Shown here: positions 1 to 64,000 of the stretch, piece by piece
Numbering within the stretch: position 1 is the first letter of the stretch
Layout: each line of letters starts with the position of its first letter
Assembly (NCBI RefSeq): GCF_004403465.1
Contig: NZ_SOGQ01000032.1
Location: 27,795 to 91,794, forward strand
Length of the DNA: 64,000 bases
Source of the DNA: Cryobacterium sinapicolor
GTDB lineage: Bacteria > Actinomycetota > Actinomycetes > Actinomycetales > Microbacteriaceae
Direction: 5' to 3'
Translations under genes and position numbers: made by a program
The notes under the pieces: generated by a model
What the model was told of the DNA's origin: nothing
Databases searched by the model: none
What the model saw: the letters and a program-made list of their open reading frames with translations, nothing else

Positions 1-28
1 AGGAGGCACGGTTCGGGCTCAACGGCGA

Positions 29-787
29 CTAACCGTCGCGGTGGGACTTGACCAGCAACACAATGCCGAGTCCGAGCCACCACAGCATACCCAGCGGGAT
101 CAGTGCCACTGAGGACAGCCAGATCACCTCGGGCAAATCGATATTGGTCGCCGTCAGGAGGGGGCCAGCGATCAGCATCACGAGCCGGAGGCCTGTGACG
201 ACTCCGAGAACGCATATCCAGATCGGCAGGGCGTGGGAGCGTGCCCCGGCGACACTGATGCCCACGACCCAAACGGAGAGCGTGAGGAGGCTCGCTTGGG
301 CAAAACCGTGGGTTCCCAGCATTTGAATGCTGACGTATGCGGACTCGCCCCATCTGCTGTTGATCCCGTCGATGTAGAGCAACGGTCCCACGGACGAGCG
401 CAAGACCCCGTGCATGAACAGGAATGTGGCCGACATGAGACCGAGTGCGCTCAGGCTCCGGCGAGTGATGCTGCTTGTGCGTGGTGCAAGCACATCGGAG
501 ACGGCGAAACTCGCCACGACGAAAGCGATGGCCATGGTGAAAAGCGCAACCCCTGCGACAGGGTACAACTGCGGATACTGGCGCAGATAGTCGAGGCTCG
601 CTGCGGGGTCGTCTGTGTCGTCGAAACCGAGAACTGGCGGCAGGAGCTCAAGCGTGAACCATGTGATGCCTCCGAGCCCGGCAACGACGGCCGCTGTTCC
701 ACCGGCACGTAACGCTGCCCGATTGGTGGTCTCGGCCGACGCCTTCGCCGACGCGGTTCTGCGGTCATGTTCGCTGATTGCACTCAT
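29..787 (-). CDS. Six-helix integral membrane protein, function unknown
   Basis: A 252-residue protein with about six hydrophobic segments (roughly residues 27-48, 75-95, 110-128, 150-175, 186-210 and 222-245) after a polar, Ala/Thr-rich N-terminus. It has no catalytic motif that I recognise. The overall shape resembles small DUF4386-type membrane proteins, but that is only an impression. The ATG at 787 is supported by an AAGGGAG Shine-Dalgarno six bases upstream. It lies alone at the window edge, reading away from a region of decayed genes, so the context gives no clue to its role. Confidence 0.6.
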   Translation of the reverse strand: MSAISEHDRRTASAKASAETTNRAALRAGGTAAVVAGLGGITWFTLELLPPVLGFDDTDDPAASLDYLRQYPQLYPVAGVALFTMAIAFVVASFAVSDVLAPRTSSITRRSLSALGLMSATFLFMHGVLRSSVGPLLYIDGINSRWGESAYVSIQMLGTHGFAQASLLTLSVWVVGISVAGARSHALPIWICVLGVVTGLRLVMLIAGPLLTATNIDLPEVIWLSSVALIPLGMLWWLGLGIVLLVKSHRDG

Positions 788-1204
788 GATGCACTCCCTT
801 GTGGGGCGCTGGCAGTTAGGGCGAACCGGTCACGGTTCAGAGATGCACAGAATGGTACTCGCAAGGGCGGCTGAGCGAAATGCGTTCGACGGGCGACGAT
901 TGATCCCCTCCGTAGCGTTCCTGCTAGGTGAACCGCGGTCTCGCGACGCTAGGCCAGTCCGGACAGAACCAGTAGGCGGCCGGCCAATCTGGACTTCTAC
1001 GAGCGAACGTTCCGTTTACTCGGGGCGCCGGGACGGTTGAGAGTCCTACGTCAGCCTCAGCCGACAGGGGGCCGATTTACTCTACGAGGGCCGCGACGGC
1101 ATCCACGACCAGCTGCCTACGCTGGGCGCGGGAATATCTAGGGGCCAGCGCTGTGGACAAGGGCGTGCCATTACTCCAGATGCTGGCCAGCTGAAGGACT
1201 AAGC
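788..1204. other. Gene-less stretch, no intact coding frame
   Basis: About 400 bases between the membrane protein start and the first readable part of the DUF2252 remnant. All frames are short or low-complexity, and I recognise no protein family, RNA or repeat. It probably holds the promoter of the leftward membrane-protein gene and possibly badly decayed 5' sequence of the DUF2252 gene. Confidence 0.4.
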
Positions 1205-1677
1205 CGAGCAACTCGAGCGGCTCAAAGGCAGCGGAAGGTCGCGAAGGTCGTCGGTAGGAAAGCACAGCGGTGGGCCGAGAAAGCCCGAACCCGCAACAGC
1301 ATGCAGGCGCTCTCCAAGCTGGCCGAGTACGTGGACGGGCACTACCGGATCGTCAGCCAGCCGCCGGTCTTGTTCCCGTCCGTGAACCCTATGACACGTT
1401 CGGGCTGTCTGCCGACGAGATCTGGGACGCGCTCAACGCACAGTTGGGCTCGTATCGGGACACACTTGCAAGAGGACCGTCGTTTCCTTCTCGAGCGCGT
1501 CCGGGTCGTCGACGTGGCCCGCAAAGTCGTCGGGTCGGCAGCGTCGGAACCCGCGCCTGCATCGCCCTGCTCGAGGGACGAGACGAGCATGACCCGGTGT
1601 TCCTCCAGGTCAAGGAGGCCACGTCATCCGTTCTGGAAGACCACCTGCCGAAGAGGCGTTACAACCAGCCGGGGGAG
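1205..1677 (+). pseudogene. DUF2252 family protein remnant, frameshifted and truncated at both ends
   Basis: Translated pieces match what I remember of the C-terminal half of DUF2252 proteins, but they sit in two alternating frames. Frame 2 reads KARTRNSMQALSKLAEYVDG and on to about 1380. Frame 1 then reads REPYDTFGLSADEIWDAL to about 1467. Frame 2 resumes with LQEDRRFLLERVRVVDVARK to about 1533. Frame 1 finishes with VGSVGTRACIALLEGRDE, FLQVKEATSSVLE and RRYNQPGE. Three frameshifts are therefore needed. The N-terminal half of the family is missing upstream and the last ~150 residues are missing downstream, where the fragment runs into the 3' end of the exonuclease gene. It cannot make a full protein. 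The family assignment is from memory of the conserved VARKVVGVGSVGTR block. Confidence 0.72.
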
Positions 1678-2618
1678 TCCGGCGCATGCAAGGCCCGGCG
1701 CGCACGTTCCAATGAGGCCCCCAGTCCCCATTCAACGGCCAGGCGATCCAGGTGCACCGCTTGGCCGCGAGTGCTCACTCGGATTCGGGCGTCGTAGCCG
1801 GGCAGCGCCAGGTCGCGCACTACCCTCACCACCGCCGGGGCCACCTTCAGGTAATCGGTGGCGGCGAGGAGCCTGGCCCGCGCGCTCAATGCCAGCGCGG
1901 ATTCGGGGTGTGCGGCCGCTGCGACGATCCCGGCAAGGTCACCGTAGGTGCGGAGCAGCGTGGCCGACGTCTTCTCGCCCACCCCGGGCACTCCGGGCAG
2001 GCCGTCTGAGGCGTCGCCGCGAAGCACTGCGAAGTCCGCGTACTGAACCGGGAGCACTCCGTATTTGGCCTCGAGTGCGGCATCCGTCAGAATCTCAAGC
2101 CGAGCCATGCCTCGCCCGGTGTAGACGACCCGCACCCCGCGGGTGTCGTCGATGAGTTGGAAGAGGTCACGGTCGCCGGTGACGACATCCACGGGGATCG
2201 TCGCGTGCGAGGCCAGGGTGCCGATGACATCGTCTGCCTCGTGTTGTGGGGCGCCGATCACCGGGATGCCGAGCGCGCCGAGCACCTCGCGGATGAGCGG
2301 GACCTGTGCGCTGAGCAGGGCTGGCATCGCCTCGACCGGAAAGTTGCTCACCCTCGGCTGGTCAGCGGCGACCCGGTGGGACTTGTAGGTGGGGATCAGG
2401 TCCACGCGCCACTGCGGCCGCCAGTCATCGTCCCAGCAGGCCACGATCTCGCTCGGCTGGAACTCGGCGACGAGCCGCGCGATCATGTCAAGCAGCCCGC
2501 GGACGGCGTTCACGGGTATCCCGTTGGACGCGCGAATGGTGTCCGGAACCGCGTGGAAGGCTCGGAAGTAGAGGCCGGCCGTATCGAGGAGCATCAGGCA
2601 TTCACGTGGTTCGGTCAC
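1659..2618 (-). CDS. 5'-3' exonuclease (FEN / Pol I N-terminal nuclease family)
   Basis: A stand-alone 5'-3' exonuclease of 319 residues, corresponding to the N-terminal nuclease domain of DNA polymerase I without the polymerase. Metal-binding acidic motifs are present in order: LLDTAGLYFRAF near the N-terminus, CWDDDWRPQWR with YKSHR, EADDVIGTLA, VTGDRDLFQLI, and the H3TH region LRGDASDGLPGVPGVGEKTS. The GTG at 2618 is preferred because GGGAGG lies eight bases upstream; an in-frame GTG at 2636 has no such support. Family members remove 5' flaps and RNA primers. Its 3' end overlaps the DUF2252 remnant on the other strand. A PolA-like polymerase without this domain lies 2.6 kb downstream. Confidence 0.9.
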   Translation of the reverse strand: MTEPRECLMLLDTAGLYFRAFHAVPDTIRASNGIPVNAVRGLLDMIARLVAEFQPSEIVACWDDDWRPQWRVDLIPTYKSHRVAADQPRVSNFPVEAMPALLSAQVPLIREVLGALGIPVIGAPQHEADDVIGTLASHATIPVDVVTGDRDLFQLIDDTRGVRVVYTGRGMARLEILTDAALEAKYGVLPVQYADFAVLRGDASDGLPGVPGVGEKTSATLLRTYGDLAGIVAAAAHPESALALSARARLLAATDYLKVAPAVVRVVRDLALPGYDARIRVSTRGQAVHLDRLAVEWGLGASLERARRALHAPDSPGWL

Positions 2619-2886
2619 GGCGGCATCCTCCCACACGGGCCAGTCAGGCCGCGACGCTCAGCGCCAATCCGCATCCGCATCGGTCGGGGGTCGGGGAGGA
2701 CTCTGTCGCTTTCGGTTCGGGCGTGGGCACCGTGAGTACGGATGACTTTGCCAGCTACAACTGAGCATCTGTCCAGAATGCACGTGCATGATGGAAACTT
2801 CGCCCGCGCGGCCGCATCTGGCCGTGAGTCCACCGATCAAGGTGCGCCGAGGATCGTGTAGCCCGGCCGTACCGCTTTTGGAAGTC

Positions 2887-3822
2887 ATGCGCTTTGCTTC
2901 ACCCAGTTCACCTGTGTCCGCCCGCCGTGAAATCAACGCCAAACGTAAGCGTTCACGCACTCGGTCCGTCGCTCTCGGGGCCGGAGCGTCGCTCGGCCTC
3001 ATCGCCTTGATCACCGGGATCGGCGCGGTGTCACAGGCATCCGCAGCAAGTACCGCCAGCATTGCCGCGACGACCGAGCTTTCCGAGAGCACCGGACTCC
3101 GACACGAGCAGCTCAGCGTCTACTCCGCCATCGCGACGAAGACAGCCCATGATCGCGCGGAGAGCACCCTCAGCGACGCCGGAACGGTGATTACGGCAAT
3201 GGCGAACAAGGTGGATTCGACCCCGCTGGCGTCATCCGTTGCCGCGCTCGGGGACTACAAGACGCTGGAGACGGACACCGTGATCGCGTTGACCGGACAG
3301 ACTCAGGAGGCGGCTGCCGCGGCACGGTCAGCCGTGGCCGAGGTCGACCGCGTTGCCGCCGAGGCCGCAGCGGCGGCCGCCGCGGAAGCGGCCCGCGCCC
3401 AAGCTGAGGCTTCCGCCCAGGCTGCGGCTGCTGCCGAGGCTGCGGCTGCGGCCGAGGCCGAGGCCGCACGGGATTCCGCTGCGCCAGCTGCACCTCAGGC
3501 CGCCGCCGGCGGCAACTCGCCCGCGGAGGCGAAAGCGACGGCCCGAGCGATGGCCGCTTCGACGTACGGTTGGGGCGAGTCGGAGTTTTCCTGCCTCGTG
3601 CAGCTCTGGACCAAGGAATCCGGCTGGTCGTACTCGGCCTACAACTCCAGCGGAGCAACCGGCATCCCGCAGGCTCTGCCCGGAAGCAAGATGGCGACCG
3701 CGGGATCGGACTGGGCCACGAACGCGACCACCCAGATTTCCTGGGGCCTCGGTTACATCCAGGCCGGGTACGGTAGCCCGTGCGGCGCCTGGGCGCACTC
3801 CGAGTCGAATAACTGGTACTGA
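2887..3822 (+). CDS. Secreted lytic transglycosylase-like cell-wall protein
   Basis: A 311-residue exported protein. The chosen ATG at 2887 gives a basic N-terminus (RREINAKRKRSRTRS) followed by a hydrophobic segment ending in ASA, which fits a signal peptide or anchor. The middle is a long Ala/Glu/Gln-rich probable coiled coil (about residues 140-210). The C-terminus has the soluble-lytic-transglycosylase signature WTKESGWSYSAYNSSGATG followed by GIPQALPG, where the Glu of KESGW would be the catalytic acid. This architecture is common in actinobacterial wall hydrolases that cleave peptidoglycan glycan strands. It is monocistronic. An upstream in-frame start at 2788 would put a long polar extension before the signal sequence, so I reject it. 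Confidence 0.82.
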   Translation: MRFASPSSPVSARREINAKRKRSRTRSVALGAGASLGLIALITGIGAVSQASAASTASIAATTELSESTGLRHEQLSVYSAIATKTAHDRAESTLSDAGTVITAMANKVDSTPLASSVAALGDYKTLETDTVIALTGQTQEAAAAARSAVAEVDRVAAEAAAAAAAEAARAQAEASAQAAAAAEAAAAAEAEAARDSAAPAAPQAAAGGNSPAEAKATARAMAASTYGWGESEFSCLVQLWTKESGWSYSAYNSSGATGIPQALPGSKMATAGSDWATNATTQISWGLGYIQAGYGSPCGAWAHSESNNWY

Positions 3823-4490
3823 CCGGATTGGGACTTGAGTAGACCCGCCCGGTCACCGGGTGCGGACGTCGACTTCCATCAGATGTCGGCGGCGATCTCG
3901 AACCGGGTAAGCACGGGGGCGGACGCGAGAAGCGTACCGAGCTGCGTGGCGCCGGAGCCGCCCGTACTCGACTGACTTCGGCCAGCCTGACTTCGACGTG
4001 CAACCTCGAGCAGGCGGGATCCGGTCGAGGTCGATGGCCTCGCCCGACAGCGGCCGGAACTCTTCGACCGCCCCGTACAGACCTGCGCGGCGGCCTGGTC
4101 GCCGAGAGTGTCCGGCATGGTCATCCCGTCGTGGGTTGAGTAGGTGCTGGCGACGTGGAGGTGCGGAAGCCTCCGGTGGCGGTCATGGTCTTCATATTCG
4201 TCGTGCCCGTGCGGATCAGCCGAGGGCGGACGGCCGCCGTCGGGCGAGGAAGAACGGCCGAACCGACACCAAGGGGAAGGCGACGATCGCGGCGAGCAAA
4301 CCCGACGCGGACGCCTCGGCGAGGAACGGCTGGATGCGCGCCCGGCATCCGAACTCTGCGTCTCCTGCGCGCGTCGGCTCGAATCGGGCCGCCGCGCCTG
4401 AATCCCGGACGGCTCTCGACAAAGGCAAGGCCCGGCGGCAGAATCGGGCGAGGCGGTTCCCGCACGAGGTATCCGCCGGGCGGGAGCCGC
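3823..4490. other. Gene-less stretch, 0.67 kb, possible decayed sequence
   Basis: No intact gene that I can support. All six frames here are short or read as Arg/Pro-rich low-complexity protein, typical of non-coding GC-rich DNA. One minus-strand reading around 4216-4330 has a short hydrophobic run (GLLAAIVAFPLVSV) that could be left over from a membrane-protein gene, but it is too short to assign. The right end holds the ribosome binding site of the phosphoribosyltransferase gene. Confidence 0.4.
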
Positions 4491-5180
4491 ATGTTCACGA
4501 ATCGGAGTGATGCCGGTGTGCAGCTGGCCGCGCGACTGGCCGAACGCCTGACCGAGCTGGAGGCACACGACCCGGTGGTCTACGCCCTCCCACGAGGCGG
4601 CGTGCCGGTGGCGGTCGAGGTCGCCCGGTGCCTGCACGCACCGCTGGACCTCATCCTGGTGCGCAAGATCGGGGCGCCGGGCTATCCGGAGGTCGCGCTG
4701 GGGGCGGTCGTCAACGGCCCAAGTCCGCAGACGATCGTCAACGAGGATGTGTTCGCCGCGACCGGTGGCGACTCGGTGGGTCTGGCTAGGGCCCGCCGTC
4801 GCGAGCTGTCCGAAATCGAACGACGTCGCATCCTCTATCTCGGTGATCGGCAGCCGATCAGTCCGCGGGGCCGAGTCGCCGTGATCGTGGACGACGGTCT
4901 CGCCACGGGAGCCTCGGCCAAGGCGGCCCTCACGGCCCTGAGACGGCTGGGTGCCGCCCTCACGGTGCTCGCTGTCCCGGTCGCACCTACGGACCTGATC
5001 GAAGATATGAGGCAGTACGCGGATGTCGTCGTTGTGCTGAACGCCCTGCAGGAATTCTGGGCGATCGGTCCGTGCTACACCGACTTCCACCAGCTGTCCG
5101 ACGATGAGACGGTGACCCTGCTCCAGGACGCGTGGGTTGCGGCCGACGCCTCCCCGCCGACCGACGGCGTGACGACCTGA
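4491..5180 (+). CDS. Phosphoribosyltransferase domain protein
   Basis: A 229-residue type I phosphoribosyltransferase-fold protein. The PRPP-binding loop VAVIVDDGLATGASAKAAL lies about two-thirds along, after the conserved front half YALPRGGVPVAVEVA and LDLILVRKIGAPGYPEVALG. The ATG at 4491 has CGGGAG just upstream and starts where family members start; the open frame extends upstream only as Arg-rich nonsense. Such stand-alone proteins in actinobacteria are usually annotated only as phosphoribosyltransferase. The substrate cannot be told from sequence, and a base-salvage role is only a guess. It is followed 58 bases later by the polymerase gene on the same strand. Confidence 0.85.
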   Translation: MFTNRSDAGVQLAARLAERLTELEAHDPVVYALPRGGVPVAVEVARCLHAPLDLILVRKIGAPGYPEVALGAVVNGPSPQTIVNEDVFAATGGDSVGLARARRRELSEIERRRILYLGDRQPISPRGRVAVIVDDGLATGASAKAALTALRRLGAALTVLAVPVAPTDLIEDMRQYADVVVVLNALQEFWAIGPCYTDFHQLSDDETVTLLQDAWVAADASPPTDGVTT

Positions 5181-5238
5181 CGGTGTCGCGACGGCTGCCC
5201 GTTTCTCCGGCCCGGTGCCGAACCGGCAGAATGGTGAG

Positions 5239-6978
5239 GTGTATCTTCTGGTGAGTCGAACGAATAACGGGGAGCTCCTCGTTCTGCCGCTCGGCCCGGA
5301 GGGCGAGGTTTCGGGGCCCGCACTCCGTTTGACTTCCCGCGACTTCCCTGGCTATGTGTGCGATCAGGAGGCTGACCGGCCTCGGTGGGTGTGGGAGGAC
5401 ACGGCCCGCATCTACCCGCTGCTGCTGAAAGCCGGGGTCCGGGTGCACCGCGCGCACGACCTGCGCCTGTGCCATACGATTCTGCGCCTGTCGTCCCTCA
5501 CTCAGGCGAGCTCATTGGCCCGGGCCGAGCCGAGTCAGTGGGATCGGGCGCCGGCTCTCCAACCGGACGCGGCTGCATCCGGGGTGACGCTCTTCGACCT
5601 GTTCGACGGTGACACTGGTGCTGGTGCTGAGGGCCCCGCCGAGGGCGGCACCGACACCGCTGCCGGTGCCGGCCCGCAGGCGGAATTCCGGCGTCAACTC
5701 GACGCGGTCCGCGCCTCCACGGAGCCCGGCCGGCTTCGGCTGCTGCTCGCCGCGGAATCCGCCGGTGCCCTGATCGCCGCCGAGATGCAATTCGCCGGAC
5801 TGCCGTGGCGCACCGACGTGCATGACGCCCTGCTGACCCGCGAGCTCGGCGCCCGCGTGGCCCCAGGCATCCGGCCCGAGCGCCTCGAGAACCTCGCCCG
5901 GCGCATCCGAGACGCCCTTGGCGAGCCCGGTCTCAATCCGGACTCGCAACCCGACCTGATGCGGGCCCTGCAGAAGGCCGGCCTGAGGGTGACGTCCACC
6001 CGTGCCTGGGAGCTCAAGGAATTCACCCACCCCGTGATCGAGCCGTTGCTCGAGTACAAGAAGTTGTCCCGGCTGCTCAGCGCGAACGGCTGGTACTGGA
6101 TGGACACCTGGATCGTGAATGGCCGGTTCCATCCCGAGTACATCCCCGGCGGGGTGGTGACCGGACGCTGGGCCACCCGGGGCGGGGGAGCCCTGCAGCT
6201 GCCCAAACAGGTGCGCGGGGCCGTCGTCGCCGATGCCGACTGGAAGCTGGTGGTCGCGGATGCCGCACAGTTGGAGCCGCGCATCCTGGCCGCCCTCTCG
6301 GGCGACACTGCCATGGCTCAGGCCGGCCGGGGGACGGACCTGTACGCCGGGATCGTCGCCGGGGGTGTCGTGGAGACCCGTGAACACGCCAAGGTCGCCA
6401 TGCTCGGGGCGATGTACGGCGCCACCAGCGGGGAGAGCGGGCGACTGCTGCCGCGGCTCGCGAAGGCCTTCCCGCGCGCCTTGGCCCTCACCGAGACGGC
6501 GGCGCGGGCCGGGGAGCGCGGAGAGAGCGTGACGACGCGGCTCGGGCGCTCCTCCCCGCGACCCGGGGAACGCTGGCTGGCGACCCAGGCGCAGGCCTAC
6601 GACCCCGGGGCAACGGATGCCGACGAGCGCCGCGCCCGCAGCCAGGCACGCGACTGGGGCCGTTTCACCCGTAATTTCATCGTGCAGGGCAGTGCCGCGG
6701 AATGGGCGCTGTGCTGGATGGCGGAGGTGCGCCGGGAACTGCGGATGCTGCCGCCGTGCACCCCGGCCGCTTCCGGGTCGGAATTCGATCAGGCCCCGCA
6801 CCTAGTCTTCTTCCTGCACGACGAGGTCATGGTGCACACACCGGCCGCGCTGGCCGCCACCGTCGAGGGGATCATCCGGCGCGCGGCGGACACCGCCGGC
6901 CGACACCTGTTCGCCGATTTCCCGGTGGACTTCCTGCTCACCGTCGCGACGGTCGACAGCTACGCGCAGGCGAAATAG
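5239..6978 (+). CDS. Bifunctional 3'-5' exonuclease / DNA polymerase, PolA-like
   Basis: A family-A DNA polymerase of 579 residues lacking the N-terminal 5'-3' nuclease. The polymerase core looks active. Motif A is VVADAAQLEPRILAALSGD, the O-helix region is KVAMLGAMYGATSG, the template-binding motif is RDWGRFTRNFIVQGSAAEW, and motif C is FFLHDEVMVH with the catalytic Asp. The N-terminal third resembles a degenerate 3'-5' exonuclease-like domain. Actinobacteria commonly carry this protein beside a full PolA, and a repair or primer-processing role is inferred. The start is uncertain: GTG 5239 (MYLLVSR...) matches how I remember family members starting, while GTG 5215 is eight codons earlier; neither has a good Shine-Dalgarno. 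Confidence 0.87.
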   Translation: MYLLVSRTNNGELLVLPLGPEGEVSGPALRLTSRDFPGYVCDQEADRPRWVWEDTARIYPLLLKAGVRVHRAHDLRLCHTILRLSSLTQASSLARAEPSQWDRAPALQPDAAASGVTLFDLFDGDTGAGAEGPAEGGTDTAAGAGPQAEFRRQLDAVRASTEPGRLRLLLAAESAGALIAAEMQFAGLPWRTDVHDALLTRELGARVAPGIRPERLENLARRIRDALGEPGLNPDSQPDLMRALQKAGLRVTSTRAWELKEFTHPVIEPLLEYKKLSRLLSANGWYWMDTWIVNGRFHPEYIPGGVVTGRWATRGGGALQLPKQVRGAVVADADWKLVVADAAQLEPRILAALSGDTAMAQAGRGTDLYAGIVAGGVVETREHAKVAMLGAMYGATSGESGRLLPRLAKAFPRALALTETAARAGERGESVTTRLGRSSPRPGERWLATQAQAYDPGATDADERRARSQARDWGRFTRNFIVQGSAAEWALCWMAEVRRELRMLPPCTPAASGSEFDQAPHLVFFLHDEVMVHTPAALAATVEGIIRRAADTAGRHLFADFPVDFLLTVATVDSYAQAK

Positions 6979-7020
6979 CGGCGCCGTCGGGGAGGGCGAG
7001 GGGGTGCCGGCGCCTGCCGG

Positions 7021-7635
7021 TCAGGCGACGGATGCCGGCCGTCGCCCGCGCTTCGGCCGCACGTCGTTCAGTCCGTGTTGGAAGGCCTCTGTGGGGCCGT
7101 CGGCGAGCAGCGTATCGACGTCCCGGAGCCAGGCCAGGGCGGCGGCGGCCAGTGTCACCCGGGCGGCGCCCGCCAGCCGCTCCGCGCCCGTGCCCGCGGT
7201 GTCCACACTCTCAAAGTCCGTGCCTGCGGCGACCACGGCTGCGAGCTCGGCGACCGACTGCCACCGCTGCCGATAGCCGGCAACGACCTCGCGCGCGTCG
7301 ATGCCCAGAGCGTGGGGGTCAGGTAGGGAGGCTGCGATCAGGACCCGGTCGACCAGGTCGTTCCACTCGTCGTCGGGGGTGCTCTCGGCGCCGGACAGCC
7401 ACTGCAGCGCCTCGGCCCGACCGAGCGCCGTGATCCGGTACAGCGGCAGCCCGTCCGGGGTTCTACCGGCCGACTCGACGGCCTCCTGCTTCACCAGGCG
7501 CTCGAGTGTGCCGTAGATCTGCCCGACGTTGACAGCTCGCCGGCCGGCGGTTCTGGACTCCAACTCTCCGTGCAGCTGGAAACCGTACGCGGGACCGATC
7601 GTGAGAATCGCCAACAAGCAGCTGCGCACAGACAT
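7021..7635 (-). CDS. PadR family transcriptional regulator
   Basis: A 204-residue PadR-type repressor. The N-terminal winged helix is clear: SVRSCLLAILTIGPAYGFQL, then the recognition part VNVGQIYGTLERLVKQEAVE and the wing DGLPLYRITALGRAE. The C-terminal half is helical and would form the dimerisation/effector part. ATG 7635 is chosen because GGAGG lies four bases upstream; in-frame codons upstream are not family-like. It is convergent with the polymerase gene and divergent from DUF3145. A short inverted repeat overlaps its likely -10 box, so autorepression is probable. No PadR-controlled transporter lies adjacent, so the target is unknown. Confidence 0.88.
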   Translation of the reverse strand: MSVRSCLLAILTIGPAYGFQLHGELESRTAGRRAVNVGQIYGTLERLVKQEAVESAGRTPDGLPLYRITALGRAEALQWLSGAESTPDDEWNDLVDRVLIAASLPDPHALGIDAREVVAGYRQRWQSVAELAAVVAAGTDFESVDTAGTGAERLAGAARVTLAAAALAWLRDVDTLLADGPTEAFQHGLNDVRPKRGRRPASVA

Positions 7636-7662
7636 GGGACCTCCGGTGGTGAGAGTAAAACC

Positions 7663-7673
7663 ATACTGAGTAT
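7663..7673. promoter_or_regulatory. Probable PadR self-operator overlapping the -10 box
   Basis: ATACT-G-AGTAT on the + strand is a perfect 5+1+5 inverted repeat. On the minus strand it overlaps TATACT (7674-7669), which is well placed as the -10 box of the padR-type gene starting at 7635. A repressor bound here would block its own promoter. The PadR link is inferred from position. Confidence 0.5.
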
Positions 7674-7864
7674 AGCCAACGGGAGGACCGGGATCGCGCC
7701 TTGTGATCGCACGGGTCACTGAGGCATAATTCAGTGGGGCGGCGCCTGACGCTGTGCCTTGACACTACGGGAAAAGATCACCACCCTTCACAAGTTCACA
7801 GCACGCCGCATTGTTTCGTTCAGAGGTCGTTGGGGAAGACGCACCTCACAGAACGGGAGAAACG

Positions 7865-8386
7865 ATGGTGGCTACACAAGCTCGGCAGGCAGCGACTGCG
7901 CGAGGTGTAATTTACGTGCATTCTTCGCCTCGGGCGTTGAGTGCCCATGTGGAATGGGCCGTGGGTCGCGTCGTAGGCGAGCCCGTCAGTTTCGACTGGT
8001 CGGAGCAGCCCGTGCTCCGCGGTGCGCAGCGTGCCGAGTATTACTGGGAGGGTGCCCGCGGCACAGGCGCACAGATCGCGTCGGCTCTCCGTGGCTGGGA
8101 GCACCTTCGCTTCGAGGTCACCGAGGACGCCAGTCTCGGCACCGATGGGGGGCGTTGGCTGCACACTCCCGATTTGGGGGTCTTCTTCGCCCAAACGGAT
8201 ACGGCTGGCAACGTCGTGATCCCGGAGGACCGGCTGCGCCACGCAATGGAAATGGCCGGGACGAACGCCCTGGAGCTTCACCGGCAGCTGCGCTGTGCGC
8301 TCGGGCAGTCCTGGGACGATGAACTCGAGCCGTTCCGGCACGCCGGCGATTTCAATGCCGTGGTCTGGCTGCACCAGGTGGGGTGA
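7865..8386 (+). CDS. DUF3145 domain-containing protein
   Basis: A 173-residue actinobacterial DUF3145 protein, recognised by the VIYVHSSPRALSAHVEWAVG start, the FDWSEQPVLRGAQRAEYYWEG segment and the C-terminal FRHAGDFNAVVWLHQVG. Its function is not established. ATG 7865 is supported by GGGAGA four bases upstream. A perfect TTGACA hexamer lies at 7759-7764, but I see no good -10 at the right distance. The gene is followed by a strong hairpin shared with the convergent fabF. In actinobacterial genomes it is often found close to fatty acid synthesis genes, as here. Confidence 0.88.
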   Translation: MVATQARQAATARGVIYVHSSPRALSAHVEWAVGRVVGEPVSFDWSEQPVLRGAQRAEYYWEGARGTGAQIASALRGWEHLRFEVTEDASLGTDGGRWLHTPDLGVFFAQTDTAGNVVIPEDRLRHAMEMAGTNALELHRQLRCALGQSWDDELEPFRHAGDFNAVVWLHQVG

Positions 8387-8405
8387 CGGGTGACTATTCC
8401 TCCGA

Positions 8406-8447
8406 ACGCGGAAGACCCTGACCGATGGCGGCCGGGGTCTTCCGCGT
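8406..8447. terminator. Bidirectional hairpin between DUF3145 gene and fabF
   Basis: A 13-bp perfect stem (ACGCGGAAGACCC at 8406-8418 with its complement at 8435-8447) around a 16-base loop, sitting between two convergent genes. There is no clear T-tract. It is likely a shared terminator. Confidence 0.65.
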
Positions 8448-8472
8448 ATGGCGCTGGTCCCGCAGGGTGGAG

Positions 8473-9708
8473 CTAAATCGACCGGAAGGCGACGACGGCG
8501 TTGTGGCCGCCGAACCCGAACGAGTTGCTGATGGCCAGCAGGTCGCCGGACGGCAACGTGCGCGGCATGGTCACGACGTCGAGCGGGATGCTCGGATCCT
8601 GGTTCAGCAGGTTGATGGTCGGCGGGGCCATGCGCTCGGCCAAAGCGAGAACCGTGAACAGGGCCTCGATCGCCCCGGCACCACCGAGGAGATGACCGGT
8701 GGACGCCTTGGTCGCCGACACCGGGATACCGTCGAGCAGGTCGCCGAACACCCGGCGCAGGGCGTTGTACTCGGCGATGTCGCCGACCGGTGTGCTGGTC
8801 GCATGAGCGTTGATGTGCGAGACATCCGCGAGGCTCGCGCCGGCGTTCTTGATCGCGGTGATCATCGCGCGGGCCGCCGCCGTCCCCTCAGGGTCCGGCG
8901 CGGTGATGTGGTAAGCGTCGCTGGTCACGGCGCCGCCGAGGAGCTCGGCGTAGATGCGCGCACCACGGGCCTTGGCGTGTTCTTCCGTCTCGACGACGAG
9001 CGCCGCGGCGCCCTCCCCGAGCACGAAGCCGTCCCGGGTGATGTCGTAGGGCCGTGACGCCGTTGCCGGGTCGTCGTTGCGCTTGGACAAAGCCTGCATG
9101 GCAGCGAAGGATGCGATCGGCAGCGGGTGGATCGCGGCCTCCGAACCGCCGGCGATGACGATGTCGGCGAGCCCGGCCTGCAGCCGGTTGTAGGCGTTCA
9201 CGAGCGATTCGGTGCTCGAGGCGCACGCGGACACGACCGTGGTGATGCCGGCACGGGCGTGAAGGTCCATTCCGATGGCCGCTCCCGGACCGTTCGGCAT
9301 GAGCATGGGCACGGTCATCGGCAGGACGCGGCGCGGACCGCGTTCGCGGAGGGTATCCCACGCGTCGAGGAGGGTCCAGACTCCGCCGATGCCGGTCGCC
9401 CAATCGACGGCCAGGCGCTCGGGGTCTGCCTCGGGGGAGCCGGCATCCGCCCAGGCTTCACGCCCGGCGATCAGCGCGAATTGACTGGACGGGTCGAGGC
9501 GCTTCGTCTCGTGGCGGGTTAGGACGTCGATGGACGGAACCCTGGCCTGAGCGGCGAAGGTCACCGGAAGCTGAGTCCGGGCCACCCATTCGTGGTCGAG
9601 CGGGCTCGTCCCCGATTCGCCGGCGAGCAGGGCAGACCAGCTGTCGGCGGCCGTGCCGCCGAGAGGGGAGGTCGCACCGATGCCGGTGATAACGATTTTT
9701 TTGGTCAT
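8473..9708 (-). CDS. fabF: Beta-ketoacyl-ACP synthase II
   Basis: A 411-residue condensing enzyme that extends acyl-ACP with malonyl-ACP in type II fatty acid synthesis. The Cys-His-His triad is visible: the nucleophile in VSACASSTES, the first His in INAHATSTPVGD and the second in TGHLLGGAGAIEAL. The N-terminus KIVITGIGATSPLGG and the C-terminal NSFGFGGHNAVVAF glycine-rich motif are typical. ATG 9708 is preferred over an in-frame start at 9735 because it matches the family start and has GGAGAG upstream. It is the last gene of the fabD-fabH-acpP-fabF block and is separated from acpP by a long hairpin, so its transcript level may be set separately. Confidence 0.95.
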   Translation of the reverse strand: MTKKIVITGIGATSPLGGTAADSWSALLAGESGTSPLDHEWVARTQLPVTFAAQARVPSIDVLTRHETKRLDPSSQFALIAGREAWADAGSPEADPERLAVDWATGIGGVWTLLDAWDTLRERGPRRVLPMTVPMLMPNGPGAAIGMDLHARAGITTVVSACASSTESLVNAYNRLQAGLADIVIAGGSEAAIHPLPIASFAAMQALSKRNDDPATASRPYDITRDGFVLGEGAAALVVETEEHAKARGARIYAELLGGAVTSDAYHITAPDPEGTAAARAMITAIKNAGASLADVSHINAHATSTPVGDIAEYNALRRVFGDLLDGIPVSATKASTGHLLGGAGAIEALFTVLALAERMAPPTINLLNQDPSIPLDVVTMPRTLPSGDLLAISNSFGFGGHNAVVAFRSI

Positions 9709-9756
9709 GACGTTAACTCTCCGTGAGGCGTGCAAACGTGGGCGTCACCCACAGAT

Positions 9757-9786
9757 CAGGCCGGTCGGCAGATGCCGACCGGCCTG
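9757..9786 (-). terminator. 14-bp hairpin between acpP and fabF, possible attenuator
   Basis: A near-perfect inverted repeat with a 14-bp stem (CAGGCCGGTCGGCA at 9757-9770 with complement at 9773-9786) and a 2-4 base loop. It lies inside the fab gene block, between the acpP stop and the fabF start. No T-tract follows on the minus strand. It may be a partial terminator or an mRNA stability element that keeps acpP expression above fabF. Confidence 0.55.
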
Positions 9787-9798
9787 TTCAGTTGTGGA

Positions 9799-10047
9799 TT
9801 AGACCTGAGCCTTGACGATGAAATCGACGGCGTCGCCGACGGACTTGAGGTTCTTGACCTCTTCGTCGGGGATCTTGACGTCGAACTTCTCTTCGGCGTT
9901 GACGACGATGGTCATCATCGAGATGGAATCGATGTCCAGATCATCGGTGAATGACTTCCCCATCTCAACCGTGTCGGCCGAGATGCCGGTCTCGTCGTTG
10001 ATGAGCTCGGCCAGGCCGGTCAGAACTTCTTCGGTGGACAGTGCCAT
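9799..10047 (-). CDS. acpP: Acyl carrier protein
   Basis: An 82-residue acidic, helical carrier protein. The phosphopantetheine attachment serine is Ser41 in DDLDIDSISM; the residue after Ser-Ile is Ser rather than the Met-Val seen in E. coli, which is normal for actinobacterial ACPs. It shuttles the growing acyl chain between FabD, FabH and FabF, which are all encoded around it. The size is standard and the ATG at 10047 has GGAG upstream. It is expected to be among the most abundantly expressed genes in the block. Confidence 0.95.
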   Translation of the reverse strand: MALSTEEVLTGLAELINDETGISADTVEMGKSFTDDLDIDSISMMTIVVNAEEKFDVKIPDEEVKNLKSVGDAVDFIVKAQV

Positions 10048-10110
10048 GTTATTTCTCCTTGGGGGTGTCTCGTATGACCGAGACTCAGTTTAGAGGGGGT
10101 TGAGTGAAAT

Positions 10111-11115
10111 CTAGGGAAGCACGACGACCTGCGCGCCGAACACGAGCCCGGCGCCGAAGCCGATCTGGAGGGCGAGGCCTCCGCTGAGCTCGGGGTGATC
10201 TTCGAGCAGTCGGTGGGTGGCCAAGGGGATCGACGCCGAAGAGGTGTTACCGGTGGTGGCCACGTCGCGGGCGATCACGACGGATTCAGGAAGCTTCAGC
10301 TGCTTGGCGAATTCGTCGATGATGCGCATATTGGCCTGGTGCGGGATGAAGGCGGCAAGCTGGTCGCTCTCGATTCCCGCGACCTGGAGAGCTTCCTTGG
10401 CCACCTTCGCCATGTTCCAGACCGCCCAGCGGAAGACCGTCTGGCCTTCCTGGCGGAGGGTGGGCCATTCGGATTCGCCGCGGCGGTACTCCTGCAGGGT
10501 GTGGTTCATGGTGATGGCATCGGCCTTGGACCCGTCGGATCCCCAGACGGTGGGTGCGATCCCCGGGTAGTCGCTTGGGCCGATGACGACGGCGCCCGCG
10601 CCGTCGCCGAGCAGGAACGAGATGCTGCGGTCCGTGGGGTCGACGAGGTCGGACAGCTTCTCCGCGCCGATCACCAGCGCATAGTGGGCTGTGCCCGTGC
10701 GGATCAGTGAGTCGGCCTGCGCGACGGCGTAGGTGTAGCCGGCGCAGGCGGCGTTGACGTCATAGGCGGCCGCGGGGTTGGCGCCGACCCGGTCGGCCAC
10801 CACGGCGGCGATGGACGGGGTCTGACGGCTGTTGCTGATGGTGGCCACGATGACGGCGTCGATCAGGTGCGGCTCGATGCCGGACCGCTCGATGGCCTCC
10901 CGTGCAGCATCCGTTGCAAGGTCGACGGCCTGGATGTCCGCGCTCGCCCGGGTCCGGGTGATGATGCCGGTGCGCTGCTGGATCCATTCATCGGACGAGT
11001 CGATCGGTCCGACCAGGTCGTCGTTGGGTACGACGAGATCGCCGCGGGCGGCACCGATCGAGAGGATCCGGGTGTACTGGGGACCGTGCGACTGCTGGAG
11101 TGTTGGCTTGGACAT
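10111..11115 (-). CDS. fabH: Beta-ketoacyl-ACP synthase III
   Basis: A 334-residue initiating condensing enzyme that joins an acyl-CoA primer to malonyl-ACP. The Cys-His-Asn triad is present: Cys124 in NAACAGYTYA, His in PHQANMRII and Asn in TTGNTSSASI. The C-terminal LQIGFGAGLVFGAQVV is typical. Actinobacterial FabH usually prefers branched short-chain CoA primers, which would fit iso/anteiso lipids, but the specificity cannot be read here. It starts 12 bases after the fabD stop, so the two are almost certainly co-transcribed. Confidence 0.95.
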   Translation of the reverse strand: MSKPTLQQSHGPQYTRILSIGAARGDLVVPNDDLVGPIDSSDEWIQQRTGIITRTRASADIQAVDLATDAAREAIERSGIEPHLIDAVIVATISNSRQTPSIAAVVADRVGANPAAAYDVNAACAGYTYAVAQADSLIRTGTAHYALVIGAEKLSDLVDPTDRSISFLLGDGAGAVVIGPSDYPGIAPTVWGSDGSKADAITMNHTLQEYRRGESEWPTLRQEGQTVFRWAVWNMAKVAKEALQVAGIESDQLAAFIPHQANMRIIDEFAKQLKLPESVVIARDVATTGNTSSASIPLATHRLLEDHPELSGGLALQIGFGAGLVFGAQVVVLP

Positions 11116-11127
11116 ATTCTCTTTCGG

Positions 11128-12054
11128 TCAGACTAGGTTCTGCTGGTCGATCAGGTCGAACGCAGCGGGCAGGTCGTCCGGTGTCTTGATCGCGACACTG
11201 GGCACACCCTTGAGGGCACGTTTGGCGAGGCCGACAAGGGCCCCAGCCGGTGCGACCTCGATGATTCCGGTCACGCCGGCCTCCGCGAATGAACGCATGC
11301 ACAGGTCCCACCGTACCGGCGAGGACACTTGATCAACCAGTAACTCCATGAAGCGGGTCCCGCTGGTGACCCGGTTGCCGTCACGGTTCGTCCAGATCGG
11401 AATCGAGGGATCGGCTGGCAGTACCTGTGCGGCAACCTGGGCGAGGTGCTGCACGGCCGGCTGCATATACCGCGTGTGGAATGCTCCGGCCACTTGCAGT
11501 GGGATCACCCGCGTGCGCGGGGTGGGGTTCTCCCCGAGAACGGCCAGGGCCGCGAGGGAGCCGGCGACGACGACCTGACCGCCGCCGTTGAAGTTGGCCG
11601 GTGCAAGGTCGAGCTCGTCGAGGCGAGCCAGGAGTTCGGCTTCGTCCCCGCCCAGCACCGCGCTCATGCCGGACGGCTCCAGCGCCGCCGCCTCCGCCAT
11701 GGCGTTGCCGCGCTCGCGCACGAATCGAACGGCGTCCGCAGCGCTGAGGATGCCGGCGCCGGCGGCGGCCGTGATCTCGCCCACCGAGTGGCCGGCAATG
11801 CCGGCGATGCGCTCACGTCGACCGTCGGCCAGGAGCACACCCAGGGTGAGGAGCCCGGCGGCCACGATCAGCGGCTGGGCGATCCGGGTGTCCCGGATGG
11901 TGTCGGCGTCACTCACGGTTCCGTGGCGCAGAAGGTCGATTCCACAGGCCTCGGAGATCTCATCCAGGCCGGCGGTGAAGGTGGGATCCCGAAGCCAGGG
12001 CTCGAGGAAACCGGGGGTTTGTGAGCCCTGACCGGGGCAGACGACAACAATCAT
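11128..12054 (-). CDS. fabD: Malonyl-CoA:ACP transacylase
   Basis: A 308-residue transacylase that loads malonate onto ACP. The nucleophile motif is GHSVGE near residue 95, and the N-terminus MIVVVCPGQGSQTPGF carries the oxyanion-hole GQGSQ. A conserved Arg lies in the RERG segment. The start at ATG 12054 is chosen because the family begins right at this point; the open frame upstream to 12105 is not family-like. It heads the fabD-fabH-acpP-fabF series and follows a PucR/FasR-like regulator by 105 bases, an interval that probably carries the fab promoter. Confidence 0.94.
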   Translation of the reverse strand: MIVVVCPGQGSQTPGFLEPWLRDPTFTAGLDEISEACGIDLLRHGTVSDADTIRDTRIAQPLIVAAGLLTLGVLLADGRRERIAGIAGHSVGEITAAAGAGILSAADAVRFVRERGNAMAEAAALEPSGMSAVLGGDEAELLARLDELDLAPANFNGGGQVVVAGSLAALAVLGENPTPRTRVIPLQVAGAFHTRYMQPAVQHLAQVAAQVLPADPSIPIWTNRDGNRVTSGTRFMELLVDQVSSPVRWDLCMRSFAEAGVTGIIEVAPAGALVGLAKRALKGVPSVAIKTPDDLPAAFDLIDQQNLV

Positions 12055-12159
12055 TGGTCTAGTCTCCCAAGCTCGATTGCCGCGGGCGTGTCGATGATCC
12101 ACCAACTATTCGGGGAGTGTTTGTCGAATCACGCTAGTTCGGCGCCCTCGCTGGCGACG
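12055..12159 (-). promoter_or_regulatory. Probable fab operon promoter region
   Basis: A 105-base gap between the FasR-like regulator gene and fabD. In Streptomyces the homologous regulator FasR activates fabD from the equivalent gap. I see no convincing -35/-10 pair or operator repeat, so the assignment rests on position only. Confidence 0.4.
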
Positions 12160-13365
12160 CTACCGCCGGCGTGCGGAGCCGTCGTGGTCGCTGATCGACC
12201 CGATGATGAGGGCGGCCTGCAGGATGAGCGCCTCGCGGGCGCCGGTGGCGTCGTAGCCGATGACCTCCGACACCCGCTTCAGGCGGTAGCGCACGGTGTT
12301 CGGATGTACGAAGAGTTCCCGCGCGGTGGCTTCCAGGGAGCGGCCGTTGTCCAGGTAGCACCAGAGCGTGGTGAGCAGTTCGGTCGAATGCGCCTGCAGC
12401 GGTCGGTAGATCCGGTGGATCAGTGTGGCGCGAGCGAGCGGATCGCCGGCCAGGGCCCGCTCGGGGAGCAGGTCATCGGCCTGCACCGGACGGGGGGCAT
12501 TGCGCCAGGACCGGGCCACGGCGAAGCCGGCCAGGGCGGCCTTGGCGCTCTTGGACGCGTCGACCAGATTCGGCACCTCGTGGCCGAGCACCAGGTGGCC
12601 GGCGCCGAAGCTCGGCTCGAGCTGCACGGCGATCTCCATGAAGCTGAGGGCGGAGGCCGTGCCGATCGCGTCATCCGGGTCTGTCGGGGTGGGGTGAGCC
12701 CGGCCGATGACCAGGACCAGCCGGTTGCCCTGTACCCCGATCAGCACGTCGGCGGCCATGTGGCGGGCCGAGCGACGCAGTTGATCGACGTCGAGCATCT
12801 TCGGCGTCGTGCCCACGAGCACGCAAACCTCGCCGTGCCCGTGCCAGCCGAGGGCGGCGATCCGGCTGGGCAATTCATCGTCGTATTCGCCGCTCAGGAT
12901 CGAGTCGACGACGAGAGCCTCGAGGCGCACGTCCCAGAGGCCGCGCGCCTCGGCCGCCCGGGCATAGACATCCGCCGCACCGAAGGCGATTTCGCGCGAG
13001 TACAGCAGGATGGCCTCCCGCAGCATCTCCCCGCCGTCCTTGACCCGCTCCTCCACCACCTCGACGGTGACGCGGATCAGCTGCAGGGTCTGTTGCAGGC
13101 TGATCGAGCGCAGGAGTTCACGCGGGGCTGCACCGAAGACGTCGGCCGCGATCCAGGGCGTGGACCGGGGATCGTCGAACCATGAGATGAACGACGTGAT
13201 GCCGGCCTGGGCGACCAGACCCACGGCGGACCGCCGCCCGGGCGGCATGTCGCCGTACCAGGGCAGCGTGTCCTCGAGACGTTTCAGCGTCGCCGTGGAC
13301 AGCTCGCCGGAAATCGTTCGCAGCCAGCTGAGCGTCTGTTCTTTCGTCTTCGGTGTGGGTGCCAC
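12160..13365 (-). CDS. PucR-type transcriptional regulator, FasR-like
   Basis: A 401-residue regulator. The C-terminal ~60 residues are a PucR-type helix-turn-helix: LEATARELFVHPNTVRYRLK followed by RVSEVIGYDATGAREALILQ. The central part is a GGDEF-like/CdaR middle domain without cyclase motifs. From position, directly upstream of fabD and downstream of aceE, it matches the Streptomyces FasR activator of fatty acid synthesis and the same gene in mycobacteria. The GTG start at 13365 lies only eight bases after the aceE stop, so it is probably made from the aceE transcript, tying the regulator to pyruvate dehydrogenase expression. Confidence 0.85.
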   Translation of the reverse strand: MAPTPKTKEQTLSWLRTISGELSTATLKRLEDTLPWYGDMPPGRRSAVGLVAQAGITSFISWFDDPRSTPWIAADVFGAAPRELLRSISLQQTLQLIRVTVEVVEERVKDGGEMLREAILLYSREIAFGAADVYARAAEARGLWDVRLEALVVDSILSGEYDDELPSRIAALGWHGHGEVCVLVGTTPKMLDVDQLRRSARHMAADVLIGVQGNRLVLVIGRAHPTPTDPDDAIGTASALSFMEIAVQLEPSFGAGHLVLGHEVPNLVDASKSAKAALAGFAVARSWRNAPRPVQADDLLPERALAGDPLARATLIHRIYRPLQAHSTELLTTLWCYLDNGRSLEATARELFVHPNTVRYRLKRVSEVIGYDATGAREALILQAALIIGSISDHDGSARRR

Positions 13366-13373
13366 GGGGGCGG

Positions 13374-16100
13374 CTAGCTCTCGCCCCCGGCGGAACCGGT
13401 GGTTCCCGCCGTCACGTCATGCAACCGGTACTTGGTGATGGCCTGGCCGACGACGCTGCGGTCGACCTCACCGCGGCGGGCGAGCAATTCGAGTGCGCGC
13501 ACCGCCATCGACGGTCCGTCGATCTTGAAGAAGCGGCGGGCTGCCGGGCGGGTGTCGGAGAAACCGAACCCGTCGGCACCGAGGGTCGCGAAGTCGCCGG
13601 GCACGAACTGCCGGATCTGGTCCGGCACCGCGTGCATGAAGTCGGTGACGGCGATGAACGGCCCGGCGGTGCCGGCCAGCTTCTCCGTCACATACGGGAT
13701 GCGCGGTGCGTCGTCCGGGTACAGGAAGTTGTGTTCCTCGACGGCGATGCCGTCACGACGCAGCTCGGCCCACGAGGTGACCGACCAGACGTCGGCGGAC
13801 ACCCCCCAGTCCTCGGCCAGCAGGGCCTGGGCCTCGAGCGCCCACGGTACGGAAACGCCGGAGGCCAGGAGCTGCGCCTTCGGACCGGCCACATCGGACA
13901 CGCTCACGCGGTGGATGCCGCGCACGATGCCGTCCACGTCCACGTCATCGGGTTCGCGCGGCTGCACCTGCGGCTCGTTGTAAACGGTGATGTAGTACAT
14001 GACGTTGGGGTCGCTGTGCGTTCCGCCGTACATCCGCTCGAGACCCGAGCGTACGATGTGCCCGATCTCGTAGCCGTAGGCCGGGTCGTACGACACCACG
14101 GCAGGGTTCGTCGAGGCCAGCAGCGGCGAGTGGCCGTCGGCGTGCTGCAGGCCTTCACCGGTGAGGGTGGTTCGGCCGGCGGTGGCGCCGATCATGAACC
14201 CGCGAGTCATCTGATCGCCCGCGGCCCACATGGCGTCGCCCGTGCGCTGGAAGCCGAACATGGAGTAGAACACGTAGATCGGGATGAGCGGCTCACCCTG
14301 CGTGGCGTAGGAGGTGCCCACGTTGGTGAAGGCGGCCATCGCGCCGGCCTCGTTGATCCCCACGTGCAGGATCTGGCCCTGCGGGCTCTCCTTGTACGCC
14401 AGGAGCTGTGCGTGGTCGACCGAGGTGTACTGCTGGCCGCTGGGGTTGTAGATCTTGGCGTTCGGGAAGAACGCGTCAATGCCGAAGGTGCGGGCCTCGT
14501 CCGGGATGATCGGCACAATGCGGTTTCCGAAGTCCTTGGCGCGCAACAGCTCCTTGAGCAGTCGCACGAACGCCATCGTGGTCGCGATCTCCTGCGTGCC
14601 GGACCCCTTCTTGGTGGGGGCGTAGGTCGCGTCGTCGGGCAGGTTGATCTGGGTGTACTTGCTGCGACGCTCCGGCACGTATCCGCCCAGCGCGCGGCGA
14701 CGCTCGTGCAGGTACTGGATCGCCTCATCGTTCTCGTCGGGCTTGAAGTACGGCGGAAGGTAGGGGTTCTCCTCGAGCTGGGCATCCGTGATCGGCATGT
14801 GCGTGCTGTCGCGGAAGGTCTTGAGGTTGTCGAGGGTGAACTTCTTCATCTGGTGGGTCGCGTTGCGGCCCTCGAAACTCGGGCCGAGGGCGTAGCCCTT
14901 GACCGTCTTCGCCAGGATGACGGTGGGCTGACCCTTGTGCTCGGATGCCGCCTTGAACGCCGCGTACACCTTGCGGTAGTCATGGCCGCCGCGCTTGAGG
15001 TTCCAGATGTCGTCATCGGTGTAGCCCTCGACGAGCTTGAGAGCGCGGGGGTCCCGGCCGAAGAAGTGCTCCCGCACGTAAGCTCCGCTTTCGGCCTTGT
15101 ACGTCTGATAATCGCCGTCGGGGGTGGCGTTCATCAGGTCACGGAGTGCGCCGTCGGTGTCGCGGGCGAGCAGCTCGTCCCACTCGCGGCCCCAGACGAC
15201 CTTGATGACGTTCCAGCCGGCGCCTCGGAAGAAGCTCTCCAGCTCCTGGATGATCTTGCCGTTGCCGCGCACCGGGCCGTCTAGGCGCTGGAGGTTGCAG
15301 TTGACGATGAAGTTGAGGTTGTCGAGGCCCTCGTTGGCGGCAACCTGCAGCTGCCCGCGGCTCTCGACCTCGTCCATCTCGCCGTCGCCGAGGAATGCCC
15401 AGACCTGCTGGTCGCTGGCGTCCTTGATCCCGCGGTTGGTGAGGTACCGATTGGTCTGCGCCTGGTAGATGGCGTTGATCGGGCCGAGTCCCATTGACAC
15501 GGTCGGGAACTGCCAGAATTCGGGCATCAGGCGCGGGTGCGGGTAGGAGGACAGCCCGTTGGGGCCGTGGGACTTCTCCTGGCGGAATCCGTCGAGCTGG
15601 TCGGCGGTCAGCCGGCCCTCGAGGAAAGCGCGCGCGTAGGTGCCGGGGGAGGCGTGACCCTGGATGAAGATCTGGTCTCCGCCGCCCGGGTGGTCCTGGC
15701 CGCGGAAGAAGTGGTTGAAGCCGACCTCGTAGAGAGCGGCGGACGATGCGTAGGTCGAGATGTGGCCACCGACGGAGATCCCGGGGCGCTGGGCCCGGTG
15801 CACGAGAACGGCGGCGTTCCAGCGGATCCAGGCGCGGTAGCGGCGCTCGATGTCTTCGTCGCCGGGGAAGTCGGGCTCATTGCCGGCGGCGATGGTGTTG
15901 ATGTAGTCCGTGGTCGGCACCATGGGCACGCCGAGGTGCAGCTCCTTGGAGCGTTTCAGGAGGGTCAGCATGATCTCCCGGCCACGCTGGTGGCCGTGGG
16001 CCGAGACGAGCGCGTCCAGCGATTCCGACCATTCGGCGGTTTCCTCCGGGTCGGCATCCGTGCTGTTAACCGAATACGGGTCCTGGTCGTTGACAGTCAC
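13374..16100 (-). CDS. aceE: Pyruvate dehydrogenase E1, homodimeric type
   Basis: A 908-residue thiamine-diphosphate enzyme that decarboxylates pyruvate and acetylates the lipoyl group of E2. Features include the N-terminal segment [20 protein letters not shown] with the catalytic His region, the ThDP-binding [14 protein letters not shown] around residue 235, and the C-terminal transketolase-like domain ending in [11 protein letters not shown]. The length is normal for the AceE type (about 890-910). The GTG at 16100 has GAGAGAGG upstream. Its partners E2 and E3 are encoded 25 kb away (40979-43850), as in other actinobacteria, where E1 is linked to fatty acid genes. Confidence 0.96.
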
Positions 16101-16355
16101 ACTCGACCTCTCTCTCTTGGGCAGACCATAAGAACGAATCTGCCGGGTTAGCGGTGCCGGTTGACGGTCGGGTCACGACCGGTGGCACCACGCAAGCCTA
16201 CAGATTATGCCTTGGGTATGTGCACGACCGGTGAGCGCCGGTCGGGCCAGTATTCCTGGTCCTCGGGACGCTCATCTTGGCGTCCCGCAGGCGGCAGGGC
16301 TAGGCTGTGGCGTCGCCTTGCACGGCTCCAGTGGGCGCACGAGAGGAAGCGCTCC

Positions 16356-16823
16356 ATGGCGTTGGAAAATGACACCCAGGCTCCGGATTTCGAGCTGTTC
16401 AACCAGTTCGGCGAGCGGGTGCAGCTCAGCGAGTTCCGTGGGGAGAAGTCGGTCGCCCTGGTCTTCTTCCCCCTCGCCTTCTCCGGGATCTGCAGCGGCG
16501 AGCTGTGCGAGTTGCGGGACAACCTGTCGTTGTTCACCGCGAACGAGGTGGAAGTGCTCGGTATCTCCGTCGATTCCCGTCACGCCCTGCGCGCCTGGGG
16601 AGAACAGGAAAAGTACACTTTCGACCTCCTCGCCGATTTCTGGCCGCACGGCGCGGTCGCGAAGGAATACGGGGTCTTCCTTGAGCAGAAGGGCTTCGCC
16701 AACCGCGCCACGTTTGTGATCGACCCCGAGGGGATCATCCGGGCCAGTTTCATCACCGCGCCGGGAGAGCCTCGGTCACTGGATGCCTACCGGGCCGCGA
16801 TCGGCGAGCTCCAGCCGGTATGA
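16356..16823 (+). CDS. Peroxiredoxin, AhpE-like
   Basis: A 155-residue thioredoxin-fold peroxidase that reduces hydroperoxides. The peroxidatic Cys46 is in the motif PLAFSGICSGELCEL, with the Pro and Thr/Ser positions of the active-site loop present. The mycobacterial AhpE is described as one-Cys; here a second cysteine, Cys51, lies five residues on, and its part in catalysis is open. ATG 16356 is supported by GAGAGGAAG upstream. It is divergent from aceE, and ahpE is also near aceE in mycobacteria, which supports the name. Confidence 0.88.
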   Translation: MALENDTQAPDFELFNQFGERVQLSEFRGEKSVALVFFPLAFSGICSGELCELRDNLSLFTANEVEVLGISVDSRHALRAWGEQEKYTFDLLADFWPHGAVAKEYGVFLEQKGFANRATFVIDPEGIIRASFITAPGEPRSLDAYRAAIGELQPV

Positions 16824-16835
16824 ACCCTGCGGCGC

Positions 16836-16863
16836 TTCACCGGTGCCACAGAATCTGTATGAT
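16836..16863 (+). promoter_or_regulatory. Candidate promoter of tRNA-Val
   Basis: TTCACC (16836-16841) and TATGAT (16858-16863) are separated by 16 bases. The predicted transcription start near 16870 is about 25 bases before the mature tRNA 5' end, a normal leader length. Confidence 0.45.
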
Positions 16864-16894
16864 GGTGCTCGGCCTTCACCGGCCGTTGTGTCAG

Positions 16895-16967
16895 GGGCCT
16901 TTAGCTCAGTTGGTAGAGCGCCACGTTTACACCGTGGATGTCATCGGTTCGAGCCCGGTAGGGCCCA
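16895..16967 (+). tRNA. tRNA-Val (anticodon TAC)
   Basis: A complete 73-base cloverleaf. The acceptor GGGCCTT (16895-16901) pairs with AGGGCCC (16960-16966) with one G-T wobble, followed by discriminator A. The D-arm has GCTC and AGTTGGTAG, the anticodon stem CCACG/CGTGG encloses TTTACAC with anticodon TAC at 16928-16930, and the T-arm loop is TTCGAGC. The 3' CCA is not encoded. It decodes GUA, a rare codon in this GC-rich genome. Confidence 0.96.
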
Positions 16968-17043
16968 CATAATCATCACCCCCTGATCACGTCCGTGCGA
17001 TGAGCCCAAAGCCGAGCGCCAAGACAGCTTTCAGGGAGACCAC

Positions 17044-17511
17044 GTGAACCAGCCACGCATGAACGTCGAATCGTTCAACCTCGACCACCGCACGGTCGTC
17101 GCACCCTACGTGCGTCTGGCCGACACCAAGGTGTTGCCGCAGGGCGACACCATCGTGAAGTACGACGTGCGCTTCACCCAGCCCAACCTGGCGCACCTGG
17201 AGATGCCGGCGGTGCACTCGATCGAGCACCTTTTCGCCGAGCATTCCCGCAACCACTCCACCCGCGTGATCGACTTCTCGCCGATGGGCTGCCAGACCGG
17301 CTTCTACCTCATCCTGCAGGGGCAGCCGGATTACGCCGAGGTTCTCGAGCTGATCGAGGGCACCATGACCGACATCCTCAGCGCCACGGCGGTGCCCGCT
17401 GCCAACGAGGTGCAGTGCGGCTGGGGAGCCAACCACTCGCTGACGGCCGCCCAGGACGCGGTGAAGGTCTTCCTGACCGCCCGCGCCGACTGGGCCACTG
17501 TCACCGAATGA
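17044..17511 (+). CDS. luxS: S-ribosylhomocysteine lyase
   Basis: A 155-residue metalloenzyme that splits S-ribosylhomocysteine into homocysteine and the autoinducer-2 precursor DPD. Iron ligands are His58 and His62 in [10 protein letters not shown] and Cys125 in [11 protein letters not shown]; catalytic Cys83 is in FSPMGCQTG. The GTG at 17044 is preferred because GGGAG lies six bases upstream; an ATG follows at 17059. The stop overlaps the next start (ATGA at 17508), so the gene is translationally coupled to the nucleosidase that makes its substrate. Together they form a complete two-step recycling route for S-adenosylhomocysteine. Confidence 0.95.
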
Positions 17512-18242
17512 CACCCTTCGGCGCGATCATCCTCGTCGCGATGGAGGAAGAAGCCGCTCCGTTCTTGGCTGCGGCCACCGCGTCCGCCGCGCCGATCACC
17601 GTCGGCAAGGCCCGCCGCCACCGTCTCACGCTGGCCGGCCACGAAGTGCTACTCGTGCAAAGCGGCATCGGGCTGGTCAACGCGGCCGGTGCGACGACAT
17701 CCGCTCTCCTGTCAGTGCGGGCCGATGACCCCCAGGCGACGCCGCTGGTGATCAGTGCGGGTTCGGCCGGCGGGGTCGGTGCGCAGGTGCAGGTGGGCGA
17801 GGTCGTCATCGGCAGCGAGTACCTGAACAGCGACGCCGATGCACGTGCATTCGGGTACGCTCTCGGCCAGGTGCCCGGCATGCCGGCCCGCTATGAGGGT
17901 GCTCCCACGGCGCTACGGATCGCCGGGTCCCCGGCCTGGATGGCTGACGGTTCGGCGCTGGTCGTGCACCGCGGCCTGATGGTCTCCAACGACACCTTCG
18001 TGAGTGTGGAACGCGCCGAGAACCTCCGCGTTCTGTTCCCCGGCGTTCTCTCCACCGACATGGAATCCGTCGGCGCAGCCCAGACCTGTTTCGCGCACGA
18101 TGTGCCGTTCCTGGCGATCCGCGGCATCTCTGACCTGTGCGGGCCGATCGACGATCACCTCGCCCATGTCGACGACGCGGCCGACCGCTCCGCCGCAGTC
18201 GTGCTGGCAATGTTGGGCAGGCTCACCGACGGCCTCGGCTGA
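17508..18242 (+). CDS. mtnN: 5'-methylthioadenosine/S-adenosylhomocysteine nucleosidase
   Basis: A 244-residue purine-nucleosidase-fold enzyme that removes adenine from MTA and SAH. The N-terminal [12 protein letters not shown] carries the catalytic Glu, SNDTFVS and [15 protein letters not shown] the substrate-binding Met-Glu, and IRGISDLCG the catalytic Asp. The start is ATG 17508, overlapping the luxS stop by four bases. The product S-ribosylhomocysteine is the LuxS substrate, so the pair works in series. A GC-rich hairpin immediately after the stop closes the operon. Confidence 0.93.
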
Positions 18243-18244
18243 CT

Positions 18245-18265
18245 CGGCCGGCACCGATCCGGCCG
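18245..18265 (+). terminator. Hairpin terminator after luxS-mtnN
   Basis: A perfect 7-bp stem CGGCCGG (18245-18251) / CCGGCCG (18259-18265) with a 7-base loop, two bases after the mtnN stop codon. It has no T-tract, as often seen in actinobacteria. Confidence 0.6.
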
Positions 18266-18491
18266 TGATCACGCTTTCGGAGAAGCGGCGCGACCGGCGT
18301 GGGAGCGCCGGTCGCTGCACGGATCGACGTTCCGCGCGATACGCTAAAAGTGGCGCGGTTTCGGAAGTCGTTGCCCACCGCGGAGACGTGTGGCTCTTCC
18401 GCGGAGCCGAGAGGTCGTGAAGTCACGGTGCAGACGGATGCGCGAGCGACTTCGACCGGCGTCGCGGATGCCACGGGGGGAGAACGTCGTC

Positions 18492-19202
18492 ATGTCCCGG
18501 TCTGACCGTCGATCCTTCGGCCTCGCCGTCGAGGAATTGTCCACCGCACACCTGAACAGTACCGACCTGTGCTCTCCGTTCCTGCGGGTGCTGCCCGTCA
18601 CGGGTGTGTCGATCTCCACTCTCGGCGCCCCCTTCGGCACCGAAACCGTGTGCGCGAGCGACGCGTCCGCTGCCCGGATCGACGAACTGCAGTTCGACCT
18701 CGGTGAAGGTCCGTGTTGGGATGCCCTGACGACGCGTCGCCCGGTGCTGAACAGCGACATCCGTCACCACGGCAACTCGGCCTGGCCCGTTTTCTCGCAG
18801 ACGATCGACGACACCGATGTGGGTGGGCTGTTCGCGTTCCCGATGGTCGTCGGGTCGCTGGACATCGGTGCCGTCGATCTGTATTCCCGCCGCCCCCGCA
18901 CCCTGACCGGGCTGCAGATCGCCGATGCCACGATGCTGGTCGGGATCGCCGCTCGGCAGGTGCTTCGGCGCGTCCTGCTCACGCACACGATAAAGCCTGA
19001 CCCTGACGCCGACGAAGGCTATTCTCGACGCGTCGTGCACCAGGCGACCGGCATGGTGCTCGCCCAGCTGGACGTGGGAGCCTCGGATGCCCTGCTGATC
19101 CTGCAGGGCTATGCGTTCTCTCACGCGCGCACCGTCCGCGAGGTGGCGGAAGACGTGGTGGCGCGCGAACTTGATTTCGCTTCAGAATTGGACGGGTCTT
19201 AG
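18492..19202 (+). CDS. GAF and ANTAR domain protein
   Basis: A 236-residue cytosolic sensor/RNA-binding antiterminator type protein. Residues ~20-165 form a GAF domain (ELQFDLGEGPCWDALTTRRP is its signature). The C-terminal ~55 residues are an ANTAR domain (VHQATGMVLAQLDVGASDAL and the following helices), which in known members binds paired hairpins in target mRNAs. ATG 18492 has a GGGGGGAG Shine-Dalgarno and follows the upstream hairpin and promoter gap. A second, related GAF-ANTAR gene starts nine bases after its stop, indicating an operon. The ligand of the GAF domain and the RNA targets cannot be read from the sequence. Confidence 0.88.
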   Translation: MSRSDRRSFGLAVEELSTAHLNSTDLCSPFLRVLPVTGVSISTLGAPFGTETVCASDASAARIDELQFDLGEGPCWDALTTRRPVLNSDIRHHGNSAWPVFSQTIDDTDVGGLFAFPMVVGSLDIGAVDLYSRRPRTLTGLQIADATMLVGIAARQVLRRVLLTHTIKPDPDADEGYSRRVVHQATGMVLAQLDVGASDALLILQGYAFSHARTVREVAEDVVARELDFASELDGS

Positions 19203-19211
19203 GATGGAAAT

Positions 19212-19928
19212 ATGGTGACCAGAACACGTGAAGGTCAGTTGGTTGAGACCTTTGTCACGCTGGCAGACACGCTTGTCGTCGGGTACGACGTCGTCGATCT
19301 GCTGCACACGCTCGTTGAAACGTGCGCGACCCTCTTTGGGGCGTCCGCGGTCGGGATCATCCTCTCTGCCGGCAACGACAATGACCTCGAGGTCGTGGCC
19401 TCGACGAACGAACGCAGCCGGCTGATCGAGATCCTGCAGTTGCGGGCCGGCAACGGGCCGTGCGTCGAGTGCTACACGACGGGCAAACCGGTGGCCATCC
19501 CCGATCTCGACGTCCTCGCCCCGGCGTGGCCCAGGTTTCGGGCGGGAGCACTCGAACTCGGCTTCAAGTCGATGCACTCCGTTCCACTGCGGTTGCGCGC
19601 GACGACGATCGGGTCGCTTAACCTCTTCTGGGATCGCCTCGGCGGTTTGAGTGCGGAAGACCTGCGCACCGTTCAGGCGTTGGCCGACACCGCGACGATC
19701 GGCATCCTGCAGGAGCGCGCCATCCGGGAGAGCGACGTGGCTCGGGCGCAGTTGCAGCGTGCGCTCAGTGGCCGCGTTCTGATCGAGCAGGCCAAGGGCG
19801 TTGTCGCTTTCACCCACACCCTCGACATGGAGGAGGCCTTCGCGTTGCTGCGTCAGTATGCCCGCAACAACGGCCAGCCGCTGGTCGAGGTGGCCCAAAA
19901 TGTGGTGAATCGTACCCTCGCCCTTTAG
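19212..19928 (+). CDS. GAF and ANTAR domain protein, second copy
   Basis: A 238-residue paralogue of the preceding protein with the same order: GAF (LLHTLVETCATLFGASAVGI and LRAGNGPCVECYTTGKPV) followed by ANTAR (RVLIEQAKGVVAFTHTLDME, then FALLRQYARNNGQPLVEVAQ). It is much more diverged in the GAF part than in the ANTAR part, so the two probably sense different signals but may compete for similar RNA motifs. The ATG at 19212 lies nine bases after the upstream stop with GGATGGAA before it. Tandem GAF-ANTAR pairs are frequent in Microbacteriaceae. Confidence 0.88.
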   Translation: MVTRTREGQLVETFVTLADTLVVGYDVVDLLHTLVETCATLFGASAVGIILSAGNDNDLEVVASTNERSRLIEILQLRAGNGPCVECYTTGKPVAIPDLDVLAPAWPRFRAGALELGFKSMHSVPLRLRATTIGSLNLFWDRLGGLSAEDLRTVQALADTATIGILQERAIRESDVARAQLQRALSGRVLIEQAKGVVAFTHTLDMEEAFALLRQYARNNGQPLVEVAQNVVNRTLAL

Positions 19929-19941
19929 ACCCCACAAGGTC

Positions 19942-19947
19942 TATAAT
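19942..19947 (+). promoter_or_regulatory. Consensus -10 box TATAAT
   Basis: A perfect TATAAT, 14 bases after the GAF-ANTAR stop. The expected transcription start falls on the ATG at 19954, six bases on, which allows a leaderless message. No matching -35 is seen. Confidence 0.6.
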
Positions 19948-20007
19948 GATCGAATGCCCCAGACCCTGGCTGCACCTGTCCTTCTCGTGAACAATCAGGG
20001 GTCTACC

Positions 20008-20346
20008 ATGAAGCGCATTTTTCACCCCGGCGGATCGGTCATCACCGGAGATGACCTGGCGGATGCCGTTATGCACTACGCGGAGGCGCTCAGTCTCCGC
20101 CCTCAGGTCGATGTCGTCGACATTCCGATCGTTGAAGAAACCGGCCTGCTGGGACGCATCCAGATCCTGATCGGTGGATCCGGCCAACTAGTCTGCGTCA
20201 CCGACATTTCGGCACAGTCGGAGTTACTGGAGCCGGAGACGGTGGACACCCTCCGCCACAAGGCTCTGGCCGGAACGGCCTCGGGCCGGGCCTCGTGGAC
20301 GGGCGACGGCCTGGACTCGCCTCAGTTCGACGAGTTCGACTACTGA
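20008..20346 (+). CDS. Small conserved-looking protein of unknown function
   Basis: A 112-residue protein without a domain that I can name. It is acidic, with alternating hydrophobic residues (VDVVDIPIVEE, GRIQILIGGSGQLVCVTDI) suggesting an alpha/beta fold, and it ends in an Asp/Phe/Tyr-rich tail. I recall similar small unknown proteins beside GAF-ANTAR and Usp genes in Microbacteriaceae. The ATG at 20008 has AGGGG upstream. An alternative in-frame ATG at 19954 lies exactly six bases after a perfect TATAAT and could be used on a leaderless message, adding 18 residues. Placement between signalling and stress genes hints at a stress role, but that is inference. Confidence 0.6.
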   Translation: MKRIFHPGGSVITGDDLADAVMHYAEALSLRPQVDVVDIPIVEETGLLGRIQILIGGSGQLVCVTDISAQSELLEPETVDTLRHKALAGTASGRASWTGDGLDSPQFDEFDY

Positions 20347-20354
20347 CTCCGAAC

Positions 20355-20906
20355 TGCTGCTCGCCCGTGAGGCTGAGGAGGCGCGCGGTGTTGCGCCTGA
20401 CCCTTCGCACGACGGTTTTCGACGGCTCGCCCATCAAGGCGCTCACCGACGGGGCCGTGGGTGAGGAACTCCTGGTTGTGGGTTCGCATACCCTGGCCTG
20501 GTTTCAGGACTTAGTCGTCAGCATCAACGCCGCACAGATCGCGGCTCACGCCGCCGGACCGGACGCTGTCGTGATTGAGCGGGAGGAACAGTGCGGGACC
20601 GGTGTCGTCGTCGGGGTAGACGGTTCCGAGGCATCCCTCGCCGCCGTGCACCTCGCCGCAGAGCAGTCGGATCGCCTGGGTGAGCGCTTGACGTCCCGGT
20701 ACTGCTGGAGTGCACCGGCGCCCTGGACCGAGGACCGCACCATGATCGACTGGCCGATGGAGCCCGACGAGGCGGCCGGTCTGGTTCCCGCCGAGGCGGT
20801 GGCCGGCCTGGCCGAACGCTACCCGGACCTGGAGCTCGACCTGCGGCTCGGGTCGGGGCCGTCGAATCCGCCGAGGCAGGTGCTCACCGCTTCTCCGTTT
20901 CTGTAG
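20355..20906 (+). pseudogene. Universal stress protein remnant
   Basis: Parts of two Usp domains are readable but broken. The end of domain 1 is seen as LLLAREAEEARGV in one frame, then, after a frameshift near 20395, as LRTTVFDGSPIKAL, EELLVVGSH and AAHAAGPDAVVIE in another. Domain 2 begins with GVVVGVDGSEASLAAVHLAA and stops after about 100 residues at PRQVLTASPFL, just where it meets the 3' end of the intact Usp gene on the other strand. The first ~70 residues of domain 1 and the ATP-binding C-terminus of domain 2 are missing. A tail-to-tail duplication or rearrangement followed by decay would explain this. Confidence 0.65.
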
Positions 20907-21798
20907 TGGAGTCCGGTCGGGACTCGGCACGTTCACCGGCCGGGCGGGGGACCACGGCCACCGGGCAGGGCAGATTCAGCAGCACGTCGTGGCTGACCGA
21001 ACCAAGGAAGAGGCTGCCGACGGCACCTCGGCCGTGCGTGCCGACGACGACGAGGGACGCCGCCCGGGATGCGGCAACGAGGACTGATGCCGCCGTGCCC
21101 TGCTTCAGGACCTCGGTGATATGCAGCGACGGATGCGCATCGCGGACCCTCCTCGTGGCCCCCGCCAGGATGCGTGCGTGAGCGTCTCGCATCTCCTCGT
21201 AGGGCAGGGTGGCGCCGTACTCGACGGCCACCGTCGCCGGGATCATCCAGGCGTGGACGATCTCGAGAGGGAGTTTGATACGCTCGGCTTCGCGGGCCGC
21301 GAAGTCCACGGCGACCAGGGCCGTGACGTCGTCCTCCATGCCCACGACGATGCTGCTGCCACCCCCCTGCCAGTTGACGGGGACGACGACGACAGGGCTC
21401 CGGGAGTGGGCTGCGAGCCGGAGGGGGAGGGTGCCGAAGACCGTTCCCGCGAGGACACCCGTCTTCTGCGTGCCGACGACGAGGAGGTCTGCGGTCGCCG
21501 ACGCCCGGGTCAGCTCCTGCACCGGGACGCCGTGACGGATGTAGCTCGTTTTCCGACAGGACGGAGCTACCTTTTCGACCCGTCGAATGGCTTCCGCGAG
21601 CGCGCGCTCGTAGGCAGGCTGACTGGAGTAATCCGATCCCTCGGCGGGGTACCAGCCCAGTTCCACCACCGTGGTGAGTTCGAGTTGTACCGGAGTGCCC
21701 TGCATCCGTTCGAGCATCACGACCCGGTCGAGGGCCCACTCGAGGGCCACCTTGCTGGCCGCCCCGCCGTCAATGGCGACGATCACTTTTTCAACCAT
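20884..21798 (-). CDS. Universal stress protein, two Usp domains
   Basis: A 304-residue tandem-Usp protein. Domain 1 starts EKVIVAIDGGAASKVALEWA and ends with the nucleotide-binding VGTQKTGVLAGTVFGTLPLR followed by HSRSPVVVVP. Domain 2 starts SIVVGMEDDVTALVAVDFAA and ends VVVGTHGRGAVGSLFLGSVS and NLPCPVAVVP. Both G-x2-G-x9-G-S/T-type loops are close to the ATP-binding consensus. ATG 21798 is supported by AGGAG upstream. It is divergent from the histidine kinase gene across 141 bases that contain a GGGAC/GTCCC palindrome, suggesting control by the neighbouring two-component system. In mycobacteria many Usp genes belong to the DosR hypoxia regulon. Confidence 0.88.
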   Translation of the reverse strand: MVEKVIVAIDGGAASKVALEWALDRVVMLERMQGTPVQLELTTVVELGWYPAEGSDYSSQPAYERALAEAIRRVEKVAPSCRKTSYIRHGVPVQELTRASATADLLVVGTQKTGVLAGTVFGTLPLRLAAHSRSPVVVVPVNWQGGGSSIVVGMEDDVTALVAVDFAAREAERIKLPLEIVHAWMIPATVAVEYGATLPYEEMRDAHARILAGATRRVRDAHPSLHITEVLKQGTAASVLVAASRAASLVVVGTHGRGAVGSLFLGSVSHDVLLNLPCPVAVVPRPAGERAESRPDSTTETEKR

Positions 21799-21873
21799 GG
21801 ATGTGACTCCTGCTCTGGGGTGGAATCGCACCGGACAGTCCGATCCTCGTCAGGGTCGCAGCGTCGGCAGTGC

Positions 21874-21895
21874 CGGGACAGGGCCGAAGGTCCCG
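21874..21895. promoter_or_regulatory. Palindrome CGGGAC-n10-GTCCCG, candidate response-regulator site
   Basis: Perfect 6-bp half-sites at 21874-21879 and 21890-21895 in the divergent gap between the Usp gene and the histidine kinase gene. GGGAC/GTCCC half-sites resemble those of DosR/DevR-type regulators, though with wider spacing. The encoded NarL-type regulator is the obvious candidate ligand; this is inference. Confidence 0.4.
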
Positions 21896-21939
21896 TGCGG
21901 GTAGTATCCCCGCTACCAGATGAGAGGCGGTCCCCGGCC

Positions 21940-23184
21940 ATGCCCCACGAACGTATCCCGCTCACCCCGACCGAACACCCCGAGGCCTCCCCGGAGACGG
22001 TGCGCAGTGCCCTGGCCGACCTGCCCAGGCACGGACGACCGCGGTGGGCGGCCGCATCCGCCGACTTCATCGACGCTCTGCGGAGCGTGCGGGCCGGTGA
22101 CCCGCTGGTACTGCTGGCAGAGGCCGTTGCGATGGCGGCGGACGCAGAACTGGGCTGTGTCGTCGGGCCGCCCGGTGAGGTTGCGGGCGGCGACGCGGGC
22201 GCCGAAGAGTCGTTCGTCGTCCACGCGGCGCACGACGGATGCGCCCGGCGGCTGGTCGGCCTGGCCTTCCGTGCGACGGGGAGCGTGTGCGGCCGGGCGG
22301 TCGCCTCCGGCCGGCCTGCCCTCGTCGGCGGGGGAGACCGACCGGCTGCGGGCCCCGAGTCGCTCCTGATGCCTGGGCGAACCCTGGTCGTCCCGGTGGC
22401 GGGAACCGGACAATCCGGCCGGCCCGTATTGGTCCTCACTGCCTCCCGGCCCGCCGAGGGACCTCCCTTCACGGCCGCGGACCTCGAGGCGGCCCAGGAT
22501 TTCGCCTGGCTGGCGCGCGCGGGCCTGGACCTCGAGCGGAGCAGCCGGGACCGGGTGCGGCTGGCGGTGCTCACCGATCGTGGCCGGATCGCGCGTGAAC
22601 TGCACGACCGGGTGATCCAGCGGATCTTCGCCGCCGGGCTCACCATGCAGGCACTCGGCGGGATGACCACAGACCCCGTGCTCGGGCGGCGCCTGGTCGA
22701 CGAGGTGGGAGCCCTCGACGCGGTCATCGCGGATCTGCGCACCGCGATCTTCGCGTTGACGCAGTCGCACCCTGACCGGCCCGGCGTCTGTCGCCGCCTA
22801 CTCGACCTGCTCGACGAGCTCGGCCCTCTCTTCCCGCACCCGCCGCGGGTGGTCTTCTCCGGTGCGATCGATCTGCTCGTGAGCGCCGCACTGGCCGACG
22901 ATGTCGTGGCCGTCGTAAGGGAGGGGCTGACCAACGTCGTCCGGCACGCGCGCCCCCGGGACACGGAGGTGAGGGTGGCCGTCCTTGCGGACGCGCTCAC
23001 GATCGAGATCAGCGACGACGGCGTCGGCCTGTCCGGTTCCGGGCGGCGCAGCGGAATCGCCAACCTCTCGGCCCGGTCACAGCGCTGGCAGGGGATGCTG
23101 TCGCTCACCGACCGGGAGCACCGCGGCACACTGCTGCACTGGACGGCGTGCCTGACCGACGCCCCCGAGGGGGCGCACCGATGA
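21940..23184 (+). CDS. GAF-domain sensor histidine kinase (NarL/DevS-type)
   Basis: A 414-residue soluble kinase without membrane segments. Residues ~45-195 form a GAF-like sensor. The HisKA_3 dimerisation box follows with the phospho-acceptor His in RIARELHDRVIQRIFAAGLT. The HATPase domain has its N-box at VREGLTNVVRHARPRDTEVR and the G-box at ISDDGVGLSGSGRRSGIANL. This C-terminal half resembles mycobacterial DevS/DosS, but no haem-ligand motif can be claimed in the GAF domain. The chosen ATG 21940 has GAGAGGCGG upstream. Its stop overlaps the response regulator start by four bases, so the two are a cognate pair. Confidence 0.88.
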   Translation: MPHERIPLTPTEHPEASPETVRSALADLPRHGRPRWAAASADFIDALRSVRAGDPLVLLAEAVAMAADAELGCVVGPPGEVAGGDAGAEESFVVHAAHDGCARRLVGLAFRATGSVCGRAVASGRPALVGGGDRPAAGPESLLMPGRTLVVPVAGTGQSGRPVLVLTASRPAEGPPFTAADLEAAQDFAWLARAGLDLERSSRDRVRLAVLTDRGRIARELHDRVIQRIFAAGLTMQALGGMTTDPVLGRRLVDEVGALDAVIADLRTAIFALTQSHPDRPGVCRRLLDLLDELGPLFPHPPRVVFSGAIDLLVSAALADDVVAVVREGLTNVVRHARPRDTEVRVAVLADALTIEISDDGVGLSGSGRRSGIANLSARSQRWQGMLSLTDREHRGTLLHWTACLTDAPEGAHR

Positions 23185-23864
23185 CGCGCGTTTTCGTCGT
23201 CGACGACCACGAGGTCGTCCGCCTCGGACTGGCCGGCCTGATCAACGCCGAAGTGGACCTCGAGGTGGTGGGAGAGGCAGCGACGAGGCGTCAGGCCGTG
23301 GACAGGGTCGCCGCCACCCGGCCGGACGTCGTGGTCCTGGATGTACGGCTGCCCGATGGGAGCGGCATCGACGCCTGCCGGGACATCCGCTCGAGGGATC
23401 CCGACATCCGGTGCCTCATGCTCTCGGCGTACGACGACGACGCCGCCGTCCGCGCCGCCGTCCTGGCCGGCGCGTCCGGGTATGTGCTGAAGAACCTGCG
23501 CGGTGACCGCTTGGTCGATGGAATCCGGCGGGTGGCACGCGGAGATTCACTGCTCACCCCGCTGCGGGCCGGCCGGCTGACAACCGCAGTCGGGCTGGAC
23601 CGTGGCGACCCTGCCGCCCGGGCTCTGACGACGAGGGAACGCCAAGTCCTCGATCTGATCTCCCGGGGGCTCACCAACCGGCAGATCGGCGAGCACCTCG
23701 ACCTGGCGGAGAAGACGGTGAAGAACTACGTGTCGGGGGTGCTCGGCAAGCTCGGCATGGAGCGCCGAACCCAGGCTGCCGTCTTCGGGGCGGAGCTGCA
23801 CCGCCGGGAGGGGGAGTCCGCCATTCGAAGTCCTCCGGGCTCAGCCGGTACGCTGGCCGGATGA
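23181..23864 (+). CDS. NarL/LuxR family response regulator
   Basis: A 227-residue regulator. The receiver domain has the acidic pocket in FVVDDHEVVRLG, the phospho-acceptor Asp in VVVLDVRLPDGSG, the Thr/Ser switch in CLMLSAYDD and the Lys in GYVLKNLRG. The C-terminal LuxR-type helix-turn-helix reads LTTRERQVLDLISRGLTNRQ and LAEKTVKNYVSGVLGKLGM. This is the partner of the kinase just upstream (ATGA overlap). The stop also overlaps the next start (ATGA at 23861), so a DUF427 protein is translationally tied to it. Likely targets include the divergent Usp gene. Confidence 0.93.
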   Translation: MTRVFVVDDHEVVRLGLAGLINAEVDLEVVGEAATRRQAVDRVAATRPDVVVLDVRLPDGSGIDACRDIRSRDPDIRCLMLSAYDDDAAVRAAVLAGASGYVLKNLRGDRLVDGIRRVARGDSLLTPLRAGRLTTAVGLDRGDPAARALTTRERQVLDLISRGLTNRQIGEHLDLAEKTVKNYVSGVLGKLGMERRTQAAVFGAELHRREGESAIRSPPGSAGTLAG

Positions 23865-24364
23865 ATCCGCATCGCATCAACAAGGTCGTGCCCGAATCCG
23901 GCCAGGAATCGGTCTGGGACTACCCGCGCCCGCCGCGCGTGGAAAAGAGTGCCGACCGGGTCGTCGTCACCCTCGGCGGTCTGGTCATCGTCGACACCGA
24001 CGACGCCATCCGGGTGCTCGAGACCAGCCATCCGCCGGTCTACTATCTGCCGCGCTCCGCGTTCCGGGAGGGGAGCCTCGAACCGGCCGCCGGACGCTCC
24101 TCCTGCGAGTACAAGGGTGAGGCGTCGTATCTGAGCGTGGTCGCCCCGGGGCGCCGGGCTCAGTCGGCCGGGTGGTACTACCCGTCGCCGGCCCGCGGCT
24201 TCGAGGAGCTCCGCGATCGCGTCGCGCTGTACCCCGGACGGATGGACCTCGTCACCGTGAACGGGGAAACGGTTCTGCCGCAGCCGGGCGACTTCTACGG
24301 CGGTTGGATCACCTCCCGGGTGGTCGGACCGTTCAAGGGGGCTCCCGGCAGTCTCGGCTGGTGA
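23861..24364 (+). CDS. DUF427 domain-containing protein
   Basis: A 167-residue cytosolic protein of the DUF427 family, recognised by the pattern VWDYPRPPRVE, VVVTLGGLVIVDTDDAIRVL, HPPVYYLPRSAF, CEYKGEASYLSV and WYYPSP. The fold is a small beta-barrel-like domain and the biochemical role is not known. It overlaps the response regulator upstream (ATGA) and the transporter downstream (GTGA) by four bases each. Such tight coupling implies that its amount is matched to theirs. The length and domain are complete. Confidence 0.87.
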   Translation: MNPHRINKVVPESGQESVWDYPRPPRVEKSADRVVVTLGGLVIVDTDDAIRVLETSHPPVYYLPRSAFREGSLEPAAGRSSCEYKGEASYLSVVAPGRRAQSAGWYYPSPARGFEELRDRVALYPGRMDLVTVNGETVLPQPGDFYGGWITSRVVGPFKGAPGSLGW

Positions 24365-25275
24365 CGGCGCTGCCGCGGGCCGCCGCGCACCGGACGGGGA
24401 TGGTCCCCATCCTTCTCGCCGCTCTGCTCTGGGGCACGACGGGCACGGCGGCGCACTTCCTGCCCGGCAACGTCAGCCCGCTGGCGACCGGAGCCGCCAC
24501 GATGGCCGTCGGCGGAGCGCTGCTTTTCACCGTCTCCGCCCGGAGCGCCCGGGCAACCCTCCGGGACCGCTCCGTTCGCCGCTGGTTGCTGGCCGGGGTT
24601 GCCGGCATCGTCGTCTATCCGCTTGCGTTCTACAGCGCCATGAACCTGGCCGGCGTGGCCGTCGGCACGGTCGTGTCGCTCGGGTCCGCGCCGGTCTTCG
24701 CCGCGGGGATCGAGTTCCTGGCGGAGCGTCGGGCGATCACGCGGCTCTGGGCTCTGTGCACCCTGGTCGCTCTGGTCGGTACGGGTCTGATGGTCGCCGG
24801 CCAGCAGTCCGACCCGGCCGCCGGGCCCGCTCCACTAGGCGTTCTGCTCGGGCTGTCGGCCGGACTCAGCTACGCGCTCTACACCCACGCGTCCCACCGG
24901 GTGATCGCGGCCGGGCACGCTCCACGGGCCACGATGGGGGCACTTTTCGGCCTCGGCGCGCTGTGCCTGGTCCCGGTGCTCGGGGCCACGGGGGCGCCGC
25001 TGCTCCAGAGCGGCGGCAGCCTGGGCATCACCGCTTATCTCGCCCTCGGACCCATGTTCGTCGCCTATCTGCTTTTCGGCCGTGGCCTGCGCACGGTTCG
25101 CGGCAGCACGGCGACCAGCATCACCCTGGTCGAACCGCTCGTTGCGACTCTGCTGGCGGTCCTGATCGTCGGCGAGCGGCTGCCCCCGTCGGGCTGGGCC
25201 GGGCTCGGACTGGTTCTGGTGGCGGTGACGGCGCTGGTGAGCATTCCCGGGGCACGGGCGAAGCTGCATCGCTAG
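24361..25275 (+). CDS. EamA/DMT-family transporter
   Basis: A 304-residue inner-membrane exporter-type protein with about ten hydrophobic segments in two EamA repeats (residues ~15-140 and ~155-295). The second repeat has the characteristic end TATSITLVEPLVATLLAVL followed by GERLPPSGWAGLGLVLV. Family members export amino acids or other metabolites; the substrate here is unknown. The GTG at 24361 overlaps the DUF427 stop, making it the last member of a four-gene coupled run that starts with the sensor kinase. Extending the frame upstream to 24172 would only add DUF427-overlapping nonsense. Confidence 0.87.
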   Translation: MTALPRAAAHRTGMVPILLAALLWGTTGTAAHFLPGNVSPLATGAATMAVGGALLFTVSARSARATLRDRSVRRWLLAGVAGIVVYPLAFYSAMNLAGVAVGTVVSLGSAPVFAAGIEFLAERRAITRLWALCTLVALVGTGLMVAGQQSDPAAGPAPLGVLLGLSAGLSYALYTHASHRVIAAGHAPRATMGALFGLGALCLVPVLGATGAPLLQSGGSLGITAYLALGPMFVAYLLFGRGLRTVRGSTATSITLVEPLVATLLAVLIVGERLPPSGWAGLGLVLVAVTALVSIPGARAKLHR

Positions 25276-25307
25276 AGCGGCCCGCGCCCGAGCCGCTTCG
25301 TCACCGG

Positions 25308-25313
25308 TAGGCT
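25308..25313 (+). promoter_or_regulatory. -10 box TAGGCT of the NIF3 gene
   Basis: A TANNNT hexamer exactly six bases before the GTG at 25320, as expected for a leaderless message. Confidence 0.5.
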
Positions 25314-25319
25314 GGCGAG

Positions 25320-26141
25320 GTGTCAGTCTCGCTCGCCGATGTAACTCGGATCATCCATGGATTGTGGCCGTTGTCCGGTGCCGAAGCCTGGGACGCCCCC
25401 GGACTGGTCTGCGGCAACCCCGGCCGACCGGTCGAATCCATCCACCTCGCCGTGGACGCGGTTTCCGCGACCGTGGACGAGGCGATCGGACACGGCGCAG
25501 ACCTGCTCCTAGTCCACCATCCGTTGCTCCTGCGCGGCGTCACGTCGGTCGCCGAAGACCGTTACAAGGGTGCCCTGCTCGGTCGTCTGATCCGAGCTGA
25601 CTGTGCTCTCATCGCGGCGCACACCAACGCGGATGTCGTCGTGGACGGCATCTCAGACATCCTCGCCACCCGCCTCGGCCTCGTCGACGCGGCCCCCATC
25701 ACGGCGGGCTCCGTGCCGGGAACAGGGATCGGCCGGGTCGGGCGGCTGGCTCACCCGAGCACCCTGGGGCAATTGGCCCACCGTCTCGCCGAACTCTTGC
25801 CGGCAACGGCCGTCGGCGTGCGGGTGTCGGGGGAGTACGGCGCTGTCGTCGAGACTGTCTCACTCTGCGGCGGCGCCGGCGATTCTCTCCTCGGACACCC
25901 CGCCGTCCTGGACTCCGATGTGTACATCACCTCCGATCTGCGCCACCACCCGGCGTCGGAGGCCCGTGAGCAGGCCGGGCTGACGGGCGGCGCACCTGCC
26001 CTGATAGACGTGTCGCACTGGGCCAGCGAATGGCTCTGGATCGAGCCGGCCGCCGACCAGTTACGCGCGCTCCTGCCCGGTGTGCGCATCACCAGCAGTT
26101 CCCTGCGCACGGATCCCTGGGACTTCGCGATCGTGCAGTAA
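25320..26141 (+). CDS. NIF3-like dinuclear metal center protein
   Basis: A 273-residue member of the NIF3/YbgI family, which forms hexameric toroids with a dinuclear metal site. Metal-ligand segments are GADLLLVHHPLLLRGV, IAAHTNADVVVDGI and the C-terminal LIDVSHWASEWLWIEPAADQ. Some members are annotated as GTP cyclohydrolase I type 2, but the in vivo role is uncertain. The GTG start follows a TAGGCT -10 by six bases. It precedes the zinc-ribbon coiled-coil gene, a pairing also seen in mycobacteria (Rv2230c-Rv2229c, from memory). Confidence 0.9.
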   Translation: MSVSLADVTRIIHGLWPLSGAEAWDAPGLVCGNPGRPVESIHLAVDAVSATVDEAIGHGADLLLVHHPLLLRGVTSVAEDRYKGALLGRLIRADCALIAAHTNADVVVDGISDILATRLGLVDAAPITAGSVPGTGIGRVGRLAHPSTLGQLAHRLAELLPATAVGVRVSGEYGAVVETVSLCGGAGDSLLGHPAVLDSDVYITSDLRHHPASEAREQAGLTGGAPALIDVSHWASEWLWIEPAADQLRALLPGVRITSSSLRTDPWDFAIVQ

Positions 26142-26209
26142 CCTGCCGAAGGACGCGGACCCACCTCCAACGCTCGCTCATTTTCACTACTCGCAAAGGT
26201 CAGGACATC

Positions 26210-26947
26210 GTGAAGGCATCTCCAGTAGAACAGAAGGAGCTTCTCCGGCTTCAGGCCCTCGACATCAGGCTGCAGCAGGTCGAGCACCAGACGAAGGCTC
26301 TTCCGCAGCACACCGAGCTCCGGGAACTCACCACGATGTTCGACGGCACCCGGATGGCCCTGAGCACCCGTTCCGGGGAACGCGATGACGTGCGTACCGA
26401 GCTGGCACGGATCGAATCCGACGTCGACGTGGTCGAGAAGCGCATCGCGCGGGACACCGACCGGGTGCAGCACACCTCCTCGGTGAAAGACGTGCAGGCC
26501 CTGGAGACGGAGCTCGCGGCGCTGCGCAAGCGCCTCCTAGCACTCGAAGAGATCGAGATTGCGGTCATGGAGCGGCTCGAGGAGAGCGACGCTGCCGTCG
26601 CCGCGGTGGAGGCGGAGCGGGATGGGATCGCGGTCCGGATCCATGAGGCCGAGCAGTCCCGCGACGAGAGCTTGGCCGATCTGAACCGGCAGCTCGGCGA
26701 ACTCCGCCGGGACCGGGCCGCCGTCGCCGGCAGTGTCACCGAGGAACTCTCCGCCCTCTATGAGAAGCGTTTCGTGACGGGCCGGGGCAACGCCGCAGCC
26801 CTGTTGCGCGCGCGCACCTGCAGCGGCTGCACCATGACGCTCACTGGCAGCGATCTCGACGCCGTGCGTTCCTCGCCAGCCGACGAGGTCCTGTTCTGCC
26901 CTGACTGCGGGGCGATCCTGGTTCGCACGGAGGAGTCCGGGATCTAG
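26210..26947 (+). CDS. Zinc-ribbon coiled-coil protein (CT398/COG1579-like)
   Basis: A 245-residue protein with a long antiparallel coiled coil (about residues 10-180, rich in Glu/Arg/Leu heptads) and a C-terminal zinc ribbon with CSGC and CPDC pairs spaced about 30 residues. Family members are thought to act as RNA- or protein-binding scaffolds; the role is not established. The GTG at 26210 is chosen since it has AGG five bases upstream and starts the coiled coil; upstream residues are not family-like. It sits between NIF3 and rnpB, a conserved actinobacterial arrangement. Confidence 0.85.
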   Translation: MKASPVEQKELLRLQALDIRLQQVEHQTKALPQHTELRELTTMFDGTRMALSTRSGERDDVRTELARIESDVDVVEKRIARDTDRVQHTSSVKDVQALETELAALRKRLLALEEIEIAVMERLEESDAAVAAVEAERDGIAVRIHEAEQSRDESLADLNRQLGELRRDRAAVAGSVTEELSALYEKRFVTGRGNAAALLRARTCSGCTMTLTGSDLDAVRSSPADEVLFCPDCGAILVRTEESGI

Positions 26948-26974
26948 GTGGAGCCCGCCCCGTCCCGCTGCCTG

Positions 26975-26980
26975 TATTCT
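26975..26980 (+). promoter_or_regulatory. -10 box TATTCT of rnpB
   Basis: TATTCT ends six bases before the predicted first base of the RNase P RNA at about 26986. No clear -35 is visible in the GC-rich upstream sequence. Confidence 0.55.
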
Positions 26981-26985
26981 GGTCA

Positions 26986-27371
26986 GTGGAATGGGTCGGC
27001 AAGACGGTCGCGTCATTCGTTGTCCTTCGGGTCGGCGGATGCCGAGGAACGTCCGGGCTCCGCAGAGCAGGATGGTGGGTAACACCCACCCGGGGTAACC
27101 CGCGAGACAGTGCCACAGAAAGTAGACCGCCTCCGGTTTCGGCCGGCGGTAAGGGTGAAACGGTGGTGTAAGAGACCACCAGCGGCCAGGGCGACCTGGT
27201 CGGCTAGGTAAACCTCGTCCGGAGCAAGGTCAGACAGGAAACGTCAAGGCGGCTCGCCGAGTTTCCGGGTAGACCGCTAGAGGGCTGCGGCAACGTAGTC
27301 CCGAGATAGATGGCCGTCCAGGGTGCTTCGGCACCGGGACAGAACCCGGCGTAATAGCCGGCCCATTCCAC
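26986..27371 (+). ncRNA. rnpB: RNase P RNA, bacterial class A
   Basis: The catalytic RNA of ribonuclease P, which cuts the 5' leader from tRNA precursors. The ends pair perfectly: GTGGAATGGG at 26986-26995 with CCCATTCCAC at 27362-27371 (helix P1). Conserved core sequences are present in order, including GAGGAACGTCCGGGCTCC (close to the universal GAGGAAAGTCCGGGC, with one C for A), GCAGAGCAGGATGGTGGGTAA, CAGTGCCACAGAAAGTAGACC, AGGGTGAAACGGTGGTGTAA and the 3' strand with AGATAGATGGCC. The size of about 386 bases is normal for actinobacteria. It is followed by a strong GC hairpin. Confidence 0.95.
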
Positions 27372-27392
27372 CTTCCGTCTCAGCGGCCGGCG

Positions 27393-27414
27393 CCGGGGCG
27401 CACGGGCGCCCCGG
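27393..27414. terminator. Bidirectional hairpin between rnpB and ppgK
   Basis: A perfect 9-bp stem CCGGGGCGC (27393-27401) / GCGCCCCGG (27406-27414) with a 4-base loop, between the convergent rnpB and ppgK genes. No T-tract. Confidence 0.65.
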
Positions 27415-27419
27415 GCAGG

Positions 27420-28184
27420 TCAGACCTGATGCTTGACGGCGAGAGCGGCGGCCCCGAGGATTCCCGCATTGTTGCGGTGCACGGCCGGGATGATGGCTGT
27501 CTTCAGCCGCAGCAGGGGCAAGAATTCCTGGTGGTGCTTGGACACTCCGCCGCCGACGATGAAAAGGTCCGGCGAGAACAGGGCCTCCACGGTCGAGTAG
27601 TACCTCTGCAGACGACCGGCCCATTTCTCCCAGCTCAGGTTCTCCCGCTCCTTGGCTGAGTATGCGGCCTTGGTCTCGTAGTCGACGCCGTCGATCTGCA
27701 GGTGCCCCAGTTCGGTGTTCGGGACCAGCACTCCGTCATTGAGCAGCGCGGTCCCGATGCCGGTGCCGAGGGTGGTCATGATGACCACTCCGCTCACCCC
27801 CTTCGCCGCGCCGAACTGCGACTCCGCGTAGCCGGCGGCATCCGCGTCGTTCACGAAGTGAATGGGCTGGCCGAGGCCCTTCTCGAAGAGCTTCTCGGCA
27901 GCGAGGCCGATCCACTTGTCCGAGACGTTTGCGGCCGACATGGTGTGGCCGTTCTTCACGACGGCAGGGAAGCAGATGCCCACCGGCAGCGCACCGGCTC
28001 CGTCCACAGCGGACACCGTCTCCAGAAGGGTCCTGGTCGTTTCAATAATGTCGGCCGGGCGGCCGCCCTTGGGCGTGGGCAGCTTCACGCGATCCGACAG
28101 GAGCTTGCCGGTCGACAGGTCGACCACCGCTCCCTTGATCCCGGTGCCGCCAATGTCAATGCCGATGGCCATGGTTGAACTCAT
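27420..28184 (-). CDS. ppgK: Polyphosphate glucokinase, ROK family
   Basis: A 254-residue sugar kinase that phosphorylates glucose using polyphosphate (and often ATP). The phosphate-binding N-terminus AIGIDIGGTGIKGAVVDL, the sugar-binding FVNDADAAGYAESQFG and the second phosphate loop MTTLGTGIGTALLNDG are all intact. The extended TLGTGIGTAL region and the actinobacterial context support PpgK rather than a plain ROK glucokinase. ATG 28184 is chosen because TAGGTT lies six bases upstream, the leaderless arrangement; an ATG at 28172 is an alternative. It is convergent with rnpB. Confidence 0.88.
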   Translation of the reverse strand: MSSTMAIGIDIGGTGIKGAVVDLSTGKLLSDRVKLPTPKGGRPADIIETTRTLLETVSAVDGAGALPVGICFPAVVKNGHTMSAANVSDKWIGLAAEKLFEKGLGQPIHFVNDADAAGYAESQFGAAKGVSGVVIMTTLGTGIGTALLNDGVLVPNTELGHLQIDGVDYETKAAYSAKERENLSWEKWAGRLQRYYSTVEALFSPDLFIVGGGVSKHHQEFLPLLRLKTAIIPAVHRNNAGILGAAALAVKHQV

Positions 28185-28190
28185 AGTCAA

Positions 28191-28196
28191 AACCTA
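28191..28196 (-). promoter_or_regulatory. -10 box TAGGTT of ppgK
   Basis: On the minus strand TAGGTT is followed by six bases and the ATG at 28184, the leaderless spacing. It decides the start codon. Confidence 0.5.
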
Positions 28197-28203
28197 CCGG
28201 TAG

Positions 28204-29070
28204 TCAGGAGAGGGTGAGGATCTCGGCGCCCCGCTCGGTCACCACGAGGGTGTGTTCGAACTGGGCCGTGATGCTTTTGTCCCTGGTCGTCACCGTCCAG
28301 TCATCCGCCCACATATCCCAGTCGGTTCCGCCCAGGGTGAGCATCGGTTCGATCGTGAAGACCATGCCCACCTCCATCACGGTGTCGTAGACGGGCGCCG
28401 AGTCGTAGTGCGGGATGATCAGGCCGGAGTGGAAGGCGTCACCGACGCCGTGGCCGGTGAAGTCGCGCACGACCCCGTAGCCGAACCTCTTGGCGTAGGA
28501 CTCGATGGTGCGGCCGATCACGTTCACCTGGCGCCCGGGAGCAACGGCCTTGATGCCGCGGGCGAGCGCCTCCCGGGTGCGTTCGACGAGGAGCCTGACC
28601 TCGTCCCGGGCTTCACCGACGATGAAGGTGGCGTTCGTGTCGCCGTGCACCCCGTTCTTGTAGGCGGTGATGTCGATGTTGACGATGTCGCCGTTTTCAA
28701 GCACGGTATCGTCGGGGATGCCGTGGCAGATGACCTCATTCACGGAACTGCACAACGATTTGGGGAACCCGCGGTAGCCGAGAGTCGACGGGTAGGCGTC
28801 ACGCTCGAGCATGAACTCGTGGCCGATCCGGTCGAGTTCCTCTGTCGTCACACCGGGACGGATGGCCTGGGCGACCGCGTCGATGGCCCCCGCGGCGATC
28901 CGGCCGGATTGGCGGATCAGCTCGATGCGGTCGGGGGAGTAGACATCCGATCCCGTGAAGGGCGAGGGCATCTCCTTCCCGACGTACTCCGGGCGCACGA
29001 TGTGGCGGGGAACGGAGCGGAGCGGAGAAACCGCTCCCGGAAGGAGGTGACCGACGGAATCCTTAGGCAT
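28204..29070 (-). CDS. map: Methionine aminopeptidase, type I
   Basis: A 288-residue metalloprotease that removes the initiator methionine from new proteins. The dinuclear metal ligands are seen in [33 protein letters not shown] and FTIEPML, with the final Glu in QFEHTLVV. An N-terminal extension of about 40 residues ([21 protein letters not shown]) with the SH3-binding-like RPEYVGK motif is typical of actinobacterial MapB. ATG 29070 is set by a TATGGT -10 seven bases upstream and by the family start MPKDSVG. Only 12 bases separate it from the divergent SPOR-like gene. Confidence 0.94.
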
Positions 29071-29083
29071 AGGATCAACCATA
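29070..29083. promoter_or_regulatory. Interlocked divergent -10 boxes of map and the SPOR-like gene
   Basis: On the + strand TAGGAT (29070-29075) lies seven bases before the ATG at 29083. On the minus strand TATGGT (29083-29078) lies seven bases before the ATG at 29070. Each -10 box overlaps the other gene's start codon by one base. Both messages would be leaderless and the two promoters cannot be open at once. Confidence 0.6.
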
Positions 29084-29271
29084 TGTCCGAAGACACCGAT
29101 CACCAGTTCTGGTACAACATGCGCACGGGCGCGGTCGAGCAGGGGATGCAGTCTCCCTCCACGGACCGCGTCGGGCCCTTCGCCACCCGGGACGAGGCCC
29201 TCCACGCGCTTGAGAAGCTGCGCGCGAACAGCGCCAAATGGGCCGCCGACGAGGCGGAGAACGACCGCTAG
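29083..29271 (+). CDS. Small SPOR-like protein
   Basis: A 62-residue soluble protein with the pattern [36 protein letters not shown], which I recognise as the small SPOR domain-like protein often found beside map in actinobacteria. The [13 protein letters not shown] segment resembles one repeat of the SPOR fold. It has no signal peptide, so it acts in the cytosol if folded. Its function is unknown. The ATG at 29083 is set by the TAGGAT box seven bases upstream. It ends 18 bases before the convergent panB stop. Confidence 0.78.
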
Positions 29272-29289
29272 TCTCGCGAGCCGCGGGGT

Positions 29290-30162
29290 TTACTCGTAGC
29301 TGTGCTCCGGCCCGGGGTAGGCGCCGGAGTCGACGTCGTCCTTGAATCGGTGCACGGCATCCGTCAGAACCCCCCGCAGATTGGCGTACTGGCGGACGAA
29401 CCGGGGCACCCGTCCCTCGGTCATGCCGGCGAAGTCCGTCCAGACCAGCAGCTGCCCGTCGACGTCGGGACCCGCACCCACGCCGATCGTGGGGATCTCC
29501 AGCCGAGCGGTGACCAGGGCCGCCACCGTGGCGGGAACCATCTCAAGCACGACCGCGAAGGCGCCGGCGTCCTGCACCGCGAGGGCGTCGTCGATCAACT
29601 GATCAGCGGCAGCGCCACGGCCCTGGATCATGTGTCCGCCCAGGCCGTGCTCGCTCTGCGGAGTGAAGCCGATGTGAGCCATCACGGGGATCCCCGACGA
29701 CACGATGCGTCTGATCTGCTTGTGGCTGCGCACCCCGCCCTCGAGCTTGACCGCGTGGGCCTGCGCTTCCTTCATGAAGCGTACGGCGGTGTGCAGGGCC
29801 TCGCTCTGACCAGTCTCGTATGAACCGAACGGCATGTCCGCGACGACGAGGGCGCGGGTGACGGCGCGCGCGACGGCCCGAGTGAGCGGGATGAGTTCAT
29901 CGACCGTCACGGGGAGCGTGGTCTCGTAGCCGAACACATTGTTCCCGGCCGAATCGCCCACGAGCAGGAAATCGATGCCCGCCTGGTCGAAGATCTGCGC
30001 CGTGAGCATGTCATAGCTGGTGAGCCCCGTGATCGGGATGCCCTGCTGCTTGGCGTTGTGGAAATGGCGCGTGCGCACCCGTTTGGGTCCGGACTGCGCG
30101 GAAACGTATGGATTGCGCTCACTGACGGGCTGGGGGGCATCCGGAACGGTCGACTCTGGCAT
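29290..30162 (-). CDS. panB: 3-methyl-2-oxobutanoate hydroxymethyltransferase
   Basis: A 290-residue TIM-barrel enzyme for the first committed step of pantothenate (CoA) synthesis, moving a one-carbon unit from methylene-tetrahydrofolate to ketoisovalerate. Conserved blocks are GLTSYDMLTAQIFDQAGIDF, LVGDSAGNNVFGYETTLPVT, ADMPFGSYETGQSEAL, VKLEGG and PVMAHIGFTPQSEH. The N-terminal ~28 residues are a variable extension. The ATG at 30162 has TACACT six bases upstream, so the message is probably leaderless. No other pan gene lies in this window. Confidence 0.95.
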   Translation of the reverse strand: MPESTVPDAPQPVSERNPYVSAQSGPKRVRTRHFHNAKQQGIPITGLTSYDMLTAQIFDQAGIDFLLVGDSAGNNVFGYETTLPVTVDELIPLTRAVARAVTRALVVADMPFGSYETGQSEALHTAVRFMKEAQAHAVKLEGGVRSHKQIRRIVSSGIPVMAHIGFTPQSEHGLGGHMIQGRGAAADQLIDDALAVQDAGAFAVVLEMVPATVAALVTARLEIPTIGVGAGPDVDGQLLVWTDFAGMTEGRVPRFVRQYANLRGVLTDAVHRFKDDVDSGAYPGPEHSYE

Positions 30163-30168
30163 GCCTCA

Positions 30169-30174
30169 AGTGTA
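30169..30174 (-). promoter_or_regulatory. -10 box TACACT of panB
   Basis: On the minus strand TACACT is followed by six bases and the ATG at 30162, the leaderless arrangement. Confidence 0.5.
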
Positions 30175-30263
30175 GCCAAGCGGCGTTCACGCCGATCGGC
30201 GGCCTGTTTCGCCTGAGAGCCGACGCCAGACAGTAGCCTAGGGAGCGACAAGAAAGGGCGTGA

Positions 30264-31601
30264 ATGGACAAGCAGCGCGACTTCGTTCTCCGGACCATCG
30301 AGGAGCGGGGAATCAAGTTCATCCGACTCTGGTTCACGGATGTCGTCGGCACCCTCAAATCGGTGGCCATCGCGCCCGCGGAGGTGGAGGGCGCATTCGC
30401 CGAGGGTCTCGGTTTCGACGGTTCGGCGATCGAGGGTCTCACCCGCTCGTTCGAGGCGGATGTGCTCGCGCACCCGGACCCGACCACGTTCCAGATCCTG
30501 CCCTGGCGCGGTGAGATCGACCCGACCGCCCGCATGTTCTGCGACATCATGACGCCCGACGGGCAGCCGGCCGTCGCCGATCCACGGAATGTGCTCAAGC
30601 GCACCCTGGCCAAGGCGGCCGATCGCGGCTTCACGTTCTACACCCACCCCGAGATCGAGTTCTATCTACTCAAGTCGTCCAAGTACGGCAAGAACGGTCC
30701 CGTGCCGGTCGACCATGCCGGCTACTTCGACAATGTTCCCGGCGGCACGGCTCATGACTTCCGGCGCCGGTCGGTGCGGATGCTTGAAGACCTCGGCATC
30801 TCGGTGGAATTCAGCCACCACGAAGCCGGTCCCGGGCAGAACGAGATCGACCTGCGCTACGCGGACGCTTTGACCACGGCGGACAACATCATGACCTTCC
30901 GCACCGTCATCAAGGAGGTCGCCATCGAGCAGGGCGTCTACGCAACGTTCATGCCGAAGCCGATGTCGGAGCACCCCGGGTCAGGAATGCACACGCACCT
31001 GTCCCTGTTCGAGGGTGACACCAACGCGTTCTACGAGGCGGGCGCCCAGTACCAGCTCTCCAAGACGGGCCGCCAGTTCATCGCCGGGCTGCTCAAGCAC
31101 GCCCCGGAGATCACCGCTGTCACGAACCAGTTCGTCAACTCCTACAAGCGGCTGTGGGGCGGGGACGAGGCCCCCAGCTTCGTCTGCTGGGGCCACAACA
31201 ACCGGTCGGCCCTGATCCGAGTGCCGCTCTACAAGCCCAACAAGGGGCAGAGCGCCCGCGTCGAATATCGGGCCATCGACTCGGCCGCAAACCCGTACCT
31301 CGCGTACTCGCTCATGCTGGCCGCCGGGCTCAAGGGGATCGAAGAGGGCTACGAGCTTCCCCCCGAGGCCGAAGACAATGTGTGGGGTTTGAGCGACACG
31401 GAGCGTCGCGCTCTCGGCTACCGGCAGCTCCCGGCCAGCCTCGACCACGCGATCCAATACATGGAGGAGTCCGAGCTGGTCGCCGAGACGCTGGGCGAGC
31501 ACGTGTTCAACTACGTGCTGCTCAACAAGCGCCAGGAGTGGAAGGAGTACCGCTCGCAGGTCACTCCCTTCGAGCTCGACAAGAACCTCGAGATGCTCTG
31601 A
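30264..31601 (+). CDS. glnA2: Glutamine synthetase, GlnA2 type
   Basis: A 445-residue type I glutamine synthetase of the short actinobacterial GlnA2 group. The N-terminal latch GLGFDGSAIEGLTRSFEAD, the metal/ATP-binding FYTHPEIEFYLL, HHEAGPGQNEIDLRY and GSGMHTHLSLFEGD, and the C-terminal NRSALIRVPLY and ARVEYRAIDSAANPYLA are intact. It makes glutamine from glutamate, ammonia and ATP. A Tyr in EEGYELPPEAED aligns with the adenylylation site of GlnA. The ATG has AAGGG upstream. It is followed 20 bases later by glnE. Confidence 0.93.
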   Translation: MDKQRDFVLRTIEERGIKFIRLWFTDVVGTLKSVAIAPAEVEGAFAEGLGFDGSAIEGLTRSFEADVLAHPDPTTFQILPWRGEIDPTARMFCDIMTPDGQPAVADPRNVLKRTLAKAADRGFTFYTHPEIEFYLLKSSKYGKNGPVPVDHAGYFDNVPGGTAHDFRRRSVRMLEDLGISVEFSHHEAGPGQNEIDLRYADALTTADNIMTFRTVIKEVAIEQGVYATFMPKPMSEHPGSGMHTHLSLFEGDTNAFYEAGAQYQLSKTGRQFIAGLLKHAPEITAVTNQFVNSYKRLWGGDEAPSFVCWGHNNRSALIRVPLYKPNKGQSARVEYRAIDSAANPYLAYSLMLAAGLKGIEEGYELPPEAEDNVWGLSDTERRALGYRQLPASLDHAIQYMEESELVAETLGEHVFNYVLLNKRQEWKEYRSQVTPFELDKNLEML

Positions 31602-31621
31602 CGACCGGGAGACGAGACCCG

Positions 31622-34600
31622 ATGGCACGGGAACAGCTGACTCTGACCGAGCTCGCCCGGGTAGGTTTCGTCGAGCTGCGCGAGGTGCGGATCCGGCTGG
31701 ACGAGGTCGGTGACCTGGGCGGCCCCGAACCGGCCGCCCTGCTCCCGCTGCTCGGCAAGACGGCCGACCCGGACGCCGCCCTCATGGCGCTCGTGTCCCT
31801 GCTGCGGCAGGCGCCGAACGAGGTGCGGGCATTGCTCCTGCACCCCGACCCAACCCAGCGGCTGCTCCGGGTCGTCGGGGCGTCAAGCGGACTGACCGAG
31901 TTCTTCCTGCGGCATCCGGAGGAATTGTCGGTTCTTGCCAAACCGCTCCCGGTCCTGCCCGACCTGCCGGAGCTGCGCAAGGACCTGCTCGAGTCGGTCG
32001 GTAGCACGGACGGGTTCGCCAGCCTCGTCGACGACGAGGGCTGGGTCGCCCTGCGGGTGCGCTATCGGCGCCGCCTGGCGCAGCTGGCCGCCTACGACCT
32101 CGAGCAGGCCGACCCGGTCGCGGGACTGGACGCCGTTGCCCGCACGCTCGCCGACCTGGCCGCGGCGGCCCTGGAGGCGTCCCTGGCCGTTGCTCGAAGC
32201 ATGTCCACCGGGCTGGTCGCGGGGCGGGGCGTCTTCCCCGAAGGCGAGGTGCGTGCCACCCGGCTCGCCGTGATCGGAATGGGCAAGGCCGGCGCCGGCG
32301 AACTCAACTACGTGAGCGACGTCGATGTCATCTTCGTCGCCGAAGGAGACCCGGACGCCGGCCTGGAAGCGCCGCGCGCGGTCGACATCGCCACCCGGCT
32401 GGCGATCCTCCTGATGCGCGGCCTGAACCAACCGGCCGTGGAACCCGAGCTCTGGGAAGTGGACCCGAACCTCCGTCCCGAGGGCAAGTCGGGCGCCCTG
32501 GTGCGCTCCCTCGAGTCTCACCTGGCCTACTACGAGCGCTGGGCGAAGAGCTGGGAGTTCCAGGCGCTGCTGAAGGCCAGACCCTTGGCCGGTGACCTCG
32601 AGCTTGGCGGACGATACGTGGCCGCGGTGTCCCCGAAGGTGTGGACCAGCGCCAGCCGGGAGAACTTCGTCGAATCCGTGCAACGGATGCGAGAGCGCGT
32701 CACCAAGAACATTCCGGAGGACGAAGTCGCCGTGCAGCTGAAGCTCGGCCCCGGCGGCCTCCGCGACATCGAGTTCACTGTGCAGCTGCTGCAGCTCGTG
32801 CACGGACAGGCGGATCCGGCAGTTCGGCAGGCGGGAACCCTCCCTGCGCTGACTGCGCTGGCGGAGAGCGGCTACGTCGGGCGCGCGGAAGCGGCCGAGT
32901 TCGCTCAGGAATACCGCATTCTGAGGCTGATGGAGCACCGCCTGCAGCTGGAGAAGCTCCGCCGCACCCACCTCGTGCCGCGCGACGAGTCGAGCCTGCG
33001 CGTCCTTGCCCGGGCGACAGGGCTCGCCCCGAATGCCGCCCAGCTGACCGTGCGCTGGTTGAACACCAAGCACCGGGTGCGTGGCCTGCACGAGCGCCTG
33101 TTCTACCGACCTCTCCTGTCCGCGGTGGCCGCACTGCCGGCGGAAGGACTGAATCTCACCAGCGCCCAGGCCGAGGCCCGACTCGCGGCTATCGGATTCC
33201 GCAACACGAAGGGCGCTCTCGGCCACATCGCCGCCCTGACCGGCGGAGTGTCCCGGCGGGCCACGATTCAGCGCAATCTGCTGCCCGTGCTGCTGCAGTG
33301 GTTCTCCGAGGGAGCCGACCCCGACTACGGGTTGCTCGCGTTCCGGCGTCTGAGTGACAGCCTCGGCACCACCTACTGGTTCCTGCGCATGCTCCGCGAT
33401 TCGTCCGGTGCCGCCGAACGACTCACCCGGGTACTGTCCTCGTCCAGGTTCGTCGGAGAGCTCCTGGAGACGATCCCCGAATCCGTCGCCTGGTTGGAAG
33501 ACGAGGACGATCTGCGGCCGCGCAGCGCGGCCACCCTCCGGGAGGAGGCTCGCGCCGTGCTGGCACGGCATGAGAGCCCGGATGCCGCCGCCTCCATCCT
33601 GCGCACGGCCCGGCGCCGGGAGATGCTGAGGCTGGCTTTCTCGGCGATTCTGGGGCAGGTCAGCATCGACGAGCTGGCGACGGGACTCACCGACGTCACC
33701 GCCACCATCATTGACGGGGTGCTCGCCGCCATCCGTGGCACCACGCTCGACGGCGCCGAGGACGGCCGAACGACCGACGGGATCGAGTTCGCCGTGATCG
33801 GCATGGGCCGGTTCGGTGGCGCGGAACTGGGGTTCGGCTCGGATGCCGACGTGATGTACGTCTTCCGCCCCGGCGGACTCACCGGAGAGGCTGCCCACGA
33901 CCGGGCGAAGTTCATCGTGCGGGAGCTGTCCCGGCTCACCGATGACAACCGATTGCCCCTCGATCTGGACATCGGGCTGCGCCCGGAGGGTAAGAACGGC
34001 TCCGTCGCCCGATCCCTCGAGTCGTACGAGGCCTATTACCGGCGCTGGTCGCTCACCTGGGAGGCGCAGGCGCTGTTGCGGGGGAGAGGCGTCGCCGGTG
34101 ACACCCTGCTCCTGGCCGACTTCGAGGCCGTCGCCGACGCGGTGCGGTATCCGTCCTCCATCAGCGAGCAGGCGATCCGTGAGGTCAAGCGGATCAAGGC
34201 CCGGGTCGAGAACGAACGGCTGCCGCAGGGGGCAGATCCGAACCGTCACCTCAAGCTGGGTCGCGGGTCCCTGAGCGATGTGGAGTGGTTCGTTCAGCTG
34301 CTGCAGTTGCAGCACGCGGCTGACATTCCCGCGCTGCGCACCTCGTCGACGCTCGGAGCACTCCGCGCCTCCGTCGCCGCAGGGCTGGTGAGCCAGTCGG
34401 ATGCCGACACGCTCAGCTCGGCCTGGCTCTTCGCGTCTCGCTGCCGGTCCGCGATCACCCTCTGGACCAACAAGACCGCGGATGTCCTCCCGACGGACCG
34501 CGTGCAACTCGAGGGTGTCGCCCGGGTGCTGGAGTACCCGCCGGGCTCCGCCAATCAGCTGGAAGAGGAGTACCTGTCGGTGACCCGCCGATCCCGGGCG

Positions 34601-34657
34601 GTGTTCGAGCGGCTATTCTACGGTCCGGTGGAACGCTCCGGCCCGTTCGGCGGCTAG
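31622..34657 (+). CDS. glnE: Glutamine synthetase adenylyltransferase / deadenylyltransferase
   Basis: A 1011-residue two-headed enzyme that adds and removes AMP on glutamine synthetase. Both nucleotidyltransferase domains keep their signature: RLAVIGMGKAGAGELNYVSD with DVDVIF (about residues 215-240) and FAVIGMGRFGGAELGFGSD with DADVMYVF (about residues 720-745). Each is followed by its helical partner (LKLGPGGLRDIEFTVQLLQL and LKLGRGSLSDVEWFVQLLQL). The size is normal. The ATG 31622 lies 20 bases after glnA2. It controls GlnA (34762-36186), whose target Tyr is intact. A long open frame on the opposite strand is only its shadow. Confidence 0.96.
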   Translation: MAREQLTLTELARVGFVELREVRIRLDEVGDLGGPEPAALLPLLGKTADPDAALMALVSLLRQAPNEVRALLLHPDPTQRLLRVVGASSGLTEFFLRHPEELSVLAKPLPVLPDLPELRKDLLESVGSTDGFASLVDDEGWVALRVRYRRRLAQLAAYDLEQADPVAGLDAVARTLADLAAAALEASLAVARSMSTGLVAGRGVFPEGEVRATRLAVIGMGKAGAGELNYVSDVDVIFVAEGDPDAGLEAPRAVDIATRLAILLMRGLNQPAVEPELWEVDPNLRPEGKSGALVRSLESHLAYYERWAKSWEFQALLKARPLAGDLELGGRYVAAVSPKVWTSASRENFVESVQRMRERVTKNIPEDEVAVQLKLGPGGLRDIEFTVQLLQLVHGQADPAVRQAGTLPALTALAESGYVGRAEAAEFAQEYRILRLMEHRLQLEKLRRTHLVPRDESSLRVLARATGLAPNAAQLTVRWLNTKHRVRGLHERLFYRPLLSAVAALPAEGLNLTSAQAEARLAAIGFRNTKGALGHIAALTGGVSRRATIQRNLLPVLLQWFSEGADPDYGLLAFRRLSDSLGTTYWFLRMLRDSSGAAERLTRVLSSSRFVGELLETIPESVAWLEDEDDLRPRSAATLREEARAVLARHESPDAAASILRTARRREMLRLAFSAILGQVSIDELATGLTDVTATIIDGVLAAIRGTTLDGAEDGRTTDGIEFAVIGMGRFGGAELGFGSDADVMYVFRPGGLTGEAAHDRAKFIVRELSRLTDDNRLPLDLDIGLRPEGKNGSVARSLESYEAYYRRWSLTWEAQALLRGRGVAGDTLLLADFEAVADAVRYPSSISEQAIREVKRIKARVENERLPQGADPNRHLKLGRGSLSDVEWFVQLLQLQHAADIPALRTSSTLGALRASVAAGLVSQSDADTLSSAWLFASRCRSAITLWTNKTADVLPTDRVQLEGVARVLEYPPGSANQLEEEYLSVTRRSRAVFERLFYGPVERSGPFGG

Positions 34658-34691
34658 GCACGGCTCGATCGCGGGCGGGCACGAACACGAC

Positions 34692-34722
34692 AGGACCGCA
34701 TCCCCATGGGGGCTGCGGTCCT
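34692..34722. terminator. Bidirectional hairpin between glnE and glnA
   Basis: A 9-bp perfect outer stem AGGACCGCA (34692-34700) / TGCGGTCCT (34714-34722) with further pairing inside (CCCC/GGGG), between convergent genes. Confidence 0.65.
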
Positions 34723-34761
34723 ATCGTCGGTGGCCGAGTGGCTGCCGGGGTGCCTGACGGC

Positions 34762-36186
34762 CTAGACGCCGTAGTAGAGCTCGAACTCGAACGGGTGCGG
34801 ACGCTGCGCCAACGGCTTGATCTCCATCTCGCGCTTGTAGTCGATCCAGGTTTCGATCAGTTCGGGCGTGAAGACGTTGCCGGCCAGCAGGAAGTCGTGG
34901 TCGTTCTCGAGAGCCACGAGGGCCTCGCCGAGCGACGCGGGAACCTGCGGGATGTTCTTGGCTTCTTCGGGCGGCAGCTCGTAGAGGTCCTTGTCGACCG
35001 GCTCGTGCGGTTCGATCCGGTTCTTGATCCCGTCCAGGCCGGCCATCAGCTGGGCGGCGAAGGCGAGGTACGGGTTGCCCGAGGCATCCGGGGCTCGGAA
35101 CTCGATGCGCTTCGCCTTCGGGTTCGTGCCCGTGATCGGGATGCGGATGGATGCCGAACGGTTGCCGGCCGAGTAGACCAGGTTCACGGGAGCCTCGAAG
35201 CCGGGCACCAGGCGGTGGTAGGAGTTGACGCTCGGATTCGTGAACGCGAGCACGGCGGGCGCGTGCTTGAGGAGACCGCCGATGTACCAGCGGGCGACGT
35301 CGGACAGACCGCCGTAGCCGGCCTCATCGTAGAAGAGGGGCTTCCCGTCGGCCCACAGGGACTGGTGGGTGTGCATGCCGGAACCGTTGTCGCCGAACAG
35401 CGGCTTCGGCATGAAGGTGGCGGTCTTTCCCCACTCGGCCGAGGTGTTCTTGACGATGTACTTGAACTTGAGCAGGTCGTCGGCCGCGTGCACCATGGTG
35501 TCGAAGCGGTAGTTGATCTCGCCCTGGCCGCCGGTGCCGACCTCGTGGTGGCTGCGCTCCAGGATGAGTCCGGCGTCGATCAGCTTGAGGCAGATGTCAT
35601 CGCGCAGGTCGGCGTGCTGGTCGACCGGGCTGACGGGGAAGTAGCCGCCCTTGAACGGGGTCTTGTTGGCGAGGTTGCCGCCGACCTCTTCCTTTCCGGA
35701 GTTCCAGGCACCCTCGCTGGAGTCGACGGAGTAGAAGCTGGAGTGCTGGTTCACTTCGTAGCGAACATCGTCGAAGATGTAGAACTCGGCTTCGGGAGCG
35801 AAGAAGGCGGTGTCTGCGATCCCGGTCGAAGCCAGGTACTTCTCGGCCTTCTTGGCAACCTGGCGCGGGTCCTTGGAGTAGATCTCGCCGTTACGCGGGT
35901 TGTAGATGTCGAAGAGCATGATGAGGGTGCGTTCCGTGCGGAACGCGTCGACGTAAGCCGTGGTCACGTCCGGGATCAGCTGCATGTCGGACTCGTGGAT
36001 CGACGCGAAGCCGCGGATCGACGAACCGTCGAACATCTGCCCGACCGTGAAGAACTCCTCATCGACCGTCGACGCGGGGATGTTGAAGTGCTGCTGCACA
36101 CCCGGCAAATCGGTGAAACGGATGTCAAGGAACTTGACGTCGGTGTCCTTGATGAACTTGAGCACTTCTGACGAATCGCGGAACAT
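34762..36186 (-). CDS. glnA: Glutamine synthetase type I, main enzyme
   Basis: A 474-residue dodecameric glutamine synthetase. It has the latch [17 protein letters not shown], the metal sites [32 protein letters not shown] and [14 protein letters not shown], the RNRSA-like [11 protein letters not shown], and the adenylylation site [10 protein letters not shown] with the target Tyr. The start ATG 36186 is chosen because GGAG lies upstream and it matches the family start; upstream in-frame codons are not family-like. The promoter carries a four-half-site GlnR operator, so both transcriptional and GlnE-mediated control apply. It ends convergent with glnE. Confidence 0.96.
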
Positions 36187-36247
36187 GCGGTGTTTTCTCC
36201 AAACGACGTGGGGGTAGAACTGTGAGTCGCGCACTGCGGCTCCATTG

Positions 36248-36253
36248 AGGCTA
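36248..36253 (-). promoter_or_regulatory. -10 box TAGCCT of glnA
   Basis: TAGCCT on the minus strand, about 62 bases before the start codon. The transcription start would be near 36241, which puts the centre of the GlnR operator at about -41. Confidence 0.45.
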
Positions 36254-36263
36254 CTGGGGCACC

Positions 36264-36301
36264 GTTACCCGGCAGTGACGCTTATGTTTCACACATGTTA
36301 C
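36264..36301 (-). promoter_or_regulatory. GlnR operator upstream of glnA, four half-sites
   Basis: On the minus strand the half-sites GTAAC (36301-36297), GAAAC (36290-36286), GTCAC (36279-36275) and GTAAC (36268-36264) are each separated by exactly six bases. This matches the actinobacterial GlnR consensus GTnAC-n6-GAAAC repeated twice, with only one base off in the last half-site. The regular 11-bp spacing places all half-sites on one DNA face. It identifies GlnR as the likely nitrogen regulator here. Confidence 0.75.
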
Positions 36302-36317
36302 AGCGGGGCCCGCTCGG

Positions 36318-36323
36318 TAGACT
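36318..36323 (+). promoter_or_regulatory. -10 box TAGACT of the RDD gene
   Basis: TAGACT lies six bases before the GTG at 36330, the leaderless arrangement, and settles the start codon. Confidence 0.5.
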
Positions 36324-36329
36324 CACTCC

Positions 36330-36770
36330 GTGCCTGCCGCAGCCTCGAATTCAATCCCCTTCGGACAGCTTCCGCCGAGCCGTTGGCCGGGGGAGCGCCT
36401 CGGTCTGCCGAATGAGGGGCCTCGGTCCGTGGGGCGCGTCGGACGCCGAATCGGCGCCCTCGCGCTGGACTGGGCACTGGCCTACGGGGCGGCGGCGCTG
36501 TTCTTCAGCACGGACGGCGTCATCAACGGTTTCGCGGTGACAGCCATTTTCGTGGGGCTCCAGATCGTGTTCGTCCCGACGATCGGCGGCAGCATCGGGC
36601 ATCGCCTGGTCGGGCTTCGCGTCGTCCCGCTCCAGCCGGGCTGGGTCGGGCTGTGGCGCCCCGTCGTGCGGTCCCTGCTGCTGGGCCTGGCGGTCCCCGC
36701 GCTGGTCTGGGACTCGGACCAGCGCGGTTTCCACGACAAGGTCGCGGGAACCGTCCTCATCCGCAGCTAG
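36330..36770 (+). CDS. RDD family membrane protein
   Basis: A 146-residue membrane protein of the RDD family. The defining residues are in VGRRIGALALDWALAY (Arg and Asp), and the C-terminal half ends with WDSDQRGFHDKVAGTVLI, typical of the family. There are three or four hydrophobic segments (about 42-60, 67-85, 107-125). Function is unknown; ion or metabolite transport has been proposed for some relatives. GTG 36330 is set by TAGACT six bases upstream. It is convergent with DUF4191 and divergent from glnA, the same order as in mycobacteria (from memory). Confidence 0.85.
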   Translation: MPAAASNSIPFGQLPPSRWPGERLGLPNEGPRSVGRVGRRIGALALDWALAYGAAALFFSTDGVINGFAVTAIFVGLQIVFVPTIGGSIGHRLVGLRVVPLQPGWVGLWRPVVRSLLLGLAVPALVWDSDQRGFHDKVAGTVLIRS

Positions 36771-36809
36771 CCTGTTCGGCAGGCCGGCCTGTCCGGCGTG
36801 GCTGAACGG

Positions 36810-37520
36810 CTAGTTTCCGCGCTGTGGGCGGGCCTTCATCGGGTCGACGCCCTTGGGGATCGGCAGCTTCTTGGTCATGGAGTTCAACCGGTTGTTCACG
36901 GCGAGCACCTCGGCCTTGGTCAGGGTGGGCTTGATCCGGGTGAGGCGCCGAGCCAATTTGTGCAGCGGCACGGCGTCGGCGTCCGGGCCGACACTGATGA
37001 TCGTGACGGCGATACTTCCGCCGAGCCTGGTCACCATCCGGCGCTCTTCCTCGAGCATGCGGGCCGTGCGAGTGCGCGGCCCCTCGCTGATCAGGACGAC
37101 GCCACCGCGACCGACGGCTCGGTAGACGGCATCCTGAGTCTTGCCGTTGACGGCGACGGGCATTTCGCTGCCCACCCACCCGCGCTTGAGCGAACCGCGC
37201 AGCACGGCGCCTACGGCGCCGGGCTGGCCCTCGATCTGCGTGTACGCGGCCTTCTCGGCCCGCTGGCCCAGGATGATGAGCATGGCGAGGATGCCGGCGA
37301 GCACGCCCGAGATCGTCCACAGCACAAGGTTGAGGATGCTCCCGGGGGACAACAGGAGGGCCAGGCCCAGGGCGACGGCGACGGGCACCACGAAGCCGAG
37401 AACCATGAACAACACGATCTTCTTGTCGTAGCGACGTGTCATCTGGAACACCTGCCACATTTGCTTCATGCGGCCGGGCTTCTTGGGGGGGCGGGGAGTC
37501 TTGTCCTTGCTGCGTGCCAT
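36810..37520 (-). CDS. DUF4191 domain-containing membrane protein
   Basis: A 236-residue protein of the actinobacterial DUF4191 family. A basic N-terminus (ARSKDKTPRPPKKPGRMKQM) is followed by two membrane helices (about residues 38-58 and 64-86) and a cytosolic domain with GAVLRGSLKRGWVGSEMPVA and VGRGGVVLISEG. The function is unknown. It lies next to lipA in the same direction across a gap of about 50 bases, an arrangement conserved in actinobacteria, which hints at but does not prove a link to lipoate metabolism. The ATG follows TAGTCT by seven bases. Confidence 0.87.
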   Translation of the reverse strand: MARSKDKTPRPPKKPGRMKQMWQVFQMTRRYDKKIVLFMVLGFVVPVAVALGLALLLSPGSILNLVLWTISGVLAGILAMLIILGQRAEKAAYTQIEGQPGAVGAVLRGSLKRGWVGSEMPVAVNGKTQDAVYRAVGRGGVVLISEGPRTRTARMLEEERRMVTRLGGSIAVTIISVGPDADAVPLHKLARRLTRIKPTLTKAEVLAVNNRLNSMTKKLPIPKGVDPMKARPQRGN

Positions 37521-37527
37521 AGTTCCA

Positions 37528-37533
37528 AGACTA
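37528..37533 (-). promoter_or_regulatory. -10 box TAGTCT of the DUF4191 gene
   Basis: On the minus strand TAGTCT is followed by seven bases and the ATG at 37520; leaderless spacing. Confidence 0.5.
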
Positions 37534-37568
37534 CCGAGTCACCTGAATGTCTCGTGACCGATTTTTGA

Positions 37569-38558
37569 TCAGGAGACCGCCTGCGCGAACCCGAGCGAGG
37601 CATCCGCCAGGTGGCGCAGTTGCGGCGGAACCTCGCGACCGGTCGCCAGCATGGACTGAGCCCACAGTCGGCCGGCCCGGTACGACGAACGCACGAGCGG
37701 GCCGGAGAGCACACCGAGGAAACCGATGGCCTCGGCCTCGTCCTTGAGCTCGACGAACTCCTCCGGCTTCACCCAGCGGGCCACGGGCAGGTGCCGTGCG
37801 CTCGGTCGCAAATACTGGGTGATCGTGACAATGTCGGTCCCGGCGTCGTGAAGGTCCTGAAGCGCCTGGCTGATCTCCGCACGCTCCTCACCCATGCCCA
37901 GGATCAGGTTCGACTTCGTGATCAATCCGGCATCCCGTCCCTGTGTGAGCACGTCGAGGGAACGTTCGTAGCGGAATGCCGGCCGGATTCGCTTGAAGAT
38001 GCGGGGGACGGTCTCCACGTTGTGGCCGAAGACCTCGGGCCGGGCGGAGAAGACCTCGCCGAGGTGGTCCGGGTTGCCGGAGAAGTCCGGGACCAGGATC
38101 TCGACACCTGTCCCGGGGCTCTGCTGATGAATCTGCCGGATAGTCTCCGCGTAGAGCCAGGAGCCCTCGTCGGGCAGATCGTCGCGGGCGACGCCCGTCA
38201 CCGTGGCGTAACGAAGATTCATCTTGACAACGGATTCAGCGACCCGGCGCGGCTCGTCAGTGTCGTACTCGGCGGGTTTGCCGGTATCGATCTGGCAGAA
38301 GTCGCACCGCCTGGTGCATTGCGACCCGCCGATCAAGAAGGTCGCCTCACGGTCTTCCCAGCATTCGAAGATGTTGGGGCAGCCGGCCTCCTGGCATACC
38401 GTGTGCAGGTTTTCGCCCTTCACCAGGTTCTGGAGCTTGCGGTACTCCGGTCCCATTTTCGCCACCGTCTTGATCCAGGCGGGCTTTCGTTCGATCGGGG
38501 TCTCCATGTTGCGTATCTCGAGGCGCAGCATCTTCCGCCCCTCGGGTGCCGCACTCAT
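37569..38558 (-). CDS. lipA: Lipoyl synthase
   Basis: A 329-residue radical-SAM enzyme that inserts two sulfurs into octanoyl chains carried on lipoyl domains. The auxiliary cluster Cys motif is [12 protein letters not shown] and the radical-SAM motif is CTRRCDFC. The C-terminal RSSYRAG carries the conserved serine that ligates the auxiliary cluster. It starts at ATG 38558, overlapping the lipB stop by four bases, so LipB (octanoyl transfer) and LipA (sulfur insertion) are made together. The substrate E2 is encoded 2.4 kb upstream, at 40979-42409. Confidence 0.96.
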
Positions 38559-39190
38559 ACGGACACCGCCCAGGCGGTCTCGAACTGGGCCGTGATGGGC
38601 GCAATGAGATCGGCCGGGGTAACGTCGCGACCGACCATCCTCGACATGGTGGTGACGCCGGCATCCCTGATCCCGCAGGCGATGATGTGGTCATAGGGCT
38701 CGAGCGAGTTGTTGCAGTTGAGGGCGAAGCCGTGCATGGTCACTCCTTCCGCGACGCGGATTCCGATGGCAGCGATTTTGTCTACGTGGCCGTCCGGGCC
38801 GACCCAGACTCCGGAACGGCCCGGGACCCGAAAACCGACGATGCCGAAGCCGAGCAGGGCGTCGATGATGATCCCCTCGAGCAGGCGCACGTAGCCGACC
38901 ACGTCCACGGGCTCGTGAAGACGAGTGATCGGATACCCGACCAGTTGGCCGGGGCCGTGCCAGGTGATCTTCCCGCCTCGGTCCGCGTCGATCACGGGGG
39001 TTCCGTTGCTGGGCCGCTCCTCGGGAGCTGTGCGCTTCCCGGCGGTGTACACACTCGGATGTTCGAGGAAGATGACGGTGTCCGGCCTCTCCCCGGAGAC
39101 GACGGAACGGTGGACTGCGCGTTGGAGCTCAAGGCCCTCAACATACGGCACGGAGTTGGCGCTTAGCCCCGCGACGACAAAGTCGAGCAT
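38555..39190 (-). CDS. lipB: Octanoyl-[ACP]:protein octanoyltransferase
   Basis: A 211-residue acyltransferase that moves octanoate from ACP to lipoyl domains. Conserved parts are [20 protein letters not shown], the Lys in [12 protein letters not shown] and the active-site Cys in [17 protein letters not shown]. The ATG at 39190 is preceded by TAGGAT with six bases between, so the lipB-lipA message is probably leaderless. It overlaps lipA by four bases. ACP, its donor, is encoded at 9799-10047. Confidence 0.95.
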
Positions 39191-39196
39191 GTTGCC

Positions 39197-39202
39197 ATCC
39201 TA
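39197..39202 (-). promoter_or_regulatory. -10 box TAGGAT of lipB-lipA
   Basis: On the minus strand TAGGAT is followed by six bases and the ATG at 39190. Confidence 0.5.
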
Positions 39203-39227
39203 AACCCCGGCGTTCCTCCCCAGGGGG

Positions 39228-40949
39228 ATGCCGGACTGGTTGTCCCCGAACCGCAACCCGGGCGGCCCGGACGAGGGCGGCCCGGCCAGCATTGGCGACA
39301 TGAGAAGTCGCGGTCGACGCGTTCGGGATCCGGAGCCGGTATCCCTGCTGCCGTCGACGGAACCTGTGCTGTCGACGGAACCTGTGCTGTCGACGGAACC
39401 TGTGCTGTCGATGGCACCAGTGCCCGTCGGCGGCGGCCAGGCATTGATCGCCGGGTACCGGGTTCTGCGGCGCCTGGCGTCGAGTGACCGGGCGGACCTG
39501 TACGTGGGCGTGGCTCCGGCACTGTCGACCTCACCCGAGAGTGAGGTCCACGGCAAGGGGCCTGGTTTCTCCGGGACATCCGTTGTGCTCAAGGTTTTCC
39601 GTACGGGAACGGAGGACCTGGCGGTTGAACGCGAAGTTCGTGCCCTGACCGCTCTGACTCCCGGACGACTGACCATGCTCGTCGATGTCGGCACCCTGCC
39701 TGATGGCCGCACCTGCCTTGTCCTGGAACAGCTGACGGGTGGGGCGCTGAGCGGCTTCCTGAAGAACCGCCGGCATCTCCCTCCCGGGGAGGCGGTCACG
39801 ATCCTGGCCCCCGTCGCGGCCGCGCTGGCGGAACTGCAGACCATCGGCCTGGTGCATCCGGCCGTGAGCCTATCGACCATTCTTTTCGACTCCTTCGGGC
39901 GCCCGGTCCTGACCGGACTGGGGGAGCTCCAAGAGCTCCCCGACGCCGGTCGTGAGCGAACCGAGGCCCTCGCCATGATGCACGACAGACTCGCGCAGGT
40001 CGTCCGGGCGGTGCTCGATCAAGTCGATCCGGTTGTGCCGGCTCAGGCGGCCCTCCGTGACCTGGACCGGTGGTGCGCGGGGCGGTCCGCCCGGCCGGCG
40101 GCCACAGCCCCAAGCCAGCTCGAGCACTTCCTGTTCGCCTGGGCCGAGGCCGAACCGGTGACGTTCAGCCGGACCGGCGACGACGGCAGGGGTCCGCAAA
40201 CGGCCGGCGACTGGCTCAGGCGACCTGTTCCGGACGATCCCTCCGGGCGCGCAGCCGCGCTGACGGTTCGCGTCGCCTCGGGGGAGGTGCGGGCCCAACG
40301 ACTGCTCGGCACTCTAGCGTCCCGCACATCTGCAGGGGTCCGTCGACTGCGGGGAGTCCACCCAGCCGGTGGGCTGAAAGCTGTGCTGAGCAGGCGGTTC
40401 CGCGTCCGCCGTGGAGCGCTGCTCCTTGCCGTTATTTTCGCCGTGGCGAGCACCGGACTCGCGTTGAATGCACGGGGTCCGGGTGGATCCGCGGTGACTG
40501 CGGGAGTGCGGCCGGAAACCTCCACTGCGCCGGCCGGAGCCACCGCCCTGCCGTCGTCCGACCCGGCGAAGTCGGACGCATCAGGTGCCGGCGACCGTGA
40601 CGCCGATAGAGCCGCAACGGCCAGTGACGACCCGGCGACAGCGGTTCCGGCTCTTTTGCGGCTCCGGGCCTGGTGCCTGGACGAGGTCTCGGTGGTCTGT
40701 CTTGATGCTGTGCACCAGTCGCAATCGGCGGCCCTGACCGCCGACAGCCACACCCTGCGAATGATGCACCAGGGCGGCGACGCCCCCGAAGCCGAGGACG
40801 TCTCGTTGTGGTCGGCGGTCTTGGTGGAGCGCACGGGGGACGTCGCGCTCGTATCGCTCCAGGCCCACGACCTAGAACGACAGCCGGCCTCGGTCCTTGT
40901 GGTCAAGGGCGAGGCCGGCTGGCGAATCAGGGAGATTTTCGACTACTAG
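39228..40949 (+). CDS. Membrane-anchored pseudokinase-like protein
   Basis: A 573-residue protein with a protein-kinase-like cytosolic part (about 70-300), a single membrane helix near residues 398-414 (ALLLAVIFAVASTGLAL) and a ~155-residue outer domain. The kinase fold is degenerate. The Lys of VVLKVF and an EREVRAL helix remain, but the glycine loop is LASSDRADLYVG, the HRD-x4-N loop reads HPAVSLSTILFD and the DFG position reads TGLGE. Catalysis is therefore unlikely. A Ser-Thr-Glu-Pro-Val-Leu triplicate lies near residues 43-60. The outer part looks like a Ser/Asp-rich linker plus a small globular domain. The start is uncertain (ATG 39228 or 39300). No named family fits. Confidence 0.65.
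   Translation: MPDWLSPNRNPGGPDEGGPASIGDMRSRGRRVRDPEPVSLLPSTEPVLSTEPVLSTEPVLSMAPVPVGGGQALIAGYRVLRRLASSDRADLYVGVAPALSTSPESEVHGKGPGFSGTSVVLKVFRTGTEDLAVEREVRALTALTPGRLTMLVDVGTLPDGRTCLVLEQLTGGALSGFLKNRRHLPPGEAVTILAPVAAALAELQTIGLVHPAVSLSTILFDSFGRPVLTGLGELQELPDAGRERTEALAMMHDRLAQVVRAVLDQVDPVVPAQAALRDLDRWCAGRSARPAATAPSQLEHFLFAWAEAEPVTFSRTGDDGRGPQTAGDWLRRPVPDDPSGRAAALTVRVASGEVRAQRLLGTLASRTSAGVRRLRGVHPAGGLKAVLSRRFRVRRGALLLAVIFAVASTGLALNARGPGGSAVTAGVRPETSTAPAGATALPSSDPAKSDASGAGDRDADRAATASDDPATAVPALLRLRAWCLDEVSVVCLDAVHQSQSAALTADSHTLRMMHQGGDAPEAEDVSLWSAVLVERTGDVALVSLQAHDLERQPASVLVVKGEAGWRIREIFDY
39353..39406 (+). repeat. Three 18-base tandem repeats in the pseudokinase gene
   Basis: The unit GTCGACGGAACCTGTGCT occurs three times in a row without change (39353-39370, 39371-39388, 39389-39406), followed by a partly matching fourth copy. 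It keeps the frame and encodes STEPVL three times in the N-terminal linker. Identical copies suggest recent slippage. Confidence 0.85.
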
Positions 40950-40978
40950 TCACAGCGTCCGTCGTCTGGTGATATCGA

Positions 40979-42409
40979 CTAGAGACCGAGGTTTGCCTCG
41001 AAGGCACCTTCCTCGAGACGCTGCTTCATCGTGACGAGGAAACGTGACGCATCCGCTCCGTCGATGATGCGGTGGTCGTAGGACAGCGCAAGGAACACGG
41101 TCGAGCGGATCGCGATCGCATCGAGTCCACCCTGGCTGACGACGATGGGCTTTTTGTAGACGACACCGGTGCCGAGGATGGCGCTCTGCGGCAGGAAGAC
41201 GACCGGGGTGTCGAAGAGTGCGCCGCGCGAACCGGTGTTGGTGAGCGTGAATGTGCCACCGGATAGTTCGTCGGGCTTGAGCTTGTTGTCGCGGGTGCGC
41301 TGGGCGAGGTCGGCGATCTGAGCGGCGAAGCCGGCCAGATCGAGGTCGCCCGCGTTGCGCACCACGGGGGTCAACAGGCCGCGCTCGGTGTCGACCGCGA
41401 TGCTGATGTTCTCCTGGCTCGGGTACACGATCGTGTCACCGTCAATGGTGGCGTTGATGATCGGGTTGGCCTGGAGCGCCTCGGCGGCGGCGAGAGCGAA
41501 GAACGGCAGGAAGGACAGCTTGTTGCCCGTCTTGGCATGGAATTCGGCCTTCACCGCGTCGCGCAGGATCGCGACCCGGGTGACATCGACCTCGACCACG
41601 GTGGTCAGCTGAGCGGACGACTGCATCGAGATGACGGCTCGCTCGGCGACGACCTTGCGCAGACGGGACATGGGCTGGGTGGTCCCGCGCAGGGCGGAGA
41701 CCTCCACGGCCGGAGCCGCTGCTGCAGGCGTGCCGGCGGGAGCGCCGGCCTGGGCGAGCACGATATCCTCCTTGCGGATGCGTCCACCGACACCGGTTCC
41801 GACCACGGTGGAGAGATCAACGCCAGCCTCGTTCGCGAGCTTGCGGACGATGGGGGTGACGTAGCCGGATGTCCCCGCGTGCGATCCTCGGGCGACGACC
41901 GGTTCCGGCGCCGCAACGGGGGCTGCAACCGGGGCTGCAACGGGTGCCGGGGCGGCGACGGGTGCCGCGACCGGTGCCGGCGCGAACACGGGTGCCGCGA
42001 CGGGTGCGGGGGCTGCGACGGGTGCGGGGGCGGCGACGGGCTCGGGTGCGGCCACCGGAGCCGGCGCTTCCGCGACGGGCTCGGGTGCGGCCACCGGAGC
42101 CGGCGCTTCCGCGACGGGCTCGGGTGCGGCCACCGGTGCCGGCGCTTCTGCGGCCGGAGCGGCAGCGGCGGAACCGTCACCGATCATGACCAGGGCGGTT
42201 CCGACCTCGACGGTCTCGTCTTCCTGCACCAGGATGGCTTCGATCACTCCGGCAATGGGGGACGGAATTTCAGTGTCCACCTTGTCGGTCGATACCTCGA
42301 GCAGCGGCTCGTCGACTTCGACGCGGTCTCCCACGTTCTTCAGCCAGCGGGTGACCGTACCCTCGGTGACACTCTCACCGAGTGCCGGGAGGTTAACGGA
42401 TTCGCTCAT
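40979..42409 (-). CDS. Dihydrolipoamide acyltransferase E2 of a 2-oxoacid dehydrogenase
   Basis: A 476-residue E2 core subunit. It has one N-terminal lipoyl domain with the lipoyl-lysine Lys43 in EVSTDKVDTE, a long Ala/Pro linker (about 82-170), a peripheral-subunit-binding domain (VTPIVRKLANEAGVDLSTVV) and the catalytic domain with SYDHRIIDGADASRF. It is annotated as SucB in many genomes, but actinobacterial work assigns the equivalent protein (DlaT/AceF) to pyruvate dehydrogenase, often shared with oxoglutarate dehydrogenase. AceE and Lpd in this window would complete the complex. Mycobacterial DlaT has, as I recall, two lipoyl domains; this one has a single copy. The lpd gene precedes it by 70 bases. 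Confidence 0.9.
   Translation of the reverse strand: MSESVNLPALGESVTEGTVTRWLKNVGDRVEVDEPLLEVSTDKVDTEIPSPIAGVIEAILVQEDETVEVGTALVMIGDGSAAAAPAAEAPAPVAAPEPVAEAPAPVAAPEPVAEAPAPVAAPEPVAAPAPVAAPAPVAAPVFAPAPVAAPVAAPAPVAAPVAAPVAAPEPVVARGSHAGTSGYVTPIVRKLANEAGVDLSTVVGTGVGGRIRKEDIVLAQAGAPAGTPAAAAPAVEVSALRGTTQPMSRLRKVVAERAVISMQSSAQLTTVVEVDVTRVAILRDAVKAEFHAKTGNKLSFLPFFALAAAEALQANPIINATIDGDTIVYPSQENISIAVDTERGLLTPVVRNAGDLDLAGFAAQIADLAQRTRDNKLKPDELSGGTFTLTNTGSRGALFDTPVVFLPQSAILGTGVVYKKPIVVSQGGLDAIAIRSTVFLALSYDHRIIDGADASRFLVTMKQRLEEGAFEANLGL
42033..42149 (-). repeat. Three 39-base tandem repeats in the E2 linker
   Basis: A 39-base unit repeats three times (42033-42071, 42072-42110, 42111-42149); the first two are identical and the third differs by two bases. 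It encodes the 13-residue Ala/Pro unit EAPAPVAAPEPVA. These form the swinging arm of the lipoyl domain, so copy number is expected to vary between strains. Confidence 0.85.
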
Positions 42410-42479
42410 GCGATTGTCTCCTTCAAAGCCATTTGTCTGTAATTAGAGAAGTGAATGTCTGAATGCCGAAGTTCGGCGA

Positions 42480-43850
42480 CTACGCGTGCAGCGGCTTACC
42501 GGCCAAAGCCAGGAAGGCCTCGCCGAGTGCCTCGTTCTGGGTGGGGTGCGCGTGCAGGAACGGGGCGATGTCCTCCGGGTACGCCTCCCAGTTGACAACC
42601 AGCTGTCCCTCGCCGATCAGCTCGCCGACGCGGGCGCCGATCATGTGGACGCCGAGGATGGGGCCGTCCTTGACTCGGACGAGCTTGATGGAACCGCTCG
42701 TACCGAGGATGGAGCTCTTGCCGTTCCCTCCGAGGTTGTACTCGAAGGTTGAGACCTGGTCGGCGCCGAACTTCTCGGCAGCCTTGGCCTCCGAGTAGCC
42801 GACGGAGGCGATCTCCGGGTCGCAGTAGGTGACCTTGGGAATGTTGAGGTCGTCGACGACGATGGGGTTGAGTCCGGCGATCTCCTCTGCGACGAAGATT
42901 CCCTGCTGGAATCCGCGGTGCGCGAGCTGCAGGCCGGGAACAATGTCGCCCACGGCGAAAACGCCGGGGATGTTGGTCGCGAGGCGCTCGTCGGTCAGGA
43001 CGAAGCCACGGTCCATGGTGACGCCGACCTCTTCGAAGCCGAGTCCAGCGGTCGACGGCCCACGGCCGACGGCCACGAGCAGGATCTCCGCTTCGATGAC
43101 GGTGCCGTTCTCCAGAGTGACGACGACGCCGTTCTCGTGCTGGGTGACGCTCTGGAACCGGACGCCGAGCGAGTACTCGATGCCGCGCTTGCGGAAGGCG
43201 CGCTCGAGCTGCTTGGAGATGGACTCTTCCTCGTTGGGAACCAGGTGGGGAAGGGCCTCGATGATCGTCACGTCCGCGCCGAAGGATTTCCAGACGCTCG
43301 CGAACTCGGCGCCGATGACACCGCCGCCGAGTACGGCGACCTTCTTGGGGACGAACTCGAGTTCGAGGGCGTGCTCGCTGGTCATGACACGGCCGCCGAT
43401 GGCGAGCCCCGGCAGGGAGCGGGAGTAGGAACCCGTAGCGAGGACGATGTTCTTACCCACGATGGTGTCGGCACCGACTCGCACCGTGTTCGGTGAAATG
43501 AGGCGACCTTCGCCCTCGATCACGGTGATGCCGCGCGACTTGATCAGCCCCTGCAGTCCTTTGTACTTTGACGCCACGATGTTCTTGCGGAACACGTTCA
43601 CGGCGGGCATGTCGATGCCCTCGAACTGCGTCTTGACTCCGTATTTCGCGGCCTCGCGGCTGACGTCAGCCACCTCGGCCGAGTGAAGGAGTGCCTTGGT
43701 CGGTATGCATCCAAGGTGCAGACAGGTTCCCCCGAGTTTGTCTTTTTCGATCAGGCCAACGGTGAGGCCGAGTTGAACGGCCCGCAGTGCAGCCGCGTAG
43801 CCGCCGCTTCCGCCGCCGAGAACGACAAGGTCAAACTTCTGTTCCGACAC
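42480..43850 (-). CDS. lpdA: Dihydrolipoyl dehydrogenase (E3)
   Basis: A 456-residue flavoprotein that reoxidises dihydrolipoamide with NAD. The FAD-binding VVLGGGSGGYAAALRAVQLG, the redox disulfide GGTCLHLGCIPTKALLH, the NAD-binding VLGGGVIGAEFASVW and the C-terminal His-Glu base in HAHPTQNEALGEAF are intact. It is common to pyruvate, oxoglutarate and branched-chain dehydrogenases. It lies just upstream of the E2 gene in the same direction and is separated from pepA by a 12-bp hairpin. Confidence 0.95.
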   Translation of the reverse strand: MSEQKFDLVVLGGGSGGYAAALRAVQLGLTVGLIEKDKLGGTCLHLGCIPTKALLHSAEVADVSREAAKYGVKTQFEGIDMPAVNVFRKNIVASKYKGLQGLIKSRGITVIEGEGRLISPNTVRVGADTIVGKNIVLATGSYSRSLPGLAIGGRVMTSEHALELEFVPKKVAVLGGGVIGAEFASVWKSFGADVTIIEALPHLVPNEEESISKQLERAFRKRGIEYSLGVRFQSVTQHENGVVVTLENGTVIEAEILLVAVGRGPSTAGLGFEEVGVTMDRGFVLTDERLATNIPGVFAVGDIVPGLQLAHRGFQQGIFVAEEIAGLNPIVVDDLNIPKVTYCDPEIASVGYSEAKAAEKFGADQVSTFEYNLGGNGKSSILGTSGSIKLVRVKDGPILGVHMIGARVGELIGEGQLVVNWEAYPEDIAPFLHAHPTQNEALGEAFLALAGKPLHA

Positions 43851-43917
43851 CCAGATACTCCCTTATGCATCACAACCCGGTCTGCCCATCGCGACGTTGC
43901 GCATCCGGGCAGGCGAA

Positions 43918-43943
43918 GAGTGGGCGAGATTTCTCGCCCACTC
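43918..43943 (-). terminator. Perfect 12-bp hairpin after pepA
   Basis: GAGTGGGCGAGA (43918-43929), two-base spacer TT, and its exact complement (43932-43943). It lies eight bases after the pepA stop and before lpdA, so it probably ends the pepA message. Confidence 0.65.
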
Positions 43944-43950
43944 GACTGTA

Positions 43951-45438
43951 CTACGGGCGCGAAAAGTCCTCTGCCAGTCGCAGTAGTGTCCGAACCGAGA
44001 TTCCGGTCGGCCCTGCGTTCGTGAATCCCCACCCGCCACCGGTGTTGTGGGCCGGTCCGGCGATGTCCAGATGGGCCCACGGGATTGTCTCGGCGGCGTC
44101 GCCGTCGCCGCGACTCCCGATGAACTCCTGTAGGAAGACCCCGGCGAGCAGCATGCCGCCGTGAGCGCTGCCGATTTTCGCGTTGGCAATATCGGCGACA
44201 TCAGAATTGAGTAGCGGACGCAGTTCCTCGGGGAGCGGCATCGGCCACACCAGTTCACCGACGGACTTACTGGCGTTCAACACACGGGCGACAAGGGCAT
44301 CCTCACCCATGGCGGCGTAGTAGCGAGTGCCGAGTGCGACGAGGGCGGCGCCGGTCAGCGTCGCCACATCGACAATCGCATCAGGGCCCTCTTCGCCGGC
44401 CGCGACGAGACCGTCGGCGAGAACCAGACGACCTTCCGCATCCGTGTTCAGCACCTCCACCGTGCGGCCACCGCGAATCCGCAACACGTCGTTGGGCCGG
44501 ATAGCCGAGCCGGACGGCATGTTCTCCGCGATGCACAGCCAGGCGGTGATGCGCACGTCGAGGCCCAGACGGGCGGCCGCCAAGGTCACGGCCAGAACGG
44601 TTGCCGCCCCGGTCATGTCGTATTTCATCCCGACCATGGATGCTGGCGGCTTGAGGGACAGTCCGCCGGTGTCGAAGGTGATGCCCTTGCCGACGAGGGC
44701 GAGATGCTGCGTCGCGCCGTCCGGGCTGTAACTGACCTTGACCAAGCGGGGAGGACGAGTGGAACCCTGGCCGACGCCCGCAATCCCACCGAAGCCATCC
44801 GCGGCAAGTTCCTTCTCGTCCCAGACCCGCACGTCGACGGGCAGGCCGGCCGCGGCGTCCGCGGCCTTCCGCGCGAAGGATTCGGGGTAGAGATCGAGCG
44901 GAGGCATGTTGACCAGGTCCTTGACCAGGCTGACGGCCTCTGCGATGACTCCGACGCGGACGGCGGCTCCCTCCGGCTCCGCGGCGGCATGCACCGTGAT
45001 CTGCTGCGCGGGCACCTTGGTCGCGGCGAGCGAGCTCTGCCGGTAGGCGGTGAAGGAGTACGCCCCGAGCGCGGCGCCCTCCAGGACGGCCTCCGTCTCA
45101 TTGTCCGTCGTCGTTGGAAAGGCGAATGCGACCGAGGTGACCCCGGTCAGTTGGCGGACAGCTGATCCGGCGGCGTGGCGCAGAGCGTCGACCGTAGCCT
45201 TCTTGCCGAGTCCGACGACGGCGATGCTGCGCGCACTGCCGATCGAGGCGGGCATACGCGTCACCTGGTCTCTGCCGCCCGTGATTCCCAAGGGGGCGAG
45301 TTGGTCGGCGAGGCCGGCGAAAGCGGGGTCGGCGAACAGAGTGGCGGAGTCACCGGACTGGAGCGCCCCAACAATGAGAACGTCCACCTCCGATTCGACG
45401 GCAGGTCCTGTGGATACGGTCAGGCGAGGTGCGTTCAT
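43951..45438 (-). CDS. pepA: Leucyl aminopeptidase, M17 family
   Basis: A 495-residue cytosolic dinuclear-zinc aminopeptidase that releases N-terminal residues from peptides. The metal-binding core reads LVGKGITFDTGGLSLKPP, and the signature is NTDAEGRLVLADGL, with the catalytic Lys in the first and the Arg in the second. The N-terminal ~180 residues form the variable macro-like domain. ATG 45438 is chosen because TACGAT lies six bases upstream and the family begins at this point. The gene is divergent from the PAC2 gene. Confidence 0.94.
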   Translation of the reverse strand: MNAPRLTVSTGPAVESEVDVLIVGALQSGDSATLFADPAFAGLADQLAPLGITGGRDQVTRMPASIGSARSIAVVGLGKKATVDALRHAAGSAVRQLTGVTSVAFAFPTTTDNETEAVLEGAALGAYSFTAYRQSSLAATKVPAQQITVHAAAEPEGAAVRVGVIAEAVSLVKDLVNMPPLDLYPESFARKAADAAAGLPVDVRVWDEKELAADGFGGIAGVGQGSTRPPRLVKVSYSPDGATQHLALVGKGITFDTGGLSLKPPASMVGMKYDMTGAATVLAVTLAAARLGLDVRITAWLCIAENMPSGSAIRPNDVLRIRGGRTVEVLNTDAEGRLVLADGLVAAGEEGPDAIVDVATLTGAALVALGTRYYAAMGEDALVARVLNASKSVGELVWPMPLPEELRPLLNSDVADIANAKIGSAHGGMLLAGVFLQEFIGSRGDGDAAETIPWAHLDIAGPAHNTGGGWGFTNAGPTGISVRTLLRLAEDFSRP

Positions 45439-45444
45439 CCCCCG

Positions 45445-45450
45445 ATCGTA
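45445..45450 (-). promoter_or_regulatory. -10 box TACGAT of pepA
   Basis: On the minus strand TACGAT is followed by six bases and the ATG at 45438. Confidence 0.5.
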
Positions 45451-45521
45451 CGCTCCGGGTGTGTTCGCTCTCGGCATCACGGCGGCGTCGCCTATTCCAG
45501 CACGCCTCGGAAATTGGCGCT

Positions 45522-45527
45522 TACAGT
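45522..45527 (+). promoter_or_regulatory. -10 box TACAGT of the PAC2 gene
   Basis: TACAGT is followed by six bases and the ATG at 45534; leaderless spacing. Confidence 0.5.
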
Positions 45528-45533
45528 TAACGG

Positions 45534-46457
45534 ATGCTGGATCCAGGTGACATTTACGAGCTGACTGCGGACGCGGAGAACGTCCCGGAGGGGCTCCACC
45601 TTGTCGCGGGTCTGACGGGCTTCGCGGATGCCGGTGGCGCAGTCTCGCAGTTCACGGAGTATCTTCTGGAGACCCTCGACCACACCGTCGTCGCAACCTT
45701 CGACGCCGACGTCTTGCTCGACTACCGTGCGCGCCGGCCGGTCATCCATTTCGACCAGGACCACCTCACCGACTACCAGCCTCCCGCTTTGCGGGTGTAC
45801 CAGGCCAGGGACGAGATCGGCCAGGCGTTCCTGCTCCTGGCCGGCTACGAACCGGACTTCCGCTGGGAACAATTCACCGCAGCGGTGCTCCAACTGGAAC
45901 GCCGTTTCAAGGTGGTCTCGACGACCTGGGTGCACGCGATACCGATGCCGGTCCCGCACACCCGCCCGATCGGCGTGACCGTCAGTGGAAACCGATCCGA
46001 TCTGGTCGAGAGCATGTCGGTGTGGCGTCCCAACACCCAAGTGCCGGCAAACGCGCTTCACCTGATGGAATATCGACTCCAGGAGAGTGGCGCCTCTGTC
46101 GTCGGGTTCGTGCTGCTGATCCCGCACTATCTCGCCGACACGGAATTCCCCCTCGCCGCGCTGGCGGCGCTGGACAGCACGAGCGCCTCCACCGGACTGA
46201 TCTTCCCCACCGATCGAGTGCGCGAGAAGAACCGCGATTTCGTCGGCCGCATCGACGAGCAGGTGCAGGACAACCCCGAACTGTTCAAGCTGGTTGGGAC
46301 GCTCGAGGAGCGCTACGACGCCTACATGGAGGGCAGCACGTTGCGCTCCCCGTTGACCGACGAAGCCGGCGAGTTGCCCAGCGCCGATGAGATCGCCGCC
46401 GAGCTGGAGAACTTCCTCGCCACCCGACGCAGCCGAGACGACGGTTCGCCCGCCTGA
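45534..46457 (+). CDS. PAC2 family protein
   Basis: A 307-residue member of the PAC2/ATP-grasp-like family named after a eukaryotic proteasome-assembly chaperone. Recognisable parts are LVAGLTGFADAGGAVSQFTE, the RPVIHFDQDHLTDYQPP loop, FLLLAGYEPDFRWEQF and VPHTRPIGVTVSGNRSDLV. The C-terminal ~60 residues are charged and helical. In actinobacteria this is a conserved cytosolic protein whose role is not settled. It lies divergent from pepA, and a link to proteolysis is only positional. The start is fixed by TACAGT six bases upstream. Confidence 0.87.
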   Translation: MLDPGDIYELTADAENVPEGLHLVAGLTGFADAGGAVSQFTEYLLETLDHTVVATFDADVLLDYRARRPVIHFDQDHLTDYQPPALRVYQARDEIGQAFLLLAGYEPDFRWEQFTAAVLQLERRFKVVSTTWVHAIPMPVPHTRPIGVTVSGNRSDLVESMSVWRPNTQVPANALHLMEYRLQESGASVVGFVLLIPHYLADTEFPLAALAALDSTSASTGLIFPTDRVREKNRDFVGRIDEQVQDNPELFKLVGTLEERYDAYMEGSTLRSPLTDEAGELPSADEIAAELENFLATRRSRDDGSPA

Positions 46458-46495
46458 CGCCGACCGCTCCGTCGATGCGGGCCGCCGGGCGCGGG

Positions 46496-46501
46496 TAAGT
46501 T
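46496..46501 (+). promoter_or_regulatory. -10 box TAAGTT of the MFS gene
   Basis: TAAGTT is followed by seven bases (including GGGGG, which could also act as a Shine-Dalgarno) and the ATG at 46509. Confidence 0.4.
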
Positions 46502-46508
46502 GGGGGCA

Positions 46509-47843
46509 ATGAACTCCCGCCGATCCTGGTTGATCTTTTACGTCGGATCGTTCGCGTACCTCTCTGCCGTCCTCCAGCGCTCATCCCTCGGCATCGCCGG
46601 GGTCGCGGCCACCGAGCGCTTCGGTGGATCCGCATCGCTGCTGTCCAGCCTCGCCGTGGTGCAGCTCGCTGTCTACGCTGCGGCGCAGGTGCCGGTGGGC
46701 GTGATGATCGATCGGTACGGGGCCCGGGTGCTGGTGGCCACCGGAACGGCGCTGATGATCGTCGGCCAGATCACGCTCGCTTTCGCCCCCGACATTTCGA
46801 TTGCCGTGCTGGGACGCATCCTCGTCGGCGCCGGCGACGCCGCCATCTTCATTTCGATGATTCGTCTCATCGCATCGTGGTTTTCGGGACGCATCGTCCC
46901 GCAGCTCTCACAGTGGCTGGGAAACATCGGTCAACTCGGCCAGGTGCTGTCCGCCGTCCCGCTGGCCTGGGTGCTGCACACCTGGGGTTGGACACCGACG
47001 TTCCTCTCCGCCGCCTCAGTTGCCGCGGTGGCCCTCGTCGTGGTCCTCGTCGTCGTGAAGGACCAGCCCGACCGCGCATCCCTGGAGAACAGGACGACCA
47101 GCTGGCATAGCGCGCTCCTGCAGCTCAAACACAGTTTCAAACGGCCCGGCACGCAACTCGGCTTCTGGTCGCACTACGTGACGCAGTCCTCCGGAACCGT
47201 CTTCACCCTTCTCTGGGGTTTCCCATTCATGGTGTCGGGACTCGGCTACGAACCGTCCCTCGCCGCGGCGATGCTCATGGTCCTGGTAGGCGCCGGCATG
47301 GTCTGCGGGCCGATCCTCGGGATTCTGACGGCACGCTTTCCGCTGCGCCGCAGCAACATCGTGTTGAGCGTCGTGGCGCTGATGGGAGCGGCCTGGGCAG
47401 CGGTATTGCTGTGGCCGGAGCAGCCGCCGTTCTGGCTGATGGTGGTGCTGCTCGTCGCCCTCGGCATCGGAGGCCCCGGATCGCTGATCGGTTTCGATTT
47501 CGCGCGAACCTTCAATCCCCAGCGCAGCCACGGATCCGCGAACGGCGTCGTCAACGTCGGCGGCTTCACTGCCAGTTTCGTGATGGTCTACCTGATTGGG
47601 CTGCTTCTCGATCTTCAAGACGGCTGGCGGACTTCCGGAGGCGAGGCGAGCGATCTGTACTCGCTGGATTCCTTCCGGGTCGCGTTCTCCGTGCAGTTCC
47701 TGGTTGTGGGACTCGGCGTGATCTTTCTGCTGCACGCCCGCGCCCGCACCCGCAGTCAGCTGTCCCGTGACGAGGGAGTGGAGGTTGCGCCGCTCTGGGT
47801 CGCCGTGGCGCGGGCATGGCGTCGCGGGCAGCGGCCCGAATAG
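46509..47843 (+). CDS. Major facilitator superfamily transporter
   Basis: A 444-residue membrane transporter with about twelve hydrophobic helices and a central cytosolic loop (about 190-220). The MFS motif A appears as VPVGVMIDRYGARVLVATGT after helix 2 and, weakly, as GILTARFPLRRSN in the second half. The substrate is unknown; the N-terminal half resembles nitrate/sugar-phosphate or oxalate/formate-type MFS members. ATG 46509 is preferred over a TTG three codons earlier. It is monocistronic, following the PAC2 gene. Confidence 0.88.
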   Translation: MNSRRSWLIFYVGSFAYLSAVLQRSSLGIAGVAATERFGGSASLLSSLAVVQLAVYAAAQVPVGVMIDRYGARVLVATGTALMIVGQITLAFAPDISIAVLGRILVGAGDAAIFISMIRLIASWFSGRIVPQLSQWLGNIGQLGQVLSAVPLAWVLHTWGWTPTFLSAASVAAVALVVVLVVVKDQPDRASLENRTTSWHSALLQLKHSFKRPGTQLGFWSHYVTQSSGTVFTLLWGFPFMVSGLGYEPSLAAAMLMVLVGAGMVCGPILGILTARFPLRRSNIVLSVVALMGAAWAAVLLWPEQPPFWLMVVLLVALGIGGPGSLIGFDFARTFNPQRSHGSANGVVNVGGFTASFVMVYLIGLLLDLQDGWRTSGGEASDLYSLDSFRVAFSVQFLVVGLGVIFLLHARARTRSQLSRDEGVEVAPLWVAVARAWRRGQRPE

Positions 47844-47856
47844 CTGCGCGTCTGGC

Positions 47857-47884
47857 TTGTCTCATACACAAAGCATGCAATAAT
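47857..47884 (+). promoter_or_regulatory. Weak candidate promoter of sigA
   Basis: TTGTCT (47857-47862) and AATAAT (47879-47884) with a 16-base spacer, in an AT-richer patch just after the MFS stop. This would give a leader of about 180 bases before sigA. Both boxes are imperfect, so this is tentative. Confidence 0.3.
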
Positions 47885-48073
47885 TGTCAATAGGGCCCGT
47901 TCTGGTCCTGGGAGCAACGACAGCAGTGTCGGTGTGAATAGCCCGGGACTTGACATGGGTCCTAGTACTGCCCAAAATCCACACTGCTCAGGCCACTTCC
48001 CGCCAGATCCATTCGGTCGGGACCCGCCTGGCAGCGCCGCAGGCTCCCGGGCCACGGCATGAGAGGTGTTCGA

Positions 48074-49387
48074 ATGGCAACCCGCACAAAAATCGAGCAG
48101 ACCGAAGAGCCCACCGCGAGCACACCTGAGGCTCCGGACGCAGCTGCGCCGGCGCCCAAGGCCGCCGCCGTGAAGAAGCCGACCAAGGCGGCCCTGGCCA
48201 AGGCCGCGGCTGCGGCTGCGGCTGCGGCTGCGAACGGTGAAGAGAAGCCCGCACCGCGCAAGCGCGCCGCCAGCACCAAAGCCAAAGCCAAGCCGGCGTC
48301 CGACGAGCACGATGAGGCCGGGCACGGCGACGACGCGGATGCCGACGACGACTCCGACGAAGCCAAGAAGAAGCGTGCAGCATCGGCCGAAGCGCTGCCG
48401 AGTGGTGCTCTGGTGCTGTCTCTCGTCGACGACGACGACGAGGTGCCGGTTTACTCCAGCGCAATCACCGGCGCGACGGCCGACCCAGTCAAGGACTACC
48501 TGAAGCAGATCGGCAAGGTCGCCCTGCTGAACGCCGCCGAAGAGGTCGAGCTCGCGATGCGAATCGAAGCGGGGCTGTTCGCCGAGGACAAGATGTCCCA
48601 GATGACCGATTCCGAGAAGAAGAGCGCCCTCGGCCGCGAACTCCTGTGGGTCGCCAAGGACGGCGCCCGCGCCAAGAGCCACCTCCTGGGTGCCAACCTG
48701 CGCCTGGTCGTCTCGCTCGCCAAGCGCTACACGGGCCGCGGAATGCAGTTCCTCGACCTGATCCAGGAGGGCAACCTGGGCCTGATCCGTGCGGTCGAGA
48801 AGTTCGACTACACCAAGGGCTTCAAGTTCTCCACCTACGCCACCTGGTGGATCCGTCAAGCGATCACGCGTGCCATGGCCGACCAGGCCCGCACGATCCG
48901 CATCCCGGTGCACATGGTCGAAGTCATCAACAAGCTGGCCCGAGTGCAGCGCCAGATGCTTCAGGACCTCGGCCGGGAGCCCACGCCGGAAGAGCTGAGT
49001 CGCGAACTGGACATGACGCCGGAGAAGGTTGTGGAGGTTCAAAAGTACGGCCGGGAACCCATCTCCTTGCATACTCCGCTCGGCGAAGACGGCGACAGCG
49101 AATTCGGCGACCTGATCGAGGACACGGAGGCCGTCGTCCCCGCTGACGCGGTCGGGTTCACCATGCTGCAGAAGCAGCTTGAGAGCCTGCTCGACTCGCT
49201 CTCCGAGCGCGAAGCCGGCGTCATCCGAATGCGCTTCGGCCTCGGCGACGGCATGCCGAAGACTCTCGACCAGATCGGCGACACGTTCGGCGTGACGCGG
49301 GAGCGCATCCGTCAGATCGAGTCGAAGACCATGGCCAAACTGCGTCACCCCTCACGGTCGCAGTCCCTACGCGACTACCTCGAATAG
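48074..49387 (+). CDS. sigA: Principal RNA polymerase sigma factor
   Basis: A 437-residue group 1 sigma factor. The first ~125 residues are an Ala/Lys/Asp-rich, low-complexity region 1.1-type extension. Region 1.2 starts near [16 protein letters not shown]. Region 2 contains [20 protein letters not shown] and [18 protein letters not shown], which recognise the -10 element. Region 4 has the helix-turn-helix [20 protein letters not shown] for the -35. It directs housekeeping transcription. ATG 48074 has GAGAGG seven bases upstream. The murT start lies only eight bases after its stop, so wall genes may share its transcript. Confidence 0.96.
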
Positions 49388-49395
49388 AGATCGGT

Positions 49396-50664
49396 TTGCG
49401 CTACGCGCCGGCGATTCTCCTCGGACGAGTCGTACGGAAACTGGCCCGATGGAGGAAGCCGGGCGGCGGATCCGCGATCCCCGGCCTCGTGGTCAACAGG
49501 ATCGCACCTGGGTTCCTTCCCCGCACCCTCAACAGCTTCCCCGGTGGACTGGTCATCGTCACCGGGTCAAGCGGCAAATCAACCACGACCAAAATGCTGG
49601 TCGCGGCTCTCCGCGCTCACGGCATGGTCGTCTTCACCAACCAGTCCACGGCCAACATAAGTCAGGGTCTGACCTCGGCGCTGCTCGAGCAGGCGAGCCT
49701 GAGCGGCCATATCGCGGGCGACATCGCCGTGCTGGAGATGGATGAGGGCCATGGCGCCCTCATCTCCGGTTCGCTGACGCCGCGCGTAGTCGCTTTGACG
49801 AACGTCATGGTCGACCAGATCGATCGGTTCCATGACTCGGACATGGTCGCGGCGATGCTCGCGAAGATCGCCGCCAGAGCTACCGGAACCGTCGTGATCA
49901 ACGCGGACGATCAGTACCTGACCGCCCTGGCCGCTCGCCTCGACGGCACCTCTGCAATCGCTCGCTACGGAGTTTCCGCAGAAGTTCTCGCTGCCAACCC
50001 GCGGGGCCTCGGCTACAGTGCGACCACCACTTCCCGGCTGGACGAGGGAGAGGGGATGCTTCTCACTTCGGTGCACGGACGCCGCGCGACCGTGAGCATT
50101 GCGGGGGTGGGGTACCCGATCGGGTTGCCCGCCCGCGGCACGCACTATGCCGTGGACGCCTTGACCGCGCTGAGCACAGCGCGGGCCGCACTCGGTGGAC
50201 GCTTCGATCCAGTGCTGGCCATCGGTGCCATTTCGGCCATTCCTCCGGTCTTCGGCCGTGGCGAGATCGTCACGGTCCGGGGTCGGCAGGTCGAATTCGT
50301 GCTGGTGCAGAATCCGGCCAGTTTCCAGTTGAACGTCGACAGTCTCGAACCGGGGACCGATCAGATCCTCATCGCAATCGGGTCCGACGTGCGCGACCCG
50401 TCGTACTTCTGGCCCGTGAACACCTCGAGCCTGGGCCGGGTCCGCATCGCGTCCGGATCGAAGGCGCAGGACATCGCCCTTCAGCTTGTCTACGACGACG
50501 TGGTCGTCGACCGCATCGAGTCGGACCTGGGCCTGGCCCTGGACGAGTTCCTGGCGCTGCCGGAACCACTCACGGGTTTGAAAACGATCATTTTCTCCGC
50601 GGACTCCATGCGACGCACCAGGGCACACCTGGGGCTCGTCACCAACAAGGAGGAGCAGGAATGA
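49396..50664 (+). CDS. murT: MurT-like Mur ligase, atypical
   Basis: A 422-residue Mur-ligase-family protein with a central ATPase domain and a C-terminal DUF1727 domain, the architecture of MurT of the lipid II isoglutaminyl synthase. The P-loop is VTGSSGKSTTTKM (usual form TGTNGKTTT), and ALTNVMVDQIDRF and NADD follow. It is atypical: there is no cysteine anywhere, so the four-Cys zinc ribbon normally between ~200 and 250 is absent. The C-terminal motifs usually seen as NPAGFN and DVSW-W-D-x-D-F read NPASFQ and DPSYFWPVNTS. The TTG start at 49396 lies eight bases after sigA. It overlaps gatD by four bases, so the two surely form one complex. The reaction may differ from amidation. Confidence 0.82.
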   Translation: MRYAPAILLGRVVRKLARWRKPGGGSAIPGLVVNRIAPGFLPRTLNSFPGGLVIVTGSSGKSTTTKMLVAALRAHGMVVFTNQSTANISQGLTSALLEQASLSGHIAGDIAVLEMDEGHGALISGSLTPRVVALTNVMVDQIDRFHDSDMVAAMLAKIAARATGTVVINADDQYLTALAARLDGTSAIARYGVSAEVLAANPRGLGYSATTTSRLDEGEGMLLTSVHGRRATVSIAGVGYPIGLPARGTHYAVDALTALSTARAALGGRFDPVLAIGAISAIPPVFGRGEIVTVRGRQVEFVLVQNPASFQLNVDSLEPGTDQILIAIGSDVRDPSYFWPVNTSSLGRVRIASGSKAQDIALQLVYDDVVVDRIESDLGLALDEFLALPEPLTGLKTIIFSADSMRRTRAHLGLVTNKEEQE

Positions 50665-51389
50665 CCCGTCCGCTCTCGATCGTGTCACTGCTACCCGAAC
50701 TCCTCGGTACCAACGGCGATGCCGCCAACGCCCGCGTTCTCGCCCAGCGGGCTCGGTGGGCCGGTGTTGAGGCCGCCGTGGTGGAGGTGCGTTCCTCGGC
50801 TGATCTGCCCGACCAGGTCGACGCCGTCATCGTCGGATCGGGCTCCGACGCCGATCTGGTGCGCGCCAGGGACATCCTGGCGACGATGACCACGGAGTTG
50901 CGCACCTGGGCCACTGCGGGTGTCCCGATCCTCCTGGTCGGAACCGGCTGGGAACTCCTGAGCTGGGGCATAGAACTCGGCGACGGAACCGTCGTCGAGG
51001 GGCTGGGCATCCTGGCCGGTCGCGCTGTGCCGATGCCGGCACGCGCCACGGATGACATCGTGGTCACCTCCCGACACGGCCGGCTGATCGGTTTTGAGAA
51101 CCATTCCCGCAGCTACGTCGGCGCCGAGGCGTCGCCGCTCGGCCAAGTGCTTTACGGAACCGGCAATGGCGCGGGTTCCGAGGGACTCGTCATGGGCAGC
51201 GTCGTCGGTACTCATCTGCACGGGCCTGTGCTCGCCCGAAATCCCGGTCTTGCCGACCACCTCCTGCGCACTGCTCTGGTGCGCATCGGACACGAATACC
51301 GTCCCGGCGGACATTCGTCGGCCGCTGACGACATGGCAAAAGCCGCACGCAACCAGGTTGCGGTACGGCTCGGACTTCCAACAGAGTAG
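50661..51389 (+). CDS. gatD: GatD-like glutamine amidotransferase, catalytic Cys missing
   Basis: A 242-residue class I glutamine amidotransferase-fold (CobB/CobQ-type) protein paired with MurT. Functional GatD releases ammonia from glutamine with a catalytic Cys in a L-x-I-C-G-G-x-Q motif. Here the segment reads PILLVGTGWELLSWG, with Gly94 in the Cys position and Glu98 in place of the Gln, and the protein contains no cysteine. The His-containing end VVGTHLHGPVLARNPGLAD is retained. The fold and MurT interface may be kept while glutaminase chemistry is lost. The ATG overlaps the murT stop (ATGA). Reading frame and length are intact, so this is not a decayed gene. Confidence 0.82.
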   Translation: MTRPLSIVSLLPELLGTNGDAANARVLAQRARWAGVEAAVVEVRSSADLPDQVDAVIVGSGSDADLVRARDILATMTTELRTWATAGVPILLVGTGWELLSWGIELGDGTVVEGLGILAGRAVPMPARATDDIVVTSRHGRLIGFENHSRSYVGAEASPLGQVLYGTGNGAGSEGLVMGSVVGTHLHGPVLARNPGLADHLLRTALVRIGHEYRPGGHSSAADDMAKAARNQVAVRLGLPTE

Positions 51390-51398
51390 CGGCCTGAC

Positions 51399-51442
51399 TC
51401 GGCGGGGCGCAAAGCAACCGAAGCTGCTGTGCGCCCCGCCGA
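51399..51442. terminator. Bidirectional hairpin after gatD
   Basis: A 13-bp perfect stem (TCGGCGGGGCGCA at 51399-51411 with complement at 51430-51442) around an 18-base loop that contains further AGCA/TGCT pairing. It lies between convergent gatD and the DUF7455 gene. Confidence 0.7.
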
Positions 51443-51447
51443 TTCCG

Positions 51448-51684
51448 TTAGGAGCGCTGATCCTCGAGGAGGCGGCTCGACTCGTCGTGCCAGCTCTCCG
51501 CGATGGCGGCGAGCTTCTCCTGGTGCTTGCGACCGTGGTGTGCACAGAACAACAGCTCGCTGTTGTTCACGACCACACGGATGTAGGCCTGAGCCCCACA
51601 CGCATCACAGCGGTCTGCCGCGGTGAGCTGGTGGGGAGCCTTCTCTTGGTTGATGGCACCATTCTCGGCTGCGATCTGGGACAT
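51448..51684 (-). CDS. DUF7455 small zinc-binding-like protein
   Basis: A 78-residue protein with CDACG and, 17 residues on, FCAHH, a C-x2-C...C-x2-H pattern that could bind zinc. The rest is charged and helical. I recognise it as the actinobacterial DUF7455 family, which usually sits near sigA and the topoisomerase gene as here. Its function is unknown; a role in RNA polymerase or DNA binding is a guess. The ATG 51684 has a strong GGAGGAAA Shine-Dalgarno four bases upstream. It is divergent from parE. Confidence 0.82.
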   Translation of the reverse strand: MSQIAAENGAINQEKAPHQLTAADRCDACGAQAYIRVVVNNSELLFCAHHGRKHQEKLAAIAESWHDESSRLLEDQRS

Positions 51685-51841
51685 GGTTTCCTCCTCCAGA
51701 CTGATACCAACTGATACCAATTTAACCTGTACTCCATGGAAACACGGTCCGGCGCGGATATCGAGTCGGGGGACCGCTATTTCGCTCACCGCGTAGTGCA
51801 CTTCGATCGGGTGTCGACGTCTGGCGGGGAGCGCCGACCGG

Positions 51842-51847
51842 TATTCT
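51842..51847 (+). promoter_or_regulatory. Candidate -10 box TATTCT of the topoisomerase B gene
   Basis: TATTCT lies eight bases before the GTG at 51856. The spacing allows a leaderless or nearly leaderless message. Confidence 0.4.
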
Positions 51848-51855
51848 TGATTGTT

Positions 51856-53937
51856 GTGAGTTCTTCTGATTATTCCGCCCGCCACCTGTCTGTACTCGAA
51901 GGGCTGGAAGCGGTTCGCAAACGTCCGGGCATGTACATCGGGTCCACCGACTCGCGGGGGCTCATGCACTGTCTCTGGGAGATCATCGACAACTCGGTCG
52001 ACGAGGCGTTGGGTGGATTCGGCAGCAGCATCGATATCGTGCTTCACGCGGACGAGAGCGTCGAAGTGCGCGACACGGCCCGCGGTGTGCCGGTTGACAT
52101 CGAGCCCAAAACGGGACTGACCGGGGTCGAGGTCGTCTTCACCAAACTGCACGCGGGCGGCAAGTTCGGCAGCGGGTCGTATGCGGCGTCCGGCGGACTG
52201 CACGGTGTGGGGGCATCCGTTGTCAACGCCCTGTCCGAACGTCTCGACGTCGAAGTCGACCGAGACGGCAAGACCTGGGCAATGTCCTTCCACCGTGGCG
52301 AACCGGGGATCTTCGCGGATTCGGGCGAGAAGAGCCCCGACGCGCCCTTCACACCCTTCGAGAAGCAGAGTGAGCTCCGCGTCATCGGCAAAGTCAAGCG
52401 TGGCGTGACCGGCACGCGAGTGCGCTACTGGGCCGACCGCCAGATCTTCACCAAGGGCGCGGCATTTCAGACCGAGGAATTGCTCGAACGGGCGCGCCAG
52501 ACGGCCTTCCTCGTGCCGGGCCTGGGGATCGAGATCGCGGACCAGCGCACTGACGTGCACGTGCTCAAGTCCTTCAAGTTCGAGGGTGGGATCTCGGAGT
52601 TCGTCGACCACCTCGCCACCGACAGCCCGATCACCGACACCTGGCGCCTCACCGGCAATGGGACCTTCCGGGAGACCGTCCCGGTTCTGACCCCCACGGG
52701 CGCCATGGTGCCCACCGAGCTGGTCCGGGACTGCGCCGTGGATATCGCCCTTCGCTGGGGGACAGGGTACGACACCGTCGTCCGCAGTTTCGTGAACATC
52801 ATAGCCACGCCGAAGGGCGGAACGCACCAGGCCGGTTTCGACGCGGGCCTGCTCAAATTTCTCCGTGCCCAGGTTGAGTTGAACGCCCGTCGACTCAAAA
52901 TGGGGTCCGACAAGCTGGAGAAAGACGACGTGATGGCCGGCCTCACCGCAGTGCTCACCGTGCGGCTGCCCGAGCCTCAGTTCGAGGGGCAGACCAAGGA
53001 GGTGCTCGGCACACCCGCGGTTCGCGCCATCGTCGCCAACGTCGTCGCCCAGGCCATGAACGAGCGATTCGTGTCGACGAAGCGGGACGACAAGATGCAG
53101 GCCGCGGTCGTGCTGGACAAGATCGTGGCCGAGATGAAATCGCGCATCTCGGCTCGTGCCCACAAGGAGACCCAGCGCCGCAAGAACGCACTGGAGAGTT
53201 CGTCTCTACCCGCAAAACTGGTCGACTGCCGCAGCAACGACGTGTCGACGAGTGAACTCTTCATCGTCGAAGGAGACTCCGCACTGGGAACAGCCAAGCT
53301 CGCTCGGGATAGTGAACACCAGGCGCTCCTGCCCATTCGCGGCAAGATCCTGAACGTGCAGAAGGCATCCGTCGCCGACATGCTGTCCAACGTCGAGTGC
53401 GCATCGATCATCCAGGTGATCGGCGCCGGTTCCGGCCGGAGTTTCGACCTGTCCGCCGCCCGCTACGGCAAGGTCATCATTATGAGCGACGCGGACGTGG
53501 ACGGCGCGCACATCCGGACGCTGTTGCTCACCCTGTTCTTCCGCTACATGCGCCCGATGATCACGGAGGGCCGCGTTTTCGCGGCCGTCCCGCCACTCCA
53601 CCGGGTCGTGGTGATGAACCCGGGGACGAAGCCTAATGAAACCATCTACACCTATTCGGAGGTCGAACTTCAGGCCGTCCTTGCCGGCCTCAAAAAGAGC
53701 GGAAAGCGCTATCAGGATCCGATCCAGCGGTACAAGGGTCTGGGCGAGATGGATGCCGACCAGCTTGCGACAACGACGATGGAGCGGGCGCACCGCACTC
53801 TGCGCCGGGTGAGGGTCGCCGACGCCGAGATGGCCGGAAACGTTTTCGAACTCCTGATGGGCAACGACGTCGCCCCGCGCAAGGAATTCATCATCGAAAG
53901 TTCGGACAAACTCAGTCGCGACCGCATCGACGTGTGA
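51856..53937 (+). CDS. parE: Type IIA topoisomerase subunit B (ParE/GyrB-like)
   Basis: A 693-residue ATPase subunit of a type II topoisomerase. The GHKL ATP site starts with VLEGLEAVRKRPGMYIG and has EIIDNSVDEALGG and ASGGLHGVGASVVNALS. The TOPRIM domain has FIVEGDSALGTAKLAR, LPIRGKILNVQKAS and MSDADVDGAHIRTLLL. The C-terminus is PIQRYKGLGEMDADQLATTT. A separate gyrase is usually present near oriC in these genomes, so this pair is taken as topoisomerase IV; that is an inference. Its partner subunit A is encoded at 54721-57204 in the opposite direction, with an SDR gene between. Confidence 0.9.
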   Translation: MSSSDYSARHLSVLEGLEAVRKRPGMYIGSTDSRGLMHCLWEIIDNSVDEALGGFGSSIDIVLHADESVEVRDTARGVPVDIEPKTGLTGVEVVFTKLHAGGKFGSGSYAASGGLHGVGASVVNALSERLDVEVDRDGKTWAMSFHRGEPGIFADSGEKSPDAPFTPFEKQSELRVIGKVKRGVTGTRVRYWADRQIFTKGAAFQTEELLERARQTAFLVPGLGIEIADQRTDVHVLKSFKFEGGISEFVDHLATDSPITDTWRLTGNGTFRETVPVLTPTGAMVPTELVRDCAVDIALRWGTGYDTVVRSFVNIIATPKGGTHQAGFDAGLLKFLRAQVELNARRLKMGSDKLEKDDVMAGLTAVLTVRLPEPQFEGQTKEVLGTPAVRAIVANVVAQAMNERFVSTKRDDKMQAAVVLDKIVAEMKSRISARAHKETQRRKNALESSSLPAKLVDCRSNDVSTSELFIVEGDSALGTAKLARDSEHQALLPIRGKILNVQKASVADMLSNVECASIIQVIGAGSGRSFDLSAARYGKVIIMSDADVDGAHIRTLLLTLFFRYMRPMITEGRVFAAVPPLHRVVVMNPGTKPNETIYTYSEVELQAVLAGLKKSGKRYQDPIQRYKGLGEMDADQLATTTMERAHRTLRRVRVADAEMAGNVFELLMGNDVAPRKEFIIESSDKLSRDRIDV

Positions 53938-53955
53938 TGACCCGGGCCGGGCGTC

Positions 53956-54654
53956 TCACGATTGGAAGGACGTGCTCGCCAGGTCCCGCTCGCCGTTGAT
54001 GATGGCGTCGACGACGCGCTGGGCAACGACAACGGGGGAGTAGCCGGCCGGCAGGCGCGGGGCGGTCCCTTGGATCGGGTGAGTGGAGAGTTCCGTCTCG
54101 GTATGGCCGGGCCGGGCGTCCAAGATACGGATGCCGCTGCGGCGCAGTTCCCGGCCGGCGGCCTGTCCGAAGGCCGCGAGGGCGGCCTTGGACGCCGAGT
54201 AGGCGGCGAGATTGGCGGTCGGGCTTTCGCTGACGACCCCACTGAGCGTGACGACGAAGGGGTCGCGGCCCTGCTCGGCGGATTCGGTCAGCGCGAATCG
54301 GGCGGCCCGCAGCAGGCGGATCGGCGCCAGCGTGTTCAGGGCGAACAGCTCCGTGAGCGTTTCGTCACTCACCTCCGTCGCGGGCCCGAACGCGACAACC
54401 CCCGCGGCGTTGATGATGCCGTCGAGCCGCCCGTTGACTCGAATCGACTCGGCGACGAGAGCCGGAATCGCCTCCGGGTCGGTCAGGTCGGCGGCGAGAC
54501 GGGTCCCGGGGATCGACAGCGCCTCAAGTTTCGCCTGGTCGCGCCCGCTCAGGACGAGTCGGGCGCCTCCGGCAGCCAGAAGTCGGGCGATTTCACGTCC
54601 CAGACCCCCCGAGGCGCCGAGGACGAGAATGGCGGAGTCGTCGAGGTGTGTCAT
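53956..54654 (-). CDS. Short-chain dehydrogenase/reductase
   Basis: A 232-residue SDR enzyme. The NAD(P)-binding VLGASGGLGREIARLLAAGG, the NAAGV motif, the catalytic Ser in VTLSGVVSESPTA and the YSASKAALAAFGQA Tyr-Lys pair are present. The substrate is unknown. ATG 54654 is chosen since TATGGT lies six bases upstream. It sits between the convergent topoisomerase subunit genes and ends 18 bases from the parE stop, with no sign of a shared role. Confidence 0.9.
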   Translation of the reverse strand: MTHLDDSAILVLGASGGLGREIARLLAAGGARLVLSGRDQAKLEALSIPGTRLAADLTDPEAIPALVAESIRVNGRLDGIINAAGVVAFGPATEVSDETLTELFALNTLAPIRLLRAARFALTESAEQGRDPFVVTLSGVVSESPTANLAAYSASKAALAAFGQAAGRELRRSGIRILDARPGHTETELSTHPIQGTAPRLPAGYSPVVVAQRVVDAIINGERDLASTSFQS

Positions 54655-54660
54655 TTCGCC

Positions 54661-54666
54661 ACCATA
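54661..54666 (-). promoter_or_regulatory. -10 box TATGGT of the SDR gene
   Basis: On the minus strand TATGGT is followed by six bases and the ATG at 54654. Confidence 0.5.
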
Positions 54667-54720
54667 ACCCACCACCCTGCGCCCTGTCCTGCGGTTCCTG
54701 CTGGAGACAGCGCGAAGTGG

Positions 54721-57204
54721 TCAGCCGATCCGGGCGCCGATGGCACCGATCACGGAATCGAGCATGGCTCCGGATGCGTCACGCCGCGACCCCGATTCAG
54801 GCAGCGTTCGGGGCGTGCCATCTGAAGAGACCGCCCGGGCCGGAAGGGGACCCACCCACGCAACGGAGACGGTGTCTTCGCCCTTCAGGAATCGCTGGGA
54901 GCGCACGCCACCGGTTCCCCGGCCTTTTGCCGGGTATTCCGAGAAGTCGGAAACTTTGGCGCTGCCGGGATCGGTTCCGGTCAGCGTGTGGCTGCCGGTG
55001 GCGATGGTCGCGACCACGAGGACATCCTCGTTCCGTGCGTCCACGCTGGCGAAGTGAACCACGTGTGCGCCGGCGGTCAGCTTGATGCCGGCCATACCGC
55101 CGGCCGTGCGTCCCTGCGGGCGCACCGAGCCGGCCGGAAAGCGCAGCAGCTGGGAGTCGGAGGCGATGAAGACCAGTTCGTCGTCTTCCGCACCCTGCAC
55201 AGCGCCGACCACCACGTCCTTGGGCTTCAAGGCGATGATCTCGAAGTCTGGTTTGTTGGCCCAATCGCCCGCGGTGACGCGCTTCACGGTGCCCTGTCTG
55301 GTCCCGAGCACGATCGACCGTTCGGAGTCGAGCGCGACGAGCGCCAGAATCCTCTCGGCTTTGTTGGGCAAGGCCAGGTAATCGCTCACGCGCACGCCCG
55401 CCCCGAGCTGGACCGAGGTCGGCGGCAACACCGGGAGGTCGACGGGGGAGAAGCGGATGAGCCGCCCCAGGCTTGTGACCGCTCCGATCTCAGTTCGGCT
55501 GGTCGTGTCCAAAACGGAGAGGACGGCGTCATGCTTGCTGCGCCTCTGTGCCGGCGTGATCCGCTCCGGCAGGTCCGCAGTGTCGGCCGCAAGCTCCACC
55601 CGAGCGATCCTGCCCGTTGCGCTGAGGTAGACCCGGGTCGGGGTGTCCGTCACCTCGAGGATGGCGGCCTTCCGCTTGGCGGCGGCGCCGTTTGCGCCGG
55701 CGATACTCGCCGTCGCCTCGGTCAACAAGGTCCGCCGTGGCGTGCCGAAACGATCGGCCACCGAGGCGAGTTCGTCGGACACCAGAGTGCGGATGGACGC
55801 CTTACTGCCGAGAAGCTTCTCCAGGGCCGCGATCTCCGCCAGCAGTTGATCCCGCTCGTTTTCAAGTTCGATTCGGGAGAACCGGGTCAGGCGCCGCAGG
55901 CGGAGCTCGAGGATGTACTCGGCTTGAATCTGGCTCAGGTCGAAGACATCGATCAGCTTGGCGCGTGCCTGTTCGCTGTCATCGCTGGCGCGGATGACCT
56001 GGATCACCTCGTCGATGTCCAGGATCGCCACCAGCAGACCCTCGACGAGGTGCAGGCGCTCCTTGCGTCGGGCCAGCCGGTAAGCGGAGCGCCGGGTGAC
56101 GACCTCGATGCGGTGTCCGATGTAGACGAGCAACAGTTCCCGAAGTCCCAGCGTCTGCGGGCCGCCGTCGACGAGGGCGACCGCATTGATGTTGAAGGAG
56201 TCCTCGAGCGGGGTGACCCGGTACAGCTGCTCGAGCACGGCCTCCGGGCTGAAGCCGGTTTTGATCCCGATGACGAGTCGAAGTCCTTTGGTGCGGTCCG
56301 TCAGATCGGTGACATCGGAGATTCCGTTGAGCTTCTTGGAATTGACCCCATCCTTGATCTTCTCGATGACCCGCTCGGGGCCGACGAGGTAGGGGAGTTC
56401 CGTGACGACGAGACCTGCCTTGCGGGCGGTGATGGCTTCAACGGATACCCGTGCCCGGGTCTTGAAGCTGCCGCGGCCGGTCGCGTAGGCATCCTTGATT
56501 CCCGCCAATCCGACGATCGTGCCGCCGGTGGGCAGGTCAGGCCCGGGAACGAACTCCATCAGGTCTTCCAGGCTCGCGTTCGGGTGGGCGAGCAGATGTC
56601 GCGCCGCACCGACGACCTCGATCAGGTTGTGCGGTGCCATGTTGGTGGCCATGCCCACGGCGATACCGCTCGCACCGTTGACCAGCAGGTTCGGGTAGGC
56701 GGCCGGGAGAACGTCCGGCTGGGTGAGCTGATTGTCATAGTTGGGCACGAAATCGACGACGTCTTCGTCGAGAGTCTCCGTCATGGCCAAGGCGGGAGCG
56801 GCCAGCCTGGCCTCGGTGTAGCGAGGGGCCGCCGGGCCGTCATCAAGGGAGCCGAAGTTGCCGTGGCCGTCGATCAGGGGAACGCGCAGCGTGAATGCCT
56901 GCGCCATCCGCACGAGAGCGTCGTAGATCGCGGTGTCGCCATGCGGGTGCAGCTTGCCCATGACCTCGCCGACGACTCGAGCGGACTTGACGTGGCCGCG
57001 ATCGGGACGAAGCCCCATCTCGCTCATCTGATACAGAATGCGCCGTTGCACGGGCTTGAGTCCGTCCCTGGCGTCCGGGAGCGCCCGAGAGTAGATCACC
57101 GAATAGGCGTATTCGAGGAACGAGCCCTGCATCTCGGTGGAGACATCGACGTCTTCGATGCGCTCGGTGAACGTGGCGGGCGGGGTGCTGTCTTGACGGC
57201 TCAT
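54721..57204 (-). CDS. parC: Type IIA topoisomerase subunit A (ParC/GyrA-like)
   Basis: An 827-residue DNA breakage-reunion subunit. The N-terminal [20 protein letters not shown], the quinolone-determining region [18 protein letters not shown] and the catalytic Tyr129 in [14 protein letters not shown] are intact. A coiled-coil arm follows, and the C-terminal ~320 residues form the beta-pinwheel. The GyrA-box-like sequence is not obvious in the pinwheel, which favours topoisomerase IV over gyrase, but this is not decisive. It cleaves and rejoins DNA with the ParE-like subunit encoded downstream in the opposite direction. Confidence 0.9.
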
Positions 57205-57295
57205 TCGTGAATTCTGCTGAGGCGTGCGTTGCGGGACGCGCGCTGTCGGGTAGGCGCTGGATCGATTCGGCTTTGTCTATGTCAAACTTGGCACG

Positions 57296-58441
57296 ATGCC
57301 TTCTATGCTACCGGCCCGCCAATTCAGCACCCTTCGCCTTGCCGACGTACTCACATCTTCCCTCGCGTCGGTCCAGGGTCTTCCCAATCCACTACGCCTC
57401 GTTCCGACGAACAAAACGGTCGTTGTTCTCGCGGACGGCCTGGGAATCAGTTCCCTGCGCGCCCGGGCCGGGCACGCCCGGTTCCTGAAGTCGCTGCTGA
57501 CCAAGTCCAGCGTGATCGACGGGGTCTTCCCGTCCACCACCGCGGCGGGGATCACGACCCTCGCCACGGGTGTCGCCCCTGGGCAGCACGGCCTCGTCGG
57601 CTACCGGGTCCGAGACGCCGACAGGGACCGCGTGGTGAACCAGCTGACCGGCTGGGATGACGGGATGCGGCCGGAGACCTGGCAGCGCGTGCGCACAGTC
57701 TTCGAACGGGCGGCGGATGCCGGCGTTCCCGGTTTCGCTATCGGACCCCGCCGCTATTCCGCATCCGGTTTCACCCAGGCGGCGCTTCGCGGTGCGCGCT
57801 ATGTGCCGGCGGAGAGCGTGTCCGACAGGTTCGCCGCCGCCAGGCACCTTCTGGACACCGAGCCGCGCGCCCTCGTCTACCTCTATGTCCCCGAGCTGGA
57901 TGTGGCCGCCCACGCCCACGGCTGGGAGTCCGACCGGTGGCTGGCTGCGTTGGAAGTCCTCGACGATGCGACCGCCCGCTTCGCCGCAGGACTCACGGCC
58001 GACGAGGGGCTCCTGCTCACGGCCGACCATGGCATCATCGACGTCCCGGCGACCAGTCACGTGCTCTTCGACACGGTTCCCGAACTCGTCGGCGGCGTCC
58101 GGCACATCGGCGGGGACCCACGCTGCCTGCACCTCTACCTCGAACCCGAAGCGGTCGACGAGGCCGCCGCGGCTCTTGCCGACACGTGGCGCGCCGTCGA
58201 GGGCCACCGCGCCTGGATCTTCACGCGCACTGAGGCTGTCGAGTCCGGTCTCTTCGGCGATGTTTCGCCCGATGTCTTGCCGCGCATCGGCGACGTCATC
58301 GTCGCCGCACGCAAACTCATCGCCTACTACGACTCCCGAGAGCCGAACCAATCCGCACGGTCGATGGTCGGTCAGCACGGATCTCTGACGGATGAGGAAC
58401 TCCGGGTACCGCTGATCAGATCAGGGGCATTCTCCGCCTGA
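57296..58441 (+). CDS. Alkaline phosphatase superfamily / nucleotide pyrophosphatase-like protein
   Basis: A 381-residue enzyme of the type I phosphodiesterase/nucleotide pyrophosphatase family. Metal-binding and nucleophile parts are VVVLADGLGISSLRARAG, FPSTTAAGITTLATGVAPGQ (with the Thr nucleophile region), GLVGYRV, VPELDVAAHAHGWES and LLTADHGIIDVPA. There is no signal peptide, so it is probably cytosolic. The substrate is unknown. The ATG 57296 is divergent from parC. It ends 17 bases before the convergent DUF3043 gene. Confidence 0.87.
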   Translation: MPSMLPARQFSTLRLADVLTSSLASVQGLPNPLRLVPTNKTVVVLADGLGISSLRARAGHARFLKSLLTKSSVIDGVFPSTTAAGITTLATGVAPGQHGLVGYRVRDADRDRVVNQLTGWDDGMRPETWQRVRTVFERAADAGVPGFAIGPRRYSASGFTQAALRGARYVPAESVSDRFAAARHLLDTEPRALVYLYVPELDVAAHAHGWESDRWLAALEVLDDATARFAAGLTADEGLLLTADHGIIDVPATSHVLFDTVPELVGGVRHIGGDPRCLHLYLEPEAVDEAAAALADTWRAVEGHRAWIFTRTEAVESGLFGDVSPDVLPRIGDVIVAARKLIAYYDSREPNQSARSMVGQHGSLTDEELRVPLIRSGAFSA

Positions 58442-58458
58442 GCGTTGGAGAACGGACC

Positions 58459-59055
58459 TCAGGACGGGTACTGTCCGCGCTTGACCTGGGGCTTGGGCAG
58501 ACGTAAGACGCGCAGTTGCAACGCCCGCATTGCCGCGTACCAGCGAACCCGCTCGGCCTTCTGTACTCCGAACTTGGCATTGAGCTTGCGGGTGACGATG
58601 AAGCCCAGGATGATGCAGTCGACCACGGCGACGATAACGAAGGCCCACAGAGCGAGGAAACCGTAGGTCTGGATGGCCGGGTCGGGGAAGACGCTCAGCA
58701 GGATCACGAGGAACATCACCGGGATCATGAATTCGCCCACGTTGAAGCGAGCGTCGACGAAATCGCGAACGAAGCGCTTCTGCAGGCCGCGGTCCCGCAT
58801 CGGGAGGTATTTTTCGTCCCCCGCAGCCATCCCGATCCGAGTGCGCTCGCGAGTCTCAGCGGCCTTGCTTCTGGCCTGCTTGGCCGCGAGCTTTCGGTCG
58901 TCCGGAACCAGAGGGCGCCGGTTCAGGGCCTCCTGCTGTTTCCGGCTGGGCGTCGCCTGCCCTTTGCCGACGGGGTGGCCGGCCGCGAGACGAGACTTCG
59001 TCTCTTCCGGGGTCTCCATGGATGGTTGTGCGTCTGGGTTCACAGGCTTAGCCAC
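58459..59055 (-). CDS. DUF3043 domain-containing membrane protein
   Basis: A 198-residue actinobacterial DUF3043 protein. The N-terminal half is charged (NRRPLVPDDRKLAAKQARSK, then GMAAGDEKYLPMRDRGLQKR); then two membrane helices (about residues 115-133 and 140-160) follow. The function is unknown. The GTG at 59055 is chosen because AAGGA lies six bases upstream and family members begin MAKP or MAKR; a TTG five codons earlier lacks support. It is divergent from the dipeptidase gene across 37 bases. Confidence 0.87.
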   Translation of the reverse strand: MAKPVNPDAQPSMETPEETKSRLAAGHPVGKGQATPSRKQQEALNRRPLVPDDRKLAAKQARSKAAETRERTRIGMAAGDEKYLPMRDRGLQKRFVRDFVDARFNVGEFMIPVMFLVILLSVFPDPAIQTYGFLALWAFVIVAVVDCIILGFIVTRKLNAKFGVQKAERVRWYAAMRALQLRVLRLPKPQVKRGQYPS

Positions 59056-59080
59056 ATCAGTTCCTTGCAATTGGTTGCCT

Positions 59081-59086
59081 TAAGAT
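59081..59086 (+). promoter_or_regulatory. -10 box TAAGAT of the M20 dipeptidase gene
   Basis: TAAGAT is followed by six bases and the ATG at 59093; leaderless spacing. Confidence 0.5.
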
Positions 59087-59092
59087 TACCCG

Positions 59093-60514
59093 ATGACCGA
59101 TATTCGAGAAACAGCTCCCACGGCAATCTCCCCGGCCGCACCGGCTCTTCGCGCGGCCGTCGAGCGAGGCCTTCCCACCACCATCGCAGATCTGTGCTCC
59201 CTGGTGCGGATTCCCTCCGTATCCTGGGACGCCTTCGACGCTCGACAGGTCGCCGCCAGCGCCGATGCCGTCGCGAACCTTGTCCGCGGTCTCGGGGTGT
59301 TCGAATCCGTTGAAATCAAGACGGCCGGGATCCCGGGCGGTGCCGAGCTCGGCCACCCGGCCGTTCTGGCCACGCGCGCCGCTCGGAACGGGCGCCCGAC
59401 AGTTCTGCTCTACGCCCACCACGATGTGCAACCTCCCGGCCAGGATGCTGACTGGGACTCCAACCCCTTCGAACCGACGGTGCGCGGCGACCGCCTTTAC
59501 GGACGCGGCGCCGCGGACGACAAAGCGGGCGTCATGGTACACATCGCCTCGATCCGAGCTCTCGTGGAGGCTGAAGGACCCGACTTCGACCTTGGCCTGG
59601 CGCTCTTCATCGAGGGGGAGGAAGAGTTCGGCAGCCGGTCCTTCGCCACCTTCCTGGGGGAGAACCGGGAGGCCTTGCGGGCGGATGCCATCGTCGTCGC
59701 GGACTCGAACAACTGGGACATCAACACCCCGGCGCTGACCACGGCACTGCGCGGCAACGTCACCTTCCGTCTGACCGTTCGCACTCTTGACCACGCATCG
59801 CATTCAGGTATGTTCGGGGGAGCTGTTCCCGACGCGATGATGGCAGCCGTTCGCCTCCTCGACAGCCTCTACGCCGAGGACGGCTCTGTCGCCGTCGCCG
59901 GGCTGACGAGCATCAACGTTCCGACCCCCGACTACTCCGTGGAGCAGCTCCGCTTGGAGACCGGGCTCACCGACGGCGTCAGCCCGATCGGGCACGGCTC
60001 GGTCCTCAGCCGGATCTGGTCCCAGCCGTCCATTACGGTCACCGGGATCGATGCACCGTCCGTGGCCAACGCGTCGAACACCCTCACGCCGGCCGTCACC
60101 GTACGTGTCAGCACCCGGATCGCTCCCGGTCAGCCGGCCGACGAGGCCTTCCGCGCGCTCGAGGCGCACCTGCGCGCCATGGCTCCCTTCGGTGCCCGAA
60201 TCGACATCGACGACGTCGACACGGGGGAGGCCTTCCTGGTGGACACCGGCGGCTGGGCCGTCGCCGAGACGCGAAGCGCCATGGCCGAAGCGTGGGGTGA
60301 AAGCCCGGTGGACATCGGCGTCGGCGGATCAATCCCCTTCATCGCCGATCTGGTCCGCGTGTTCCCGGAGGCACAGATCTTGGTCACCGGGGTCGAAGAC
60401 CCCGATTCCAGGGCGCACAGCCCGAACGAATCTTTGCACCTCGGTGTGTTCAAGCGGGCCATCCTCAGCGAGGCCTTCCTTCTCGGCCGCTTGAACCAGC
60501 GCACCGAACGATGA
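59093..60514 (+). CDS. M20 family dipeptidase
   Basis: A 473-residue metallopeptidase of the M20/ArgE-DapE-CNDP family. Zinc-ligand segments are LLYAHHDVQPPG, LYGRGAADDKAGVMVHI (bridging Asp) and FIEGEEEFGSRSF (catalytic Glu), with the dimerisation lid domain at about 195-330 and the final His in SRAHSPNESLHLG. It hydrolyses dipeptides or N-acyl amino acids; the exact substrate is unknown. The start follows TAAGAT by six bases. It is monocistronic. Confidence 0.92.
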   Translation: MTDIRETAPTAISPAAPALRAAVERGLPTTIADLCSLVRIPSVSWDAFDARQVAASADAVANLVRGLGVFESVEIKTAGIPGGAELGHPAVLATRAARNGRPTVLLYAHHDVQPPGQDADWDSNPFEPTVRGDRLYGRGAADDKAGVMVHIASIRALVEAEGPDFDLGLALFIEGEEEFGSRSFATFLGENREALRADAIVVADSNNWDINTPALTTALRGNVTFRLTVRTLDHASHSGMFGGAVPDAMMAAVRLLDSLYAEDGSVAVAGLTSINVPTPDYSVEQLRLETGLTDGVSPIGHGSVLSRIWSQPSITVTGIDAPSVANASNTLTPAVTVRVSTRIAPGQPADEAFRALEAHLRAMAPFGARIDIDDVDTGEAFLVDTGGWAVAETRSAMAEAWGESPVDIGVGGSIPFIADLVRVFPEAQILVTGVEDPDSRAHSPNESLHLGVFKRAILSEAFLLGRLNQRTER

Positions 60515-60652
60515 CCTCACCGTGCGGGGCTGAGAGCCGGGAATGAACGGGGTGCATTCCCGGCATTGCTCGGTAGAATCTGCGTGGAATCCAGCGGACA
60601 TCCGGCCGCTGCACACGACCACGCAAGAACGATGCGAACAATGAGGAGCCCC

Positions 60653-61009
60653 ATGACCGACACAGTCGTCACCAGCACAGCCGCCCATGGCGTGGGTCTG
60701 AGCGCCGCCGCCGCCGACAAGGTGCGGAGCCTGCTCGCCCAGGAGGGAAGAGAAGACCTTCGCCTGCGCGTCGCCGTGCAACCCGGCGGCTGTTCCGGCC
60801 TCATCTACCAGCTGTATTTCGATGAGCGAGTGCTCGAAGGGGACGCGCTGGTCGACTTCGATGGGGTCGAGGTCGTCGTCGACAAAATGAGTGTTCCCTA
60901 CCTGGATGGGGCATCCATCGACTTCGAGGACACCATCCAGAAGCAGGGGTTCACCATCGACAATCCCAATGCCGGCGGCAGTTGCGCGTGTGGAGATTCC
61001 TTCAGTTGA
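60653..61009 (+). CDS. erpA: Iron-sulfur cluster insertion protein, HesB/IscA/ErpA family
   Basis: A 118-residue A-type iron-sulfur carrier. The three ligand cysteines are seen in QPGGCSGLIYQ and the C-terminal GGSCACGDSFS; the rest follows the family fold (VEVVVDKMSVPYLDGASIDF). It delivers clusters to apoproteins such as LipA. ATG 60653 has a GAGGAG Shine-Dalgarno four bases upstream. In actinobacteria it often lies just upstream of the cytochrome oxidase genes, as here. Confidence 0.92.
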   Translation: MTDTVVTSTAAHGVGLSAAAADKVRSLLAQEGREDLRLRVAVQPGGCSGLIYQLYFDERVLEGDALVDFDGVEVVVDKMSVPYLDGASIDFEDTIQKQGFTIDNPNAGGSCACGDSFS

Positions 61010-61137
61010 TCCCGCAGCTTCAATTGAACAGCAACGGAACGACAGCACTGCGAATACTGCGACTGGCGGCGAATTCGTTACCTCAGGCGGCCTGTTCTTG
61101 CACAACGGAACGTGCCACCCGCAGTAGGCTTGAAGTC

Positions 61138-61143
61138 TATAAA
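61138..61143 (+). promoter_or_regulatory. -10 box TATAAA upstream of ctaC
   Basis: TATAAA lies about 45 bases before the GTG at 61189. It is a good -10 match, but no -35 is evident in the GC-rich upstream DNA. It probably drives the ctaC-ctaD-ctaF operon. Confidence 0.45.
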
Positions 61144-61188
61144 AGCACTTTCCGTTAAGTGTCGTCGAGTCTCACCGAAAGGTTACTG

Positions 61189-62076
61189 GTGCGCAAAAAC
61201 CATCGTCTCCGATGGGCTGCAATTCCGATCGCAGCGTCGTTGGCCCTTGTTCTAGCAGGTTGCTCGCAAGCCCAGCTCCATGGCTACCTCCCCGGTTTCA
61301 TCGAGGGCGAGCCGGCGGTGACCAATCAGACTGAGCGCATTTCCGGTTTGTGGACAACTTCCTGGATCGTTCTGATGATCGTGGGGCTTCTCACCTGGGG
61401 GCTGACGATCTGGGCTGTCGTGGTCTACCGGCGCCGCAAGGGCCAGACCGGCCTCCCGGTACAACTGCGGTACAACATGCCGATCGAAATCTTCTACACG
61501 GTCGTTCCCCTCATTCTCGTGGTCGGCTTCTTCGCCTTCACCGCGCGGGACCAAGCGCAGATCGAGGCACGCTTCGATGAGCCCGAGGTCAAGGTCCAGG
61601 TCATCGGCAAGCAGTGGGCGTGGGACTTCAACTACATCAATGAAGACGTGTACACCGCCGGAATCCAGGGTCAGCCCGACGTCGACGGACCGGCCGGCTC
61701 GCTGGTTCAGTCTGAGATCCCCACCCTCGTCCTGCCGGTCGGCAAGAAAGTCGAACTGGCGCTCGACGCCCGCGATGTCATCCACTCGTTCTGGGTGGTG
61801 GACTTCCTGTACAAGAAGGACATGATCCCCGGCAAGACGAACTACATGTCCGTCATCCCGGAGCGCATCGGGACTTACTCCGGTAAGTGCGCCGAGTTGT
61901 GCGGCGAGTACCACTCCTTGATGCTGTTCAAGGTCGAGGTCGTATCCGAGGCTGACTACGAGTCCTACATCGACTCCCTCCGTGCCGCAGGCAACGACGG
62001 ACAGCTCGGGCTCGAGTACGAACGCAACCAGAACCAGCCGGGCACGACAGCCCCGACCGAGCAGGAGGGCAACTAG
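61189..62076 (+). CDS. ctaC: Cytochrome c oxidase subunit II
   Basis: A 295-residue membrane-anchored copper protein of the aa3 oxidase. An export signal ends in the lipobox LVLAGC, so the N-terminus is probably lipidated after cleavage. Two membrane helices (about 52-75 and 97-118) follow, then a cupredoxin domain. The CuA ligands lie in SGKCAELCGEYHSLMLFKV. The Glu-Trp cytochrome c interaction part is KQWAWDFNY. The GTG at 61189 is preferred over a start 30 bases earlier since AAAGG lies six bases upstream and the signal peptide starts there. It is three bases before ctaD. Confidence 0.94.
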   Translation: MRKNHRLRWAAIPIAASLALVLAGCSQAQLHGYLPGFIEGEPAVTNQTERISGLWTTSWIVLMIVGLLTWGLTIWAVVVYRRRKGQTGLPVQLRYNMPIEIFYTVVPLILVVGFFAFTARDQAQIEARFDEPEVKVQVIGKQWAWDFNYINEDVYTAGIQGQPDVDGPAGSLVQSEIPTLVLPVGKKVELALDARDVIHSFWVVDFLYKKDMIPGKTNYMSVIPERIGTYSGKCAELCGEYHSLMLFKVEVVSEADYESYIDSLRAAGNDGQLGLEYERNQNQPGTTAPTEQEGN

Positions 62077-62079
62077 TCC

Positions 62080-63819
62080 ATGACTACCACCACTACGGCG
62101 CCTACCTCACCGGCCGCCCCGACAGCATCGCGCCGGCCCCCCGGCGTTGACCGCAAGGGTAACGTCATCGTCCGTTGGATCACCTCCACCGACCACAAGG
62201 TCATCGGGTACATGTACCTGATCACGTCCTTCGTCTACTTCTGCCTCGCCGGAGTCATGGCCCTGGTCATCCGCGCACAGCTCTTCGCCCCCGGCCTCGA
62301 GGTCGTACAGACGAAGGAACAGTACAACCAGCTCTTCACCATGCACGGCACCATCATGCTTCTGATGTTCGCGACGCCATTGTTCTTCGGATTCGCCAAC
62401 TCCCTCATGCCGCTGCAGATCGGCGCTCCCGACGTGGCGTTCCCCCGATTGAACGCCTTCTCGTTCTGGGCGTTCTTCTTCGGCAGCCTCGTTGCCATCG
62501 GCGGGTTTCTCACTCCGCAGGGTGCAGCGTCCTTCGGCTGGTTCGCCTATCAGCCTCTCGCCAGTACGACGTTCTCCCCGGGCGTCGGCGGCAACCTCTG
62601 GATGGTCGGGCTCGGGCTGAGCGGTTTCGGAACGATTCTCGGCGCCGTGAACTTCATCACCACGGTGATCACGATGCGCGCCCCCGGAATGACCATGTTC
62701 CGGATGCCCATCTTCACCTGGAACACCCTGGTCACGTCCCTTCTCGTCCTGATGGCGTTCCCGGTCCTCGCCGCGGCCCTGCTGGCCGCCGCTTCAGACC
62801 GCATCTTTCTCTCGCACATCTACGATCCGGCCAACGGTGGAGCCATCCTGTGGCAGCACCTGTTCTGGTTCTTCGGGCATCCCGAGGTCTACATCATCGC
62901 GCTGCCGTTCTTCGGCATCGTGTCTGAGGTCTTCCCGGTCTTCAGCCGCAAGCCGATCTTCGGGTACAAGACCCTGATCTACGCGACCATCTCCATCGCG
63001 GCCCTGTCCGTGGCGGTCTGGGCGCACCACATGTACGTCACCGGCTCTGTCCTCCTGCCGTTCTTCTCCCTGATGACCATGCTCATCGCCGTGCCCACCG
63101 GGGTGAAGATCTTCAACTGGATCGGAACCATGTGGCGCGGATCCCTGACCTTCGAGACGCCCATGCTGTGGGCCCTCGGCTTCCTGGTCACGTTCACCTT
63201 CGGGGGTCTCACCGGCGTCATCCTGGCTTCCCCGCCCCTCGACTTCCACGTCTCCGACACGTACTTCGTCGTCGCGCACTTCCACTACGTCATCTTCGGC
63301 ACCGTGGTCTTCGCGATGTTCAGCGGGTTCTATTTCTGGTGGCCGAAGTGGACCGGCAAGATGCTCAACGAGAGCCTCGGCAAGTGGCACTTCTGGATTC
63401 TCTTCATCGGTTTCCACACGACCTTCCTGGTGCAGCACTGGTTGGGCGTCGTCGGCATGCCGCGGCGCTACGCCTCGTACCTGCCCGAAGACGGTTTCAC
63501 GTGGATGAACCAGTTGTCCACGATCGGTTCGGTTATCCTCGCGGTCTCGATGATCCCGTTCTTCCTGAACGTCTACATCACTGCCCGCAAGGCTCCCATG
63601 GTCACCGTGAATGACCCGTGGGGCTACGGAGGGTCACTCGAGTGGGCGACGTCCTGCCCGCCGCCCCGTCATAACTTCACCTCCATCCCTCGCATCCGGT
63701 CTGAGCGCCCTGCGTTCGACCTGAACCACCCGGAGGCGCCCATTACGGTCGGTATCGGGCCGGCAAAGGATGCACCGGATGCCCCTACGTACGACGCCGC
63801 GTCGCAAAGGATAAAGTAG
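62080..63819 (+). CDS. ctaD: Cytochrome c oxidase subunit I
   Basis: The 579-residue catalytic subunit with about twelve membrane helices that reduces oxygen to water and pumps protons. Haem and copper ligands appear in [11 protein letters not shown] (haem a His), [11 protein letters not shown] (CuB His and the cross-linked Tyr), WAHHMYVTG (CuB His pair) and [13 protein letters not shown] (haem a3/a His). The C-terminal ~45 residues are a soluble tail with [13 protein letters not shown]. The start is ATG 62080, three bases after ctaC. The ctaF start follows the stop codon directly. Confidence 0.96.
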
Positions 63820-64000
63820 ATGAGAGCCAACGTAAATCTGCTCTGGATTCTGACGGGTTTTTTCGTCGTGATCACGGTGGCCTATGTCATCTGGGGCCTC
63901 GTCGACCCGCTGCAAAACAAGGTTGAGTGGGCTGGCACGTTCGCACTCGGCCTGTCTGCCATCCTCTTCAGTTTTATCGCCTTCTATCTGGGACGCGTGC
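63820..64000 (+). CDS. ctaF: Cytochrome c oxidase subunit 4, partial
   Basis: The first 60 residues of an actinobacterial CtaF-type subunit, cut by the window end. Two hydrophobic helices are visible (NLLWILTGFFVVITVAYVIW and FALGLSAILFSFIAFYLG), separated by a short polar loop. This small subunit stabilises the aa3 oxidase in actinobacteria. The ATG immediately follows the ctaD stop codon (TAGATG), so translation is probably coupled. The remaining ~75 residues lie outside the window. Confidence 0.85.
   Translation, partial: MRANVNLLWILTGFFVVITVAYVIWGLVDPLQNKVEWAGTFALGLSAILFSFIAFYLGRV

Follow-up and report, generated by a model that had tools for sequence, protein, structure and literature searches.

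What does a GatD homologue do once its catalytic cysteine has been lost? The question is raised by a murT-gatD pair in a 64,000-nt stretch of Cryobacterium sinapicolor DNA (the window). The bridge of group-B walls is attached at the alpha-carboxyl of D-Glu. Group-B peptidoglycan is a long-used taxonomic marker and occurs also outside Actinomycetota, in the lineages of Erysipelothrix and Eubacterium/Acetobacterium. To our knowledge, no known enzyme has been assigned to building its D-Glu alpha-carboxyl branch. In the open-licence literature, no paper was found that treats GatD, MurT and Microbacteriaceae together, and no report of an enzyme for the group-B D-Glu branch was found among the matches listed. 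The comparisons below suggest that the Cys-less GatD and its MurT partner (designated GatD′ and MurT′) probably constitute an ATP-dependent ligase that makes this branch. The features of the locus are compiled in Table 1.

Table 1. Features of the murT′-gatD′ locus (positions in the window)
Feature	Position	Strand	Remarks
sigA-type sigma factor, upstream anchor	48059..49387	+	name presumed from similarity
murT′, Mur-ligase-type ATPase subunit	49396..50664	+	422 aa, TTG start; PF08245, E 2e-16
MurT′ P-loop GSSGKST (Lys61)	49564..49584	+	Lys61 in 160/160 MurT′ rows
MurT′ Glu114/Asp116/Glu117, Mg and acceptor-carboxylate residues	49735..49746	+	160/160 each
MurT′ Asp334 (= S. aureus MurT Asp349, third triad residue)	50395..50397	+	160/160
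gatD′, GatD homologue without nucleophile	50661..51389	+	242 aa, ATG start
Former nucleophile elbow LLVGTGWELL	50931..50960	+	Gly94 codon 50940-50942, Glu98 codon 50952-50954
His187, triad His of GatD (= S. aureus His189)	51219..51221	+	present in GatD′ of the window
Small DUF7455 protein, between gatD′ and parE	51448..51705	-	PF24254, E 1e-24
parE/gyrB-type topoisomerase subunit, downstream anchor	51736..53937	+	name presumed from sequence; start codon uncertain

The initial annotation had described the loss of the nucleophile in an otherwise intact frame, and this description is borne out. HMMER alignment of the GatD′ elbow PILLVGTGWELL with S. aureus GatD PGLTICGGYQFL yields Cys94 to Gly94 and Gln98 to Glu98, and the His of THLHGP is retained in the same alignment. 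There is no Cys among the 242 aa, and the 5′ end of gatD′ overlaps the 3′ end of murT′ by 4 nt (ATGA). Both His187 and Arg128 are present, and GatD′ is predicted to have retained the GatD fold. The two proteins stay far below the NCBIfam equivalog cut-offs: GatD′ scores 105.6 bits (cut-off 450) and 76.2 bits (cut-off 400), MurT′ 79.2 and 74.3 bits (cut-off 800). The only Pfam domains on MurT′ are Mur_ligase_M and a borderline MurT_C (PF08353, 24.5 bits at a cutoff of 25), and the solved structures nearest to it are those of MurT, not of MurC-F. A second, intact pair, which had been named, together with group-A wall chemistry, as an observation that would speak against repurposing, was searched for in the Cryobacterium genome and rejected: the genome search gave a single match for GatD and, at E <= 1e-40, a single one for MurT.

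A lost nucleophile, taken alone, could reflect a decaying gene, an assembly error or chance. This is rejected as practically negligible: the 57 genomes of the genus with a GatD match amount to 57/57 (own included), and the elbow VGTGWELL is found in 15/15 same-genus loci read (own included). With median dN/dS values of 0.19 for gatD′ and 0.13 for murT′ (15 sequences), both genes are under purifying selection. Furthermore, 45 of the 46 coded genera that were read have a Cys-less GatD, with the MurT′ proteins forming one clade at a conserved locus (see below); from genus g13 only a Cys+ pair was read.

The Cys-less state is a mark of most Microbacteriaceae genera sampled and not of this genome alone. 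Cys is absent from 157 of the 164 Microbacteriaceae GatD loci read versus none of 42 in eight other Micrococcales families, where Cys/His/Gln are present in 42/42; these family counts omit four Cys-less loci under other record names (L099, L131 and L154, 'Cellulomonadaceae', and L157, 'Planococcus'). Position 94 in the 164 Microbacteriaceae loci (family f1) is occupied by Gly (128), Ala (22), Asn (3), Thr (2), Ser (2) or Cys (7). In the order survey, GatD matches were obtained in 145/248 genomes (many of them weak, own family included), and the 42 loci outside the family were read from it. The class survey yielded matches in 107/196 genomes at E <= 1e-15, of which 40 loci outside the family were read. 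It contained one unrelated Cys-less family, f38, with Asp at the Cys position in two loci, which counts against the ligase reading. One comparison covered the best 80 of 425 relatives. Few candidates were scored per genome, and a miss in a genome search is not always a true absence.

If GatD′ were still a glutaminase, another residue, Thr95, Glu98 or a Cys elsewhere, would have to replace Cys94. The retained His187 and Arg128 in the window speak for such an enzyme, but it is very improbable. Among 161 Cys-less GatDs, grouped by that trait, Cys94 is found in 0/161 compared to 50/50 Cys+ rows (near-copies retained in this MurT/GatD site comparison, L177 and L178 omitted from the Cys+ rows). Position 95 varies between T, G, A, S, N, L and M and position 98 between E, Q, D, H, K, S and Y, and the triad His is kept in 115/161 and replaced in 46/161. 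A relocated Cys, another counter-finding envisaged by the initial annotation, is rejected as well: across the 161 relatives, Cys is conserved in no alignment column, with a maximum of 8 rows per column, all from the genus of the window. In S. aureus GatD, C94S abolished activity according to the available part of PMC6113224, and C94G abolished all glutamine-dependent activity according to that of PMC3266927.

In contrast to the glutaminase site, the tested residues of the ligase subunit have been left intact. All 12 of 12 tested MurT′ sites are invariant across 160/160 rows. They include Asp334 as well as Lys61, Asn87, Glu114, Asp116, Glu117, Asn136, Asp140, Arg144 and Arg288 (160/160 each). 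The roles of the Mg and acceptor residues are taken from the available part of PMC6085368, that of S. aureus MurT Asp349 as third triad residue from the available part of PMC6113224. Asp334 has been kept despite the loss of the GatD′ Cys. The zinc-ribbon Cys tetrad is missing from MurT′ of the window, which has no Cys at all. The loss of this ribbon was considered as a hallmark of repurposing and rejected, because the ribbon is rare in Cys+ MurTs, too (present in only about 10 of the 52 compared), so that its absence is no sign of repurposing.

The main rival to the ligase reading is ammonia-dependent amidation, in which GatD′ would be only structural and MurT′ would still make D-isoGln from free ammonia. 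Carbamoyl-phosphate synthetases that have lost the glutaminase Cys use free ammonia, and every tested MurT ligase residue is retained in MurT′. The closest experimental parallel is the S. aureus GatD-C94G laboratory mutant, which has the same residue state as GatD′ of the window. As far as the available part of PMC3266927 reports, this mutant complex lost glutamine use and kept the use of free NH3 at pH 8.5, and S. aureus MurT by itself was inactive, i.e. GatD is physically needed. Amidation nevertheless appears unlikely. In the same part of PMC3266927, NH3 use at pH 7.5 was absent even for the wild type. Since the D-Glu alpha-carboxyl is the group-B bridge point, its amidation would block the bridge. 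Neither the match between MurT′ type and bridge amino acid nor the racemase-like and CofE-like neighbours (see below) would be explained.

The mutant bears on the preferred ligase reading in two ways. As its complex still uses NH3, a free amine can be ligated with the help of a GatD that has no nucleophile. On the other hand, glutamine, and NH3 at pH 8.5, were the only nitrogen donors accepted by S. aureus MurT/GatD according to the available part of PMC3266927, so the use of an amino acid would be a new property. Compared to the MurT/GatD lipid II isoglutaminyl synthase of S. aureus, S. pneumoniae and mycobacteria, the Cys-less GatDs lack Cys94 (161/161) and are remodelled at Gln98 and the residues after Cys; the window pair misses the equivalog cut-offs by far, MurT′ falls into a separate clade, and the MurT′-GatD′ locus lies between sigA and parE. 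MurT′ would resemble MurC-F in its ATP-dependent acyl-phosphate chemistry and a free amino acid as amine donor, but differs from them in having a GatD-type partner. Relatives of MurT occur in the lineage of another wall polymer as well, namely the MurT/GatD of archaeal pseudomurein and MurT-like proteins, some of the latter without GatD; in contrast to GatD′, no Cys loss is described for the archaeal GatD in the available part of PMC11915815.

In the MurT tree, the MurT′ proteins form one clade (85/127 rows, SH-aLRT 100; loci without a GatD frame or with MurT <360 aa dropped, same-state clusters of >82% identity merged). The same clade is obtained in a bootstrapped tree (48/74 rows, support 100/100) that omits nameless Cys-less rows, except that of the window, as well as up to 17 rows that are long or distant. 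None of the trees includes the diverged MurT′ of L235, L240, L253, L260 and L271-L275. Within the clade, subclade B-i (support 98/93) comprises the genera with an Orn/Lys bridge, while all other labelled MurT′ belong to DAB genera. MurT′ type agrees with the bridge in 29/29 rows labelled from papers and in 45/45 rows labelled from papers or general background, with labels at genus level and the comparison made post hoc, as the pattern was first noticed on the MurT tree. Seven of the 17 genera carry wall types assumed from general background (Plantibacter, Pseudoclavibacter, Amnibacterium, Galbitalea, Curtobacterium, Okibacterium and Microcella), and L157, with the record name Planococcus, was given the label of Microbacterium. 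The agreement count drops 'isolate' records and label-less genera, among them Arenivirga, Ruicaihuangia and Antiquaquibacter (the latter being record 'Salinibacterium soli', L166). No label was given to MAGs and Salinibacterium soli; if their record names were used as labels, L139, L166 and MAG L156 would break the agreement.

The flanking genes tell a different story. Trees of 32 rows (46 labelled isolates minus 13 near-copies and L167, which has no parE) need six changes of the bridge label for sigA+parE, one for murT′ and two for gatD′. A single Orn/Lys clade is rejected by the sigA+parE tree (p-AU 0.00044), and the split between Orn and DAB has a support of only 60 on the 32-row murT′ tree. 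Well-supported independent contrasts number only two with paper labels or four with the background labels included, and the sign test is not significant. An instructive case is Agreia, where L-DAB is connected to D-Orn (PMC5945732); it has the B-i pair, whereas Herbiconiux, its sister on the flanking tree and a DAB genus (PMC10011130), does not. As judged from these trees, MurT′ type goes with the group-B bridge diamino acid (DAB versus Orn/Lys) and not with the flanking-gene tree.

The substrate carboxyl is not readable from sequence, and in most genera stem position 3 and the bridge co-vary. MurT′-GatD′ might thus ligate another wall substituent or carboxyl, e.g. a residue co-varying with the bridge, or have a regulatory role. 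We regard this as unlikely, too: on the acceptor side, MurT′ has the residues of MurT, which acts on the D-Glu alpha-carboxyl, and in Agreia, a single genus with DAB in the stem and Orn in the bridge, MurT′ type follows the bridge.

For a ligase acting on the D-Glu alpha-carboxyl, the following mechanism can be proposed. Like MurT, MurT′ would phosphorylate this carboxyl in a precursor linked to lipid or to UDP. A free (di)amino acid, in place of channelled ammonia, would then attack the acyl phosphate through its amino group. The donor would be D-DAB in Cryobacterium and D-Orn or D-Lys in clade B-i, and the added residue would become the group-B interpeptide bridge. GatD′ would be an obligatory structural subunit, a pseudo-glutaminase; its emptied pocket may contribute to the binding site of the amino acid, together with Gly94/Gly96 and Asp334 of MurT′. 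The initial annotation had suggested a structural GatD or a pair repurposed to add an amino acid to D-Glu. Both halves gain indirect support, because the Cys loss is fixed in one clade with ligase residues intact and because MurT′ type matches the bridge and racemase-like genes adjoin part of the loci; neither holds as a trait of this genome alone or in every genus. If the proposal is true, the ligase of the group-B D-Glu branch is named, bridge chemistry becomes readable from the genome, and a glutamine amidotransferase could turn into a ligase for amino acids through loss of the nucleophile while its partner is retained. GatD′ would then be a pseudoenzyme subunit fixed across most genera sampled in one bacterial family.

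Genes presumed to be sigA and parE flank the pair, whose locus is conserved. A split alanine-racemase-like pair adjoins MurT′-GatD′ in 26/74 complete loci. The racemase-like pair is absent from the sigA-parE locus of the window, which counts against the ligase reading, and a search of the Cryobacterium genome for it matched only a single Alr-type gene. In 15/106 complete loci, a CofE-like amide-ligase homologue replaces MurT′-GatD′, with both together in none, and 16/106 contain none of the tested modules. The sigA locus was followed up in twenty no-match genomes, 49 further ones being mostly outside this reading: 12 have the CofE-like gene, one the racemase pair only and five none of the modules, one (G085) has a diverged murT′-gatD′ missed by the search, and in one the contig ends at the locus. 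Some Microbacteriaceae, with CofE-like loci or loci free of the modules, thus lack the pair; should they have group-B walls, the pair cannot be the sole route. Tentatively, and with somewhat less confidence than an even chance, the interval may be viewed as a swappable cross-bridge cassette. MurT′-GatD′ and the unrelated CofE-like ligase would displace each other in loading the D-Glu alpha-carboxyl, the split racemase (a PLP-lysine and a catalytic-tyrosine subunit) would supply D-diamino acids, and ligase transfer between lineages would switch DAB versus Orn/Lys.

In some loci without tested modules, the genome has a Cys+ pair elsewhere. The CofE-like gene is usually accompanied by one for an ATP-grasp protein.

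The gatD homologue of the window lacks the glutaminase nucleophile. In a HMMER alignment with S. aureus GatD, its elbow LLVGTGWELL lies opposite TICGGYQFLG, with Gly94 replacing Cys94 and Glu98 replacing Gln98, and the His within THLHGP is retained. No Cys was found in the 242 residues. The initial annotation had read both replacements, the Cys-free sequence, the THLHGP His and the overlap with murT from the DNA alone, and all were borne out. A second murT-gatD copy, which it had regarded as a possible counter-argument, was looked for in the genome; GatD and MurT gave one match each. SigA and ParE of the window are 97% identical to those of C. cryoconiti over 1027 columns and group within Cryobacterium. 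A small Cys-containing DUF7455 protein is encoded between gatD* and parE (51448-51705, minus strand), and DUF7455-like frames lie close to parE in most named loci.

The loss of Cys is not confined to this genome. A GatD match was obtained in 57/57 genomes of the genus, our own included, and the VGTGWELL elbow in all 15 same-genus loci in which it was read. Across 164 loci assigned to Microbacteriaceae by genus or family code or by record name, position 94 is Gly (128), Ala (22), Asn (3), Thr (2), Ser (2) or Cys (7); these are loci, not species, since coded and named sets may share genomes. Among 46 coded genera, 40 have exclusively Cys-less copies, one (g13) exclusively Cys-containing ones and five both. 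Gene decay, to which a lost nucleophile could point, is barely credible for a gene kept in this manner. An alternative glutaminase, which the retained His could suggest, is very unlikely in a Cys-free protein. In eight other Micrococcales families, Cys, His and Gln are present in 42/42 loci read (41 genomes), and in a class-wide sample Cys is found in 38 of 40 loci from outside the family (39 genomes). The other two (L307 and L310, both family f38) have Asp instead (elbow VDAGMAALCR), an unrelated, independent loss. In the Cys-less pair, termed MurT*-GatD*, MurT* forms one clade and its ligase residues are conserved, and GatD* is predicted by modelling to keep the GatD fold. Four strongly diverged pairs at the same locus (L235, L240, L272 and L273) are absent from all trees here; the elbow of L235 reads FLFTHNAAEVL and the GatD frame of L273 is short. 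In Naasia lichenicola (L109:4001-5239), MurT* has no adjoining GatD* match and is followed by a frame judged by eye to be transporter-like.

The window pair lacks the GatD Cys that defines isoglutaminyl synthase and falls short of the NCBIfam cut-offs for it, and is therefore not filed as this enzyme, although it probably shares its acyl-phosphate chemistry. According to a passage of a survey, murTgatD is universally present in Actinobacteria; Cys loss is unmentioned in that passage (PMC6085368). Among the literature matches listed for MurT/GatD with Microbacteriaceae or group-B walls, mostly from non-subscription journals, none described such a Cys-less pair.

The S. aureus GatD-C94G mutant has the same residue 94 as the window protein. 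In that study, it lost glutamine-dependent lipid II amidation and retained NH3-dependent amidation at pH 8.5, while at pH 7.5 neither mutant nor wild type used NH3; MurT was inactive without GatD (PMC3266927). Such a complex can thus use a free amine for ligation, GatD serving as a structural component. We consider it fairly probable that MurT* would convert the D-Glu alpha-carboxyl to an acyl phosphate, that the attacking nucleophile would be an unbound amino acid (for Cryobacterium, D-DAB), and that GatD* would be a required pseudo-glutaminase subunit. The donor, the acceptor position and the part of GatD* in donor binding are what we infer. Confidence in this ligase reading is slightly lowered because the S. 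aureus pair, in the same study, accepted only glutamine and NH3 as nitrogen donors (PMC3266927). NH3-dependent amidation by MurT*-GatD*, for which the activity at pH 8.5 speaks and the inactivity at pH 7.5 does not, is improbable but deserves some weight.

The D-Glu alpha-carboxyl is the starting point of group-B bridges. Genus-level bridge labels (DAB or Orn/Lys) are our assumption for Plantibacter, Pseudoclavibacter, Amnibacterium, Galbitalea, Curtobacterium, Okibacterium and Microcella. The others come from passages of published papers: Cryobacterium has DAB (B2-gamma), Frigoribacterium D-Lys (B2-beta) and Salinibacterium Lys/Orn (PMC7033078), Agromyces aureus (PMC5217419) and Clavibacter (PMC5358740) are B2-gamma, Herbiconiux contains D- and L-DAB (PMC10011130), Rathayibacter and Leifsonia are former B2-gamma Clavibacter or, per a cited title, DAB-containing (PMC5882085), and Microbacterium has D-Orn, L-Lys or DAB depending on the species (PMC10757982). 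Agreia, with 'l-DAB connected to d-Orn' (PMC5945732), is the informative case because DAB of the stem and Orn of the bridge are different amino acids; the MurT*-GatD* pair of this genus follows the bridge.

Across labelled genera, MurT* type goes with the bridge amino acid. Orn/Lys genera fall into one MurT* subclade, B-i (bootstrap 98, SH-aLRT 93), and the remaining labelled rows are DAB genera. B-i genomes are dispersed on the sigA+parE tree, which takes 7 changes, with starred branches forcing at least 3 of them. On this tree, Agreia groups with Herbiconiux as its sister (97), and Plantibacter is the sister of Okibacterium (95). For 32 labelled isolates, this flanking tree requires 6 bridge-label changes, and a topology uniting all Orn/Lys isolates in one clade is rejected for it (p-AU 0.00044); the murT* tree requires 1 (branch support there 60) and the gatD* tree 2. 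Type and bridge mismatch in 0/29 rows labelled from papers and 0/45 when assumed labels are included, with L157 (record 'Planococcus') labelled as Microbacterium, whose genus-level label covers species that vary in bridge; by record name, L139 (a MAG), L166 and L156 (a MAG) would become mismatches. The pattern was noticed first and tested afterwards. Well-supported independent contrasts number 2 (paper labels) or 4 (assumed ones included), and 4 and 6 when every branch is counted. Each of them points the expected way, but with so few a sign test cannot reach significance. We regard a ligase for another wall substituent as improbable, marginally more so than amidation with NH3; the single case of Agreia, whose pair follows the bridge, speaks against it. 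On both trees, the 'Planococcus' record clusters with Microbacterium and the 'Cryobacterium' MAG L156 lies outside Cryobacterium; both are probably mislabelled.

All named Microbacteriaceae loci whose contig extends far enough have sigA upstream, and most named loci have parE downstream; in L109 and L167, about 1 kb separates sigA from murT*. Of the 125 loci analysed, 80 were the best of 425 relatives recovered by a search with MurT*; among these 80, L164, L165, L169 and L175-L178 come from other groups. The remaining 45 were picked for weak, missing or odd matches and read by way of sigA. Among the 106 in which parE is visible, 74 carry MurT*-GatD*, 15 a CofE-like gene instead, one the racemase-like pair alone and 16 no module, counts that are not population frequencies because of this choice of loci. 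The informative result is the mutual exclusion of the two ligase types: MurT*-GatD* and a CofE-like gene occur together in 0/106 loci. All four CofE-like proteins tested belong to Pfam F420_ligase. An ATPgrasp_ST-like protein (3/3 tested) accompanies 13/15 CofE-like genes and 2/74 MurT*-GatD* pairs. In L099 (6063-7070, minus strand) and L240, an ATPgrasp_ST-like gene adjoins a MurT*-GatD* pair. The 16 module-free loci may hold other ORFs; L269 has three, and L266 gave an 18-bit MurT match. In L262 and L263 (both g13), L265 (g44), L248 (g4) and L270 (g65), the module-free sigA-parE gap is about 0.7 kb or less. A g13 genome has a Cys-containing GatD elsewhere (L095), and the MurT scores of g44, g4 and g65 are at that canonical level.

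Coordinates of the window genes and of representative genes at related loci
Feature	Location	Strand	Remarks
gatD homologue, 242 residues	window 50661-51389	+	ORF; four-base overlap with murT
murT	window 49396-50664	+	overlapped by gatD start
racemase-like pair, overlapping	L127:6078-7130 and 7127-7906	-	near murT*-gatD*
racemase-like pair, overlapping	L142:6040-6660 and 6651-7685	+	near murT*-gatD*
racemase-like pair, overlapping	L143:5924-7066 and 6988-7737	-	near murT*-gatD*
CofE-like (F420_ligase family) gene	L251:50-743	+	between sigA and parE, no murT*-gatD* there
CofE-like (F420_ligase family) gene	L238:97-796	+	between sigA and parE, no murT*-gatD* there
CofE-like (F420_ligase family) gene	L233:66-762	+	between sigA and parE, no murT*-gatD* there

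Two alanine-racemase-like genes are present in 26/74 MurT* loci and 9/15 CofE-like loci. The window sigA-parE locus has no such pair, and one genome search with the short subunit as query matched a single Alr-type gene. The first gene shows the PLP-lysine motif in 34/40 cases by pattern (6 without pattern match) and the VSYG tyrosine motif in 0/40. The second has VSYG in 39/40 and the motif lysine in 0/21 of those matching the pattern. Three pairs were examined with Pfam. With the PLP-lysine and the VSYG tyrosine taken in their usual roles, these motifs suggest that a racemase has been divided between the two proteins, and the putative split enzyme would suit the supply of D-diamino acids.
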